Part shown: positions 1 through 64,000 of the stretch, piece by piece
How the letters are laid out: each line of letters starts with the position of its first letter
Position numbering within the stretch: position 1 is the first letter of the stretch
Origin: Siphonodentalium dalli
Taxonomy: Eukaryota; Mollusca; Scaphopoda; Gadilida; Siphonodentaliidae
Assembly (NCBI GenBank): GCA_032622095.1
Contig: CP136064.1
Coordinates: 189,521,794-189,585,793 of the forward strand
DNA: 64,000 bases
Direction: 5' to 3'
Notes under the pieces: generated by a model
Database searches by the model: none
Seen by the model: the letters and a program-made list of their open reading frames with translations, nothing else
What the model was told of the DNA's origin: nothing
Made by a program: the position numbers and the translations under genes

Positions 1-1118
1 GTGGTATAGTAAGCTTTTGAACCAAAGTAACAGTGTTTGGATGTAATAACACATGTACATATACATGTACAGACTACTTGTAGCTTAACAACTTCCTTTT
101 TTGAAGAATGGGAACCATTTGAACAAATCTGAACCCAAAGTCACCCAAGGAATACTGTATCGACACGAAATATTAGCTTTATTCTGTCCAGATGTTTTTA
201 TTCTTACCATCGTTTTAATACTAAAACAAGTGCATGTAGTTCCCTTTGGAAACGTTCAGATAATAGGTCATTTGTTGAACTTATGTTTTTTTTTTTTTTA
301 ATTTGAAAAAAAATTCCAGGTGGGCCTAATTTTGACAATCGGAAACAGAGATGTTTTTTTTTTTTGCCTTATTTTCTGAACATTTCTCACCAATGAATAT
401 GAATCATACTGCACTTGCTTTATTTTTTAGTTTGGCTGCCGTCTGCTAATTTTTTCTGGACAACCCTCCAAAAGATTCCAATTTATACTTTTATAACTGA
501 ATGGAAAAATCCATTTAGTACAGAAAGGGTTAAAGATAGAGGTTCAGCAAAACAATGGAGGTTTGGATCCATTGGATGAGAATTGATCCTGATGGGCATT
601 AAAGATTTTGCTAAAGTAGAGCTAAAACTGGCAAAGACAAACACAAACTACAGTAAATTGATGCAACAAATATAAGTAATGCACATGCTTTTTATTTTCT
701 CATGATAGGAGCTGTCATTGAATCAATAAATGCATGACAATCTCTAAAATCTCTAAAAAAAAAAAATATCACACACTGTACACAATTGACACATTGTTGA
801 CCAATTGCATCATTAATTTCTGAACCAAGTGTGTACTTTGACATCTGATAACAGATATCTTTTTCGAGATACCCAGTTACCTTGAATTTACTGGTACCTG
901 GAAAGCAATAAATTTCATATGAACATAAGGAGGATATAATCTACCATATACGGGTACATGTACCAGTTACTGGTCAGTTTACCAGTCATGAGGGCGATGC
1001 AGGGATCTATAATTGATTTCTTTCATCCACATGATAGATTCACCCAATCAGAGAGATCATACTGCAAAAGGCAACTTTATACAGGGACCAGCTAAGAGGT
1101 TTCAAATTAGGAGAATTC
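1..1118. other. no gene seen; AT-rich non-coding
   Basis: AT-rich sequence with several poly-T and poly-A runs and scattered ACATGTA motifs. No open frame resembles a known protein and no repeat boundary could be placed. Confidence 0.5.
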
Positions 1119-1380
1119 ACTTCTCCCTGTTTGGTTATTAGGGAGAAGTTGACTTATTAGGGAGAAGTAGCAATAACTGAAATTTAATTTACACCTCAAC
1201 ATCACCCTTCTATGATCCAATAAGTATTATACAACACAAGGGCCCATTTATATTATGTAGGGACATATGCAATTATGCATACTGTTATATGAGAGAGGTC
1301 ACTTCTCCCTGGGACAAAAATAGGGAGAAGTGTCATATTTTAGGGAGAAGATGTCTCCCAAGTTTCCCTCCAGGCTGGTC
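1119..1380. repeat. fold-back repeat with CTTCTCCCTG / GGGAGAAG motifs, copy 1
   Basis: CTTCTCCCTG and its complement GGGAGAAG alternate several times and can form hairpins. The internal piece around 1205-1252 (CTATGATCCAATAAGTATTA) recurs at 6059-6105, so this is a dispersed family with at least two copies in the window. Confidence 0.6.
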
Positions 1381-1639
1381 CCAGACTTTATACGATAGTT
1401 CAGTTAACACATACATAAATAAGTGGATGGAAAACAAGGTTTAATGTACTCCCCACACCAACATACATGTACAGGGTATATGCATACATGTATTTCAAAA
1501 CCGGAAGAGTGAATAAAAGAACCATAGGCATCTACATGAACATCAAAAGTATGTTTAAATATTGAAAGGGTAATTGAAATTTACAAAATATGTCTTCTGC
1601 AACATTAATTACCAATACTATACTGCCATTACTGGTATA

Positions 1640-1837
1640 CAGTAATGCTCTAATTAATCGACTCCTTAACCACAGAAGAATTATGGGTAACTTTTCAGGA
1701 TTTAGTCGGAAATATGGCTTGTTGTTCTCTCTGAGAGCTTTCCGATGAATGGCAACAAGCCATATTTCCGACTAAATCCTGAAAAGTTACCCATAATTCT
1801 GCTGTGGTTAAAGAGTCGATTACTTAAGGCATTACTG
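1640..1837. mobile_element. Tc1/mariner-like palindromic MITE, copy 1
   Basis: Near-perfect long palindrome. The ends are CAGTAATGC and GCATTACTG, each flanked by TA, which is the target duplication of the Tc1/mariner superfamily. The arms share CGACTCCTTAACCACAG, GGATTTAGTCGGAAATATGG and an AGAGCTTTCCGATGAATG core. Related copies lie at 6434, 58690, 58904 (end only) and 63586. No coding capacity. Confidence 0.85.
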
Positions 1838-2931
1838 TACCTGTAGAATGTATTTACTGCATAGTATATTGATTTTACCAGTATATGAAGTGACCAATAT
1901 CATATTTAAGGGTCACTGATTGCATGCAAATTTTACATTTTAATAAACATCAGAAATTAAGGTCAATGGTCTGTGATGCAAACACAAAGTTCTGCAAATA
2001 ACTGTAGTTGATGCATTAATATAATGTAGACACCGAAGACATTAGCTAAATGCCATACAGTAGAACTGCCCATGTACAGACATAAGTAAGTACCATATAC
2101 AGTACAGTGTGCCGTGTATGGCAAAATTGTGCCATAAGTTATTGGGGATAGATAATCAAACGACAGCTTTTATGGCTAAGTGTTTTACAAGGCACAAATG
2201 AATCAATGGCCGCTAATGAGAAAATTAAGATTCTGTGTAATTATGGATTGGTCTGCGGTATCAGATATCAATAAAATGATCTGACAGAATAACTAAACTT
2301 CAAACAATTTAGCCGTGCATAAAATACCAATTCCTTTCAAAGATAAACTTATCCGATACAGAGATCTTTTTCCAGGCACAGGGATTCAATGCAAATCAAA
2401 TGCTTCTCAACAGACTACGATGCCACTAAATTGACTGAAAGCCATGTATACATGTAGCTGTTACTGGCAGTGAATGTCCCAACGGAGAATCCTAAATGAG
2501 AGATTGTGGTCCAGTTTGATTAATTGGTTCTGAAAGGTTATATGTCTCTCTGTGGTGGTTTGGAGTCACAAATTCAGCCTAACATTTTAGATTTACATCT
2601 AATCATTACCAATTTCTATTTTTATAATGACGGGGCTTTCCCAAGACAACGTAATAAAGTGTTTCCAAATATGGAGTGTATGCTTGGTATAGTAAATGTT
2701 TGTGAGAACCGTAGTACTGAACTGCCTAAGTAAATGACTCATCAAAAGGGGCTGGCTCCCCACTAATGTAAAAAGCATTTTGTTTAGACTTTAAACGCAG
2801 TTTATAAACACGGTTTAAGTATAAACTACAGCAAGAAAACCAGAGGTTAAAACATACTGGTATGTAATCATCAACTGGTATGAAACGGCAACTTCCAGTA
2901 CAATTGTGGTGCCAGAAAATTTATATACATG
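1838..2931. other. no gene seen
   Basis: Ordinary AT-rich non-coding DNA. No frame resembles a known protein and no repeat boundary is obvious. Confidence 0.4.
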
Positions 2932-3112
2932 TACTCTTGGGTGCCAAATAAACGTGTTGGCACGCTTATTAATTTTGGAAGAATATGCTGGCCATCACTA
3001 TTATTTGGTCATGATATATATAGTGAAAATGCCAGCACTATTAATAATTTTAGGGGTAAATGTAAGCCAGCACTTTTATTCAGCCATCACGTTTATTTGG
3101 CACCTGAGAGTA
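2932..3112. mobile_element. MITE-like element with ~23-bp inverted ends
   Basis: The left end TACTCTTGGGTGCCAAATAA is answered by the right end TTATTTGGCACCTGAGAGTA. An ATGT next to each outer end could be a 4-bp target duplication, but this is weak. A short frame across it is an artefact of the repeat. Confidence 0.6.
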
Positions 3113-3270
3113 TGTCATAGAAATAGCAGTTAGCTACAGTTTATCGGTAGTCAAGGAATATAACCAGAGTTTTTTTACCGCATAAAATTTAATCACGGTG
3201 CCATTAACTGTGGTGCATTTATGGTACATGTATGACTGCAGTTATAAACACATACGTGTATGGTATAATG

Positions 3271-4384
3271 CAGGGTTTCCGCTACTACAGCAGGCCGGCC
3301 GTCAAGCGACCTCATTCCCCTCCCCAATAATGACCCGGCGAGCTCAATCCCCTTTTCCCGGGAATGGGGCCACCGACACTGGATGATTAACAGGTGCACT
3401 TGATGCCTAAATGATAGATAATCAGTTGCACGGGCCACCCATGGACAGTTGTCTACACAGTCGTCTATCATAATGCTTTGTCGGCATAAGTCAAAGACAA
3501 ACCAATCGTCACATCAAAGGAACCATTGCCGACAAAGAAAAGTGCCCATGCAAGCACTCGGTGTCCGTGATGTCACGGCTCATGTTATATTGAAGTTTTA
3601 GTTGAATACTTTCAAAATCTGCGAGCAGTCCGTTTAAACAAAATAAATTATGAGTCACAAAGACGGATTAAACAAAATAAAACTGCGACTGAATGATGCC
3701 CAGGGATCCGCAAAAATAACTTCCTTTTATACCACTGGGAGACCTGGAAACTTGCTGACCGCCGATGCGCCAAACTCTACGAACGTAGTTTCTGATGTAA
3801 TAGATGATCGGCAAGGTATTGCTTCGACGTCGACTGGAGCGAACATAGTTTCTGATATGGTAGATGATCGTCAAGGTATTGACTCAACATCCACTCAGTG
3901 GTTCGTCTGTCTCTTCAAAAATGGATGGAGATATTCCCGTGGGCAACTTACAGTATCGAGAAAGGGGGTTGGATATGCTCACTAATGCTCCCGATGGCGC
4001 CGTTTTCTGCCCCGCATGCAACAAAGCGGCCTGTCCTGGGTGGACACAGGGGTTCGGCAGCGTAGCGAGGGGACTGTACTCTTGATCACCAACTATATGC
4101 TTCCGAATATCGCTATGAAAAACAGGCGGTACGAAATCCGGTTCGCATTCTGATACCCTTGACCTTTGATACGGTTTGCCGCTGAACAGCGATGATGGAA
4201 ATACTAAATTAATAACATGCGCTGTTTCAATTTTCTTTATGCATGTAGCTTCAATGTTCCTACTTCATATCTTAGGTGCAAGGAAATAGCTACTTTTCAC
4301 TGACAAACATAAAAAAATTCTCTCGCTTTAAGTGTCCCCCCCCACCATGTACGGCCTCATGTATTTACCCCTAGCGGAAACCCT
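3271..4384. mobile_element. hAT-type DNA transposon, non-autonomous or decayed
   Basis: The ends CAGGGTTTCCGCT and AGCGGAAACCCT are inverted and flanked by the same octamer GTATAATG (3263-3270 and 4385-4392). An 8-bp duplication with CAGGG-type ends is the hAT signature. Inside, plus-strand open frames around 3650-4085 overlap with a frame change. They contain a KITSF-like stretch and a C..C pattern (FCPACNKA), which could be the worn N-terminal part of a transposase. No DDE or dimerisation region remains. Confidence 0.8.
3650..4085 (+). pseudogene. possible worn N-terminal piece of a hAT transposase
   Basis: Two overlapping plus-strand frames (3650-3985 and 3864-4085) inside the hAT element appear to continue one another across a frameshift near 3900-3930. 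The first carries a ~60-bp internal duplication (VVSDVIDDRQGI / IVSDMVDDRQGI). The second contains DGAVFCPACNKAACPGW, a zinc-binding-like CxxC. The family assignment rests mostly on location inside a hAT element, so it is tentative. Confidence 0.3.
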
Positions 4385-4392
4385 GTATAATG

Positions 4393-5740
4393 GTAATAAC
4401 CCCAGTTACAAGATCAATTACTTTCAGTGCTCAGTAAAGTATTTAGTAGTAGATATAAAACAAGTGGATGCAAATAAATAAATAGTAATAAATAACATTG
4501 GCTGATAAAATCTCAGTGATAATGTCTCCTAGATTGTGATGAGCATATTAATGAATTATCAAAATATATTGCCTGTATTCTGCATTAAAAAATTTGTTGT
4601 GTTTCGTTTTCCATGGGAAAAATGTCAACATATTATTGACCTCCAATCTTGCAATTTAAATATAACCAATAATGAAGCTGTGTTCGTAATTGTCATCATC
4701 TGTATTAAGAGATTGGGTTCCGCTTACAATGATATGTTACAACACTACCAATGAAATACATGTCATGTAGCGCCAGTCAGAAACATGACCAATGGAATGA
4801 AGGCCCTCAATACAGAATATATTGCCATCGTCAGTAAGAGTTATCGAGACCCGAACACCTCATTACTGATTACTCAAAATTTATTCTATAAACTACAAAA
4901 TAAAACATAAATTGCAATAGATAAACATGCTATAGTAAGAAATAAATATATGTATAGAGAAACCAGGAAACACGAAACGATACATTTAATGGTGATTTGC
5001 AGTTTTTGAAAATGTTGGCGACGGTAGATTTCAACTCTGAGTTATCGTTTTCCCGACGGCTCATTAATTGTGATAAGTTGATTTAATAAAACTGTGATGG
5101 TAACAATAAACCACCTTCCTGTACTTTTAGTGAATTAGTGTTTAGTTTCCAGCACAATAACTGATGTAAAAACAATGTGTCACTGCTCTAATTACATGTG
5201 AAGTCACCATTGTTCAATCAGTTGTGATAGAAGCAAACATGTAGCTATATCTGTATCTGCGTGTATCTGAAGGTGGTGCAGTGCAGTAACCAATTCTGGT
5301 TTAGGCGCATCTAATTAGATACCTGTTGTTTTAATCAGTTTCAAAGCTTTGCCGACACAAAAGACCGCTAATTAAATTGGTACGCTTATTCAATAGTACG
5401 AAAGTACATCACCTGTGTGCACGCGCATTCATCTGGTATCGCTTTCGGAATTTATTCAGAATAAGATTAAATATATATACGGCAGTATCTTTTTATTCTC
5501 AGGCATTATATTCGTTTTAATTTGTAAATAAATTTGATTAATGTACCAAGAACACTTCGTCCATTTGTAACTAACTGTTTTCACTGACGGTGATCCATTT
5601 TTCCCATGTTAATGCAGAATACAGGCAATATATTTTGATCACACACAGGTCAACACAAAAGCGGAAACGTTCACATCATTACCTTTTAACTGATTGCGTT
5701 CGGTCTCTTCCATCGCTTTAAGCGTTCGGACTTTTGTTCA
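4393..5740. other. no gene seen
   Basis: AT-rich, without convincing coding frames. A short phrase (CAGAATACAGGCAATATATT) at ~5612-5636 is the inverted match of ~4560-4585, which suggests another worn fold-back element across ~4560-5640. Confidence 0.35.
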
Positions 5741-5820
5741 CTTAGGGACTAATAAAACTGTCCGTTATTCGGAGTACAGAGGTTTTTTTCGGATTACAGA
5801 GGTAATAATTAGTGATAATG

Positions 5821-5915
5821 CACTTGGGTAAATTCGGGACCGAACAATTCGTTCGGAATGGAGAGGGGTTCGGATAATAGAGGGTCCGGTTTGGAGAGGT
5901 TTCACGGTATCTGAT
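5821..5915. repeat. terminal fragment of a mariner/pogo-like element
   Basis: The segment reads out GGAATGGAGAGG, GGATAATAGAGG and GGTTTGGAGAGGTTTCAC in succession. These resemble ends of pogo/mariner-type MITEs, but no opposite end with the same sequence was found close by. Confidence 0.3.
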
Positions 5916-5950
5916 AAGATTATCATGATAAAATATCATCAGGATTGAGA

Positions 5951-6105
5951 GAAGTCACTTCTCCCTGTTTGGTTATTATGGAGAAGTGGGCTGTTATCAG
6001 GGAGAAGCAACAATGGCCGATGTTCAATTTACACCCCCACATGATGCCACATCACCCTTCTATGATCCAATAAGTATTATGCCACACAAGAGCCCATTTA
6101 TAAAA
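5951..6105. repeat. fold-back repeat with CTTCTCCCTG / GGGAGAAG motifs, copy 2
   Basis: Second copy of the repeat seen at 1119-1380, with the same CACTTCTCCCTGTTTGGTTA start and the same CTATGATCCAATAAGTATTA interior. Confidence 0.6.
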
Positions 6106-6433
6106 CCATTAAAGTGAGTGAGAACACCATAATAATGAGAGACTTTCAGTTTTCAGCGAATTTTCAACAAATTTGTTTGGAAATCTTCATCATATGTATG
6201 TTTTGAGATACATCTTACCAATTATGTGTTTGAACGAGCCATGTCATTTTAATTCAAAAGATGTCTTAATCCGGCATGTGATGAATCGACAAAACCTATT
6301 GCATGTTAATATCCTTCGTCCCATTGTGGTTCATGAATGCACATGTACCAAAGATCATTGTCCTCATTGATATACGATCTAAGATGATGGAGATACAGGC
6401 GTGGATGTATTTTAACCCTTTCTATACTAAATA

Positions 6434-6648
6434 CAGTGTTAATGCCCAAAGTAATCGACTCCTTAACCACAGCAGAATTATGGGTAACTTTTCAGGATTT
6501 AGTCGGAAATATGGATTGTTGGCATTCATCGGAAAGCTCTAGGGGAGAGCTTTCCGATGAATGGCAACAAGCCATATTTCCGACTAATCCTGAAAAGTTA
6601 CCCATAATTCTGCTGTGGTTAAGGAGTCGATTACTTAGGGCATTACTG
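6434..6648. mobile_element. Tc1/mariner-like palindromic MITE, copy 2
   Basis: Same family as 1640-1837, with the ends CAGTGTTAATGCCC and GGGCATTACTG next to TA on each side. The two arms are nearly perfect complements that meet at AAGCTCTAGGGGAGAGCTTT. Short open frames on both strands are mirror images of each other and are not genes. Confidence 0.85.
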
Positions 6649-7554
6649 TACTCATTGATTATTTCCCTTACAAAATGTTCAGATAATAAGTTCAACAAAC
6701 GACAATAGGATATTAAAGATCATTCAAACAAGACATATGATGAATGAGATACAGAGATCCAAACTTGGCACAGATGCATTTTTACTATCAGGGTAATAAC
6801 AAGTACTAGTAAGTGGACAAAACCTGTTCCACATGGGTTTACCTTCCCCCATATATACATACCGGTACATGTACCATTAAAGATCATTTAGATCTGACCT
6901 AATATGACTGAGATAGAGAGTTTCAAAGATGTTACAGATGAATGCACAGACAGACATATGCATGGAAGCTACCGTATTTCTACTGGTATACATGTATTAT
7001 CTGCCAAACTTTGTTTGCGGGGGATAATAAAGGGGATAAATAACAAAATACATCAGCTTTGATTATTGCCGCACTACACGTTACCAATTATTTTACTTTC
7101 AGCAACAAAAGTCGCCTTGTTATCCATCCAATATCTGACCAAAGAAACTACCACACCAAGTACAGTCGTAGATATGTCACCCTAACAAAGGATTATTAGG
7201 TGAAATGTCTGAGCTAATTGTCAGAGACTTTGACTTTAACAACAATGATTGACATGACAACGCAATACAACCAGCAGTTATACAGGACAGTTAGACAGGA
7301 ATAAATTAAATTCTAAACAATTACAATGTATTGGGGTGTGTGATACTTTAACTGACATAAAATTATATACAATGACCACACATATTTAAATAAAGATTAA
7401 AATTTAAATCGAGATAAAAATTTCTTTTAAAATATCACTCAATAACTTTTCAACAAAATACCGCTAGCAGTAGGAATCAGAAATCACCAAGTCATGATTG
7501 TCTGATGACTGATCATACTCGGAATATATCAATCCGGGAGCTGATATGGAACCC
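6649..7554. other. no gene seen
   Basis: AT-rich non-coding sequence. A TTCTACTGGTATACATGTA stretch near 6970 is typical of the ACATGTA-rich background here. No boundaries found. Confidence 0.4.
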
Positions 7555-8110
7555 CTGCACCCGGGCAACGCCCCCCATCCAAGATGGCCACCAAAATGGC
7601 TGCCAGAAGTGGAAAATATGACGTTTTATCACTAATGTCTTCTACATCAGTTTCTGCTGTTTGGAACTGGTTGAGAATTGTGACTTTATTTTCGTTGAAA
7701 TTCAATACGGTAGCTCGATTCTAAATGTGATCCCAAACATGTCTGAAAATTTTCAACACATTTCATCCATAATTGTGGGCTGCATGGTGTGCCGATAAAT
7801 TCAGATGTGAAATTTTAACAGAATTTGGACAAAATTGTAAGCTCCCATCTAGTCGAGGACACACAGGGCATACATGTAAGTATTTAGTGATGAAAAAAGT
7901 AAAATGTTTTTAATCGAAACAATTTGCCATAATCGCCAATAATTGTTGGCGGCAGGGTGCGCTGATGAATACAAATGTGCAATTCAAGAATTCAGAAAAA
8001 ATGTTAAGCTCCCATCTAGAGGTCACACCAAATATCCGTATGTATGTAGTTTGGTGATAATTGGATCAGGGATGCGGCCTGCAGGGTGTGCTAAAGGAAG
8101 CCAAATAAAG
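7555..8110. repeat. diverged module of the AAGATGG / GCTCCCATCTA repeat family
   Basis: Contains CAAGATGGCCACCAAAATGG, GATCCCAAACATG, a GGGCTGCATGGTGTGC phrase and two copies of AGCTCCCATCTAG. The same words occur in the same order at 37740-38130, and in inverted form at 24240-25310. Units are roughly 150-190 bp and strongly diverged. Confidence 0.55.
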
Positions 8111-8471
8111 TTCAAAAAGTAGAATCAGTAATTTATGTTTATTTATTGACAAACACTCTATGGAGACCAGCTCAACAACATTCAAGAGAATCTTCAGTTA
8201 CATTATAACTTAAACAGACTGCCACTCACTGTCTGAGTTACATTAAGTAAAGCTACTGTATAGGACTAACTGCTGTGCTGCAAATTTGAGGGTGCTCACG
8301 ATTAGATGAACACATTTTAATTTGATCAGCATCATGCATGGTCACGCAAATTAAATTAATACAGGACTACTGCTGTCTGCAATGCAGTCATTTCAGTTCC
8401 GGGTTCGGCAGACATGCGATATATGGGACCTAACTCTGGCAGACACCATTTTGCACATGGTGAAAAACAGC

Positions 8472-8634
8472 CAGGGAGCAAATTACTTTTGAAATTTTGA
8501 TTAGCAAATAACCTTACATTGACATGATTAGATAGCATTGTTCAAAAATCATAAAAAATTCATACCAAATTGCATAGCTATTATCCAAATTTGGGTAGCA
8601 TATTGCGATGCGATACCAGTTAATTTGCTCCCTG
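8472..8634. mobile_element. hAT-type MITE with perfect 8-bp target duplication
   Basis: The ends CAGGGAGCAAATTAC and GTTAATTTGCTCCCTG are inverted. The flanking octamer AAAACAGC is identical on both sides (8464-8471 and 8635-8642). At 163 bp it has no coding capacity. Confidence 0.85.
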
Positions 8635-8642
8635 AAAACAGC

Positions 8643-9827
8643 GCCACCTATCATACACAGATTGACATAAATAGCGCTGGGAAAAACCTTGCATTGATTG
8701 CATCATTTCCCAAGTTTCAATCGATCTCCGTGTTTGGCACATACATGTACATTGTATCAGACACCATACTTCAGTCACATATTCACAGCCATCAACTTTT
8801 GTTGTGTCAAACCCAATTTGACCTTGTGTATTCCATTTATTGAATGTACATGTATTCAGTTTAACTTTGTTGCCTTGATGAACGAATCTGGTGTCCTTAT
8901 TTTGAGAAAGTGCTGCTGCTCCTTGGTAAAGCAATTATGCTTTGTGGTGGAATCGTGTATGATTTTAAAGTTCGGATACCGTACATGTACATCGGGTACT
9001 ATTTTTTTTGTATAATAGTTATTTTTTATTGAATTGAAAAATATTTTCATAAAAAAAGCATTCAGATCTGCCTGGATCTGAAGTAATATAAAGTGGATGT
9101 TGATTTTTATAGTATGTACGAATATCGAGTCAATCATTCCAGTAACAGTACACTAGCGTGAGTGAGCGATTAATAGTGATAACCTGATGTGACCTTACGG
9201 AACAGTACCATTCATTTCAAATAAAATTAGCAGTCTTTTACTATAAAGTGGCAGCAATTGTTGAAGTAATAATGCCCGATTCAATCATTTAGATACTAGA
9301 TGATGACATTGGCAGCTCGTTTTTTATGTGCATTTTCCATACCAGATTTTGTTGTTGTGTTGCATAAAACTGACCAGCTAGTATAAAATAAATTAATACA
9401 TGATCCTGCACTTATTTTTTCCATTCAATAAAGCCATTCTATAAATGGTGATATGCAACGTTCTTGGCATAACAGGAAATAGTTCCAGGTGACCTTTGAC
9501 TTCAGGACTGTTTATCATCTGTTTAAATTCCATATGCTACGTCTCAAAATACTATGGCTTCCAATACTTTTCAAACAAACTTTAATGACTAAAGAGTTTG
9601 AACAGTTATTTCATTAAATATACGCCAATAAATACATCAGAGAGTCTATATTTATATGGGACTATTTCTTGGTGCTGGAAACCAACACATAGTTACGTGA
9701 AACGTCATCGCAGGCGTTATAGAAGCCGATGTTACATGTAGTTTCACGTCCCATTTGTTGATTTAAGTATGTTTTATCAAGGTTTTGGGTCATGTAATAT
9801 ATAGAATCTATAACTCGTCTCCAGACT
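8643..9827. other. no gene seen
   Basis: Open frames on both strands at 8538-9137 overlap each other and resemble nothing. A small inverted pair (ACGTGAAACGTCATCGC near 9695 and GATGTTACATGTAGTTTCAC near 9730) could be a short hairpin element. Confidence 0.35.
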
Positions 9828-9942
9828 CCAGTTTATAGTGGAATTTACTAAACTCATCCAGTAAATTAGGTCTGGACCTCGCCAAAGGCTCCGTCCAGAC
9901 ATAATTTACTGGACTTGTTTTGTAAATTCCGCTATAAACTGG
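9828..9942. mobile_element. 115-bp palindromic MITE
   Basis: Two ~50-bp arms are complementary almost throughout, running from CCAGTTTATAGTGGAATTTA to TAAATTCCGCTATAAACTGG, with a loop around GACCTCGCCAAAGGCTC. No convincing target duplication. Confidence 0.75.
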
Positions 9943-10492
9943 GTACTCATTGTCAATAGAGGTGCCATGATCGTACAAAATAACATCAGTGGAAGTATTC
10001 CGTAATATGGCCTATTGGCTGGGTGCTGGTTAACTCCACTGTCGCTGATTGTTTGAGGAATAGGCTGATGTAATTTTTACGTTAATAAAGTGCATCATAA
10101 ACCACTGCTAATGACCAATGAACACAATGAATTTAATACCAGCAAAGTTCTTGGCGATTTTATGGTTACAATATTTGTGAGTTCATTAGAACGATCATAG
10201 AGATTAAATTTCAGTGTTATGAATAGCCAAACATACAAACAATATAAAAGTACTAGTAGGAATGCACGACGGATGGCCCGCAGTACCTAAAAAAGGAAAC
10301 TATAAGTTTCATTAAACTTCCAGAGCGCGGATAACAATCACAAAGTTTTGCCCCCATCCGCAAATTGCAGGACATAGAACAAGTTAAGTACCGTATATCG
10401 AGTATATCTAGTTTCATTCAGCATTCACCGCATGATACATGATAACCTGTACTAGTAACATCTAAGTATACTTATGCAAACAAGGTATAGTC

Positions 10493-11750
10493 TAGTGATG
10501 TACCGAATATCGGTATCGGCTATCGGATCGGGTTGATATATGTGGTATCGTCAAGATATCGGTATCGGCAAAATTTAGTCTCCCGACCGATATCGTCAAC
10601 CGATATATGTCGCGTCCTTTGTGAACGTTGTTACACCAATTCCGACTTTAATATTAAATAAATGACGGGAATTTCAGAAAAAATAGCGACTATTGTATGT
10701 ACGGGTCAGCCCTCCACATACGTGATATACCATGATGACAACATCGACAGGAGACTGCTGGTACACTCATGACCCAAATAAACATTTCAAAAGGTACCGT
10801 AGTTCCGTACGCTTAATAAATAAAGTTAAAACTGTATACAATTAAAATTACTTGCGAGTGCCGAGTAGCACATGTTGAAAGCGAATAACTGACACCCCTG
10901 GCATTAGCGTGAGAATGGAATCTTCATATGACTGAATCAGACTGATGTATCATTTAGTGATGTATTCATGTGGGTGAGAAATTAATTCCGTGTCACGTGC
11001 GTGAAATTAATTCCGCGCCACGTGCAACAGTAACTTGTCACATGGTTATTATCTTCCCAAGGCGGGTGCCGGGCAGTAATATCAAATGGTTATTTGCATG
11101 CATTTTATGTCATCGAGTAGGAATCACTAATAAGCCACGTGTTGGCAGATGACACAGTAAACCAAAAATCACGTGTTAACAACATTCAAGTACGTGTGTT
11201 TAAAGAGCCCTTGATTCAAATTGATTGACGTTCTGGTATATGACTGAAGATGGAGGAGGTGACTAACTTGTTTGATGGAACCATCCGAACCAATCAGACT
11301 GCTATATGAGCAGGATTTGTATCTCTCATGGGCAGAGAAAATCATATCAACAATTTATGCGGGACATTGCAGGTGTTATTAAACGCAAGTTCAACTTCTG
11401 AAAAAGATTGAGTTTGGCAAATTGAAATTGAGTGAATTTGAGTCATTGACTCAAATGGATTATGGACTGATTCCGTAAGACACAGTAACGGAATCAAACA
11501 AATATTGAGGAAATCTTTTGAATGCAACGAAATATTAAATGGTATTGCCAGGGTTTTTGGGGAACATAAACTAAACTTTTTTTGCGACCAGGTTATCGGT
11601 TCTTTGTCGACAATACTTTGCAATTTAAAAGACAAATTGATATGAAGTTTTGTTCACGTACAAGACTTATCGGTATCTGTATCGGATCGGCCGATAATTC
11701 TGCTGAAAATATCGGCTTTTACTGATAACTCCCGTATCGCTACATCACTA
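10493..11750. mobile_element. hAT-type transposon with perfect 8-bp target duplication
   Basis: The ends TAGTGATGTA and TACATCACTA are perfect inverted repeats. The octamer GTATAGTC flanks both (10485-10492 and 11751-11758). The subterminal regions are rich in ATCGGTATCGG-type repeats, typical binding-site clusters of this hAT group. The 1.26-kb interior has only short frames with no transposase similarity I can recognise, so it is probably a non-autonomous derivative. A fragment with the same kind of end (ATATCGGTTCATCACTA) lies near 60722-60738. Confidence 0.9.
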
Positions 11751-11758
11751 GTATAGTC

Positions 11759-12689
11759 ACAAATGACATCGCGGAGAACATCGCTGATTAAAATGCTGTA
11801 GGTTCCCTGGTTTCCAGATAATGTCAATCAACTCCCCATTGGTCCAACCAGATTCAAGGGCGAGTGTTTCAGTTCATTAAACACGGTGACAGTCGGCACA
11901 TTTCAAAGACGTAGTGCCGCCTTTCAAGTTTAAATATACAACAATGTCGCCATAAGTTCAAAGCTGCAGTGCTGCCAATTTGTAGAATATACAATGACCC
12001 AAAGAGTAACCATGTCGCATCATCTAGTGAACTGCCGACTGTTTGCAACATAAGTAGTACTCATGTTGTCGGAAACTCTTTGATACGCGATCAAAGGTTG
12101 TTAACCCAGTTGTAGATTAAACTGTGTAAAACAAACACGGTATTCAATGATACCCGGCATTTTCCGACATCCGAAATAAATTACGCAGATTAATCGACTC
12201 TGGAAATGGCAATCGATTTTCGGCTTTATCAACGGTTCATCGATTATATGATTAATCCTGGCACCCCTAATTCTCAATCCTCTATATATAGTTGAATTCA
12301 GCTAGGATAGATGGTTTCAACTACATGTAGCCTATTCTTCTTCTGTTACAGTACTAACTCCTGCAGATATATTTTTGTCAGAACATTATCGCTCTTGTGC
12401 GCACAGGCAGATGAGGATGTCGTTGAAGCAAATGTAGTTTAAAAGCCAGGATGGTGAATATATATACAAGTAAAATCATCAAGTTTAAAATCTCTGCTCT
12501 GTCATCTCTCAGCCTGTATTGAGCATCTTCTGAAAATCTTCCAGGGAGGTGCATGCCGAGTGCTGCTTTTGGTGTGATGGAGCATTCCCATATCCTTACG
12601 GCCAATGGGGAAAATAAATGCTTGTAAGCATCTATGCGCACACATGCTGTTGTGTGTAGCATTGTCCCCTAGTTCAGGCTATTGTGTCG
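11759..12689. other. no gene seen; one worn hAT-like end
   Basis: At 12180-12270 the phrase GATTAATCGACTC and CCTGGCACCCCTAATTC resembles the end of another hAT family also seen at 57294-58192. The rest shows nothing I can assign. Confidence 0.35.
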
Positions 12690-13655
12690 GGAAAGGGACT
12701 ACCCGCCCCTGAGACAACCCGCCCTTCTGTTGTTTTCTGGGCGGATCATCCCGATAAACACGGGAGTGTTGTCCCGAAATTGTTAATTTAGTAATTATGT
12801 CTTTTATGTTCTTTGATGATATAAGTTTTTGACCAATAAAACATGTGTTTATTCATTTAAAGTTATGTCAATGTGTGGACTGGAGTAAAGAATGACACGA
12901 TGTTTTGACAACTTAACAGAACTTAAAGTAAGTGATGACTAATTAAAAGGGGAGCTTTCAAAACAAACATCTGATGCAAAGGGTTCATTATCACAGTGTA
13001 TTATCACAACACTCAGTGATCGGAATTCATCTCACTGATGTTAACTGCAAGATGAGTATGCAAACACCCTTTGAACGATGCCGACAGAACTGGGTATATT
13101 AACTTTTGAGTGTGGGTTATCTTCATTCTGCAAGTATGTTTCCTTGCATTCACTGCGAATTGGAGTCTCCTAAACAGCATGTTGCTGATTGTGATATTTG
13201 TGGCCGCTGGCAACACTGACTTTGTGACACCAGAATCCTGCCAACTTCGTGAAGAAATGTTCTGACGTATACGCAAAGAAGAGACAACCTCAGTTCAGAC
13301 GATGATCTACCACAGCAGCCCCATCGACAACTTAAATTGTCAACCATTTGATCGTTCATGTCACATTTCTTTAATTAAACTTTATTTTGTTGTTAAACTT
13401 TGTTTATATAATACTTGGTTCATTAAACTTGAATAAACATATTATTGTTGATACATCGTTGATACATTGTTGTGTTTAAGTTATATTATATGTATATTAT
13501 TTATTATTACATCAAATAAAAATCAATATTTAAAGAGCAACCCAGTTTCTTTAAAAAAGCATCTCATAATCCCCTCACACCTCCTAATTACAATAATTTT
13601 TAGGCGGACGGGTTGTCCCGGAGTGAAACGGGCAGGTTGTCTCAGGGGCGGGTGG
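12690..13655. mobile_element. DNA element with ~30-bp GC-rich inverted ends
   Basis: The left end contains CCCGCCCCTGAGACAACCCG and the right end CAGGTTGTCTCAGGGGCGGG, in an otherwise AT-rich neighbourhood. A further CGGGTTGTCCCGGAG precedes the right end. No target duplication could be fixed, so the outer limits are uncertain by ~10 bp. No coding frame of note lies inside. Confidence 0.65.
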
Positions 13656-13665
13656 TCACGGACCC

Positions 13666-14319
13666 ATTTTAGCTGAATTTTCACATTTCTTAATCTTAGA
13701 GTCAGACCTGAATAAGTCCTGATTAACTTTAAGAGAGTATCAACAATGACAACATATCTAATTCCCCATTGTTATCAGCATTAGGAAAATATGTCCATGC
13801 CTGTACCGATACTGACAATACTCACTACTAATGTACTAGTGACAGCGAGTGAGCGACATGCTCTGCTCCGAGCCCGACTCGTAGTCGTAAGTTCGTTGTT
13901 TACTCGACTGTGTTGAGTGTGTCAATACAGCGAAATTAGGAAAAATCAATAGGTCGTTTTCCAAATTGAGTCGATATTTTCGGACATTTAGAAAAAAATA
14001 AAGACGACAGATGATCTACATATTGAACACATTAGAAAACTCAGTTTATAAAGCTAAAACATATTCAGCAGGCTAAAAATACGAAAAACAGGAAGTGAAC
14101 AAACGAATTATTTGAAGAACGTCTCACCTTGTTTTCGCACCGGCATCTCAATTCTACCACTGTAATCCAACCGCTAATTCGAAAATAGCAACTCGTTATA
14201 CGAATTATGTAACCACCAATCTCAATAAGCACGTCGCCTTCAGGGGAGCAATTTATTCAACGAAAATATCTCTAATATACATGCAAAAATTCGCAAATAG
14301 AATCAGGTATAATCAAACA
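13666..14319. other. no gene seen
   Basis: Somewhat richer in CG around 13840-14180, otherwise plain non-coding sequence. Confidence 0.35.
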
Positions 14320-14475
14320 TGGCGGAAACGAATTGTATTGGTCACGTGACGATGTGGGAATTCTTCAAAAATACCTACGGTGACGAAACTGACAAGATAA
14401 TTAACACTTTTCATATCCACGAAACGCGCTGCATGTCATTGATAGAGATCCGAAGTAGCCAGAAGGCAAATTAAT
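14320..14475 (+). other. 51-codon open frame in a CG-richer patch, possible first exon
   Basis: An ATG in a reasonable context (AAACATGGCGG) opens a 51-codon frame ending at TAA, with an E-box-like CACGTG inside it and CG dinucleotides more frequent than in the surroundings. It resembles no protein I know. It could be a first exon whose partners are not visible, or chance. There is no repeat structure over it. Confidence 0.2.
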
Positions 14476-16821
14476 ACCGCATCATGCTAATTTCAATGAG
14501 GTCTTTGTGAGGCAAACATTTTTTTTTTAAATTGTTAAATTTATTTTCTCATCGGGTTATCAGGGATTATCGTAATTTTAACATTAACAATCTTTCAAGG
14601 GTCATCTCCAAAGCTAGCACACGAGACAGGTGCTCGCTGGTTCAGCCTGGAACTATTCCAACGCAGGAATATGAGATTGGGCATAGGCCACTTAGCGCGT
14701 TAAACCTAGAATCAGAAATCGTAAATTGAAATTTTAGGGGGGGCGGGGGGGGGGGGGGCAGACAAAAATTCCAGAAACGTAGGCTACGTGTGGGGGTGGG
14801 TTGGTGTCCGGAGAGCCCAACATGAGTTTTTTTTCACCAAAATTGTTTTGCCCTCCATGATGTTTTAAGTAATTTGGCCTCACAAAAGCTGAACGAATCG
14901 GCTGATATATATTCACATTTTTGCACAATTGATTGCATGCATTGCTCACAAGTTCTCACTTCAAGGTTCCGTCTCTAGTGGGGCCGGATGAACGTGCAAC
15001 TTCAAAAGGAAAGCCATCGGGTTCTACCAATGCTGTTTGGCTACTTTATTTCTATAGTTGCATATACTAACTGCACCTGTCCCCAACCCCGCTGGGAGAA
15101 CATGCATAGGCCTATATATAGGCCTATATATAGCAGACATATTATAATGGAATGGAAATTATAGTAAGCTACATGTATAGGAAATTGATTTTTTATATAT
15201 ATATATCTTAAGGTATAATTATGTTTAGGCTATATATATGTTATATTTCCGCTATAATAACTTATCAACTCAATATACCATGCAGTACAGCCACTCTTAG
15301 CCAAAAAATATTGAGATTCAGCATGAGAACTGCACCTGGTGATTATTTGGGGAATGCGCGGCGCAGCACATAAAACCAAACTTTATAACAAGTGGATTTG
15401 GTTTCTCTCACTAGCCCAAAACGGTTGTACAGACCGAACTATAATCATTATATTCCAGTGAAAATCGATTTTTCGGATTTCGGGTTTTTCTTGTTGGAAG
15501 TGTCGCATTATGCCCCATATGTAGGCCTACATTATATGATTTCCGGAATTTTTCGGGCAATTCGGATTGAAAAGGTTGACAAAGATTGGTTTCCCCACAT
15601 TGAGATATGTCCAATATAGATAAAAACTACAACAAATTTAGGTTGGGAGTGCCAATCAATCGCAGTTGGTAGAATGAATCATGTCCATTTATTAAATTTA
15701 CCTTTATTTTATGTCGTAAATTCGCATCACCTCTTTTTGTCTTACCGTTGTGTTAATTTCAACAATTAAAAGGAAAAAACCGAAGTACCGATATTTTGTT
15801 TTTGCTCAAAACTCCTGGCACCAAAATGAATTACTTTTGGTAGGACATCCGAACGTCCGGTGGACCTGACACGCTGTTATATAGCCGCGGACTGGCCGGA
15901 CATCGCATTATGACACGTGTCGCATTATATAATTATGCCCCACAATATATACCCTATCCAAATTGGTCAAAAGCCAAAAATGCACATACCGTGACATATA
16001 TATACACGCCCCCCCCCTCTTTGCCCAGGGAGAAAATTTGGGTGTTCGATCCATTCCTAATTATCAACCGTGCGTGTCTCCGTTTTATTAAAGGGGTAGG
16101 GCCTACTGTACACAGAGATAGGCGATTTTTTTATTTACTCCCATTGAAATAACTTTCAAGTTAGATTGTGTTCGTGTTATATAAGTTTCGTATAAACCTA
16201 ATTTAGCGAAGAAAATATTGATCTTGGAAACAAAAATATTACGATTTCAAACTACGCGCCATGTTTTTGACCTTCACCGGAGAAGACGCAGGTCGTAGGA
16301 AGAACCGGAAGTTCATTGTTCACAGCTTCGATTGATGCCTTCAATCTCTTCGATCAAACAATCTCACTCCCTATAAAAATACTTGACGCTTTATGACTTG
16401 TTTCTTTCTCCTTTTTTTCCGAATCGGTTATAACGGGCCTTCCTTTTGAAAGGTAACATGTTTTGTTTGCAACTCAATAACGTTCGCGAACGGCCGTCGA
16501 TAAACGACACGCTACAGATGCGATTTCAAGAACCGTAACTCGTAATGGCATAATTCTCCATTGTATGACTCCAGCCATAAATGAATTTATATTAAATAAT
16601 TCAATTTTACTTTTATGATAGCCTGTTGATCGGAACGTTTTCAGTAGACATCGTCGACTCATATTAGTTATTTTATCATATAATATTGATATTAGATCGC
16701 TATTGTCACCGGGAATTTATTGAAATTGGGGTACAGTACCCCTTTAAGCCTCGTCCGACTTGACACATTAAAAATACTTTTATTTGTACGTTTCCTATTA
16801 GCTTATATATATCTAAAACAA
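14476..16821. other. no gene seen; simple-sequence patches
   Basis: Includes a poly-G tract at ~14738-14758, repeated AGGCCTATATAT near 15110-15135 and several ATATAT runs. Open frames near 15400-15620 on both strands overlap and resemble nothing. No boundaries of mobile elements could be placed. Confidence 0.35.
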
Positions 16822-17690
16822 TTAAAGTGTCCATGACATTGTAGCTCTACTTTGCGAAAAAGTAAAAATTTTGTGATGAGCAATAAATGGAATGATGAAT
16901 TGTATTTTGAATTCCAAGATGGCAGCTGACGGCCATGTTTTTGTTTTTTTTGCCGAATGACCCCAAAATGACTCGTTCCCATCTACATACGTCAATGTTA
17001 ACATGAATGACAAATTTCATGATGATCCGACAAAGGTATGACCTGTAGCCCGTGCATGCCAAAGGATTTAGCCATACAAAGAGTAAATTCTAAGATGGCT
17101 GTCGGCGGACATTTTGAATGATCCCAAAATGATTCGTTCCCATCTACATGTCAATGCCAACCGCCATGACAAATTTCATAATGATCTGAGCAAATGTACG
17201 ACCTGTAGCTTGTGCCAAAGGATTTAGTCATGCAAAGAGTAACATGGGTGGCAGTTTTATTGCAGAATGACCCCAAAACGACTCGTTCCCATCTACATGT
17301 CAATGTTAACATCCATGACAAATTTCATGATGACCCAACTAAATGTACGACCTCTAGCCCGTGCCGAAGGATTTAGTCATGCAAAGAGTAAACTCCAAGA
17401 TGGCTGCCGGCGGCCATGTTTATGGCCGAATGACCCCAAAATGACTCGTTCCCATCTATACATGTCAATATTATCATCCATGTCAGTTCATGATGATCAG
17501 ACGAGCACTCCGGCCTGTAGCCCGTGCTAATGGTTTGACTTTTTTAAATTCAAGATAGCTGCTGGCGGCCATGATTTTTTTTGCACCAAAATTACTCGTT
17601 CCCATCTACATATCAATGTCAGCAGCCATGACAAATTTCATAATGATCCGACCAAAGGTACGACATGTAGCCCGTGCTAATGGAAATTGT
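16822..17690. repeat. tandem array of ~150-175-bp modules (AAGATGGC family)
   Basis: About five head-to-tail units. Each carries AAGATGGC(T/A)GC, ACTCGTTCCCATCTACAT, CATGACAAATTTCAT, GATGATCCGAC and GTAGCCCGTGC in the same order. Unit starts fall near 16917, 17092, 17240, 17395 and 17550. The short frames that run through it are by-products of the repeat. Confidence 0.8.
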
Positions 17691-18585
17691 TGACGGAAGT
17701 CTCCACACACAAGTAAAGTTGAGCTAAAAATGACCAGTATGAGCTAATCTTGAACATTGAAAAAGTAACAAACAAAAAAATGGCCTAGATTTGATAAGCA
17801 GCGTTCATAAATATATTTTCTGAAAATGTGGCTGGATTTTTTTATTTGGTATAGGGCCTACATCCGTTATATACAAAGGCACACTCTGGTAGGCGAACAT
17901 CATGGTGAAAACCCTCTGATATTTCACCAGGGTGGTGGAACAGTTAGGTTCACTCTAGAAAAAATTCATCTAGTGAATGGTCACCATATATATTGTACGC
18001 ACACATGTAGACCCACCCATGTATTTTAACTATATAAAATGTTCCCACCCATGTATTTCGCCAATATATTTTACCGGGATGTATAATAAGTATGTACAAG
18101 AAAACCATAGTCAGAAATGGTAACGCCACCAAGATCATATTATTAGCCATAAATATAAATCATAATATAAAATTGGTTACATGAATGGACCGCCTCAGAA
18201 TTCCGTTAAGACATGCAAGTAATTCTTCAAATTATTACAATGAACTACGGCTTATAAATTACTGCAGGTTTCTCATTCGCCACACCAGAATGCTTCTAAA
18301 TGCGGATCAAAGCTAAGAGTGCATGGCACAGCCATTGTTCATAGACATTTTACAGATAGCGAGAATGATGCATGCTGGGAACGAAAGTATCCACAGCAAA
18401 GCCATGTGCTTACGGAGGCATGCGTTTATTATAGGGGATTTATGGTGGGCCTATAAAACTAATTATAACTTTGTTATCTGTCATAGTTTATGCGTGAAAT
18501 TTTAAACATATATACCATGGACATATACCCCTTCCAGAATGTTGAAAAACATTTTCAGTTGCTCATCGTATTTTTATAGTCGAAA
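17691..18585. other. no gene seen; one half of a direct repeat
   Basis: A block at ~18130-18215 (GATCATAT...CTCAGAATTCCGTTAA) is repeated in the same direction at ~19375-19465. The pair brackets the inverted repeat at 18586-19300. Confidence 0.4.
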
Positions 18586-19300
18586 TAGTCCGAAATTTCA
18601 GAAAATTGCGCTAACTGCTCAATGTTTTAATGTGTTACAAAACGTCTGATAAAAATAGTTCTATCGGGAATATTCACACCATTTTTTTTCAGAGAACATA
18701 GAGTAAACATAGTCCTATCGGAATATCGTAAAGGAGATTAATTAAAACCCTCAGACTGCCGAGACTGACGACATTAAATTCGCTTTTTCGTGTCCCACGG
18801 AAATGAAACTTGTCTGTCCATTGATCACGTTATTTATTTGACATAGTATTTTTTTTTCTGTTGTATTTGAACACGTGCAGGCTGCACGATTATAATAACT
18901 TCAACCGATAAGCGCCGACTGATACCCGCGCAACAATTTGTCTCAAATAAATTGTTATCAAAACGCAGGTTTATGGCCGCGGACATAAGCCGATTAAGTG
19001 TAATGTAATTTATCCATGAACTTGACTGAAAAATTGTGATTCTATCACCATTAGCCACGAAAATGGGACCTCTAAACAGGCAAGTTTGATTTTCGGGGGA
19101 CACGAACAAGCGAATTTATTGTCGGCAGTTTCGGCAGTCTGAGGGTTAATTAATCCCGAATTAAACGGAACTACTTTACGATAGTCCGATAGGACTATGT
19201 TTACTCTATGCATGTTCTCTGAAAAAATAGTGTGAATATTCCAGATAGAACTCTTTTTATCAGACGTTGTGTAACACCTTAAACATTGAGCAGTTATAGC
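18586..19300. mobile_element. fold-back element with ~220-bp inverted arms
   Basis: The left arm (18586-18830) and right arm (19080-19300) are imperfect complements. Shared words include ACGTCTGATAAAAA, ATAGTCCTATCGGA, CAGAGAACAT and CCTCAGACTGCCGA. The centre (18830-19080) is unique. Direct copies of another sequence flank it at 18130-18215 and 19375-19465, so it sits inside or between older repeats. The overlapping minus-strand frames at 18834-19336 belong to this structure. Confidence 0.75.
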
Positions 19301-19574
19301 GCACACCGAAATGTGTTGTCTTGCAAGATATCCCATCGCTTTAGCTAAATTTACCTTCCTACAATATCCATAAAGAGGATCATATATTATATACCCACGG
19401 TTTTAATTATAGAATATAAAATATATTGGTTTCGCGAATGACCAACTCAGAATTCCGTTAAAATAACAATAACAACCAGCACCTATAACGAACCGTTTTA
19501 CTGGACTTGGCCTACTGGTCGCGTAGTTCCGACTTTTAAATAAACGGAATTTCCAACTCTATAAATAAAAGCCC

Positions 19575-20175
19575 CACAAGAATACATTCGCCCTGTCCAC
19601 CACGCAATATCAAAATCTCAGCAGCTATAGATACACCACAGGTGGCGTAATTACATCGGTGACTTTAAGTTTACAATTTGAGCCTGTCCTCACTCTATCG
19701 ATACGATTTATCATAAACATATTATACACCGGTGGCGTTAACTTTACAATTTCGGCATCTACGTTATTCTATCGGTACGATTCAGTAAGGTACAAACAAT
19801 CTCCATAAATTACCCACAATTCAGTTCACTACACCAGGGGGCTCCCAATAGGTTATACAATATTTTCAGGGGCTCCCAATAGGTTATACAATATTTCAGG
19901 CTATCAGATTATTTATATTTTCAACAACATATTATTACACCGGTGACTTTAAGTTTACAATTTGAGCCTGTCCTGAATCTATCGATAGGAGTTATCATAT
20001 TTTCATAAACGTATTATACACCGCTGGCGTTAACTTTACAATTTCGGCATCTACGTGATTCTATCGGTATGATTAAGTAAGGTACAAACAATCTCCAAGA
20101 ATACATTCGCCCTGTACACCACGCGATATCAAAAAACCAAAAGCTAGAAACACCACACTAGGTGGCGTAATAAGT
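19575..20175. repeat. two direct copies of a ~280-bp block
   Basis: GACTTTAAGTTTACAATTTG, TTTACAATTTCGGCATCTAC and GGTACAAACAATCTCC occur in order at 19660-19805 and again at 19940-20097. AAGAATACATTCGCCCTGT occurs at 19578 and 20098. An additional short direct doublet GGGGCTCCCAATAGGTTATA lies at ~19838 and 19869. Confidence 0.7.
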
Positions 20176-20310
20176 ATGGATGTGGTGGTTCTACTATAGA
20201 GTAATTATAACTACGCATTTTATATAAAAGGTGCAGTTTTTTTTTATCGATAATTATTTATTTTGAAATGGACGATACCATTGGCACGTGCATTGGGGGA
20301 AAATGCTAAA

Positions 20311-21122
20311 ATATCAATATAGATTATATATATATATGTATGTGTGTATATACCGGTATGTGGGTACTTCATAGAATCGAAAACGCGTGTACAGATTGAG
20401 CTCAAATTTCGTATTTAAGTGTAAAATCTCACGGACACCGGCGTGGTCGCGTTTTGGAGAAGCTCAGAGCACCTCTTCTCCCTTCCCTATCATCAAAATC
20501 ACCACAAACGCCACTTCGGAGGTTAAGTCATCAACGATCTTTATATTGACCATATTCGGAGGTGTTAAGGATTAACGCTCTTTATTGCAATGGACGTGGC
20601 TAAACGACTGACCCCATGCGTCCGAAATACGGATGCGCGACGAAATGCAATTATCTCGATTAAAAAGGCAGAATTGATATAAGCAGCGTTTGTTTACAAT
20701 TCAACGCAACGCTATCGCTCGAAATATTATGCAGAGAGATTTCACGACGGGATTAATTGACTGTCCGCTCTTTTCGGGGAGATGGGTACCATGAATTAAC
20801 TCATTGAAAAACAAAGAATGCGTTGTCTGTCGTTCCTAGGAAGGGGGGATTTCATCGGGTCAATTAGAATAAAAATTAAATAAATAGGTCAATTAGAATA
20901 GGTCAATTATAATAAAAATTAAATAAATAGGTCAATTAGAATCAAAATTAAATAAATATTAAAAAATTCAAAAAAACATAAATTAAAAAACATTAAATTA
21001 ATATTAAAAAATAAATAAAATAAAAATATTCAAAATTAAAAAAAATATATAAATAAAAACAAAATAATAAAAAAAATGTCATGTTTCTGACCAACCACGC
21101 CAGTGGCGGGCTAACCTGCTAG
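20311..21122 (+). mobile_element. Helitron-like non-autonomous unit A
   Basis: Starts in an AT-repeat and continues with GGGTACTTCATAGAATCG. It ends with a CGCC-AGT-GGCG hairpin (21098-21108) about 10 bases before CTAG, followed by T. A 3' hairpin plus CTAG-T end is the Helitron signature. About 95% identical in its body to unit B immediately downstream. The short frame at 20387-20575 is conserved between A and B only because the whole unit is. Confidence 0.65.
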
Positions 21123-21173
21123 TCTACTATATAATTTGAGACTTCCGTATATATATATATATATATATATACC

Positions 21174-21226
<53 letters not shown>

Positions 21227-21913
21227 ATATGTGGGTACTTCATAGAATCGAAAACGCGTGTACAGATTGAGCTCAAATTTCGTATATAAGTGTAAAATCT
21301 CACGGACACCGGCGTGGTCGCGTTTTGGAGAAGCTCAGAGCACCTCTTCTCCCTTCCCAATCATCAAAATCACCGCAAACGCCACTTCGGGGGTTAAGTC
21401 ATCAACGATCTTTATATTGACCATATTCGGAGGTGTTAAGGATTAACGCTCTTTATTGCAATGGACGTGGCTAAACGACTGACCCCATGCGTCCGAAATA
21501 TGGATGCGCGACGAAATGAAATTATCTCGATTAAAAAGGCAGAATTGATCTAAGCAGTTTGTTTACAATTCAACGCAACGCTATCGCTCGAAATATTATG
21601 CAGAGAGATTTTACGACGGGATTAATTGACTGTCCGCTCTTTTCGGGGAGATGGGTACCATGAATTAACTCATTGAAAAACAAAGAATGCGTTGTCTGTC
21701 GTTCCTAGAATTAAATAAATAGGTCAATTAGAATCAAAATTAAATAAATATTAAAAAATTCAAAAAAACATAAATTAAAAACCATTAAATTAATATTAAA
21801 AAATAAAAAATATATAAATATTCAAAATTTAAAAAAAATATAAATAAAAACAAAATAATTTTAAAAATGTCATGTTTCTGACCAACCACGCCAGTGGCGG
21901 GCTAACCTGCTAG
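21123..21913 (+). mobile_element. Helitron-like non-autonomous unit B
   Basis: Opens with TCTACTATATAATTTGAGAC and an internal (TA)n run, then the same body as unit A. It closes with the same CGCC-AGT-GGCG hairpin and CTAG-T (21910-21914). It abuts unit A with no spacer. Confidence 0.65.
21149..21219. repeat. (TA)n microsatellite
   Basis: Uninterrupted alternating TA except for a central ACCGGT. It lies inside unit B just after its 5' end. Confidence 0.95.
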
Positions 21914-22703
21914 TCTATTATATATTTTTGGAAGATCTGTTTGTGTGTGTGTGTGTCTGTGTGATCGCGATGGACTCGAAAACGGCCGAGCCGATTTCGA
22001 TGAAACTTGGTATGTGGGGGTATTTTCGGCCGGGGGGTGGCATGGGCCTATTAATGTTCAGATCCGAGGTCAACTTTTCACGTGCCGAGGTCAAATCTGT
22101 TTTTACGCTGTGTTACGGGACTTTCATTTGAGTTCGGTGCTTACAAATCGATTCGAAACAGCGCGAATAATAAAATGCCAGTCATAATAATGACACTGTG
22201 AGAATCTTTCGTGTTTCCTCTTTCCAACGATATATAATGCGTATGTATCCGTTTTAGTTATCTGCCTCAATTATCAAGAAGAATTGGTACTATCTTCCAT
22301 CAGGATAAAAACAATGCGTAACTTCTATGACGTCGTTAGATGTCATAACGTTAGATCACGTTAACGCTTAACCGGCCGATGCATTTGACTGTTTCAGACG
22401 TCTTGGCGATATCTCGGGCACCGATGGTAATTTTCTTTACGTTGAAACTTGATAATTAATGAGCGTGTGTATATGAGGCGCGTTTATATACTTGAGTGGA
22501 AATCAAATCGGGTTAAACTGGCGGATTTTTACGGACGAAATTTTATGCATAGGGTATCTCGGTATCCGCTGGGCCGATTTCCCGGTATCCGCTGGGCCGA
22601 TTTCCACCATTTTTGGGGTGTTGATGTTTGACCCCACCTGACCTTGACCTTCAAAATGGTCAATTCAAGGTCAAAGCCCGGACGAAGTCGGGTCACCTTC
22701 TAG
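21914..22703 (+). mobile_element. Helitron-like non-autonomous unit D
   Basis: Begins TCTATTATATATTTTTGG, carries a GT-rich stretch and the phrase GCCGATTTCGATGAAACTTG that is widely repeated in invertebrate genomes. It ends with a hairpin CCCG...CGGG (22678-22693), then CACCTTCTAG and T. The body differs from units A-C, so this is another family inserted into the series. Confidence 0.55.
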
Positions 22704-22725
22704 TACTATATATTTTGAGACTTCC

Positions 22726-22807
<82 letters not shown>

Positions 22808-23881
22808 TTTATAGAATTGAAAACGGCTGGCTCGATTGAGTTCAAACTTCCCATCTAAGGGTAAAAACCCACGAACACCGTAGTTGTCGCGTTTTGGAGA
22901 AGCTCTGAGCACCCTTTATCCACTCCCAATTCACCGCAAAGGCACGGCGTGGGTTAATCAAGTGATTATTTAATGAGCGTTTGTTTTTGACGCATCGCTA
23001 TAAAGAGCGTCTGTTTACCATTCAACGGTATTAGCATCTGCAGAGAGATATACGGGAACATTGAGTGGTTTCCTATGCGGGGAGATTTATTGGATGCCAT
23101 AGTACTCTTACAACATCATTGTTATAGTATGTATGACACTTAGGTCAGGGCTTGGGGGGGGGGGTAGTTATAGGCATAATGCTTCTCCGAAATCCCGGTT
23201 ACAAACCAACACTCACAATTTCGTATTTACGCAAACGTATACGGGAACAAGTGCTTTCCTATTTTTAGAACGCAACACATGATACCAAACAAAATTACGT
23301 CGCGTTGGTGATGGCGTTCACGACGGGATTAATTGACTGACCGCTCTTTGCGATGATGGGGTTCACGACGGGATTAACTTTGCGGGGACTATTGACCATC
23401 TCGTAAGGGTGGACAACCTCTGTCAGGGGCTGCTCAATGGCCACGGGCAGGTTAAAAAAATCATACCTCTTCTGGGTCTGGGCGTGTATAGACATGAGCG
23501 TGTTGTGTTCATAAGAACGCGGAGCGTGTTGTGTTCCTAAGAACGCGGATCGGGTAAGTTTTTCCGCCCTAGGTGAGCTCAAACTTCGTATATAAGTGTA
23601 AAAACACACGGGGATCGCCGACGCGCATTGTGTGAAACATTCTTATGTCTGTCGTTCCTAGGAACGGGGAATTTTCATCGGGTCAGTCTTAACCTTCAAA
23701 CGGGTACCCACAAATTATGTATTGTGACCCCGACATGACCTTGACCTTGAAAATGATCAATTCAAGGTCAAATCGGGTAAAATATTGAAAAACCCAATAT
23801 TAACTCATTGAAACACACAAACAAAACATAAAACATTATCATGTTTCTGACCAAGGACGCCAGTGGTGGGCTAACCTGCTA

Positions 23882-23882
<1 letters not shown>
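22704..23882 (+). mobile_element. Helitron-like non-autonomous unit C
   Basis: Starts like unit B (ACTATATATTTTGAGACTTC), has a long (TA)n run and a diverged body, and ends with ACGCCAGTGGTGGG, then CTAACCTGCTAG followed by T. It is longer than A or B because of extra internal sequence (23100-23700), including the repeated phrase ACGACGGGATTAA. Confidence 0.55.
22728..22803. repeat. (TA)n microsatellite
   Basis: About 38 uninterrupted TA units inside unit C. The Tyr-Ile frames on both strands come from this. Confidence 0.95.

Positions 23883-23937
<55 letters not shown>
23883..23937. repeat. (TA)n microsatellite
   Basis: Starts directly at the 3' end of unit C, as though the element had inserted into it. 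Confidence 0.95.
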
Positions 23938-23940
<3 letters not shown>

Positions 23941-24239
23941 TATTATAGTATTTCCCCCAGGGGCCTGTGGACGATACCGGAATATTTTGTCCTGTGCTAT
24001 AACAAGGGACCCACTAACCGGTGTTATCTGTGATTTTTTGTGTTCAGCGTCTGTTTTCGAAAATTTGGACAGTTTATCCTAGAACTGTGCATTATAAGTG
24101 AAAATATAGCTTTTACTCGACCGAGCCATGCATGGGCGTTGGAGTTTTAAGAATTGGTTCAGGCGTTTGTGAATTACGGCCGTTAGAAGTGAGGAGGTAT
24201 CTGAAAAGTTAACTCCCTTATTAAATATGTATTGTTACG

Positions 24240-25310
24240 AAAATATGCATTTTTAGCTCAACATTACAACGTAATGTTTGAGCTAATGCCATGGGTTGGC
24301 GTCCGTCGCCAGTGCGTGCGTCTGTCCTTCCGTCCGTGCGTCAACAATTTCCTTCGCGCCCTGCAGGCCGCGTCCCTTATCCGATCGATCTTCACCAAAT
24401 TTCACATGTAGCTTCAGGGTGACCTATAGCTGTCGAATTTCGATGAAAAACATGGCCACCAGCAGTCATCTTGGATTTCACATTTGAATCCATTGGCACA
24501 CCCTACATTCAGCCCGTTGTGGTCAGATCATTTTTGTTTATCACCAGTAGATGGGAGTTATCAAATTTAAACGATTGTAGATGAAAAAAATAGCAACCAT
24601 CTTGGATTTTACTCTTTGCATGACTAAACCCTTTGGCACAGCCTACAGACAACATCCCTCATCTGATCATCACCAAACTTAATATATATTTTCGGGGTGA
24701 CCTTTAGATGGGAGCCTCCTATTTTGACCGAAATTAATTTTGCCCTATAAAAGTGTCATTATGTCTTAGCTTCATGAAAATATATACATTTGTTTACATT
24801 TTACAAGAGTTTCCCGCTATAATTTGAATCAAACTGATTTAGGCCCTAGTTTGAAAAACGGCGGCCATAATGGCCGCCATCTTGTCTGGAGTCTACACGG
24901 CCACTTTATTTTCGTGTTAACATTGCTTAAAAGGCGCAGGACATAATAAGGAACAAAATAAGTGGGGTACAGTTAAGTCCCGGGGGGGGGGTGCAAGGGT
25001 ACCATATTAACGCCCGGACTTCAAATCTGAAAATTGTTCGATGAACATGGCGGCGGGAGCCATCTTGGATTTTCTCTTTGCATGACTAAATCCTTTGGCA
25101 CACCATACAGACCACATTCCTCATCTGATGATCACCAAACTTCATATGGTTTTCGGGTTGACCTTTAAATGGGAGCCGCCTATCTTGACCGAAATCTTTT
25201 GAAAAACATGGCCGACATATTGGAATTACTCTTTGTATGACTAAATCATTAGTCGCATCCTAAATATTTTCGGGGTGACCTCCAGTTTACTTTCCTTCTT
25301 CATTATCATT
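24240..25310. repeat. tandem AAGATGG/GATCATCACC modules, left arm of a large inverted arrangement
   Basis: Opens with TTTTAGCTCAACATTA and GTCCGTCGCCAGTGCG, then three to four diverged units carrying ATCTGATGATCACCAAACTT, GACCTTTAGATGGGAGC, CCATCTTGGATTTTACTCTT and CTTTGGCACACC. The same words appear in reverse complement at 37720-38210. Confidence 0.7.
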
Positions 25311-26399
25311 CTATTCATTGCTCAGCAAAAAAATTAACTCCTTCCCAAGTTGAGCTACAGTGTCATTGAAACTTTCATCGGCGCTGATAACTGATATATG
25401 TTTTGAAATTTATATTTTACTCGCTTTAACGACACGCCCATGTGGTTCTAAATAACTGCATTTATTTGATTACACGATGTGGATTAAACCTTTCACCTGA
25501 AGCGAAAAGACGTCTGGCTGCCACAAACCATTCACGGCTCACTTGTCATCTGTCATTTTAATTTGTTTTAACATTTTGGGCATGTTTATTGGGTGTCTGA
25601 GTGATAAAAATTTAATTTGTTTGCACGTTGACTATAGGCTATTCATTTTAGAAAAGATTTCAAAATTTCGCCATAAAAAACACATATTATCTATATGTTC
25701 TAGATAATATAAGCTATAGGATTACACATGCGAATAGAAAAAATTATCCAAATATCTCGATACTATAAAGATTCATGGTCAGATTTGAACAAAATTAATC
25801 AACTTTCCTGAGGTATTTTCAACTTAATGTTAACAGAAAAATGCTTGCAATCGCCATCAATTGTAAGGCAAATGCAACGTGAAAATGCGCAAAAAATCCA
25901 TTAGTTTTACGTTGATAACGAATACAAACGATCAAAATTGAGAACGCTCTTTATTAACAATTTCTATACGCTAAATGGGTTCTCCCATAAAACTATATAG
26001 TCCAAGAGATATTTGTCGACGTCTGCACCATCAGGACTCAACTTCGTCCCACTCATTTTTGTCCTTAAAGGCACGTGAGGCCTTAGTTGTCGAAAATATT
26101 CATATTTGTTCCAATCACCGTAAACAGAAAAACATTAAAACGCATACAGTTTCGTTCATATATACCATGACCATCGCGTAAACAGAATGTTATCATAAAT
26201 ATTTACTATATTTTACCTAAGCAAGAGCCTGATTGTGTTACAGAAGACAACATAATGCTGCTGGCTAATCACACACAAATGGCATAAACGCTCTTTATTC
26301 GTTCCATATCAGGAATTCACCCACAAAGAACGCTCTTTATGTTTACCATCATAATATAAACAAACACCAGAAAAGTAACTTTTTAGGCTTTTGTTTACA
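25311..26399. other. no gene seen
   Basis: AT-rich. The word ACGCTCTTTATT or a close variant appears at ~25944, 26288 and 26331. It also appears in the Helitron-like units (20574, 21446) and at 36356. No coding frame resembles a known protein. Confidence 0.35.
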
Positions 26400-29300
26400 T
26401 AACAATGGTCAAAAATATGACAATAACATACTGTTTATGCAATATTTATTATTTATATACGGACAAAGTCTGTCTACATTTTGTTGTTCTTTCTGTTTGT
26501 GGCGGTTTTTGACGGGTGGAAATATTTTCACAGGATACCCACCGCCAAGGCCAACCGTACCTTTAATGTCTCCTCTAATTTGTTGTCCGTTGTTAACAAG
26601 AAAAAAATGGCCGGATACTCCAGACAAGATGGCGTCCATAATGGCGGCCACTTTGTCTGATATGCACCAGTTCTCTTTGATAGCCATAGTAGTAAAGATA
26701 GAATAGCGGTCTTGTTTTCCGCTCGATTCATTATGCAAATATACAACCCTTACAAATTAGCCAGAAATCTGACACCAAAATCAAATATGGCGGCCAAGAT
26801 GGCCACCGAAATGTGAACATTTCCTAATGTTTCTGACATTTCACCACATATCGTTTGTTTCTGTGGGAAAACATGGACATATTGGCATGCTTTATACAGT
26901 TATCGTATAGAATAGTCATTTGCGCACACAACTTGACATTAATACACATTCCTTGCTGGATTTGTTTGTCCAATATCACATTTTTTCCAAATGCCGGTAT
27001 AATCCGGTCAAAGGCGAATCGACGCTAATAATGCAATGCCTGTTTCGAATCAATGTGTGTTATTGTTATCATAACTCCACCCATGCATATATATGTGTAG
27101 GAGATACCCGGGTTAGGATTCCTCTTAAATCTTAAACCTGAGTTGAGGAATATTCACCCAAATTCAAGATGGCGGCCAAAATGGACCACAAATTGAAAAA
27201 TCGCCGAAAATCGCTGATTTTAACACAAGTGAGCGTTATTGTCACAGCTCCACACATGCCTACTGTTGTGAGTTGGAACACCGAGGCGAAGTACTGTTCT
27301 TCTATCACATCATCCAAATAAAAGTCCACAAATCCAAAATGGCGCCCACAATGGCGGAACGATTTTGAAAAAATCACTTTATTGGGCGTTATTGTCATGA
27401 CAACTCCACCCATGCTAACAATTGAGTTGGAAACACTGAGGTGAAGTAATTACCTTACATCCCATGCAAGAAATGGTTTTCCAAAATCGAAGATGGCGGC
27501 CAAAATGGCAACTGAAATTTTAAAACATGCCTTCATTGAAGTTCATTCCCTTATTTTCTTGTGATAGGCGTTATTCTACCAAAACTTACATATGGATATG
27601 GAGCATTAATACGAAGTATTCATTTGAGTTGGGCAATTGATACTCACAGACAAGATAGCAGCCAGAAATTGAAAGAAGTCGATATTTTCTCATACTAATT
27701 TCATCTTTTTGTCATAATGTCGGTATGTAAACGAAACGGTACATATGTCATCTATTAGTTCCAACTTAAAACGTCTCAAAACGCATAACATAGCTCGTAG
27801 CCTTCTGGAAGGACGAAAACCCACAATAATCGCAATGTGGCATTTCGAAGTCCATTCTCCACTAAGCGCCGCTAATGGCCGAAACCGTATAGGTGCGCCG
27901 AAAAGTCATATCATAATTACCTGAGAACAGATTATGGTTTGCCACGTCCAGAATTATCTGGACCAGCTTCCATTTCTTTGTCTGGTGAATCTAGATACCG
28001 ACAATATATTCCCCACTTCCTGGGAGAATTGTCCCTCAAATCAGAATGTTTCATTCAATACATGTTTCCGGTTTCTAGCTCACAATTTTAAATATCTGCT
28101 AAATATGGGATTTGTGCATCTCCTTGCACTAGAAACTTACAGAAGGTCATCTCTATGTACGTCTTCATCATACCACATGGGGCTAACCACATATACACCT
28201 GGCGATCTTTCCAGTTAGCTAGCCACTTCTCAATAGATGGTTCGTCAAACCACAATCTTAGCGAACGCATTGACATACGTGGACAACTTCGGCAGTGTTT
28301 CGAAGGATGCTAGCTGTCTCATTCCCTTGGATCGATGCCTATCTTCTGAGGAGAAGACCATAACGTACCGACTACCCACACTTCTTGACCATGAGCATGA
28401 GCAATCCTTGCGATCATCCGCAGTCGCCTCATCGAGGAGCCCCCAACAGAGAACAATATAATGTGCCATTATAGTGGAAATTAAATGGGGCCATGGTATA
28501 CACAACCCATACACCAGGTACCGTATAATTTCAGATATAGAATGGCATGTGTGTCGGTGTTTTTGGTGTGGTAAGATTGTATTTCCAAATCCGTTTCGAA
28601 GACGTTCGGAATCAACTGGACAAAGGCATATACTTGTGTCTGGATAATACTACATGTATGTTAGCCTTCCATAACAGTTGAATATGCTAAAGGGTAATGT
28701 CTTTGATATAGTGTGGTGGCATGTCATTCAAGGAATGAAGTTATAGATGTATTATAATTTATATGCACAATGTGTTTGTATTGATTGGTCGCCGAGTCGC
28801 TATGTGGCCACGAAAAAGACAGTGTGTATGGTAGATAAGAGTTATCACCCTCGCGCATGGTTAGTGTCAGTACTTGGGCGATATGATTCAAGAAAATGGC
28901 GAGAACTGTGGTGCAATTATTTCACTGCGTGTATTTCAAGAATATATAGTATTGACGGAAATGGATTCGAACATTGGGAAAATCCTTCAAAAGTCGAACG
29001 TGACCTTTATGATCATACATGATAACTGTAGAATAGGCCATAGTAGCTAGGTCTCATGTAGGCACATGGTCGGAATGCTGATGTTGCCAACAAATCACTT
29101 GGTGTACCAAATGTATGTTGAACTGATTGCAAGATCTCATCAATGCAACATTCATCCAGCTGTTATTCGCTAAACATGTCACCATTGTGTTGATGGCATT
29201 CATACTTTCTTGAATCACATCGACCACCACCCAGTGCGAGTATGACATCACCAAACTGTCAAAGGCATCGTATCTAAGACTGCACCCAAGTATGTGTGGG

Positions 29301-31020
29301 TTATATAATAGTATTCAATGGTACACGCCTGAACCAGTTGATTAAGAATGACTTCCAAATGAGTGGGAAAAATACAAGGAAAGCAAAGCAACGCATGAGA
29401 TCCTGTCTGAATCTAAAACATAACCGATGAAGGGGCGATGCAGTCATGGTCCCATTTCATTTCCACTATCATGATTCATGACACATGCTTACAAACTAGT
29501 ACCACATGTATTGTTATTATATTCTTGGAGCTGTTCGGTGAGATGATTGCTGGACGCCACCAAGATTGTTCTTAGGATCATGGGCAAGGAGTGTGTGTAC
29601 ATTAGGCTATGCATTGTGGTCTTCTACAGCCTGAGCAGAGATGCATCCATCAATGGTTAGACTTTCAACATTCAACGCCCTTTACATAATTTGTCCAGGT
29701 ACGTCAGTGCGTTCGATGAGTATGTGAAATGATGAACCATATATTGAGAAGTGGCTGGCTGGGAAGATCACCTGGTGTACATGTTGTTATCCCCATCAGG
29801 TCACCAAAGCTGAGAAATACGTAGAGAGGTCCTTCTGATGGATAGATTACGCATCGACTGCATACCTTTCTAGTTTATCTATCGCAAGATGACACTCAAC
29901 TCCCATATGTAGCAGCTGATTTATATCATATGCTACCATGACTGAGGCTCGTCAAGAACAAAGACAAGAATTCCCACATTTCGAGGAAAAATCATGAGCT
30001 GGAGGCAAGTAGTTTAGAAGACTTTGTTGGTGTGAGGGAGATAGATCAATCAGAAGATGAGACGCAAAGCTGGTAATCCCGAATGTGGTAAATCAGATTC
30101 AGCTCGTGTACTGTTGTTTTGAATAGTGCAAGTCATAATATGACCATTCGGCGCATCTATAGTTACAGACATTATCGGTGCTTACTGGAGAATGGATTTG
30201 AAATGTCGCATCCCGATTATTCATTGTGGGTTTTCATCCTCCCAAGATGCTACTAGCTGCACTGTGACTGAATATGTTTTAAATTGGAAACGATAGATCA
30301 TTTATGCACCGATTCGTCCATACATATTGATATTATGACAACAGTGGATAAAGTGACAACTATAATGTGACAATATTGATGACTTTTCAATTTCTGGCCA
30401 CCATCTTGGCTGTGAGTATCAATTGCCCAACTCAAACGAATACTTCGTATCAATGTTCCCTATACACATGTAATTGTGGGTAGAATTCGCGTAAAAATAA
30501 CGCCCATCGTAAGAAAGTATAGGAATGCAGAAGTGTTTTAAAATTTTGGTCGCCATTTTGGCCACCATCTTCGATTTGGGAAACCATTTCTTGCACCATC
30601 TTGGCTGCCATATTGTATTTTGGTGTCGGATTGTTTTGCTGATATGTAAGGGTTGTATATTAGCATAACGAATCAAGCGGAAACAAGACCCCGTGTCATA
30701 CTATCTTTTCTATAACCGCGATAAAAGAGACCTAGTGCATATAAAACAAAATGGCCGCCATCTTGTCTGGAGTATCTGCAGCCACTTTTTTCATGTTAAC
30801 AACCTGGGGGTGCAGAGGTCGACCAATATCTCCTGGACTAAAAGATTGGAATGGCCTATATTTACAGTGGGGAATCACATGGTTTCGAGTTGATGTGTAT
30901 CACGCATTCAAAATGGCCAAGGTGGTCGCAAACGAGACCAGAAACGAGGGAAAATGTAATAAACTAGGAAAATGATATATTACATATTATTTGGCAGCTA
31001 CGAGCATATGTTATACTATT
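26400..31020. mobile_element. ~4.6-kb imperfect palindrome
   Basis: The left arm (26400-~28900) matches the reverse complement of the right arm (~29050-31020) in at least eight separate places in mirrored order. Pairs include GACAAGATGGCG with CGCCATCTTGTC (26630/30755), TTTGAGTTGGGCAATTGATA with its complement (27622/30415), TATTGAGAAGTGGCT (28220 complement/29740), GTCAATGCGTTCG (28265 complement/29698) and CCAGTTGATT (28610 complement/29335). The left arm has ~700 bp of extra tandem AAGATGGCGGCC modules. Both arms keep mutually similar coding-like stretches (EKWLA) that are broken by stops and frameshifts, and I cannot name that protein. Confidence 0.75.
26790..27680 (+). repeat. tandem ~170-bp modules with AAGATGGCGGCC
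   Basis: Units near 26795, 27165, 27335, 27485 and 27650 each carry ATGGCGGCCAAAATGG, GCGTTATTGTCATGACA, CTCCACCCATGC and GAGTTGGAAACAC in order. They lie in the left arm of the 4.6-kb palindrome and are largely absent from the right arm. Confidence 0.75.
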
Positions 31021-31429
31021 TTTAAAACAAGCTGATAATTCATTTGTGTCCATGAAAACTCAGTTGTTTGCTCTAACACTCTGATCATGAACCTCCGACT
31101 GACAACTTTGGTCAGAATGTTATAGAAAGTTAGTGTATTTCTGAACAAATAAGGTATACATGTTTAATGCGTGGTACTCACCAACCTCAAAACCACTTGA
31201 TTTCCCACCATGAGATTATTCATATGGAGTGTTCTTAAAAGGAAAATTTAGCAGACCCCATATATATACGACATGTCTTCAGACATGACTTTAGGGTGGT
31301 GGGGTCTCTTGTTCCAAATACCTGAGGGTAATACGGCAAGTTCATAATGACTCCTATTTATTGGAGGGAAATGTTCAGTCAATACTGAAGCAGTTGTTTG
31401 TTGAACTTATTATGTGAAATTTAGTGAAA

Positions 31430-31645
31430 GGAAGGAATAGCCAGGAGCTCTTTGTCAAAGCAAGACGATCATTGGTAATTTTGCTAACCTGACAAAAATT
31501 CAAAACGTGTTAAAACGTCGATATAGTGTGGTCGTCGGGAGGTTGAACATATAAAAAAAATTGTTATAAAGCTGGTTTTGATATCATTTTGTGTGGAAAA
31601 GTATCGGGAATACCATATCCAAAATCCGCCTTGGGGAAAATTCAG
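31430..31645. repeat. inverted repeat, left copy (partner 36530-36760)
   Basis: AAAAATTGTTATAAAGC, TCATTTTGTG, AAAATCCGC and TTGGGGAAA occur in order here, and in reverse complement at 36530-36760. The pair encloses the decayed gene at 31938-35640, so it may be a terminal repeat of the element that carried it. Confidence 0.6.
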
Positions 31646-32358
31646 GATTCAAGATGGCAGCCAAAAATTTAAAATATTCCCAAAACAGCATTAGTCCTTT
31701 GTCAGGCAGAGATAATGAGATTGATTTCGGTAGAAATGTCATCATGTATGACAGAAGATTCTACAGGAGTCACATTGACCAAATATCGGTCACAGGGAGC
31801 CAGAAAGATGGCCACAAAGATGACCACCAAAGTGACAATTATTTATTTTTTATTTTGTTGATAGAAATCGGCCAGTAATGACCAGAATATGGAAATGAGT
31901 CATAATTTCGGCACTTGTGTGTCAGATATCAATATACTCAAACCTCATCCTCGTCATCTCCTACCAGTATTTCTTTTGAATTAATGCAGCCCTCTCTACA
32001 AGCGATAACACATTTGCGACCATGTGCACACATATGATATCACATGCACTGTACCGACTTGAGCAATACATATTGGGCTTCATTCTGGTCCATCATAACT
32101 GGAGCAAGTTCCGCGACACGAAGTTCCCAACCCCACCTCTTATGATTCAATAAGTCGTTATTCAGTGTTCTCAGATTCATGACCGGCAGATTAACTCTGA
32201 GACTGATAGTATGCCGCTCTTTCTGTTGGTATGAGTTTTTGGGCTCCAACGCAGTCTTGCTAGAAGATACCATGTCCATAAACTTCGCATGGCGAAGTGT
32301 ATTTAGTTAGTCTTCTTTCTTACCACCACTTTCTTACCACCACACATAAGGTATGTCG

Positions 32359-32366
32359 GCCTCACC
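32359..32366. repeat. 8-bp target-site duplication GCCTCACC, left copy
   Basis: Identical to 33641-33648. The two copies bracket the palindromic element exactly. Confidence 0.85.
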
Positions 32367-32388
32367 GGTTACGTAGCGTTTTTCCGAA

Positions 32389-32612
32389 GACCCATAACTC
32401 CGAAGGTCCGATTCTCCGAAGGTCAGATTCTCCGACGCCCCGATTCTCCGAAAGCCCATAACTCCGAAGTCCCGATTCTCCGAAATCCCATAACTCCGAA
32501 GACCCATAACTCCGAAAGCCCATAACTCCGAAGGCCTATAACTCCGAACGCCCATAACTCCGAAGGTCTATAACTCCGAAGGGCCGATTCTCCGAAGGTC
32601 CGATTCTCCGAA
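32389..32612 (+). repeat. 16-bp minisatellite, 14 units, left arm
   Basis: Every unit is exactly 16 bp and ends in CTCCGAA (one unit CTCCGAC). Two variants alternate: a GGTCCGATTCTCCGAA type and a GCCCATAACTCCGAA type. Because 3 x 16 = 48 is divisible by three, a spurious 16-residue peptide repeat runs through it. Confidence 0.95.
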
Positions 32613-32648
32613 GATAATGTTTTATCGCTTATTAAATAGTGTACAGTC

Positions 32649-32924
32649 CAGTGGCGGGGTCAATGGGGCCCTAGGGAAGACCGCCCCCAAAAAACATGTC
32701 AAATGTCATGTAAACGTCAGGAAATCCCTCCTAGGCATTCAAATATTCACAGTGTTCCTGCCCAGGGGAGCCCCCGGACCAACGATTGGGGGCGACCCCT
32801 CCCATGTATGCGCTCCCCAAATCAGGCCTTCGTGATATGCTTTCGGCATATCGTATGCATGATATATCCCCCACATATGCTAATTAATGTGCACCCCTAA
32901 ATGGGAACCCTGGCACCGCCACTG
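32649..32924. repeat. hAT-like MITE copy in the left arm
   Basis: Ends CAGTGGCGG and CCGCCACTG. Its interior (ACATGTCAAATGTCATGTAA) matches the reverse complement of the copy at 33076-33267. The octamer before it (GTACAGTC) is the complement of the octamer after the partner copy, so both were duplicated together with their flanks. Confidence 0.65.
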
Positions 32925-33075
32925 GTGTGCACCGGGTATATTATAACGAAACGCTGCAAGAATGTCAGAGTAGCCTAACATGCACAGGGGCGACAAGTTC
33001 TTCCCCGTTCACCCCTGTACATTTTACTCTGGCATCTCATGGGCCAACGTAACGTTATAGTATCTGGTGTATAGT

Positions 33076-33267
33076 CAGTGGCGGGCCAGGATTCCCATTT
33101 AGGTGGGGGCAGTAGGAAAAGTTTGAATATTTTGATGCCCCATGAACGATTTCCGGGCGTTTACATGACATTGGACATGTTTTGGTAGGGGCCCATATTG
33201 TCTGAAATAGCAAGTAGAGGTTTAATGGGGGCAGTGGGAATTTTGGGACCCCTTGGTTTCGCCACTG
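33076..33267. repeat. hAT-like MITE copy in the right arm, inverted
   Basis: Ends CAGTGGCGGG and CGCCACTG. About 84 bp shorter than its inverted partner at 32649-32924. Confidence 0.65.
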
Positions 33268-33314
33268 GACTGTACACTATTTAGTAAACGATAATACCCC
33301 GATAAAACACAATC

Positions 33315-33634
33315 TTCGGAGAATCGGACCTTCGGAGAATCGGACCTTCGGAGTTATGGGCCGTCGGAGAATCGGGCCTTCGGAGTTATAGGTCTTCGGA
33401 GAATCGGCCCTTCGGAGTTATAGGTCTTCGGAGTTATAGGTCTTCGGAGAATCGGTCCTTCGGAGTTATGGGCTTTCGGAGAATCGGATCTTCGGAGTTA
33501 TGGGCCGTCGGAGAATCGGGTCTTCGGAGTTGTGGGCCGTCGGAGAATCGGGTCTTCGGAGTTGTGGGCCGTCGGAGAATCGGGTCTTCGGAGTTGTGGG
33601 CCTTCGTAGTAATAGGTCTTCGGAAAACCGGTCT
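33315..33634 (-). repeat. 16-bp minisatellite, 20 units, right arm
   Basis: Nineteen exact 16-bp units beginning TTCGGAG or GTCGGAG and one worn unit, in the opposite orientation to the left array. The order of the two variants is not a mirror of the left arm, so the arrays have expanded or converted independently since the palindrome formed. Confidence 0.95.
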
Positions 33635-33640
33635 GACACC

Positions 33641-33648
33641 GCCTCACC
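33641..33648. repeat. 8-bp target-site duplication GCCTCACC, right copy
   Basis: Matches 32359-32366 at every position. Confidence 0.85.
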
Positions 33649-35640
33649 AATGGTTTCTGATTTGCACTAGACTCCTGCATGAGTAATATTTTGCGAACTT
33701 CAGCAGACTTGTTTATCTTTCTGAGCATACTCGTGTTCCCATGTCCGAATAATGCAGAAGTGGTATCACAGCATCCCCATACATGTGCAAACAGGATATG
33801 GGAAGTTGTGAACTGTCCAGCCTTGCGCACAGAGTCGCCGAATCGCTATATGGCAGCACCACCTTTATCAGATTTCCGAGCATCAGATTGTTGGCCATGT
33901 TCGATTCAAAAGAAGAATCAGATCTATTATTCCGCGATAACCATGATATTTCCTCCACGCGATTTAAACTCGAGGGCACGAGAAACTATAAGAGTATCAA
34001 CGTCACCACTCTAGTAAACTGCGTACCCATTATTTGAAAAGAGGCGCCCCTCAATTTGACGAACTGACTTTTGTTTCTCTTAGTTGGGAGGAAATTTTGC
34101 TGGTTATTGTGGCTCACTGTGTTTTTCAGTGACCCAAACGTCGGCACGTTTTGCAGATCGCCGGCTGTGCTCGTGATCTTTAATAGACGAGCTATGACCG
34201 AACCATCGAACACGATGCAACTCGAGCCATACTTTCTGTCTGTATCTGTAGTTGTTACGTCCTAGTGACCAAAGCTGGCTTTTACAGGACTTTGTTCGGA
34301 CATACTTCAGATAATGCATGGCCACTTCCTTGTATGTTGAGTTTTTTATCCACTTCACTTTATGGAGAAGAGCTTCGCTACCAAGAATGGTCTCAATTCC
34401 CTTATGTGAATATTCGCCTTCTATAGAACGAAATCAACCAAGAGCCTTTGCCAATTCGTGTTTTCGCCAACATTAACGTGGACATCAGCCTGTTTTACTT
34501 GTGATGCTGCTGCGTCATCTTGTTCCCATATCGATTCATTGTCCACAGAACTGACATCCTTCTCGACTGGAAAAACTTCAGCTATCAACTCACTGAAAAG
34601 CACATAATCAACTAGGTAGAGATCAAGTAAGACCCTTGACACTGTCTTTCAATATATCATGGGTCACTGTACCAACCCCTTCATCGTCGAGGCGATACTC
34701 CACATGAAGCTCACTACAGTATGAAATCCTCCGAACCAACACACTATGTTCATCGACTTAGAGGTTATTGTGTTTACCGCCTTGAACCACAAAATCTGGT
34801 CGAAAGGGATACATTGGGTTTCGGTGTTCAATCTACGTACGTGTTCCTCAACATACATGAGTGTAGAGTAAATGATGGGACGGAACAGAACATCTGATTT
34901 CTCAGCGGTCAGTGTCGTCCAGCGAGCAAGCACTTTGTATGAAACCTGACCAGTTCGAGCTTGGTGTTTCACTCTTACTGAACAAACATGCTGAGGGCCA
35001 CATGCGATCCGTGCTGTGATCAGATGGGAGGGTGTAGGGTGTGGCCAAACGAAGAAGAATTTTCAGTTTGATATTGGAAATTCCTTTGCCAATAACATCC
35101 ACATATTTAGGGATGGACACTCCTTTATCAATCACGAGCTCATCAACCCTCAATCGCTTTTATCTCATGATCACACATCATGGTCAGTGGCGGTGGATTC
35201 ATGTGTGTAGAAATTGCAATCATCCCCATTCCATGGAAGGCCCCCCTGCCATCCAAAGTTGCCATGTTGTGGTCGACATTATCGGTCACCCACTGAGTCA
35301 AGGCACTGGGTGATTTGACTGGGCGTTTCGGTTTAACTGACGGCTTGCTTGTATCTCTCAACTTCTTCGTTGGCAACAGAGAATCCCAACCGAGATTACT
35401 CGTTCACTAGTCATTTGGAAACAAAAACAAACACATGGTTCATTTCTATGCCAAGTCCGAACAGTGATGGTGTTATAACCAAACGTGGACACGCCCCCTG
35501 CACAATGGAATGGTCGATGCTATTCTGCTTGACGTCGGGCGGAATTAAAATCTTGAGTAAGCTTTATTTCCAAAGTAATGGACCACATTTGGACCAAACA
35601 AATGCCTGTGTTTCGGCACTACAGAGACTGCGAAACGACT

Positions 35641-36529
35641 GCATTTAACGAAATAAAACAGTTTAAATATGGATTTAAAAAAAAAGACTAGTTATAAAGT
35701 ACATACACTTAGTTGTTAATACATATATATCATATAATCATACTGTATCTTGAATAAGAAGGAACATATAATTACGAACACAGCAGAATATACATTCAGG
35801 TTCGATCACTCGAATTCGGTAAATGATGACGTTAATCGCCGATGCGTGTGGGCTACATTTTATGAATATAATTACGAAATGAACATGTTGAAATTGACAT
35901 GCTTCAAATTCGCCATCAATCGAAGTGGTCCCTAGCGTTTCTATCAATAACGATTATGGTCTGTTCGTTTACATAACTGTATTGGACAGAGTGTAATTTG
36001 GTCTGTTCATTTACGGAACTATGGCGTGTAATCCATGATCATTAATCTGGATTCTCCCATGACAAAAACTCTGCGTATGTTGTCACCGTTAGGTTTCAAC
36101 AGGAAATGCGTGACCGACTCATAAAAAACAACTTTTACTATTTTCACAATTAGATATATAACATCGAAAAGATAAATGAGAAACAACCGCGAACAATGTG
36201 AACTATTGCTTACACAACTTAAGTGACATGCATTATGGCATGCACTTTATTACTTGAGCGCACACATGGCTTACGTGCATAATGGCGTTGTCCTCCAACA
36301 CTCGTAGAACGCGCTTTTTATTGTGGAACGCACACATGCATTGGAGTTCTACATACACGCTCTTTATTAGTGGAAGGCACGGATGGCCTATACTGTATAG
36401 TGGGTCGTACTATCGTATACTCATATGACAATTATCCACACAAACAAACCACGGATGCGTGGTTTGCGAACTCACACAATTAAACTGTCTGCATGTATCT
36501 GCAATCGGAAATTTTGGGTCACAATGATG
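35641..36529. other. no gene seen
   Basis: Lies between the decayed gene and the right inverted repeat. It contains a CACGCTCTTTATT phrase near 36356. Overlapping frames at 35738-35947 resemble nothing. Confidence 0.35.
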
Positions 36530-36760
36530 AAACGCCCTGCATGTATTCAAATGTCTGTAAACAAATTTCCCCAAAGCGGATTTTAGATATATTGTTGTCG
36601 AAATATTCCCGGTCAAAATGACACAAAAACTGGCTTTATAACAATTTTTTCTATGTTCACTCTTCAAAATCACTACAACGACTACTAATAACTGATCATC
36701 AGAACGTCCTATTCTGTGGCAGGATAGAATGATTTCTTGACATCGAAAATTAACCAATAT
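36530..36760. repeat. inverted repeat, right copy (partner 31430-31645)
   Basis: The reverse complement reads AAAAATTGTTATAAAGCC, GTGTCATTTTG, AAAATCCGC and TTTGGGGAAA in the same order as the left copy. The minus-strand frame at 36410-36802 falls within it and has no recognisable relatives. Confidence 0.6.
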
Positions 36761-36867
36761 TAGTTTTATGGTGTCAAATCGGACCTCATAAAACCCGGTC
36801 ATCTCTTATACAGAGCGGCCATTCTTGAGTCGCACATAAGTGGTTACCCATACGCTGTCATCCCTTT

Positions 36868-37250
36868 ATTCCGAGGGTCCAATACCATGAATACTCTGAG
36901 TGTCCTATATTACGAAGGTCCAATACTACGAAGTTCACATATTACAAAGGTCCAATACTCCGAAGGGCCTATATTCCGCATAGCCAATATACTATAAAGG
37001 TCCCAAACTCTTAAATGCCCAATATAGTCAGAAGGTCTGATACTATATAGGAAGGTCCAATAATCCGAAGGTCCAATAATACGAATGTTCTATATTTCGA
37101 AGGTTCAATAATATCAAGGTCCCATATTACGAACTGCGTTCAATATGCCGAATATCTTAAATTCCGAAGACCCAATACTATCAAGGCCAGATACTCCGAA
37201 GGTTTGATACTCCGAAAGCCCAAGAGTCCGAAGGTCCAATACTCCGAAGG
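36868..37250 (+). repeat. degenerate array of the 16-bp CTCCGAA minisatellite family
   Basis: About 24 worn units of the type GGTCCAATACTCCGAA, many with ACGAA in place of CCGAA. The best-preserved units are at 37195-37250. Same period and core as the arrays at 32389 and 33315, but without an inverted partner next to it. Confidence 0.8.
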
Positions 37251-37719
37251 TCAGATTATTATAAGGGCGGTCAATTGATATTCGTATGCCAATATAATTA
37301 TTTTTAAGCCTCTACCATTTTATGAAAATGATTTCAGTGACTTCGCAACAGGGGTTTGAAGGAGTCGCAATTGCAGCCACAGGCACCTGGCGATGGGGTA
37401 AAAACGCCAGAATACTAATAAATACTGTATGAGAGACAAGGTTCACAAGTGATATTTTTCAAACTGATGACGGAAGCTGCCATGTATTATCTCAATGCTT
37501 CTGCAATATGAATGATGGCAATTGGAAATTTCACTAGGGAAATTTTGACTATTTTGGTGCCAAATCGGACCGTGAATTTTTAAATGTATACATTAATCTT
37601 ATCGATATATCGACCATGGTTAAATCAGTAAAGCAAACTGTTATGAGCTCTCTATGGGCACAGGTCACTTGGTACATAAGCCAATAGTTGGCAGACAACC
37701 CACATCCGAAATGAAAATG

Positions 37720-38210
37720 CCAATGACACTGTAGCTCAGCTTGGAAAGGAGATAATAAGGGTGATCCCAAACATGCCTGTAAATTTTCATAACATTTCTC
37801 CAATAAATGCGGGCTGCAGGGTGCGACAATGGATTCAAATTTGAAATCCAAGATGGCTGCTGGCGGGCTGCATGGTGTGTCGACCGATTAAACTGTGAAA
37901 TTTTTCAACGAATTTTGGGGGGGGAAATTGATGGCTCCCATCCAAAGAAGGATGTGGCTGTAGGGTGTGCCGATGGATATAGTCATTCAAATAGTAAAAT
38001 CAAAGATGGCTGTTGGTGGCAATGTTTTTTTAAACATATTTTGGTTAAACGTCGATGGCTCCCATCTAGAGGTCATCCTTAAGATACAAACAAAGTTTGG
38101 TGACGATCGGATGAGAGATGTGACATGTTTGGTGTGCTAAAGGAAATTGTCGATGGACTGACAGACGGATGGACCCCAACCCATATGGATATTCGATTTT
38201 GGCCTCGCCA
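37720..38210. repeat. tandem AAGATGG modules, right arm of the large inverted arrangement
   Basis: Carries CAAGATGGCTGCTGGCGG, GATGGCTCCCATC, GTTTGGTGACGATCGGATGA, GTGTGCTAAAGGAAATTGTC and GACTGACAGACGGATGG. The reverse complements of these words run through 24240-25310. Confidence 0.7.
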
Positions 38211-38284
38211 ACCTAGATTCTTGAGAGTAAAATATCGCCTGTATATAAATGACTATTCATGGGGCGCCTTTTTCAATTTGTTAC

Positions 38285-38445
38285 CTAAAATGAATATATG
38301 ATATCACTAAATCGGATATATGATATCATAAAATTGTAAGCATTTAGTGGTATTACATATTCAATTTTATGAGATCATAAATTCATTTTGTTATATCACT
38401 TATTAGAATTTGTGATATCATATATCCATTTTGTGATATCAATAA
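38285..38445. repeat. palindrome-rich ATATGATATCA repeat
   Basis: ATGATATCA or TGATATCAT recurs five times in both orientations within 160 bp, with TAAATTCATTTTGTTATATC facing its complement. Probably a small fold-back MITE. Confidence 0.5.
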
Positions 38446-39434
38446 TTTGGATGAAAAGACTATTTATCCACTGCTTACTGGTACTAACTCTATTGCCTAC
38501 GTAAAGCCTGCCTAAAAAGTCTAGTCCATTAGTGACATGGAAGGGTCGAATCAATACAGGCTGGGCGAAAGTGCCATTTTTGGATATATCACAAACAAAT
38601 ATCTGGAGCATGTTTTCAGTGTTTTATTGGTAAAAAAAACCGCACAGAAGTTGAGATTTTTCAATATTTTGGAGAAATTCTACAATTTATTGTACAAATA
38701 TAGATCCGATTTTTGGCACAATACTTTTAAATATGCATAATACAGCAGACGCAAATATGACAATATAGTTCCATATTTGGATAGAAATAAAACAAGCAAT
38801 CCAAAGAAATCTGCGAAATCCATCGAGTCAAAATCCATATCACGCCAATTTGATATAAAATATGTGTAATTACATTAATAACTGTAAGTTAATACGGTTG
38901 AATATGTGTAAATTACATTAATAACTAAGTTTTGTGGCCAAGTTATACCAAGGTATGACACTACTGACACTGAGTGTCACTGACAGGCCATAAATTAAAA
39001 TGATTGACATTGCAATGGTGGCAATGCATCAGTCACTGTGGTTAAGGCTTTGAACTTCCTAGTACAGTACAGCAAACTGTTTGCTCTTTGAACGTCATGT
39101 TCGCTGTCAATTACGTCATAATTCTGACGACCTTCGAAAGACATGTTTCAATTAATATGGTTTGTCTGAATAACTTCAATTATCCCAACATTAATTGAAT
39201 CAATCCTTTGTGCGATTCAACCATAAGTCAACTTTGAAGTTCCCGCTGTTTACATCATTATCCCTAGGAACGAATGTTTTCATCAATGAGCAGGCCTCTA
39301 GATAACGTAAAATAAAATGATTTTATGCCAGCTGAACCTGTTCTCACCTGGGCATCTGACCAATCAGCATCGCCAAAATTGGATTTACCTGCTTGGAGGC
39401 TGAATGATTGAATTAGAATATCATATAAATTATC
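38446..39434. other. no gene seen; downstream flank of PELP1
   Basis: AT-rich sequence without coding similarity, beyond the inferred poly(A) site of the minus-strand gene. Confidence 0.4.
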
Positions 39435-39510
39435 AAGCAGCACTATTCATAAACATTTTATTGTTATCAAGCAAACATCTCATAGGAAATCTGATGCAGC
39501 AGAAGCAATT
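39435..39510 (-). other. PELP1: PELP1 3' untranslated region
   Basis: From the stop codon to an inferred cleavage site 15-25 bases after the AATAAA signal. The 3' UTR is therefore very short (~75 nt). Confidence 0.6.
39457..39462 (-). terminator. PELP1: polyadenylation signal AATAAA of PELP1
   Basis: AATAAA on the minus strand 48 nt after the stop codon. Position and sequence are canonical. Confidence 0.75.
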
Positions 39511-39573
39511 TTAGTCAGAATCTGGACAAGCGTCAACAAAGGATGCCATTATATCGTCTAGCTCTGCTGTATC
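39511..39573 (-). CDS. PELP1: PELP1, last coding exon
   Basis: The acceptor TTATTTTTCTAG precedes GATACAGCAGAG. Twenty codons plus TAA read DTAELDDIMASFVDACPDSD. This matches the conserved C-terminal tail of PELP1 (human DDTAAMLADFIDCPPDDE region). Phase 0 fits the phase-0 end of the preceding exon at 46542, nearly 7 kb away. The intron between them holds the retrotransposon and other repeats. I cannot exclude a further small exon in between, but none is required. Confidence 0.85.
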   Translation of the reverse strand, partial: DTAELDDIMASFVDACPDSD

Positions 39574-39879
39574 CTAGAAAAATAAAGTAAGATTTAGTGT
39601 AAACATATTTTTATTTCCAAATCCAAACATAATACACATAATACACAAATGACATAAATATACAACATATAAGAGATAATGTATGGAAATGAGGATCAGA
39701 CAACAAGCCCAAGGGCTTATATGAAGTCTTCTCCTCTTTGGCGACATGCCCCTTCCCCAATAAGTGAGGGAGGGGTATCGATCAGACGGGAAATAATAGA
39801 AATAATATTTTTTAAAGGAGAAGTAACTAAGTTTAAGTTGGGATGGACACAGCGGGAAGATAGTGTTAGGGATAGCAGG

Positions 39880-39883
<4 letters not shown>

Positions 39884-39922
<39 letters not shown>

Positions 39923-39934
39923 AGAGAGAGAGAG
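39884..39934. repeat. (GA)n microsatellite
   Basis: Near-pure GA run in the last PELP1 intron. It gives the Ser-Leu and Arg-Glu repeat frames on either strand. Confidence 0.95.
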
Positions 39935-40796
39935 AATGAGAGGGAGAGTGAGAAAGTAGAGGGGACAGAGTTTTCAATAATTTAGTTGCTGCGTGATGAA
40001 AATTATGCTCGTAGTAATATGCATGCGTCAGGCTCCATGGGAGGGCGTCAATCGCAATGGCCAATTCCTATTTCAATGGGGTTTACTGTGAATATCGCTG
40101 CATTCTTCACGTAGAATCATTTCACGTATATACAGGATAGTGACAAGTAAAGTAACTTACAAAATAATCGTTATCGGAAGACATTTAGTACTACATATAT
40201 AATGGAGAACATCGTGCTGCCGCATAACGCGGCCGGAATCCAAAGCAATTTGTTACCCATACAGATCATGGAAATCTTTTTGTTCTCATAATATATGTCT
40301 GTACTGCATTAAATATTTGTTTGTTTTCGCGAAGACTAAGCTCTCTTGACCCCCGCATTAGTGTATTCTCAGATAAGGCAACATTTGGTAGGGAGTCATA
40401 TAGTTCTCTTCTGGGCTCTTGATAAAAAGTACATTCAAAGAGATAGTGGTAAGTTGTCTCAAATTCCCCACATAGACAGAAGGGGGAAATTTTTACATGG
40501 TTATCTGTCAGGTCACCACTTAGGTGGCTGCAGTTCAATCTTAACCGGGTATGGAGGATATGAGATTTACGACATTTACTATGATAAAAATAGGCAGGTG
40601 GACGTATATTGTCACTGTTCAGTTCCTTTTTGAAGTCTTCGATTGTACTGCTGCTCTTTGTAGTTTCTGACAGTTTGTTCCATTCGGTAATTGCAGATGG
40701 TAAGAAAGAATCCATATAATAGTCATAATTAATATTCGAGGGTAGTCTTATATGTTCAAATCTTAAGTTATATCTGGAATTATTTGCCTGAATTGG

Positions 40797-40799
40797 TCA
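40797..40799 (-). other. single in-frame TGA in the retrotransposon ORF
   Basis: Separates RNYV from PIQANNSRYNL in one continuous frame. The following context is CCA. No frameshift accompanies it. Confidence 0.9.
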
Positions 40800-43421
40800 T
40801 ACATAATTTCTTAAAATTGATGGAGCAGTTCCTCGTATCATTTTAAAAAATTGGCATAGCTTGTGTTTTCTACGGCGTGAAGAGAGGAGTTCCCAGCCAG
40901 TCTCTGACAAAAGGCACGCGTTACTCGTACTGATGGTTGCACCTGTTACTATTCGGGCCATTTCATACTGAACCTTTTCAATGTCATCACTAAGATAATC
41001 AGGGCAGTTATCCCAAACAGGGGAGGCATATTCCAGTATTGGTCGGATAAATGTATAATGTATTTTTTCAAGCGTTACTCTGCTTAGCTTGTATCTGTGT
41101 TTACGTACTAGATTTACTCGACTCCATGCTTTGTCAAGCATAGATCTGATGTGGATACCCCAAGAGCCCATGTTGTCGAAAGTAAGTCCCAGATGTTTAT
41201 GGCTGTCAACCTCAACAATTGTCGCGGTTCCCATGGTCAAATGTGGATGATATACTGGTGTTTCTTTCCTGGAGATTAAGAGAGATTCCGTTTTCAGGGG
41301 ATTGAATTTTACAAGCCATTCTGATGCCCAACACATGAGAGTTTCGAGGTCATCGTTGATTAGTTTTGCGGCCATGGTGGGGTCTTTGATAGTAAGAAAT
41401 AGAGAAGTGTCATCAGCAAATAGACGAATGTTGCACCGTATATTTTCGGTTATATCATTAATATAAATTAAAAACAGAAGTGGGCCTAATACTGAGCCTT
41501 GCGGCACACCTGCTGTTACATCTTGTAGTTCCGAACGTGTGCCGTCTATGACAACCTGTTGTTGTCTACATTCTAGATACGATTTCATCAAGTTATACAA
41601 GTTTCCTCTTATACCAATTTTTGTCAGTTTGTTCAAGAGGCCACGGTGCCAGACTTTATCGAATGCTTTACTTATGTCACAGAATATACACCGGACCTCT
41701 TTTCCGTCGTCTAATGATCGACATATATTGTCATATATTTCGGTAAGTTGAAAAACTGTTGAATCGTTGCGCATGAAACCAGCTTGATAAAATGATAGGA
41801 GTTTGTTTTCATCAAGAAATTCCCATAGATATTTATAAATACATTTTTCATAGACCTTTGAGACGCAGCTTAGTAGAGAAATTGGTCGGTAATTTGATAT
41901 AAGACCGGGATCACCACTCTTAAATATAGGTGTAACATGTGAACGCTTCCACTGGTGTGGGTAGTAATTGTTTTCGGTAAATGTTCTAAAATAGAATTCA
42001 AGAGGTTCACAGAGCGAGGTGGCACAGCTTTTCAAAACTCTCGGACTTATTCCGTCGGGCCCACTTGACTTAGATATTTTAAGACTTTTTAACGCTTTGT
42101 AAATGTCAGGGGCTGTGATTTTTATATCGCTTAATGTGGATATGGAGTTATCCGGTTCAATGACTGGTTGGCGTTTCCCGATGTCATCAACTGATGAAAT
42201 TTTACAAAAATACGAATTGAAAGCATTTGCTTTTTCAGTTGGTGAGATCAGGAAGTCGCCGTTGGTGTTCAAGGGGGGTATTGATCTATCACTGGTAGCA
42301 AATACTATTTTTTGGAGGGTTTTCCACCAGGAAGACTGGTCATGTGATGGGCTATTCAATGTGTTCTCATTCTTGGTGTCATAATCACGTTTGCTTTTTC
42401 TAATAGCCGATGTAGTTTCATTACGTTTAGATCTGAAGTTTGCCCATGTTTGTGGTGTGTTTTTCCTTTTAGCTATCTTATGTAATCGATTTCGTTGCCT
42501 CATCAGTTTCCGTACATTACACGTAAGCCATTGGGGACTACCTTTCCGGATAAGAACTATCTTATTGGGGATATTGTCACTGCATACCTTTTGAATTTTT
42601 GCAGTCAGGTTATCTGCATGAGCTGAAAGTTCGAATGGTATATTATCATCATAGTTCCAGCTCAAGAAGTCTTCGTTCATGGTATCGAAATCAGCCAGAT
42701 TATAATTCCAGATACGTCTAGTGAGAGTTGTAGCCGATTTATTTTTCAAAAGTTTTATCTGAGCAACGACCGGACAGTGATACCTAATTGTGTTGTCGAA
42801 TATGTTGCCAAGAACACAAGGGGAATCAACAAGGTCAGGGTTGCTAGTCATGAGCAAGTCGAGAATGGATGAGGAATTTTCAGTAAAATGCGTTTTATCA
42901 GTGACCAGTTGGGTCAGACCTCGTTCGCTACATATGCCGTTTATTTTACCATTACCGTTGCGTACATAGTTTTCATTGAAATCTCCACCTATTATGACAT
43001 CCAGGTCGCTATCGCGCGCAAGAGAAATGTTATCATTAATTTTTGTCCACAGGCTTGCGGGGGAGTTGGGAGGGCAATAAAAACATCCTACAAGACAACG
43101 TTTTGTGTTAATTGTAACCTCTATCCAGATATTTTCTACTTCGTCACTGTCAAGTTCATCGCATATTTTGAATGGTATAGTGTCACGAACGTAAATACAC
43201 ACACCCCCTCCTGTTCTGCCATCTATCCTGTCTTTGCGGGCAGGATCATGGTAGCCAGGAAGGTGGATTTCTGAATCCGGGATAGAATGATCGAGCCATG
43301 ATTCGGTTAATAGACATATGTCGTATTCCCCAGTTGATGTTACGGCTGCAAGTATATCTACTTTATTTCTGATACTCTGTGTATTCAGTACAAGTACCGA
43401 GTGATTGTGTTGTTCGGTTGA

Positions 43422-43448
43422 GGGGCCTGGGTTAGTCTCCACGTCTCC
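43422..43448 (-). other. 2A ribosome-skipping motif GDVETNPGP
   Basis: Exact match to the consensus D-V/I-E-x-N-P-G-P. Skipping would occur between G and the final P, releasing a 38-residue leader and leaving Pro at the start of the endonuclease-RT. The run of ~25 hydrophobic residues immediately before it, starting at the ATG, would act as a signal peptide if skipping fails or is incomplete. Confidence 0.9.
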
Positions 43449-43640
43449 TGCCAGGATCAAAAGAGCCTTTGCTAAAGATACCGCTAATACTGTTAGAAAT
43501 GTCACGCATGTGAAGAGGAATACAGTTGTGTGTGACATCGCAAATTTAGTGTTCAACTTCGTCTTTTTATCATCGGAATTTGGAGAATTAGATAGTTTCT
43601 TGCCTGCCAAGATATGTAAGATTTAAAATATTTTTGAATT

Positions 43641-44089
43641 ATGAGTGAGACATAAAACAGATTTTTGTCTCTGCTAATGGACATGTTTTTTCAATTTTTT
43701 AACAATAAAGGCACCTTCCCATTTTTACTAGCCTCCAGCAGGCCAATATGAAATATTAAAGTATTCATTTTTTCTCTGTTGATTGTTACAAGATTTTCTT
43801 CTGTCACTTTGGACACATTTGTTCCATTTGCAGAGTTTAGTATACATGTAGCTCAGGGGTACATCCACGCTTTAATACTCATTTTCATTATATCTTCATC
43901 AATGTTTTACTTCAAAATATAATTTGCATCCCCACTCCCAGAAGCCATACATGTTATACCATTGAAGGATGTTCTTTCACTCTCAGAACTTCGTCATTCC
44001 TTTACATTGTTCGGTGTAGATTTGGGAAAGTGGTAGGCCTAACAGGCGATTCATTGTGGTTTGGCTCATAACAAGCTGATATAAAACAA
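43641..44089. other. no gene seen; PELP1 intron
   Basis: AT-rich intronic sequence. Nothing recognised. Confidence 0.4.
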
Positions 44090-44876
44090 ACTAGAGGTGT
44101 GACTGTCCCAATGGGACTAAGGATACCCCCCTGTTTTTAAAATACTAAGATGTTTCACATGTCAGTAAACATTTAGTTAAAATAATAAAATAACAGTTCC
44201 CATTGCAGGTGCACAAACCTAACCGTAATCTTAAACCTATTGACCGAAAAATGTAGGAATAAAAGCTCGGACAAAATTATGCATTTTGCAAAAATGTTCT
44301 AAGTCGAAAAAGGGGAATAACTCCACAAAAAAAGTCGGACAGACATCATAATCGCAGGTGCACAGGTTCTCATGGTACTAAATATCAGTGCCAAGATTAA
44401 AAAACATTGACCTAAAAATGTAGAAATAAAAGCTCTGACAAAATTAGGCATGTTGCAAACAAATTCTAAGTCGACAAAGGGGGGTAACTCCACCAAAAAA
44501 TGCCAGACAGACGTCATAATCGCAGGTGCACAGGTTCCCATGTTACTAAATATCTGTGCCAAGTTAAAAACAAATTGACCTAAAAATGTAGGAATAAAAG
44601 CTCGGACAAAATTATACATGTTGCAAAAAATTTCTAAGTTGAAAAAGGGGAAATAACTCCACCAAAAAAAGTCGTACAGACGTCATAATCGCAGGTGCAC
44701 AGGTTCCCATGGTGGTTGATGTCTGTGCCAAGTTTCACGGAAATTGATCAAAAATCGACTGAGAAAAACTCCGGACAAATTTGTGTCCATGGACGGACGA
44801 CGACGACGGACGGACGGCTCGACGGACGGACGAGCTGAGTCCAGTATACCCCCCTAACTTCGTTGCGGGGGGTATA
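44090..44876. repeat. tandem array of ~166-bp units ending in GGACGGACG
   Basis: Four units. GTCATAATCGCAGGTGCACA occurs at a spacing of ~166 bp, with TAAAAGCTCGGACAAA and TAACTCCAC in each. The array ends with GGACGGACGACGACGACGG and CGTTGCGGGGGGTATAAA. A single related unit is at 54268-54660. Typical of mollusc genomes. Confidence 0.85.
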
Positions 44877-46541
44877 AATATAATAAACACAACAATTAAC
44901 TGTTTTGCATACAAATTTTCTCCTCGAGTGAGATATGGATGACTATTTTTATGAGGTGAAAGCTAGTACTCAGTTACAGTCAGACATGAATTGTGCCAAT
45001 GTAGTTAAGTATTACTGTTGGATGCATGTACGGCTTGACCTTTTGTCAGCTGGAAAGAAGAATTGGCTAAGCTCTTGAGAAAGCTACTGGTGTTATTTCA
45101 TTCAGCAAATTACTAAAACAATCTTATGATACTAGTTTGTTATAAACATTGTTAACAAATTCTTTGACGGAAGATAAACTCACATGCCAAATTTGGTTTT
45201 GATTCGATAGCCCAAAATCAAGTTCTCATCTGGCTATTTCAGTAGTCCCTCAAAAAATAAATTTGGGGGACAATTTTTTTATTTTGTATGTTGTTGTAAC
45301 TGGAGGTCTACAACCCTGATTATTCTATGACCATTAATTTACTCCTGAAACTGAAATAGTAAGTTGCATACAAGAGGAGTTAATAAATTCCAATGTCTAC
45401 CAGGTTTCCCTATAAGTACAAAAGATATGTTAATAACAAGATCCATTCATGATTCATGCTGCCGCTTGTCAAATTTGCCAAGGGCAAAAATAATTCCCAT
45501 TTGGCAAAACATATTTTCATTTGGCAAGTCACTTTTTAATTCCACAAGAAAGTTGAAAAATATTGGTGAATCAATACCATTCATTTCAGGAAACTCTTGA
45601 CAATATATAATTGTATTAGTGGTGTTTTATAAGGTTTAGAAAAATTTAACACCTCTATCAAGCTGCAGTTCATTTTAAAGCATTGGTATCACACGGTGGA
45701 GGGATTACTCGTTTATTTATTGTGGTGGTGTTTAGTTAATAGCTAATCCTCTTTTTATGTGCCCTCCTGATGAAGCAACCTTCTACAATTTTACGTTCGG
45801 TGATTAGTTTGTTGTATAATAAACCACAATGGAGAGGCAACAATAATTATTAACTAACTGCTTTCCTATCAATATTAAAAGTTGTTCAATCCGTGATTGT
45901 CAAAACGTAAGACATAATGTTGCAGAAACTGATACTATCAGTGATAGCATTTGGCAATTTCTTAAAAGAATTTGGCAAAAAAGAAATTTTATTTGGCAAA
46001 AGTAAATTTTGTCCCAGCACGGACCCTGCAGCCAATCGCTGTTGCTTAAACATTTGTCGGTTCGGTTGCAGAAAATATGACATGAATAGGTCATATAATA
46101 AAACATTATTGCATTATTTTTAAGTTGACCTGAAGATTTATCAACCCATAGAATTTATAATTGACTTCCTCAAGTTGATAACTTCTCACAACAACCTTGA
46201 AACATGCAATAGTCAGGCCTTTACATTCCCTCAAATTCAAATTGGTAAACGCTGTCCCAAAATATGGAAAAGCGTCCAAACAAACTTGAGACAGATGAAA
46301 ATGCATCTTTTTGTTATTGCATAGCTATGTTTATAAATTATCGACACACACTGACTGATACCACATTTATATCAATTTGTCATTCTCGGGAATTGAATAC
46401 AATAATTTCAAGCATTTTGGCCTAAATATCTCCTACAGGCTGAACCATGGATCACCCTGATGTGCCCAAATTACCCTAATCTAAAGGTCTGGCAACAACT
46501 GTGGACTACATCTTTATGAAAGATTGAAACAACATACAAAC
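44877..46541. other. no gene seen; PELP1 intron
   Basis: AT-rich. The word ATTTGGCAAA recurs around 45490-45530 and 45950-46005 and may mark the two sides of a worn repeat. No PELP1-like coding stretch found. Confidence 0.4.
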
Positions 46542-47318
46542 CTCCTTATGTACAGCGAGCTTAATTTGTTCATCTTTTTGAGCAGTAGCTTGGTCATCCT
46601 TCTTTTGAGGCAAATCCTTGTCGGAGGCTGTCTTCTCATCCTCCTGGTTTGAGACGTTATCAGTGGGAACATCTTCTTTAATATTCATATCAACCTTAGG
46701 TTTCTTGGCACTAACATAATCTTCTTCATCTAACTTCCCATCTACAAACTTAGCAAACGGGTCATAGAATCTTTTTGTACCGACTGAGACATCTGCATGT
46801 TGTGATGTTAAATTAACATTGTTTTCACTTTCCTCTATCCTCTCACGGTATGCTATATTTTCTACAACATCTGCAACAAAACTGTCTCCGCTTGAGGAAC
46901 CTGCATCACCTGACTCGGTCACTTTAAGCTTCGTCACATAACCTGATGTAGATGGGAGCTGGTCATCAATATCCGCTGTACTAAATATTAAAGGGGCTCG
47001 GACTCCACTATGAATAGACATATGTTTTTCAGCTGTATCCAAACCATTAATACCATTGGTCACTTCTGCGTAAGATCCAACTGTTTGAGTTTGTGTACTT
47101 ATAATATGGGATACTTTCTTTGGTTCAAAATATTCGCTTACACCTGACATTTCGCTGGAATTGGAATGACTCTTTTCAGTCTCTTCATTAGCCTCCGTGC
47201 AAGGTTTGCTGCCTACAGATAGACTTGTGAGTTCCAGAATAGGTCCTTGAAGACTAGGTACTCTTGGATGTATGACTGTTTCACATGAACGCAATGCTTG
47301 CTGACAGCAATTGGATAC
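46542..47318 (-). CDS. PELP1: PELP1, large penultimate exon
   Basis: The acceptor AAAATCCAG and donor AAGGAG|GTTTGT bound 259 codons, phase 0 at both ends. It opens VSNCCQQALRSC and continues with IHPRVPSLQ, which matches the PELP1 segment EALVTCAALTHPRVPPLQ. The remainder is low-complexity and polar, with a probable nuclear localisation signal (SAKKPKVD) and acidic patches (KLDEEDY, QEDEKTASDKD). The vertebrate proline-rich and long glutamate tracts are nearly absent. This gives the disordered C-terminal region of the scaffold that in vertebrates binds SENP3 and other partners. Confidence 0.9.
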
Positions 47319-47699
47319 CTGGATTTTGAAAAGACAATATTAGCCTGGCATTACCATTACTTATACATTGGTCTATTAGTCATTTAGAGGGTATTCAGGT
47401 AACAAGACAGTCAATGACTGTGGAGAAGCTCACCAGACTGTAAAGACTGAGAAGACTGGGACTCGGAAGACCATAAGAGTTAGTACTTGTCAAATTCACT
47501 TAAAAACAAGTAGTCCTAAAGAGGGACGTAGCCTAGAGGGTCTCTGTTGAGCAGTGGGGTGTCCACCTTGAAATATGGTCCAGATCCCCCCACCCCACAT
47601 AGTCCATAGTCCGCTCCCTCCCAACTGAAGCAAGCACAATCCCAAGTTCGTAAAATTCCTTTGCACATGTTGGAATTTTACAACTGATACCTCAAGCTT
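47319..47699. other. no gene seen; PELP1 intron
   Basis: Intronic sequence between the large exon and the tandem array. The word GACTGTGGAGAAG... is not repeated elsewhere here. Confidence 0.35.
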
Positions 47700-49441
47700 T
47701 CCTAACTGTGGCAAAGTTACAACCTGACATGCCCCCATTTTTTAATGGTGGACCCCATACAAACAAATTTTAATCCCAACTCTCCAATATACACAAAATG
47801 CCATTTCTTGATTGGTCGAACCCATTTTAACAAATCGTGTAACCCAGTCCCAAGTAACACAAGGACCCTTCCTACTAGTTACTACATATAAGCTAAATAG
47901 GACTGATGGCTCTTGGGGAGGAGCCAGTTTAAGAATTACTATGGGGGAAGAGTTATGTCCCTGGTCGCACCCCAATTTGACCTGGTGAACCCATTTCAAC
48001 AGATCTGAATCCCAGTCACCCAAGGACTCTCTATACCAAAATGTATGCTAAATATGCCAAATTGTTCTTGAGAAGATGTTTTAAAAATAACTAATGAGGG
48101 AAAGAATTATGTCCGTGGCTCTGACACTATTTGACCCAGTGATCCAATTCTGAATCAAATCTGAATCCTTGTCACCCATTCCAAATATAAGCTGAATAGG
48201 CCTGATGGTTCTTGATAGGAAGACATTTTAAGAATTACAATGGATGGACACGTTATGTCCCTGGCTCCGCCCTTATTTGCTCAGGTGATCTCATTTTAAC
48301 ACATCTGTATCCCTGTCACCCAACGACCTTCCATACCAATTATAAGCTAAATAGCCCCGATGATTCTTGAGAAGATATTTTAAGAATAACTATGGATGGA
48401 AAGAGTTAGGTCCCTAACTATGCCACTTTTTTGACCATGTGACCCCCATTTGAACAGAACTGAATCCCAGCCACCTAGGGACCATTCACACAAAATATGT
48501 CTCAATTCTTCATTTCAGGTAAGCTAAGAAACATGCTTCCTTCTTTCTCATTCAGTTTCCCATATGTATTTGCCTGAGTAAACAGGTATTTAGTTTTACT
48601 GGCCTAACTGTCAGATTCATCATTCACACTTGCCCTTGGGAGTTTGTTATCATAAGCTATGGGCCATTTATATATAAACTCTTTAACAGGCAGAGAATTT
48701 TAGGCTATTAATCAAAGGAGCTGTCATTCCAATTAGATTTTGTTAACACTGCCATTTCATTTATTACTTTAAATCAATGTGACTTCTATATGGTGTTAAG
48801 TAAACATTCTGTGCAGACACCTTTCTCATATCTCATAGAGCTCTGAGTATCTGCTAGCTGTTTGCATGTTCTTGATTTTAGACTGATTTAAACCAAATTT
48901 GGTTGAGTCACCCTGGTGGATGTTATAATGGTGTTATTTATTTTTTAAATTGAGCAGGAAATTAATCTCAATTAAAATAAAAAAAAAAAAAACTTTTTTT
49001 TTTCAAATAAAATTTTTTTTAGGTTCTTTTTATTGGGTTTTTTTTTGGAGTTCAATCTAAAAAAAATTTTGTTTAAGAGTTGTGTCCCTGGCTCTGCCCC
49101 TATTTGACCCAGTGACCCCATTTGAACAAATCTGAACCACAGTCACCCAAGGACCCTCCATACCAAATATAAGCTAAATCGGCCCAATGGTTCTTGAGAA
49201 GAAGTCATTCTAAGAATTACTATGGAGGAATAGAGTTATGGCCCTGCTTTCGCATGTATTGACCCAGTGACCTCATTTGAATGTGAATGTGAGTCACCTA
49301 GGGAACATCCACACCAAATATGAACCCATTCGGTCTTATGGTTCTGAAGAAGAAGAGGTTTAAAGAATTGTTGACGGATGGACGGACGGACGAGGAGTGA
49401 TGACTATAGCTCCACCGGAGACTTCGTCTCAGGTGAGCTAA
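47700..49441. repeat. tandem ~165-bp modules ending in GGACGGACG and CTTCGTCTCAGGTGAGCTA
   Basis: About seven diverged units carry TTATGTCCCTGGCTC, TTGACCCAGTGACC, CTGAATCCCAGTCACCC, AAGCTAAAT and GGTTCTTGAGAAGA in order. The series is interrupted by an unrelated AT-rich insert at ~48540-49075 and ends with GATGGACGGACGGACG and GAGACTTCGTCTCAGGTGAG. Same architecture as the array at 44090-44876, but another sequence family. Confidence 0.85.
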
Positions 49442-50428
49442 TAAAAGCAGACGACAGAGAGAAAAACAGATAATACAAGAGCAGAATGGTTCATATTCAT
49501 AAGTGGGAAATGTTCAGGGAAGTACTTATCAATGAGTATTAGTATAGAAAGGGTTGAATAATTATATGTATAGCAGTACACGCCTCTTCTCACAGTTGCA
49601 AGAAATAAGTAGTATACACCATTAGGACTTGTTTATAGTTGAAAAAGACCACTAGAATGGCTGTAAGCTAGTGATATTAAACTATAAACAATTCTTAAAG
49701 TGATGTGAAACATTTCACTGAGGTGTTCCGATTGGAATAACAAATAATCATACCAAATGCTGTGACATGGACGACAAATAGATTTCCTCAGTCAATTCCC
49801 AAACTAATGTTCGAGTGTTTTACATAACTAAAGCTTCTGTTGAAATTTGTGTTTGGAGATAATCTTGGATGGATCTAAAAATAACTAAGTTCTCATTACA
49901 CAATGACTCATATCTCTCAAGAAATAGAACTGATTGATATGACATTTTGCATAGTTAGTATATCACCTCAGTGATCAGTTTGAATCATTTGATTGGAGTT
50001 ACTCTTGAACGAGTGCCACTTTATGGGAAAAATGTTGAATTAAAAAAAACACAGTTGAGATTTCAAACTGCAAAATTTGGTCAGTAACCCTTCTAAACTT
50101 GAATCTTCACAATTGATAACAGTCGAATGCATATGTTATCATTTATGCAAGGCTTCCATACTCTTAACACTATGATCAGAACATGTTAAACCTTCCATGA
50201 CTGGAGCTTCCTGAAAATTTGCAAAAACCCTGTGCCAAAGCGTTCTCTTATAAATATTAGAGAATCCATGGGCCTAAAAATATTTACATTGATCTTGTAA
50301 GCCAGTGTATTCTCTTACATATGTGGGGCTCCCTATGGCACAGGATATTTAATGCTGCACCAGCGCAGCTCCTGTCATGAAAGGGTTAACCTATGTATGT
50401 TCTGTACTTTTGTGCTCTAACTTTCATA
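49442..50428. other. no gene seen; PELP1 intron
   Basis: AT-rich intronic sequence. Nothing recognised. Confidence 0.4.
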
Positions 50429-51762
50429 GGCCAAAAAAAAAAAGGGTTTTGATTCTCGGGCAATTTTTTTGGAGAATCGATGAGGGAGCGAGGGTTTTAT
50501 TTTTATTTTTTTATTTTTGTTATGGGGATAATGCCCATAGTTAGCATGGGTTATTATACCTTGACTGGTTAAAAAAATTAAGGAGAACATTGTTTTGATA
50601 TAAACTAATGTATTCCACTATAAAGAATGACCAATTATCACATTATACTACCCTACATCATATATATATTGTTGGTATATTTGATATATATATGTACCTT
50701 CTTACTAGTATAGTATATATCTATTTATATCAGACCTGTTTACTTTCATAATTGGAAATAGGGAGATTTGTCCTCAGAAATAGGGATTTAGTGAAAAATA
50801 GGGAGATTTTTTTTTTAAATGTCATAGACTGTTTGTTGCTACTGTTTGTTGCATTTAATTTACATCTGCCACACCTCAGTTACATGTTTCTTGATTTTCT
50901 GCATTCAAAGGCACACTCTTTCGGTAGTATTCACAGTTTAGTACATCTATGATCTATGCACAATTAACGGCCTTGACACTGACTACCGAGTGTCTCTAAT
51001 TTCTAAAATCACTGAATCATAGGGAATAAAATTACGATTTTTCGGTTATGGATCACGCTTTATTTCCAACAAGCCAAAATACAACGATTAAAAATATATT
51101 TGCACACTATAAAATGGTGCTCTCGGATAATTTTGTCGCCAAATATATTCAGTAACATTGGTGAATTTAACTTAATTAAAGAGAATACGTATGGACAGAT
51201 TTGTTTGAGGTCCGTTCGATTCTCGTTCTCTGTTATAAAACACGGAATACAACAAAGACGGAAACGGAACTAAAACAATCAAATTTTAAATCGGGATTAT
51301 ACATTTTATATCTATCTATATACTTTAATATTTATCCATCTATACTATAGTGACTATATATGCTAGCCATAAAAACTTCAAATACTATTAAATTAAACCA
51401 GCATACACATCGCCAATACGCACCATATTTCTTTCCGGTTTGCGTTCCCGAAATTGGAAATCATTATTGTTTACAGCACGGAAACACATTTGACTTAATA
51501 AACTTTTGGGCAGCTTGTGGTGACAATATACCTGGTAGTTATCGTTGCCTAGTGTCTGTTGTTGAATACCAACACATACACCATTGTATGTCTATCATAT
51601 TCGATGTTTGAAACATAACTAATTTCTCTTTTCTAGTTTCCCATTTTCATGTTATCATTTGACAGCATCGGTCAATTTGAAAATCATAATAAAATACTTC
51701 AACGCGGGCCTTTTTTCCAGACGCGGCTATGCCCGAGAATCAAAACTTTTTTTTTTTGGCCT
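50429..51762. mobile_element. DNA element with GGCCAAAAAAAA inverted ends
   Basis: The left end GGCCAAAAAAAAAAAGGG is followed by TTTTGATTCTCGGGCA. The right end reads TGCCCGAGAATCAAAA, then a T run and GGCC. ~33-bp inverted ends, 1.33 kb, no target duplication evident and no coding frame of note. Lies in a PELP1 intron. Confidence 0.7.
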
Positions 51763-52374
51763 TACTGTGATATTTGAAAATGCCATTTGTTAAAGACATA
51801 TTATGTACTTGTTCGGGTGAGTGAACTGATAAGTTAGTATTCAGGCACTATGCCAATTGGAAGAGTGCAACATTCTACTAACAACTCAGAAAATCTGAAT
51901 CAAATCGACCGTACCACTCCATAGAAATCATCGTCATAACTACAACAATTGTAAATATTTACTACTCGATTCGGGATGCATCTATCAGCAATAAACTAAC
52001 GAAAACTATTTCACCATGGAGCGTCACTGCATTTAATTAAAATATAAGAATGACGGCATGTGTTGTCAATTTAGATATAATATTTGTAAAAATAACTATT
52101 TTGAACAAGATTAATCTCCATTTCTATTTGATTACCCTACCAGAGTGTCTCACATCACTTTAATTGGTGCTCACTCAAGTTGAGCACTCACTACCTGAAT
52201 GGCAATTATACATAGGGTGGATTAGTTTTCAGGAAAAAGGATTCTTAGTAATTAAACTCCTCCCTGGAGGATTATCCTTGTGCTCTCATATATGGATTAG
52301 TTTTCAGAGAGAGAATACCCATGGAATATTTCACAATTGAACCAGATTTAACCCATATATTTTCAACAAAATAC
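51763..52374. other. no gene seen; PELP1 intron
   Basis: Nothing recognised apart from a small palindromic phrase CTCCTCCCTGGAGGA near 52256-52272. Confidence 0.35.
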
Positions 52375-52637
52375 CTTAAGGCTGTGGTCGTTGCACCCCG
52401 CCTGTAATAAAGGAACAGCACACTGCAGAATGGATGGTACCAGTGGGTGGCTATGTATTGCACATGCTGCAAGGACCTTGTGTAGCTGCTTTCGACAATC
52501 GGCATCCTTATAAGGTATGGGCGGAGCTGCTGTGTTATTCTGGACATCCATCACTACTGACAGAATAACTTCGTATATTTTATTCAGTGACTTTGGTTTC
52601 ATAATCACAGAATTAGTTGTCACTATCCACTTCAAAG
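52375..52637 (-). CDS. PELP1: PELP1 exon (helical RIX1/NUC202 region)
   Basis: The acceptor CTTATTTCAG and donor CTTAAG|GTATTT bound 263 nt, that is 2 + 87 codons, joining a phase-1 exon upstream and a phase-0 exon downstream. The residues read ALKWIV...VMDVQNN...YKDADCRKQLHKVL...HPLVPSILQCAV...SLK. They match PELP1 segments (LRGLSRTILMCG, VMGVQQG, SSRCRRELYCLLLALL, ACALQAFSLGQREDSLEV) in order. This part forms helical repeats of the RIX1-like scaffold. Confidence 0.9.
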
Positions 52638-52848
52638 CTGAAATAAGTGAAAGTAGGATCTATCATAACCATTTAATTCAAAATGGACAGCATAGAGTAA
52701 ACAGAAATGGAATGAATGACAGACGTTACTGATTGATTCCTAAATATATAAATAAATAAACAACAATCTTGTGTAGTGTAAAACCCACCATCGTCCTCTT
52801 AAAATGCTTGAATTAAGGCCAAAGAAAATTAAAGTCTGGTTCTGATAT

Positions 52849-53279
52849 ACAAGTCCAGGCCTGGAAATAGTGTGCCTGACATTTGCAGAATGAGGTTCCT
52901 AGAGGGTGAATTTAGTGATGCTACCCCACACAGTGGGCTAGCATCACCAAATTCACCTGTTGGGGACCTCATTCTGCTTAGGCCCTCATCTTCTGGGAAT
53001 TACATATAGTCTCAAATTAACATTGTTTTTAGTTACTTTTTCTATATCATTTTTCTATATCCCCAAATTTGCCTAAGGTGACTAATGGGTGAACATCAAC
53101 TTTTAACTGGTGAGCTTCAATCTGATCCTAGGTCTCCCATAGCAGTTGAGGCCTAAGCAGAATGAGGTTCCCGAAGTGTGAATTTGGTTTGCTAAACTGC
53201 CATGTGGGATAGCATCACTAAATTCACCCTCTGGGGAAATCATTCTGCAGATGACAGGCACACTATTTCGAGGCTTGTA
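52849..53279. mobile_element. nested palindromic MITE (palindrome within palindrome)
   Basis: The two ~130-bp outer arms (52849-52983 and 53149-53279) are complementary over GAAATAGTGTGCCTG, TGCAGAATGA, GGTGAATTTAGTGATGCTA and GCAGAATGAGGTTCC. In addition each arm is itself a hairpin in which CAGAATGAGGT and ACCTCATTCTG face each other. The centre (52984-53148) is unique. It lies in the intron between the exons at 52375 and 53785. Confidence 0.8.
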
Positions 53280-53629
53280 CAAGTTAGAAAATATTAAGGT
53301 TGGTAGGTAGACTTAAAATGTTTTTATTTTTGTTATTTTGACATTCTTATCGTTTTCTGTTTTTTTGATCAAATTTTCATGAACATTTCTTGAAAACCAT
53401 GAAAAACTTTAGGGTAGCGGTTTAAAAGTAGGGAACCGAACCACAAACATCTTTTTCTTTGGCCTTAACAATAAATACAATTGCAGACATAAAACATATG
53501 ACAACAACAAAAAACAATATTGAGATAGATATGCACCTCATAAAAATACAGAAACGCATGGAATTACAAACCTGGAAAATTATCAAGACACAAAAAAGTT
53601 AGTAGTGATAACATTGGGTATTCACTAAT
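53280..53629. other. no gene seen; PELP1 intron
   Basis: AT-rich intronic sequence. Confidence 0.35.
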
Positions 53630-53765
53630 ATATTGTATACCCAAATATGCACAGTGCAGGGTGGAAATAATAAACCTACATGCATGTTTATATAGTAATA
53701 TTGTATACCCAAATAAGCACAGTGCAGGGTGGAAATAATAAACCTACATGCATGTTTATTTGGAA
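53630..53765. repeat. two direct copies of a 68-bp unit
   Basis: TTGTATACCCAAATA and CACAGTGCAGGGTGGAAAT recur with a 68-bp period (53633 and 53701). They begin only ~20 nt inside the intron that follows the exon at 53785. Confidence 0.85.
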
Positions 53766-53784
53766 CAGTAGAGTAGTAATTCAC

Positions 53785-54191
53785 CTTTGAGAGAGGACTC
53801 TGTGAGCTCTTTGTTTGATAGTGTGTTTATCTTTCTTTGTGAGCTGATTCCTTGCGTCATTTCCAGGTAGCCACTCCTCTTTTTCTTCTTCTGTGATGAT
53901 CCACTCGTTCCATCCTTAGACTTGGAATACTTCGCACTGATCTTAATTGTGTCCGAAACAGGAGATATGTCAGTTAACAGTTCAGGAATGAGATCTTTTT
54001 CTATACATGTCACATTACTCAGTGTGCCCAATGTTTGTATCGATAGCACAAGCAAATTGTAGATTGTGACACGGAGAAATGTGAGTGGCTGGTTTTGACC
54101 ATATGATTTCTGTTTACTATTAGTCCACAATAATATCTGACACAATAAATCATTAACAACAGTGGTGTGTGTACTCAAAGCCGTTCTGCAG
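53785..54191 (-). CDS. PELP1: PELP1 exon with lysine-rich patch
   Basis: The acceptor TTCCTTTACAG and donor CTCAAAG|GTGAAT bound 407 nt, that is 1 + 135 codons + 1, which exactly fits its neighbours' phases. The protein reads RTALSTHTTVVNDLL, then FLRVTIYNLLVLSIQTLG and ELLTDISPVSDTIKI, matching PELP1 (LRTKVYAILELWVQVCG, LLTHLLSDISPPADALKL). A basic SQKKKKRSG stretch corresponds to the APKKLKLD patch of vertebrate PELP1 and may serve nuclear import. Confidence 0.92.
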
Positions 54192-54267
54192 CTGTAAAGG
54201 AAATAAAAAAATTATTAAAGTTATTCTCCAAATAACTTCTATTTATTCTTTTACAAATCACAACAAG

Positions 54268-54660
54268 AGCATCACTATGGCATGGCAAAGTATGCCGTTG
54301 GTAATTTCAACAATAGGCCATTACTCAGGTGAAAATTGGTGGGCGGAACCCAAATTTGAAGATGATCTGTATTTTGGGCTAGTAAACTCACACACCAAAT
54401 TTAATTTCATTCAATTCAGACTTACTAAAGTTATCATCCAGAAATGAAAATATAGTGCAAATTCAAATAAAAAGGGTCAAAACTCTGGTGAAAATTGACA
54501 GGCGGAACCCAATTTGAACCAGGTGAACAGATTTCCATGGTATTAAATATCTGTGCCAAGTTTTAAAAAAAGTTATCAAAAAATTAATAAAAGCTCGGAC
54601 AAATTTGTGTCCATGATCGGACAAATGGACAAGCTGATTCCAGTATACCCCCACCCCCCA
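54268..54660. repeat. single diverged unit of the CTCGGACAAATTTGTGTCC repeat
   Basis: Contains CTGTGCCAAGTT, AAAGCTCGGACAAATTTGTG, GGACAAATGGACAAGC and CCAGTATACCCCC, the same endings as the array at 44090-44876. Confidence 0.65.
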
Positions 54661-55343
54661 CAGTATACTGTGCCAGTTTGTTGAATTTATTATCTGAACA
54701 TATATCCAGTAACTACTCTTGAATGAGTACTCAGTAAACTAAGGGTTTGAGTTTGAGTTAAGGTTGAGTTTAAACCAGAATAAAACAAAGCAGGTTAAGC
54801 TAATGCCCCAAGATAGGGTTGTAAAATGAAGTTTATATATGTAGGAGTATGAATAAATTTAATCTAAATGACAGACATATAAAAATTGATTGTTCAAAGG
54901 AAACTTTCAACAGTCAGACAGCATGTGTAGTTCAAGTTGTCTGACATGGATGTCATAGAAGTAGTAACCTTAGTATGAATATACTCAATTCAATTTTGAA
55001 CTGCTGCAAACAATGAGCATTTGTGGGAAGATGGTGGATTATTTATAGTGTGGTAGTTTGAACATTATTTACAACATGGAACTATGCTCTTGCTATTATG
55101 GGACTGCTGTTGCAAGGGAGTTAACGCTAAATCCTTCTTCTCACCTTGGAGTATAAGGTCCGTGATCCACTTAAAAAATAAGGTATAAGGTAATTATCAA
55201 TGAGCAAGTGGCCTTAAAACTTCCAATTCAACCCTTTACTACGCTATTTTTCCAAATTGTAGGGGCCCCGGTCCCACTTCAAAAATACCCAGGATAACCC
55301 ATGCAAGAGTACGACCACCCTGTTAACTGTTACTAATACCAAC
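54661..55343. other. no gene seen; PELP1 intron
   Basis: AT-rich intronic sequence. The open frame running on past 55344 is intron read-through, not exon, as judged by phase. Confidence 0.45.
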
Positions 55344-55567
55344 CATAAGATGAGACTTCGCAGAGTTAACAGAGCAGAGTTATGAATTGTGGGTAACACT
55401 GATAGTAGGACCATCCTGTCAGTTGTTTTCCGCAGTATCAACAGGTTACAACTCGTGGACAAACTGTGACATATCGCCTGAAGTATATCCTCAATTGGAA
55501 CATGTGCCACAGTAACTGCATCCTCTATGAGCAGCTGCTGCAGACATTTTGTGAATGTTGTATAATA
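55344..55567 (-). CDS. PELP1: PELP1 exon with LXXLL motif
   Basis: The acceptor TTCTCGTCCAG and donor CTTATG|GTTGGT bound 224 nt, that is 74 codons + 2. The reading YYTTFTKCLQQLL...VPIEDILQAICHSLS...LPTIHNSALLTLRSLIL matches PELP1 (VSVPVQEILDFICRTLS, LLPSIHLEALDLLSALIL). LQQLL is an LXXLL nuclear-receptor box. I chose the donor GTTGGT over the later GTATTT at 55288 because only it keeps phase with the next exon and restores the match to the family. Confidence 0.92.
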
Positions 55568-57293
55568 CTGGACGAGAACCAAGGGTCTGTTGCTGTCACC
55601 AGTGTCAGGAAGGGAAAACTCTATTTTTTCTCTGTCATTATTTCGCTTGTAAGTGTCTACAAAGATGGACAATGCAGCAATTAGAGCCCTGCGAATACCA
55701 CATTTTCAATATAATCAAATATATTTCGAATTCAATAGCCATTCTATTAAATAGAATATTTCATAGTCTTGGCAAAAACGTTACAGAACCATTTGTTTAT
55801 AGACAAACACTTGGAACTACTGGATCGTCCAATGAAAATGTTCCATTGTGCTGTGGGAGGCCAAGATAAAATTATTGGCACCATCAACAATCGCATTCAA
55901 ATCAAATCAAATTTTATTTAATCGACTCATTCAACCCGCTGTCAGTTCAAAATTACTTCATGATTGGGAAATGATTAGACAGAAAACATGAACGTAATAT
56001 AATTGTTCTTGCAAAGAGATGAATATTTTTCAATCCAGTTAGTATTTTCTCCTGAGTCCTAACCTATATATGGTAATACATACCAAATAAGGAATTTACT
56101 ATATGATAGTATTGTGAGTTGAAAGTTGCAGACGCACCAAATTAGGAGTATTACAACCGACGTACACTGTGAGCGAATCTAAATAACGAAATGATGCAAA
56201 ATCTTGACTCTACAAATGAACAATTCACTCCACGTTTTGTGAGAAACTAAACAACACTCGACCTGAATTTTCTCTGACACAAAGCGTGTTTTGTGAACAA
56301 TGTCGCATTCATATCATCATTATGCTATACTATTAGTATATTCTTGAGGAAATTATCATAATTTGATAAATGTTATTTCTAATTATAACCTACAACGAAG
56401 GCCGCCCGTCCCTTTAATAATGGGTTTATTTTTCCAGTTTCTGTTGTTATAAAACCATTGCCGCTCTTTCCATGACAAGTGAACGAACTGAGGATATTAT
56501 TTTATCAAATAGGGCAAGCACATTGCAACAAAACTAAACTCCCGAATGACATCACAAAATGGAATCACTTCCTTCATTGATTTATGACAAAAGGTGGAAT
56601 TGGAGATTCATCATTGCAATAACTTTTATGCTCTTGGCTTCCTCGAAGTGAGTATAGCATTGGATCGGAGGGATTTGACACACAGTTGCTTAGAAGACAG
56701 CAGTTCCGACTACTTTCATACTACAAGGGCATTCTCATAGAAATATATTTGTGCGACAGTGCGCATGAGCAGACTGACATAGTGTGAAAAGATCAGATTG
56801 TTATCTGTGTTTGTCGTGACTGTGAGAGATGAGGGTTGGACGATAAATTTCGATAAAATACACTTTTATCTACTATTTAGACCTCAAAACAGTTGTGTGG
56901 GTGTTAAACGATTATTGTGTTGATAATTTTAGAAATTACAATTTGTAGTTTAAAAGTCGATTCAAATCTCTAGGTCAAATCGAATAATAAAATCGAATAT
57001 AGAAAATTTACAGGGGCACAGCAGCATTGAAATTTAAGGCTATTCTAGGCCATTCAGTGGCAATGTTCAAGGATTTTCAAGTCTCTATTTTGAAATTCAA
57101 GACCAATTGTATGCAATTTCAAGATCATTTTGAGTTATTTTCAAGATGCTAGTATCAATATTCAAGGCTTTTCCAGCTCCCCATGGCGTTTTAAGTACTT
57201 GCCAAGAACTGGTTATTTATCATATTCAAGGCTATTACAGGTTTTCAAGGTGCCGTCATGCTGGAATCCAGAATTATTATTATCGAACAATCA
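55568..57293. other. no gene seen; PELP1 intron
   Basis: AT-rich. Contains AATCAAATCAAATTTTATTT near 55896, resembling tails of short interspersed elements. No additional PELP1-like exon found. Confidence 0.35.
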
Positions 57294-58192
57294 TCAGTGG
57301 TGCCGATTAATCAATTTTCATTTTGAAAATCGACTTTTTTAGTTTAAATAACAATGCATATTATACAACAACACAAGAACCCTGGCATACAGCGTATTTG
57401 CAAAGAACTTATCTCAACTTAAAAGGCAATATTTTGCACCGTATTTACAGCACTAATCTAACCCAGAAACCCACCCACGCAAACATTTGTGACAATGTAA
57501 CTTTCAGTTGCGGCGTCTTTTGAGGTCGGGCCGACAGAGTAATCTAGTTCCGTCTTGGTTTCACGTCACGGGGGTTTTTCTTTTAATGTGCCGACGCATG
57601 TGTATACTCCGCGGCACGCGTGATAGCAGATGTTCAGCAGTCATGTGCTATTCCGCTTTTGAAGTTTTCAATTGGTTATGGGTATTGACAATCGAATGAA
57701 TTGAGAGATTCCCGACTTTGAATTAAGGCACGATCCCGAACTTCAAATTCAATTAATGCACGATCCCAAATTCACGAACAGGCTCACGAAGCACGTGGCC
57801 CGACGAGAGTTGTGAGTATTTTTCCGATTTTTTCGTTCAATTTGTTTAATCAAAATGATTTCTGAATCTGCTTAGTGCTTTCATAAAGTTCATAAACTAC
57901 GAGTAATTATTTTGTTTTTATTGTTTAATAGAGGCATTTTGAATTTATATGGGAGCAAATTCTCAGAACTCATGCCCTTCATTTCCGACGTGCGGTGCCC
58001 GTAAAACGGGAGTTATACTTACCATCTTACACTTACCAGACGCACCTCTTAATAGTCTCTTTTTTGGCATCTATTTACTACAAATTAAATCTCTATTTGA
58101 GATTTAATTCATGGGTTGAAAAATCGATTAATCGTCTATTATAGCCACTGATTAATCGATTTTGAAAATCCAAAATCGCGGCAAGCCTAATT
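57294..58192. mobile_element. hAT-like element with GATTAATCGATTTT ends
   Basis: The left end CAGTGGTGCCGATTAATCAA and the right end GATTAATCGATTTT...GCGGCAAGCCTA are imperfect inverted repeats. The interior has a CG-richer patch (57500-57640). Ends and limits are approximate. Confidence 0.45.
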
Positions 58193-58484
58193 ATAGGATT
58201 CATATACTTCAATCATGATTAAACTCAACGACTTTTCAAGGACCACACATTCACAAGGAATTCACTTGACACAACTTGCAACATAGATTAGACTACTAAA
58301 ATTCCTAATGTCAAAAACTTTTCAATCACAGGCAATCATTGAATTCATCAGGATGGTAGGAATTTTCATGATCACAGTGGGTATGAATTAAGTTTTACAA
58401 GATTTTTAATTATCACATATTGGTCTTAGTAAATAAACAGGCGATGTAACAAGTCATTTCCAACAATGGGCAATGTACAAGCAC

Positions 58485-58522
58485 CTGTATGTACCCTCTA
58501 TTTCCATAACCAAATAGTGCTG
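58485..58522 (-). CDS. PELP1: PELP1, predicted 38-nt microexon
   Basis: Acceptor ATTCACCCGCAG, donor ATACAG|GTGCTT. Two bases plus twelve codons (ALFGYGNRGYIQ) bridge the phase-1 end of the exon at 59264 and the phase-0 start of the exon at 55567. A bridging exon is demanded by phase. This is the only candidate I found in the interval, but its similarity to the short, variable PELP1 linker is weak. Confidence 0.5.
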
Positions 58523-58689
58523 CTGCGGGTGAATAATCATGAGTGTACATATGTACTAAAATTTTCTTGACAGACTTCCACATGCCATGAGATACATGAA
58601 ATCTGCCCCAAATTATGCAAGTCACAAAATTAGAACACATAGGACACAAATGAGAGCTTGCAGATGACTAACATATGATACCTGCTCTA

Positions 58690-58840
58690 CAGTAATGCCC
58701 CTAAATAATCGACTCCTTAACCACAGAAGAATTATGGGTAATTTTTCAGGATTTAGTCGGAAATATGGCTTGTTGACATTCATCGGAAAGCTCTCATAAT
58801 TTTGCTATGGTTAAGGAGTCAATTATTTAGGGCATTTCTG
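58690..58840. mobile_element. Tc1/mariner-like palindromic MITE, copy 3 (internally deleted)
   Basis: The left arm is complete (CAGTAATGCCCCTAAATAAT to CATCGGAAAGCTCTC). The right arm retains only the outer part ending GGGCATTTCTG. TA on both sides. Confidence 0.8.
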
Positions 58841-58903
58841 TAGCCCGATTTAACCCTTTCTACACTAAATACTCATTGATGAGTAGTTCCCTTCAGATAA
58901 TAA

Positions 58904-58928
58904 CAGTCGATTATTTAGGGCATTACTG
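58904..58928. repeat. Tc1-like MITE, terminal remnant
   Basis: AGTCGATTATTTAGGGCATT plus ACTG is the right end of the same family, standing alone 64 bp after copy 3. Confidence 0.7.
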
Positions 58929-59263
58929 TGGGACACTAATGAAGGCTTGCAAATGGCGAACAACCAGATCTGATACATGCTCTAAGTTGGCGGTGACATT
59001 GCCTGCAAATTGTGCAATTTGTGTAGTTCACAGTAATTTGAATTCGTGTGAAATTATTAAGGTAAACTAAACAAACATGGTCAAGAGATGTAGTTCTAAT
59101 GAAAAAGTAATTCGAGTCATTCAGGAATGATAAGATATCACATAATAGATAGCCGGGAAATGCAACGTAATTTCACAAAATCCACACAATTCACCATTGA
59201 TGAGTGAATTAATCGTGCGAATCATAAACCATCTGGTAAGACCACCAGGACTCATAATCGTAC
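58929..59263. other. no gene seen; PELP1 intron
   Basis: Intronic sequence. The open frame downstream of the exon at 59264 is read-through. Confidence 0.4.
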
Positions 59264-59414
59264 CTGTATCCAGCCCTTCGTATAATTCATCAAGGATGTA
59301 TTCTATCGTTGCCAGCAGCTTACTACATGCCTCGGACCAATTCTGTGATTGCCTCTCTTCCAGATTTCCTTTACCACCACAGCAGCAGAGGATGGAGTAA
59401 CAACGGATAGCGGT
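59264..59414 (-). CDS. PELP1: PELP1 exon (RIX1-like domain)
   Basis: Acceptor ATACCTTTTTCAG, donor GATACAG|GTACGA. It is 151 nt, 50 codons + 1. It begins TAIRCYSILCCCGG and contains QNWSEACSKLLATI and LDELYEGLDT. PELP1 has LACECYSRLPSLGAG, then SWEQELHSLLASLHTLLGALYEG at the same place. Part of the N-terminal RIX1 helical domain that assembles with WDR18 and TEX10 on pre-60S particles. Confidence 0.92.
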
Positions 59415-60749
59415 CTGAAAAAGGTATAAATCAAGACGCAAATCAGTAGATTCAGAACAGGAATATATAAACAATATACATTTTAATTTTGCAAAATTAT
59501 GTTTTGCCTATGAATTAGCCATAATGATTCATCGGAATGCACGCAGAGGTTAGAATTGGTAAAATGAAGATAAAACTTATTAGTTACAATTGAAGATTTG
59601 CAACAACTAAGCTTTTAACTGCATAGGCAACAACTGTTACAGTATCTCCAAACACTTTCTAAAATCAGACAATACAATTCTAACTTGAGAGTTTGTTTTG
59701 GATGCTTCTTTGTGTTTGTAACATGTGTACTAACTTTCTCTACTCACTAAAACTAGATGCAACTTTTCCAGCATTAAGAAGCAGAAGAGCGTCGTTAAAT
59801 TCAAACATACATTGCAACAGGCATAGTGATGAACATATTAACTGGAACGACAGTCAGCATCTGCCGATATACGTGTTCTCTGTTTACAATTGGCATCAGC
59901 AAAAATATCCTGCTGTTATTATGGCATTCCGACCGTTTCCGCTTTCGGGGCACAAAGCGAGAAAACAGTAAATCAACATTCAAATGAACTGTTGTTTTAG
60001 GTGTTGTACAGTAAGTAATGGTAACCAGGCCCCACGCTAGGAGGCGACTCGGGCGAGAATTTCGCCCTCGAGCTGGCGAAGTCGCCCTCGGATGTCCGCA
60101 AGGCGAAAACGAAGTCGCCTTCCAAATTTGACAAAACTAGCTTAGGATTTACGGTAATTTTACCGGTGAAAATTAGACTCATTTCTGCTCGTTTTGCAAA
60201 AAAAATATATATAGTCTCAACTGTTCCAACGAGGCATTTTATTTATAAATTATACATGGTGTACCCTATCCACATATTCTAATCAGATTGGGTGCTTTTG
60301 GAAATGGCAAATTGGTAACTAGTTTCAAGTTCTTATCAAAGACCGACAACTGTCCTTTGATGTAACTAAAATATATTCCAGCCCGGAAGTGTGTCCACGT
60401 ACAATGCAATCACTGTGTATGCTCAGATAGAATGTCCTTAAAGCTTGACATAATTATGACATAATTTAATCTAAATTATAAATTTGTATGTCAAGTCTGC
60501 CGGCCTCCGAGCCTCATGGGAAATCTTAAATTTACAGGTGTATAAATGTCTTCATTGCATGAATGTTTGATCATAAATGTTCACCATATTATCAGCTAAT
60601 TATAATAACGTAATACATGTCAAACTAGTTAGTGTTATTGTTGCATCACTTTTGTACTATAAATAGAACAATCGTCATCGGTAATAAATTTTAACTGGGT
60701 ATCGGCCGATGGTGTTTCCCCATATCGGTTCATCACTAAACAGGCGAAT
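59415..60749. other. no gene seen; PELP1 intron
   Basis: A run of GAAGTCGCC/GGCGAA words at 60030-60125 is locally GC-rich and self-similar. A hAT end fragment (ATCGGTTCATCACTA) lies at ~60660-60738. Confidence 0.35.
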
Positions 60750-61085
60750 ATGATATTTTAAAAAATATAATATATATTTCGTTAAAGAAAGCCTGAACAC
60801 TGAACTATATGGATATATGTCCTGCGTTTGTAAACCATAGTAGAAAAGGGGTTAACTTTTTGTGGTCGCCTACGATCTCTCACGGTCTTCAGTGGCTTGC
60901 TCGGAATCAGTCACGCATGCGCAGTCCCAATATAACCGATTGAATCTCGTCAGTTTATTTTCAACTCAATCAGGAGATTGGCGAGTTGCGGGGTTGGGAA
61001 TGGCACCGCCATGGGAGGGCCCTATGATAGTTCAGTGTTCAGGCTTTCTTTAAGGAAATATATATTATATTTTTTTAAATATCAT
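60750..61085. mobile_element. MITE with ~58-bp inverted ends, related to the next element
   Basis: The left ATGATATTTTAAAAAATATA and AAAGAAAGCCTGAACACTGA are mirrored on the right as TCAGTGTTCAGGCTTTCTTT and the terminal ATCAT. The inner part (60785-60965) is nearly identical to the complement of 62800-62950. Contains the NRF1-like word GCATGCGCAG. Confidence 0.7.
60777..60965. repeat. ~190-bp inverted repeat, left copy
   Basis: Complement of 62800-62991 at roughly 95% identity, including GTCCTGCGTTTGTAAACCAT, GATCTCTCACGGTCTTCAGT and CGATTGAATCTCGTCAGTTT. This high identity points to recent origin or gene conversion. Confidence 0.85.
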
Positions 61086-62991
61086 ATTTCCGCTAAAGGA
61101 AGCCGTTCACACTGAACTATATGGATTAGTATGCAAGCCCAGGAGGAGGCACGAGCAATAAAGTTAATAGACAAATTTTGGAGGGAATGCACTCTTCTAA
61201 ACAGATTGTACCTAAATATGAACTCTTTAATGAATCTGTTACGATTAGTTACGTGAAATAACTCATATAATTAGAGTGCTATATTGCTCAAACATGTACC
61301 TCCCCCCCCTAGTTTTTGGAAGCAACATCCCAGGTGGTGCCATTCAATTCAGAATTGCGAGCGAACCGAGCAATTCTCTGTTCTTCATCCATCAGTTCTA
61401 AGAATCCAGCCGATTTGAGATGCGAGGAGACTAACTCCCTCTCCGCCTTAGCGACATAACGACCTGCACTGGAGGAGGCCCACTCCAAAGATGGCAAGAC
61501 AACCCACATTAAGAGTTAACTAACTGCTGTTCACCAATGCAAATGGCAGATAACCTGATGCCCAATCTGTGGCACAGGGATCAAATGGAGAGCCCATTAG
61601 GCCAAATGGGTTAGACAACTATAAGCGAGTCAAGCCATCGGATCAGAGGGAGCCCCCACCATCGCATGCTGCAGGTGGTCATGCCCAAGCTAATATCCTG
61701 GCCAAGCTGGAGGGTGGGGAGAGGTCATTTTTCTCCGATCCCTTCACGGAGGAGTGGCAGGCAAGGCCGCATTTTGTCGTTAAGACGAGCGTGACCAGGG
61801 GGACGCAGCGCTTTACCTCATGGGTACGGCCTCTGCCCTACGCTTAAGCTGCCGGAGGCCCATCTGCCGGTGTAGATGGGTCAGCCATTAAGTTTTAATT
61901 GTCCACACCCGATCGCACAGCGTAGTGCACCCACGACAACATACCTGAACAAGTGTTTGTAATGGGGAGTCGGCATTTGCATTCGGATTTTATTCAGTAA
62001 TCTCGAATGGGATTTGTTAGCCTGACAAACTTGGTATCGGACCGAGTTCTGATTTCTGTCAGAATACCCTGACCAGGGTGCGATCCCCGGTCCGCTAGCA
62101 CATGGCTGAGATTGTTACATTGAAGGTGATGCTCCATTACGAGAATCAAACCATGAACAGAATTATAACACTTGTCCAATATCAATCTCTGTCAATTTAT
62201 TAAAGTAATAATGACACTACTGTTATTCTTAGGTATCTGTTTTTACATTGATAAACCAAGATGTAATCAACTTTAAGTTCAAATGTGACCAACACATCTG
62301 GATCAGTTGTATTGAACCATAAAACAACAAAGTATTATGAGAAAGAATGTTGTTCATAACATTATGATAGATAGCGTCAGTAGCGATGGTAATTATTGCT
62401 AAATAAATGTCCACGCGTAAATAAAATCCCACGAAATTAGGAGACTTCCGGTATCTGACAAATTATATCATACCTTATAGGTTCTATAATAATTACATAG
62501 ATGAATTGCTCACAATAATCTATGCGCCTCGTAAGGCCTTGAAATGGCGGCTGATTATGGCGAAATGTCGATTTTCATATTCGAAATTTTTTAAGTCCGC
62601 CGCCTGTTCGAAAACACGCACTTATTTTAATTGTATGTTTGAAGCGAAACGGTCCGTGAATTCGAAACAATAATTCTAAAAACTAACGCGTAGGCGACCA
62701 GTAATTATTGTATCGATAAATTGAATTTGTTGTCTAGTTGTTAAACGACAAATTCGGAACAATACTCCCTTTAGACTTCCGTTCGGTTCGTAGCAGAAAA
62801 TAAACTGACGAGATTCAATCGGTTATATTGGGACTGCGCATGCGTGACTGATTCCGAGCAAGCCACTGAAGACCGTGAGAGATCGTAGGCGACCACAAAA
62901 AGTTAACCCCTTTTCTACTATGGTTTACAAACGCAGGACATATATCCATATAGTTCAGTGTGAACGGCTTCCTTTAGCGGAAATATCGTAT
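61086..62991. mobile_element. ~1.9-kb DNA element with ATTTCCGCTAAAGGAAGCC ends
   Basis: The left end ATTTCCGCTAAAGGAAGCCG plus TTCACACTGAACTATATGG is mirrored at 62945-62991. The centre is GC-richer at 61300-61860 with short open frames on both strands (61309-61509 minus, 61569-61847 plus), neither assigned to a family. A tRNA-like B-box word (GGTGCGATCCCC) lies at 62076-62087. Target duplication not fixed. Confidence 0.65.
61309..61509 (-). other. unassigned open frame inside the TIR element
   Basis: A 66-codon frame with a natural-looking, charged helical composition (RYVAKAERELVSSHLKSAGF, MDEEQRIARFAR) ends in a stop. It may be a remnant of the element's own gene. I do not recognise the family. 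The opposite-strand frame at 61569-61847 is equally unassigned. Confidence 0.25.
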
Positions 62992-63031
62992 GTTTGTAAA
63001 CTAGCTGCAATAAATAACCCCTGGTACTCAC

Positions 63032-63085
63032 CAATGAAGGGTTTGAGCTGAGAATCTGGTCCAAGATAAAGCTTTCTATCTTGGT
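63032..63085 (-). CDS. PELP1: PELP1, 54-nt exon
   Basis: Acceptor TCATTAATATTACAG, donor TCATTG|GTGAGT. Exactly 18 codons, phase 0 at both sides. TKIESFILDQILSSNPSL aligns with the PELP1 stretch KLASFFLSRVDALSPQL. The longer open frame around it (62918-63316) is intron sequence. It lies 41 bp upstream (in gene sense) of the end of the 1.9-kb TIR element, which therefore inserted close to a splice site. Confidence 0.9.
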
Positions 63086-63487
63086 CTGTAATATTAATGA
63101 CCATATAGTCATAAATGAAAAATATTGAGAAATACAAATCTTTCCAATCAATTCAGGTTTCAGTTGTCTTACTCTACAAAAATAATTCTGTAATCTCATG
63201 TGTGATGCAGAATTATATTTACTATGATATATCTGATCTTTTAGTAGTTGAGCTAATATTGGGTCATTAAGTTGAAAAATATAAGCATACAATTTCTCAA
63301 TATATTTGCTGTCCACAACAATGCGACTGATATTGGAAATTAAAATAGATTGTTGTATTGAGATTTAGCCTGATGTAATTTCATGATAAAGTAAAGAACT
63401 CACAATTCGAAAGTTTAATTATTTTCCGCCAACTTTGTTAGAATGAATAATTTAAAGAGAAAATGACATCCTATGTTATTACATTAC
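63086..63487. other. PELP1 intron, no other exon
   Basis: A 132-codon minus frame runs through part of it, but no phase-compatible splice sites join it to the neighbours except at 63085. Confidence 0.5.
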
Positions 63488-63559
63488 CTTGTGAACTCCA
63501 CACAGTCCTCTGTAAGTCTTCAGCAACATAATTATGCACTCTGTAGCAGAATCTCTCCA
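63488..63559 (-). CDS. PELP1: PELP1, 72-nt exon (most upstream in window)
   Basis: Acceptor CTGTCCATTTCAG, donor CACAAG|GTAATG. 24 codons, phase 0 at both ends. The reading ATECIIMLLKTYRGLCGVHK aligns with the PELP1 stretch CEVAAMKGIRACMTYYPRACGSLKG. The acceptor is only ~27 bp from the Tc1-like MITE at 63586. Exons for the N-terminus must lie beyond the right edge. Confidence 0.85.
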
Positions 63560-63585
63560 CTGAAATGGACAGAACAATTGACATA

Positions 63586-63717
63586 CAGTAATGCCCTAAA
63601 TAATCAAATCCTGAGAGCTTTCTGATGAATGGTAACAAGCCATATTTCCGATTAAATCTTGAAAAATTACCCGTAATTCTGCTGTGGTTAAGGAGTCGAT
63701 TATTTAGGGCATTACTG
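63586..63717. mobile_element. Tc1/mariner-like palindromic MITE, copy 4 (shortened left arm)
   Basis: CAGTAATGCCCTAAATAATC to GGGCATTACTG with TA on both sides. The left arm lacks the central ACTCCTTAACCACAG part. It lies in the PELP1 intron directly before an acceptor. Confidence 0.8.
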
Positions 63718-64000
63718 TATAACCCAACAGAATACCCATATTAGGAAAAATTAACCCACCCCTTTGCACACTATTCTCTTCCACGATATCGCTACGGAAT
63801 ACTCAGGACTAAAGGAGGTAACAACAGCAAATTTAGTTTAATCCCTTGTTTTATTCCCGCTAGCATTCAAGAATTCCTCTCATCCATGCATAAGTTATGG
63901 GATGAGATTTGATGTTAATTTAAACCCTGGGAATGAGCATTATTAAAACTCTGATTCCGAATGGGCAGTGATTCCGAATGGGGCAGTGTGTTCTCAGTTT
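63718..64000. other. PELP1 intron, no exon recognised
   Basis: Contains a doubled GATTCCGAATGGG(C)AGTG phrase at 63952-63989. The missing upstream PELP1 segment is not encoded here. Confidence 0.4.

Follow-up and report, generated by a model that had tools for sequence, protein, structure and literature searches.

A recently multiplied foldback transposon of Siphonodentalium dalli that appears to resemble Mutator-type foldback elements

Results

The window, i.e. the whole stretch of 64,000 nucleotides analysed here, harbors at positions 32367–33640 an insert of 1,274 bp that forms an imperfect hairpin. Inspection of the sequence confirmed the boundaries, the length and the exact target-site duplication given in an earlier note made from the letters alone: the sequence GCCTCACC is present on either side, at 32359–32366 on the left and at 33641–33648 on the right. 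The first bases of the insert are GGTTACGTAGCG and its last bases are CCGGTCTGACACC. The terminal motifs are asymmetric, since the 5′-motif GGTTACGTAGCG (32367–32378, plus strand) is unlike the 3′-motif, which reads GGTGTCAGACCGG from the outside inwards (33628–33640, minus strand), and both are located outside the inverted arrays.

The 5′-array (32383–32613, plus strand) is composed of 16-bp units, each comprising the 12-bp core CTCCGAAGRYCC and a 4-bp spacer, either ATAA or GATT, and the 3′-array (33314–33624, minus strand) contains 16-bp units in inverted orientation. Both arrays, which were also picked up independently by TRF, follow a strict 16-bp lattice, the 5′-array filling 15 slots and the 3′-array 20; the earlier count had been 14 and 20 units in opposite orientation. 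The two unit variants do not strictly alternate, as had been proposed, but are ordered xABBABAAAAAABB and xAAAABABAABAABB. One variant, GTCCGATTCTCCGAAG (32393–32613), contains a second TCCGA at an offset of 8 bp, which may point to an origin of the 16-mer from an 8-mer.

A sub-array spacer (32614–32648, plus strand) has its mirror image at 33268–33313, with 84% identity over the aligned part. It is followed by the left inner unit (32649–32924, plus strand), which is MITE-like with the ends CAGTGGCG and CGCCACTG, and the right inner unit (33076–33267, minus strand) carries the same ends and is 74% identical to the left one over the aligned part. Such ends are indeed present in the inverted pair formerly described as hAT-like MITEs, but their identity as hAT MITEs is unproven, because no 8-bp duplication was seen around either unit. 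The center is occupied by an imperfect hairpin with a short loop and arms that are 71% alike (32925–33075). The element as a whole forms a foldback structure, yet the palindrome described before is imperfect: the arrays are approximately 84% complementary, the spacer is 84%, the inner units 74% and the core 71% alike, so that the inner arms range from 71 to 84%. Elsewhere in the window, a 937-aa open frame on the minus strand (40797–43610) with endonuclease and reverse transcriptase domains represents a non-LTR retrotransposon; the N-terminal part of this frame contains GDVETNPGP, a sequence characteristic of 2A self-separating peptides.

When the flanks were rejoined with one copy of GCCTCACC, a frame of 86 aa on the minus strand was open across the junction, as the earlier note had claimed. 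More than 20 paralogues that lack the insert are present elsewhere in the genome and match residues 1–86 of the rejoined frame, one example being C1:147034288-147034539 with 89% identity, whereas the window locus itself matches over residues 1–69 only. The insert-free paralogues span the junction; therefore, the element landed in a member of another repeat family, and the boundaries receive independent confirmation, although minor differences in length (84 codons as against 86 residues) prevent this comparison alone from proving the exact base of the junction. The site hit by the element carries HVWGCCDTTSALFGHG, which is similar to the HAFTGNDYVSAFFKKGK motif of a protein element at C9:27.47 Mb described below.

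Copies in the genome

A search of the 2.23-Gb genome (9 contigs) with the element yielded 40 scored copies, complete or almost so, with 94–98% identity, distributed over all nine contigs. The 23 bases of the 5′-terminus GGTTACGTAGCGTTTTTCCGAAG, allowing for up to 2 mismatches, are found at 1,059 places and the exact 3′-end GGTGTCAGACCGGTTTTCCGAAG at 619, as compared to none for the respective reversed patterns, which is far more than chance would give. Hence, the foldback transposon postulated from the single locus is borne out, and further copies with the same ends, the search for which had been proposed, are abundant.

Exact target duplications flank 38 of 45 complete copies, with a length of 8 bp in 28 and 9 bp in 10 cases; four more have a duplication with one mismatch and three have none. 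The chance expectation for exact duplications in these copies is approximately 0.0007. The expectation of 8-bp duplications in other copies therefore holds for the majority, but not for the 10 copies with 9 bp, in which both element ends are unchanged. The target sites display only a weak palindromic tendency, RTTNNAAY, and no strong consensus.

The mean pairwise divergence between copies is 2.25% (35 copies), far below the divergence of 16–29% between the arms within an element. The greater divergence of the arms shows that the palindrome is old and that its amplification, from a single master, is recent. The copies range from 1,048 to 1,442 bp in length; since this variation resides mostly in the arrays, the arrays gain and lose units. 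Two copies on C1 (110.73 and 113.24 Mb) have the duplication TCGTATCC as well as the flanks in common, and therefore reflect one insertion that was copied together with its surroundings.

Taken together, the element is a real, recently multiplied non-coding transposon with about a thousand near-identical copies, which inserts with an 8- or 9-bp duplication and has spread in a recent burst. As it is devoid of coding capacity, it was moved in trans.

A second, older lineage

When ends were sought that start with GGTTAC but continue differently, a second, older lineage came to light. Its 5′-ends GGTTACGTACCTTTATTCCGAAG occur at 118 places and its 3′-ends GGTGTCG(A/T)CCCTTTATTCCGAAG at 73, and neither was found in the controls. 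Both lineages have the termini GGTTAC and GGTGTC in common, as well as the array plan of a 12-bp core and a 4-bp spacer. In the sister arrays the core CTCCGAAGRYCC is kept and the spacer is RATA instead of ATAA or GATT; the units were picked by their core, which in part predetermines its conservation. One member of 6.56 kb, at C8:113578468, has an 8-bp duplication that differs at a single position, AACCCTCT on one side and AACCCTCG on the other. The window itself contains a decayed old end of this lineage (36854–37255, plus strand), in which a 16-bp array comes after the 3′-type terminus GCTGTCATCCCTTTATTCCGAGGGTC.

At several loci the sister arrays are expanded, namely to approximately 124 units at L044/L047/L051 (C3:79.03 Mb), 98 at L057 and 52 at L046. 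At C5:22978280-22994727, sister 5′-ends recur every ~1.6 kb in a single orientation, which looks like the conversion of a foldback element to a tandem satellite described for Tetris.

Search for the transposase

At least 150 matches to the MULE domain (PF10551) are present in the genome, many of them in open frames of 200–480 aa, and none is shown to lie inside these ends. Among the copies read, a minority of the 1,059 copies and of the MULE flanks, no transposase-bearing copy with these ends was found, and thus the autonomous relative anticipated by the earlier note did not emerge; the two leads turned out to be a chance neighbour and a nested element. The former is a MULE gene at C1:214712637, 214717712 and 214722793, in each case 2.1 kb inward of an exact 5′-end; this end belongs to an ordinary non-coding foldback copy adjoining the gene, and C1:214712637 is the best MULE neighbour detected. 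Gene and adjoining copy form a triplicate tandem at C1:214712637-214725178 with a spacing of ~5,080 bp.

The second lead is a protein beside the sister end at C9:27470304. It belongs to a multi-copy element at C9:27.47 Mb (L085 from 986) encoding a long protein with the motifs EADTKVVLH and HAFTGNDYVSAFFKKGK and a weak likeness to DUF6589. Every other copy of this element starts immediately inward of the array, at its inner edge (query 286–288), and the element therefore represents a nested insertion. Moreover, coding sequence was not found in the sampled 800-bp middles of the long 6.56-kb and 5.5-kb sister elements, open frames in the sister loci gave no Pfam match above the cut-off, and none of the MULE matches listed has one of the listed sister ends within 20 kb.

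Discussion

The data presented here identify the insert as a non-autonomous foldback DNA transposon mobilised in trans, most likely by a Mutator-like enzyme (MULE, Phantom/Foldback branch) encoded elsewhere. The Mutator/Foldback assignment is preferred because the mixed 8- and 9-bp duplications, the asymmetric termini outside the arrays and the subterminal array of ~16 bp match elements of this group (Tm1, Muta1 and Tetris). In the Mutator/Foldback group, duplications vary between 8 and 10 bp without a strong consensus, as seen here in the 28 and 10 of 45 copies, and the ends are long and built of short tandem repeats with terminal motifs outside the inverted part, which likewise applies to this element. 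On the other hand, 8 bp dominates here, as opposed to the usual 9, and the foldback architecture alone is no proof of a MULE, because a convergent origin is known from Galileo, which employs a P-type transposase. The identity of the transposase as a MULE is thus inferred.

In the proposed mechanism, the transposase would bind, in both arms, to the 12-bp cores CTCCGAAGRYCC that recur with gaps of 4 bp, a plausible role for the 16-bp array, and would thereby bring the two element ends together. The cut would be placed outside the GGT termini, and insertion would occur at a staggered target of 8 or 9 bp.

These results do not uphold the involvement of a hAT or P transposase suggested in the earlier note. 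A hAT transposase making 8-bp duplications could account for the prevalence of this length, for the CAGTGGCG ends of the inner units and for the weak target preference RTTNNAAY, which includes the hAT-like nTnnnnAn. However, it is unlikely to move the foldback copies: duplications made by hAT and P enzymes are of fixed length, and the mixture of 8 and 9 bp fits neither of them well, 10 of the 38 exact duplications being 9 bp long with both termini intact. Furthermore, the outer ends are GGTTAC and GGTGTC rather than CAGNG, and the CAGTGGCG units are internal and devoid of a duplication of their own.

An undescribed transposase family, or another known enzyme such as Merlin, KDZ or Academ, appears improbable as the mover of both lineages. 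The failure to find an autonomous copy among the copies read would be in line with it, as would the long protein with the HAFTGNDYVSAFFKKGK motif joined to the sister end at C9:27470304, but the starts of its other copies at query 286–288 identify the latter as nested. We also consider it quite improbable that a non-MULE transposase serves both lineages, with the conserved 12-bp core and the changed spacers reflecting a new type of end recognition by a superfamily that has not been described so far and whose duplications are 8 or 9 bp long. A Galileo-like THAP/P transposase is very unlikely to move these ends. Galileo combines long, internally repetitive ends with a P-type transposase; it makes 7-bp and P elements make 8-bp duplications, in contrast to the mixture of 8 and 9 bp observed here, and the termini differ as well. 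Finally, there is virtually no chance that the structure is a minisatellite or inverted-duplication artefact, because, even though 16-bp arrays exceed 100 units at sister loci, the copies are dispersed with unique flanks, and the target duplications and empty sites, including the insert-free paralogues that answer the empty-site check proposed earlier, already refute it.

Returning to the Mutator-type reading, we assign the element to a new non-autonomous family whose mode of operation is that of Mutator-type foldback elements, a kind that is itself already known. A full-text literature search returned no described foldback elements of molluscs, and no described family with these ends was found. 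Around a thousand near-identical hairpins of 1.2 kb, generated in one recent burst, represent a large stock of inverted repeats in this genome from which rearrangements and small RNAs can arise and minisatellites can grow. Moreover, two lineages that share the array core and differ in the spacers offer a natural comparison as to which bases a Mutator-type transposase reads.

Among the known systems, Tm1, a Mutator/Foldback family of root-knot nematodes, combines asymmetric terminal motifs outside the arrays (A1 being CGGTTAA), arrays of 13–15-bp repeats and 8–10-bp duplications without consensus with a Phantom MULE transposase (PMC3169594). The likeness to our element includes the short asymmetric motifs outside the inverted repeat (CGGTTAA versus GGTTAC), followed by a short inner motif and a variable number of tandem repeats, as well as the duplications of 8–10 bp and the many non-autonomous members. 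In contrast, the 13–15-bp repeats of Tm1 have another consensus, CGATTCAGTATCCGC, its duplications are mostly 9 bp long, a copy with the Phantom transposase is known, and ~60 elements were analysed as compared to ~1,000 copies here.

Muta1 of Aedes aegypti, which encodes a MULE transposase, generates 8- or 9-bp duplications and contains 12-bp repeats with spacers of 3–4 bp (PMC5225508). Muta1 and related MULEs thus share the duplication lengths and a repeat plan close to the 12 + 4 bp found here, and the non-autonomous derivatives of Muta1 also vary in repeat number. However, its ends measure 145 bp with 9 repeats, its transposase of 504 aa is encoded by the element, and its non-autonomous copies have heterogeneous interiors, in contrast to the single palindrome that is uniform among the copies here.

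Tetris of Drosophila virilis is likewise a non-autonomous foldback element with 8–10-bp duplications for which the transposase was not found, and it yields tandem arrays (PMC4079207). It differs by internal repeats of 220 bp, ends of up to 1.7 kb and few complete copies. The TU elements of sea urchin, described by Lieberman et al. in 1983, are likewise reported to be foldback elements with an outer domain of ~15-bp tandem repeats and 8-bp duplications. Galileo of Drosophila (P superfamily) is foldback-like with long, internally repetitive ends, but differs in its P-type transposase and duplication length. Considering these systems together, the element appears to most resemble the Mutator-type foldback transposons known from flies, mosquitoes and nematodes.
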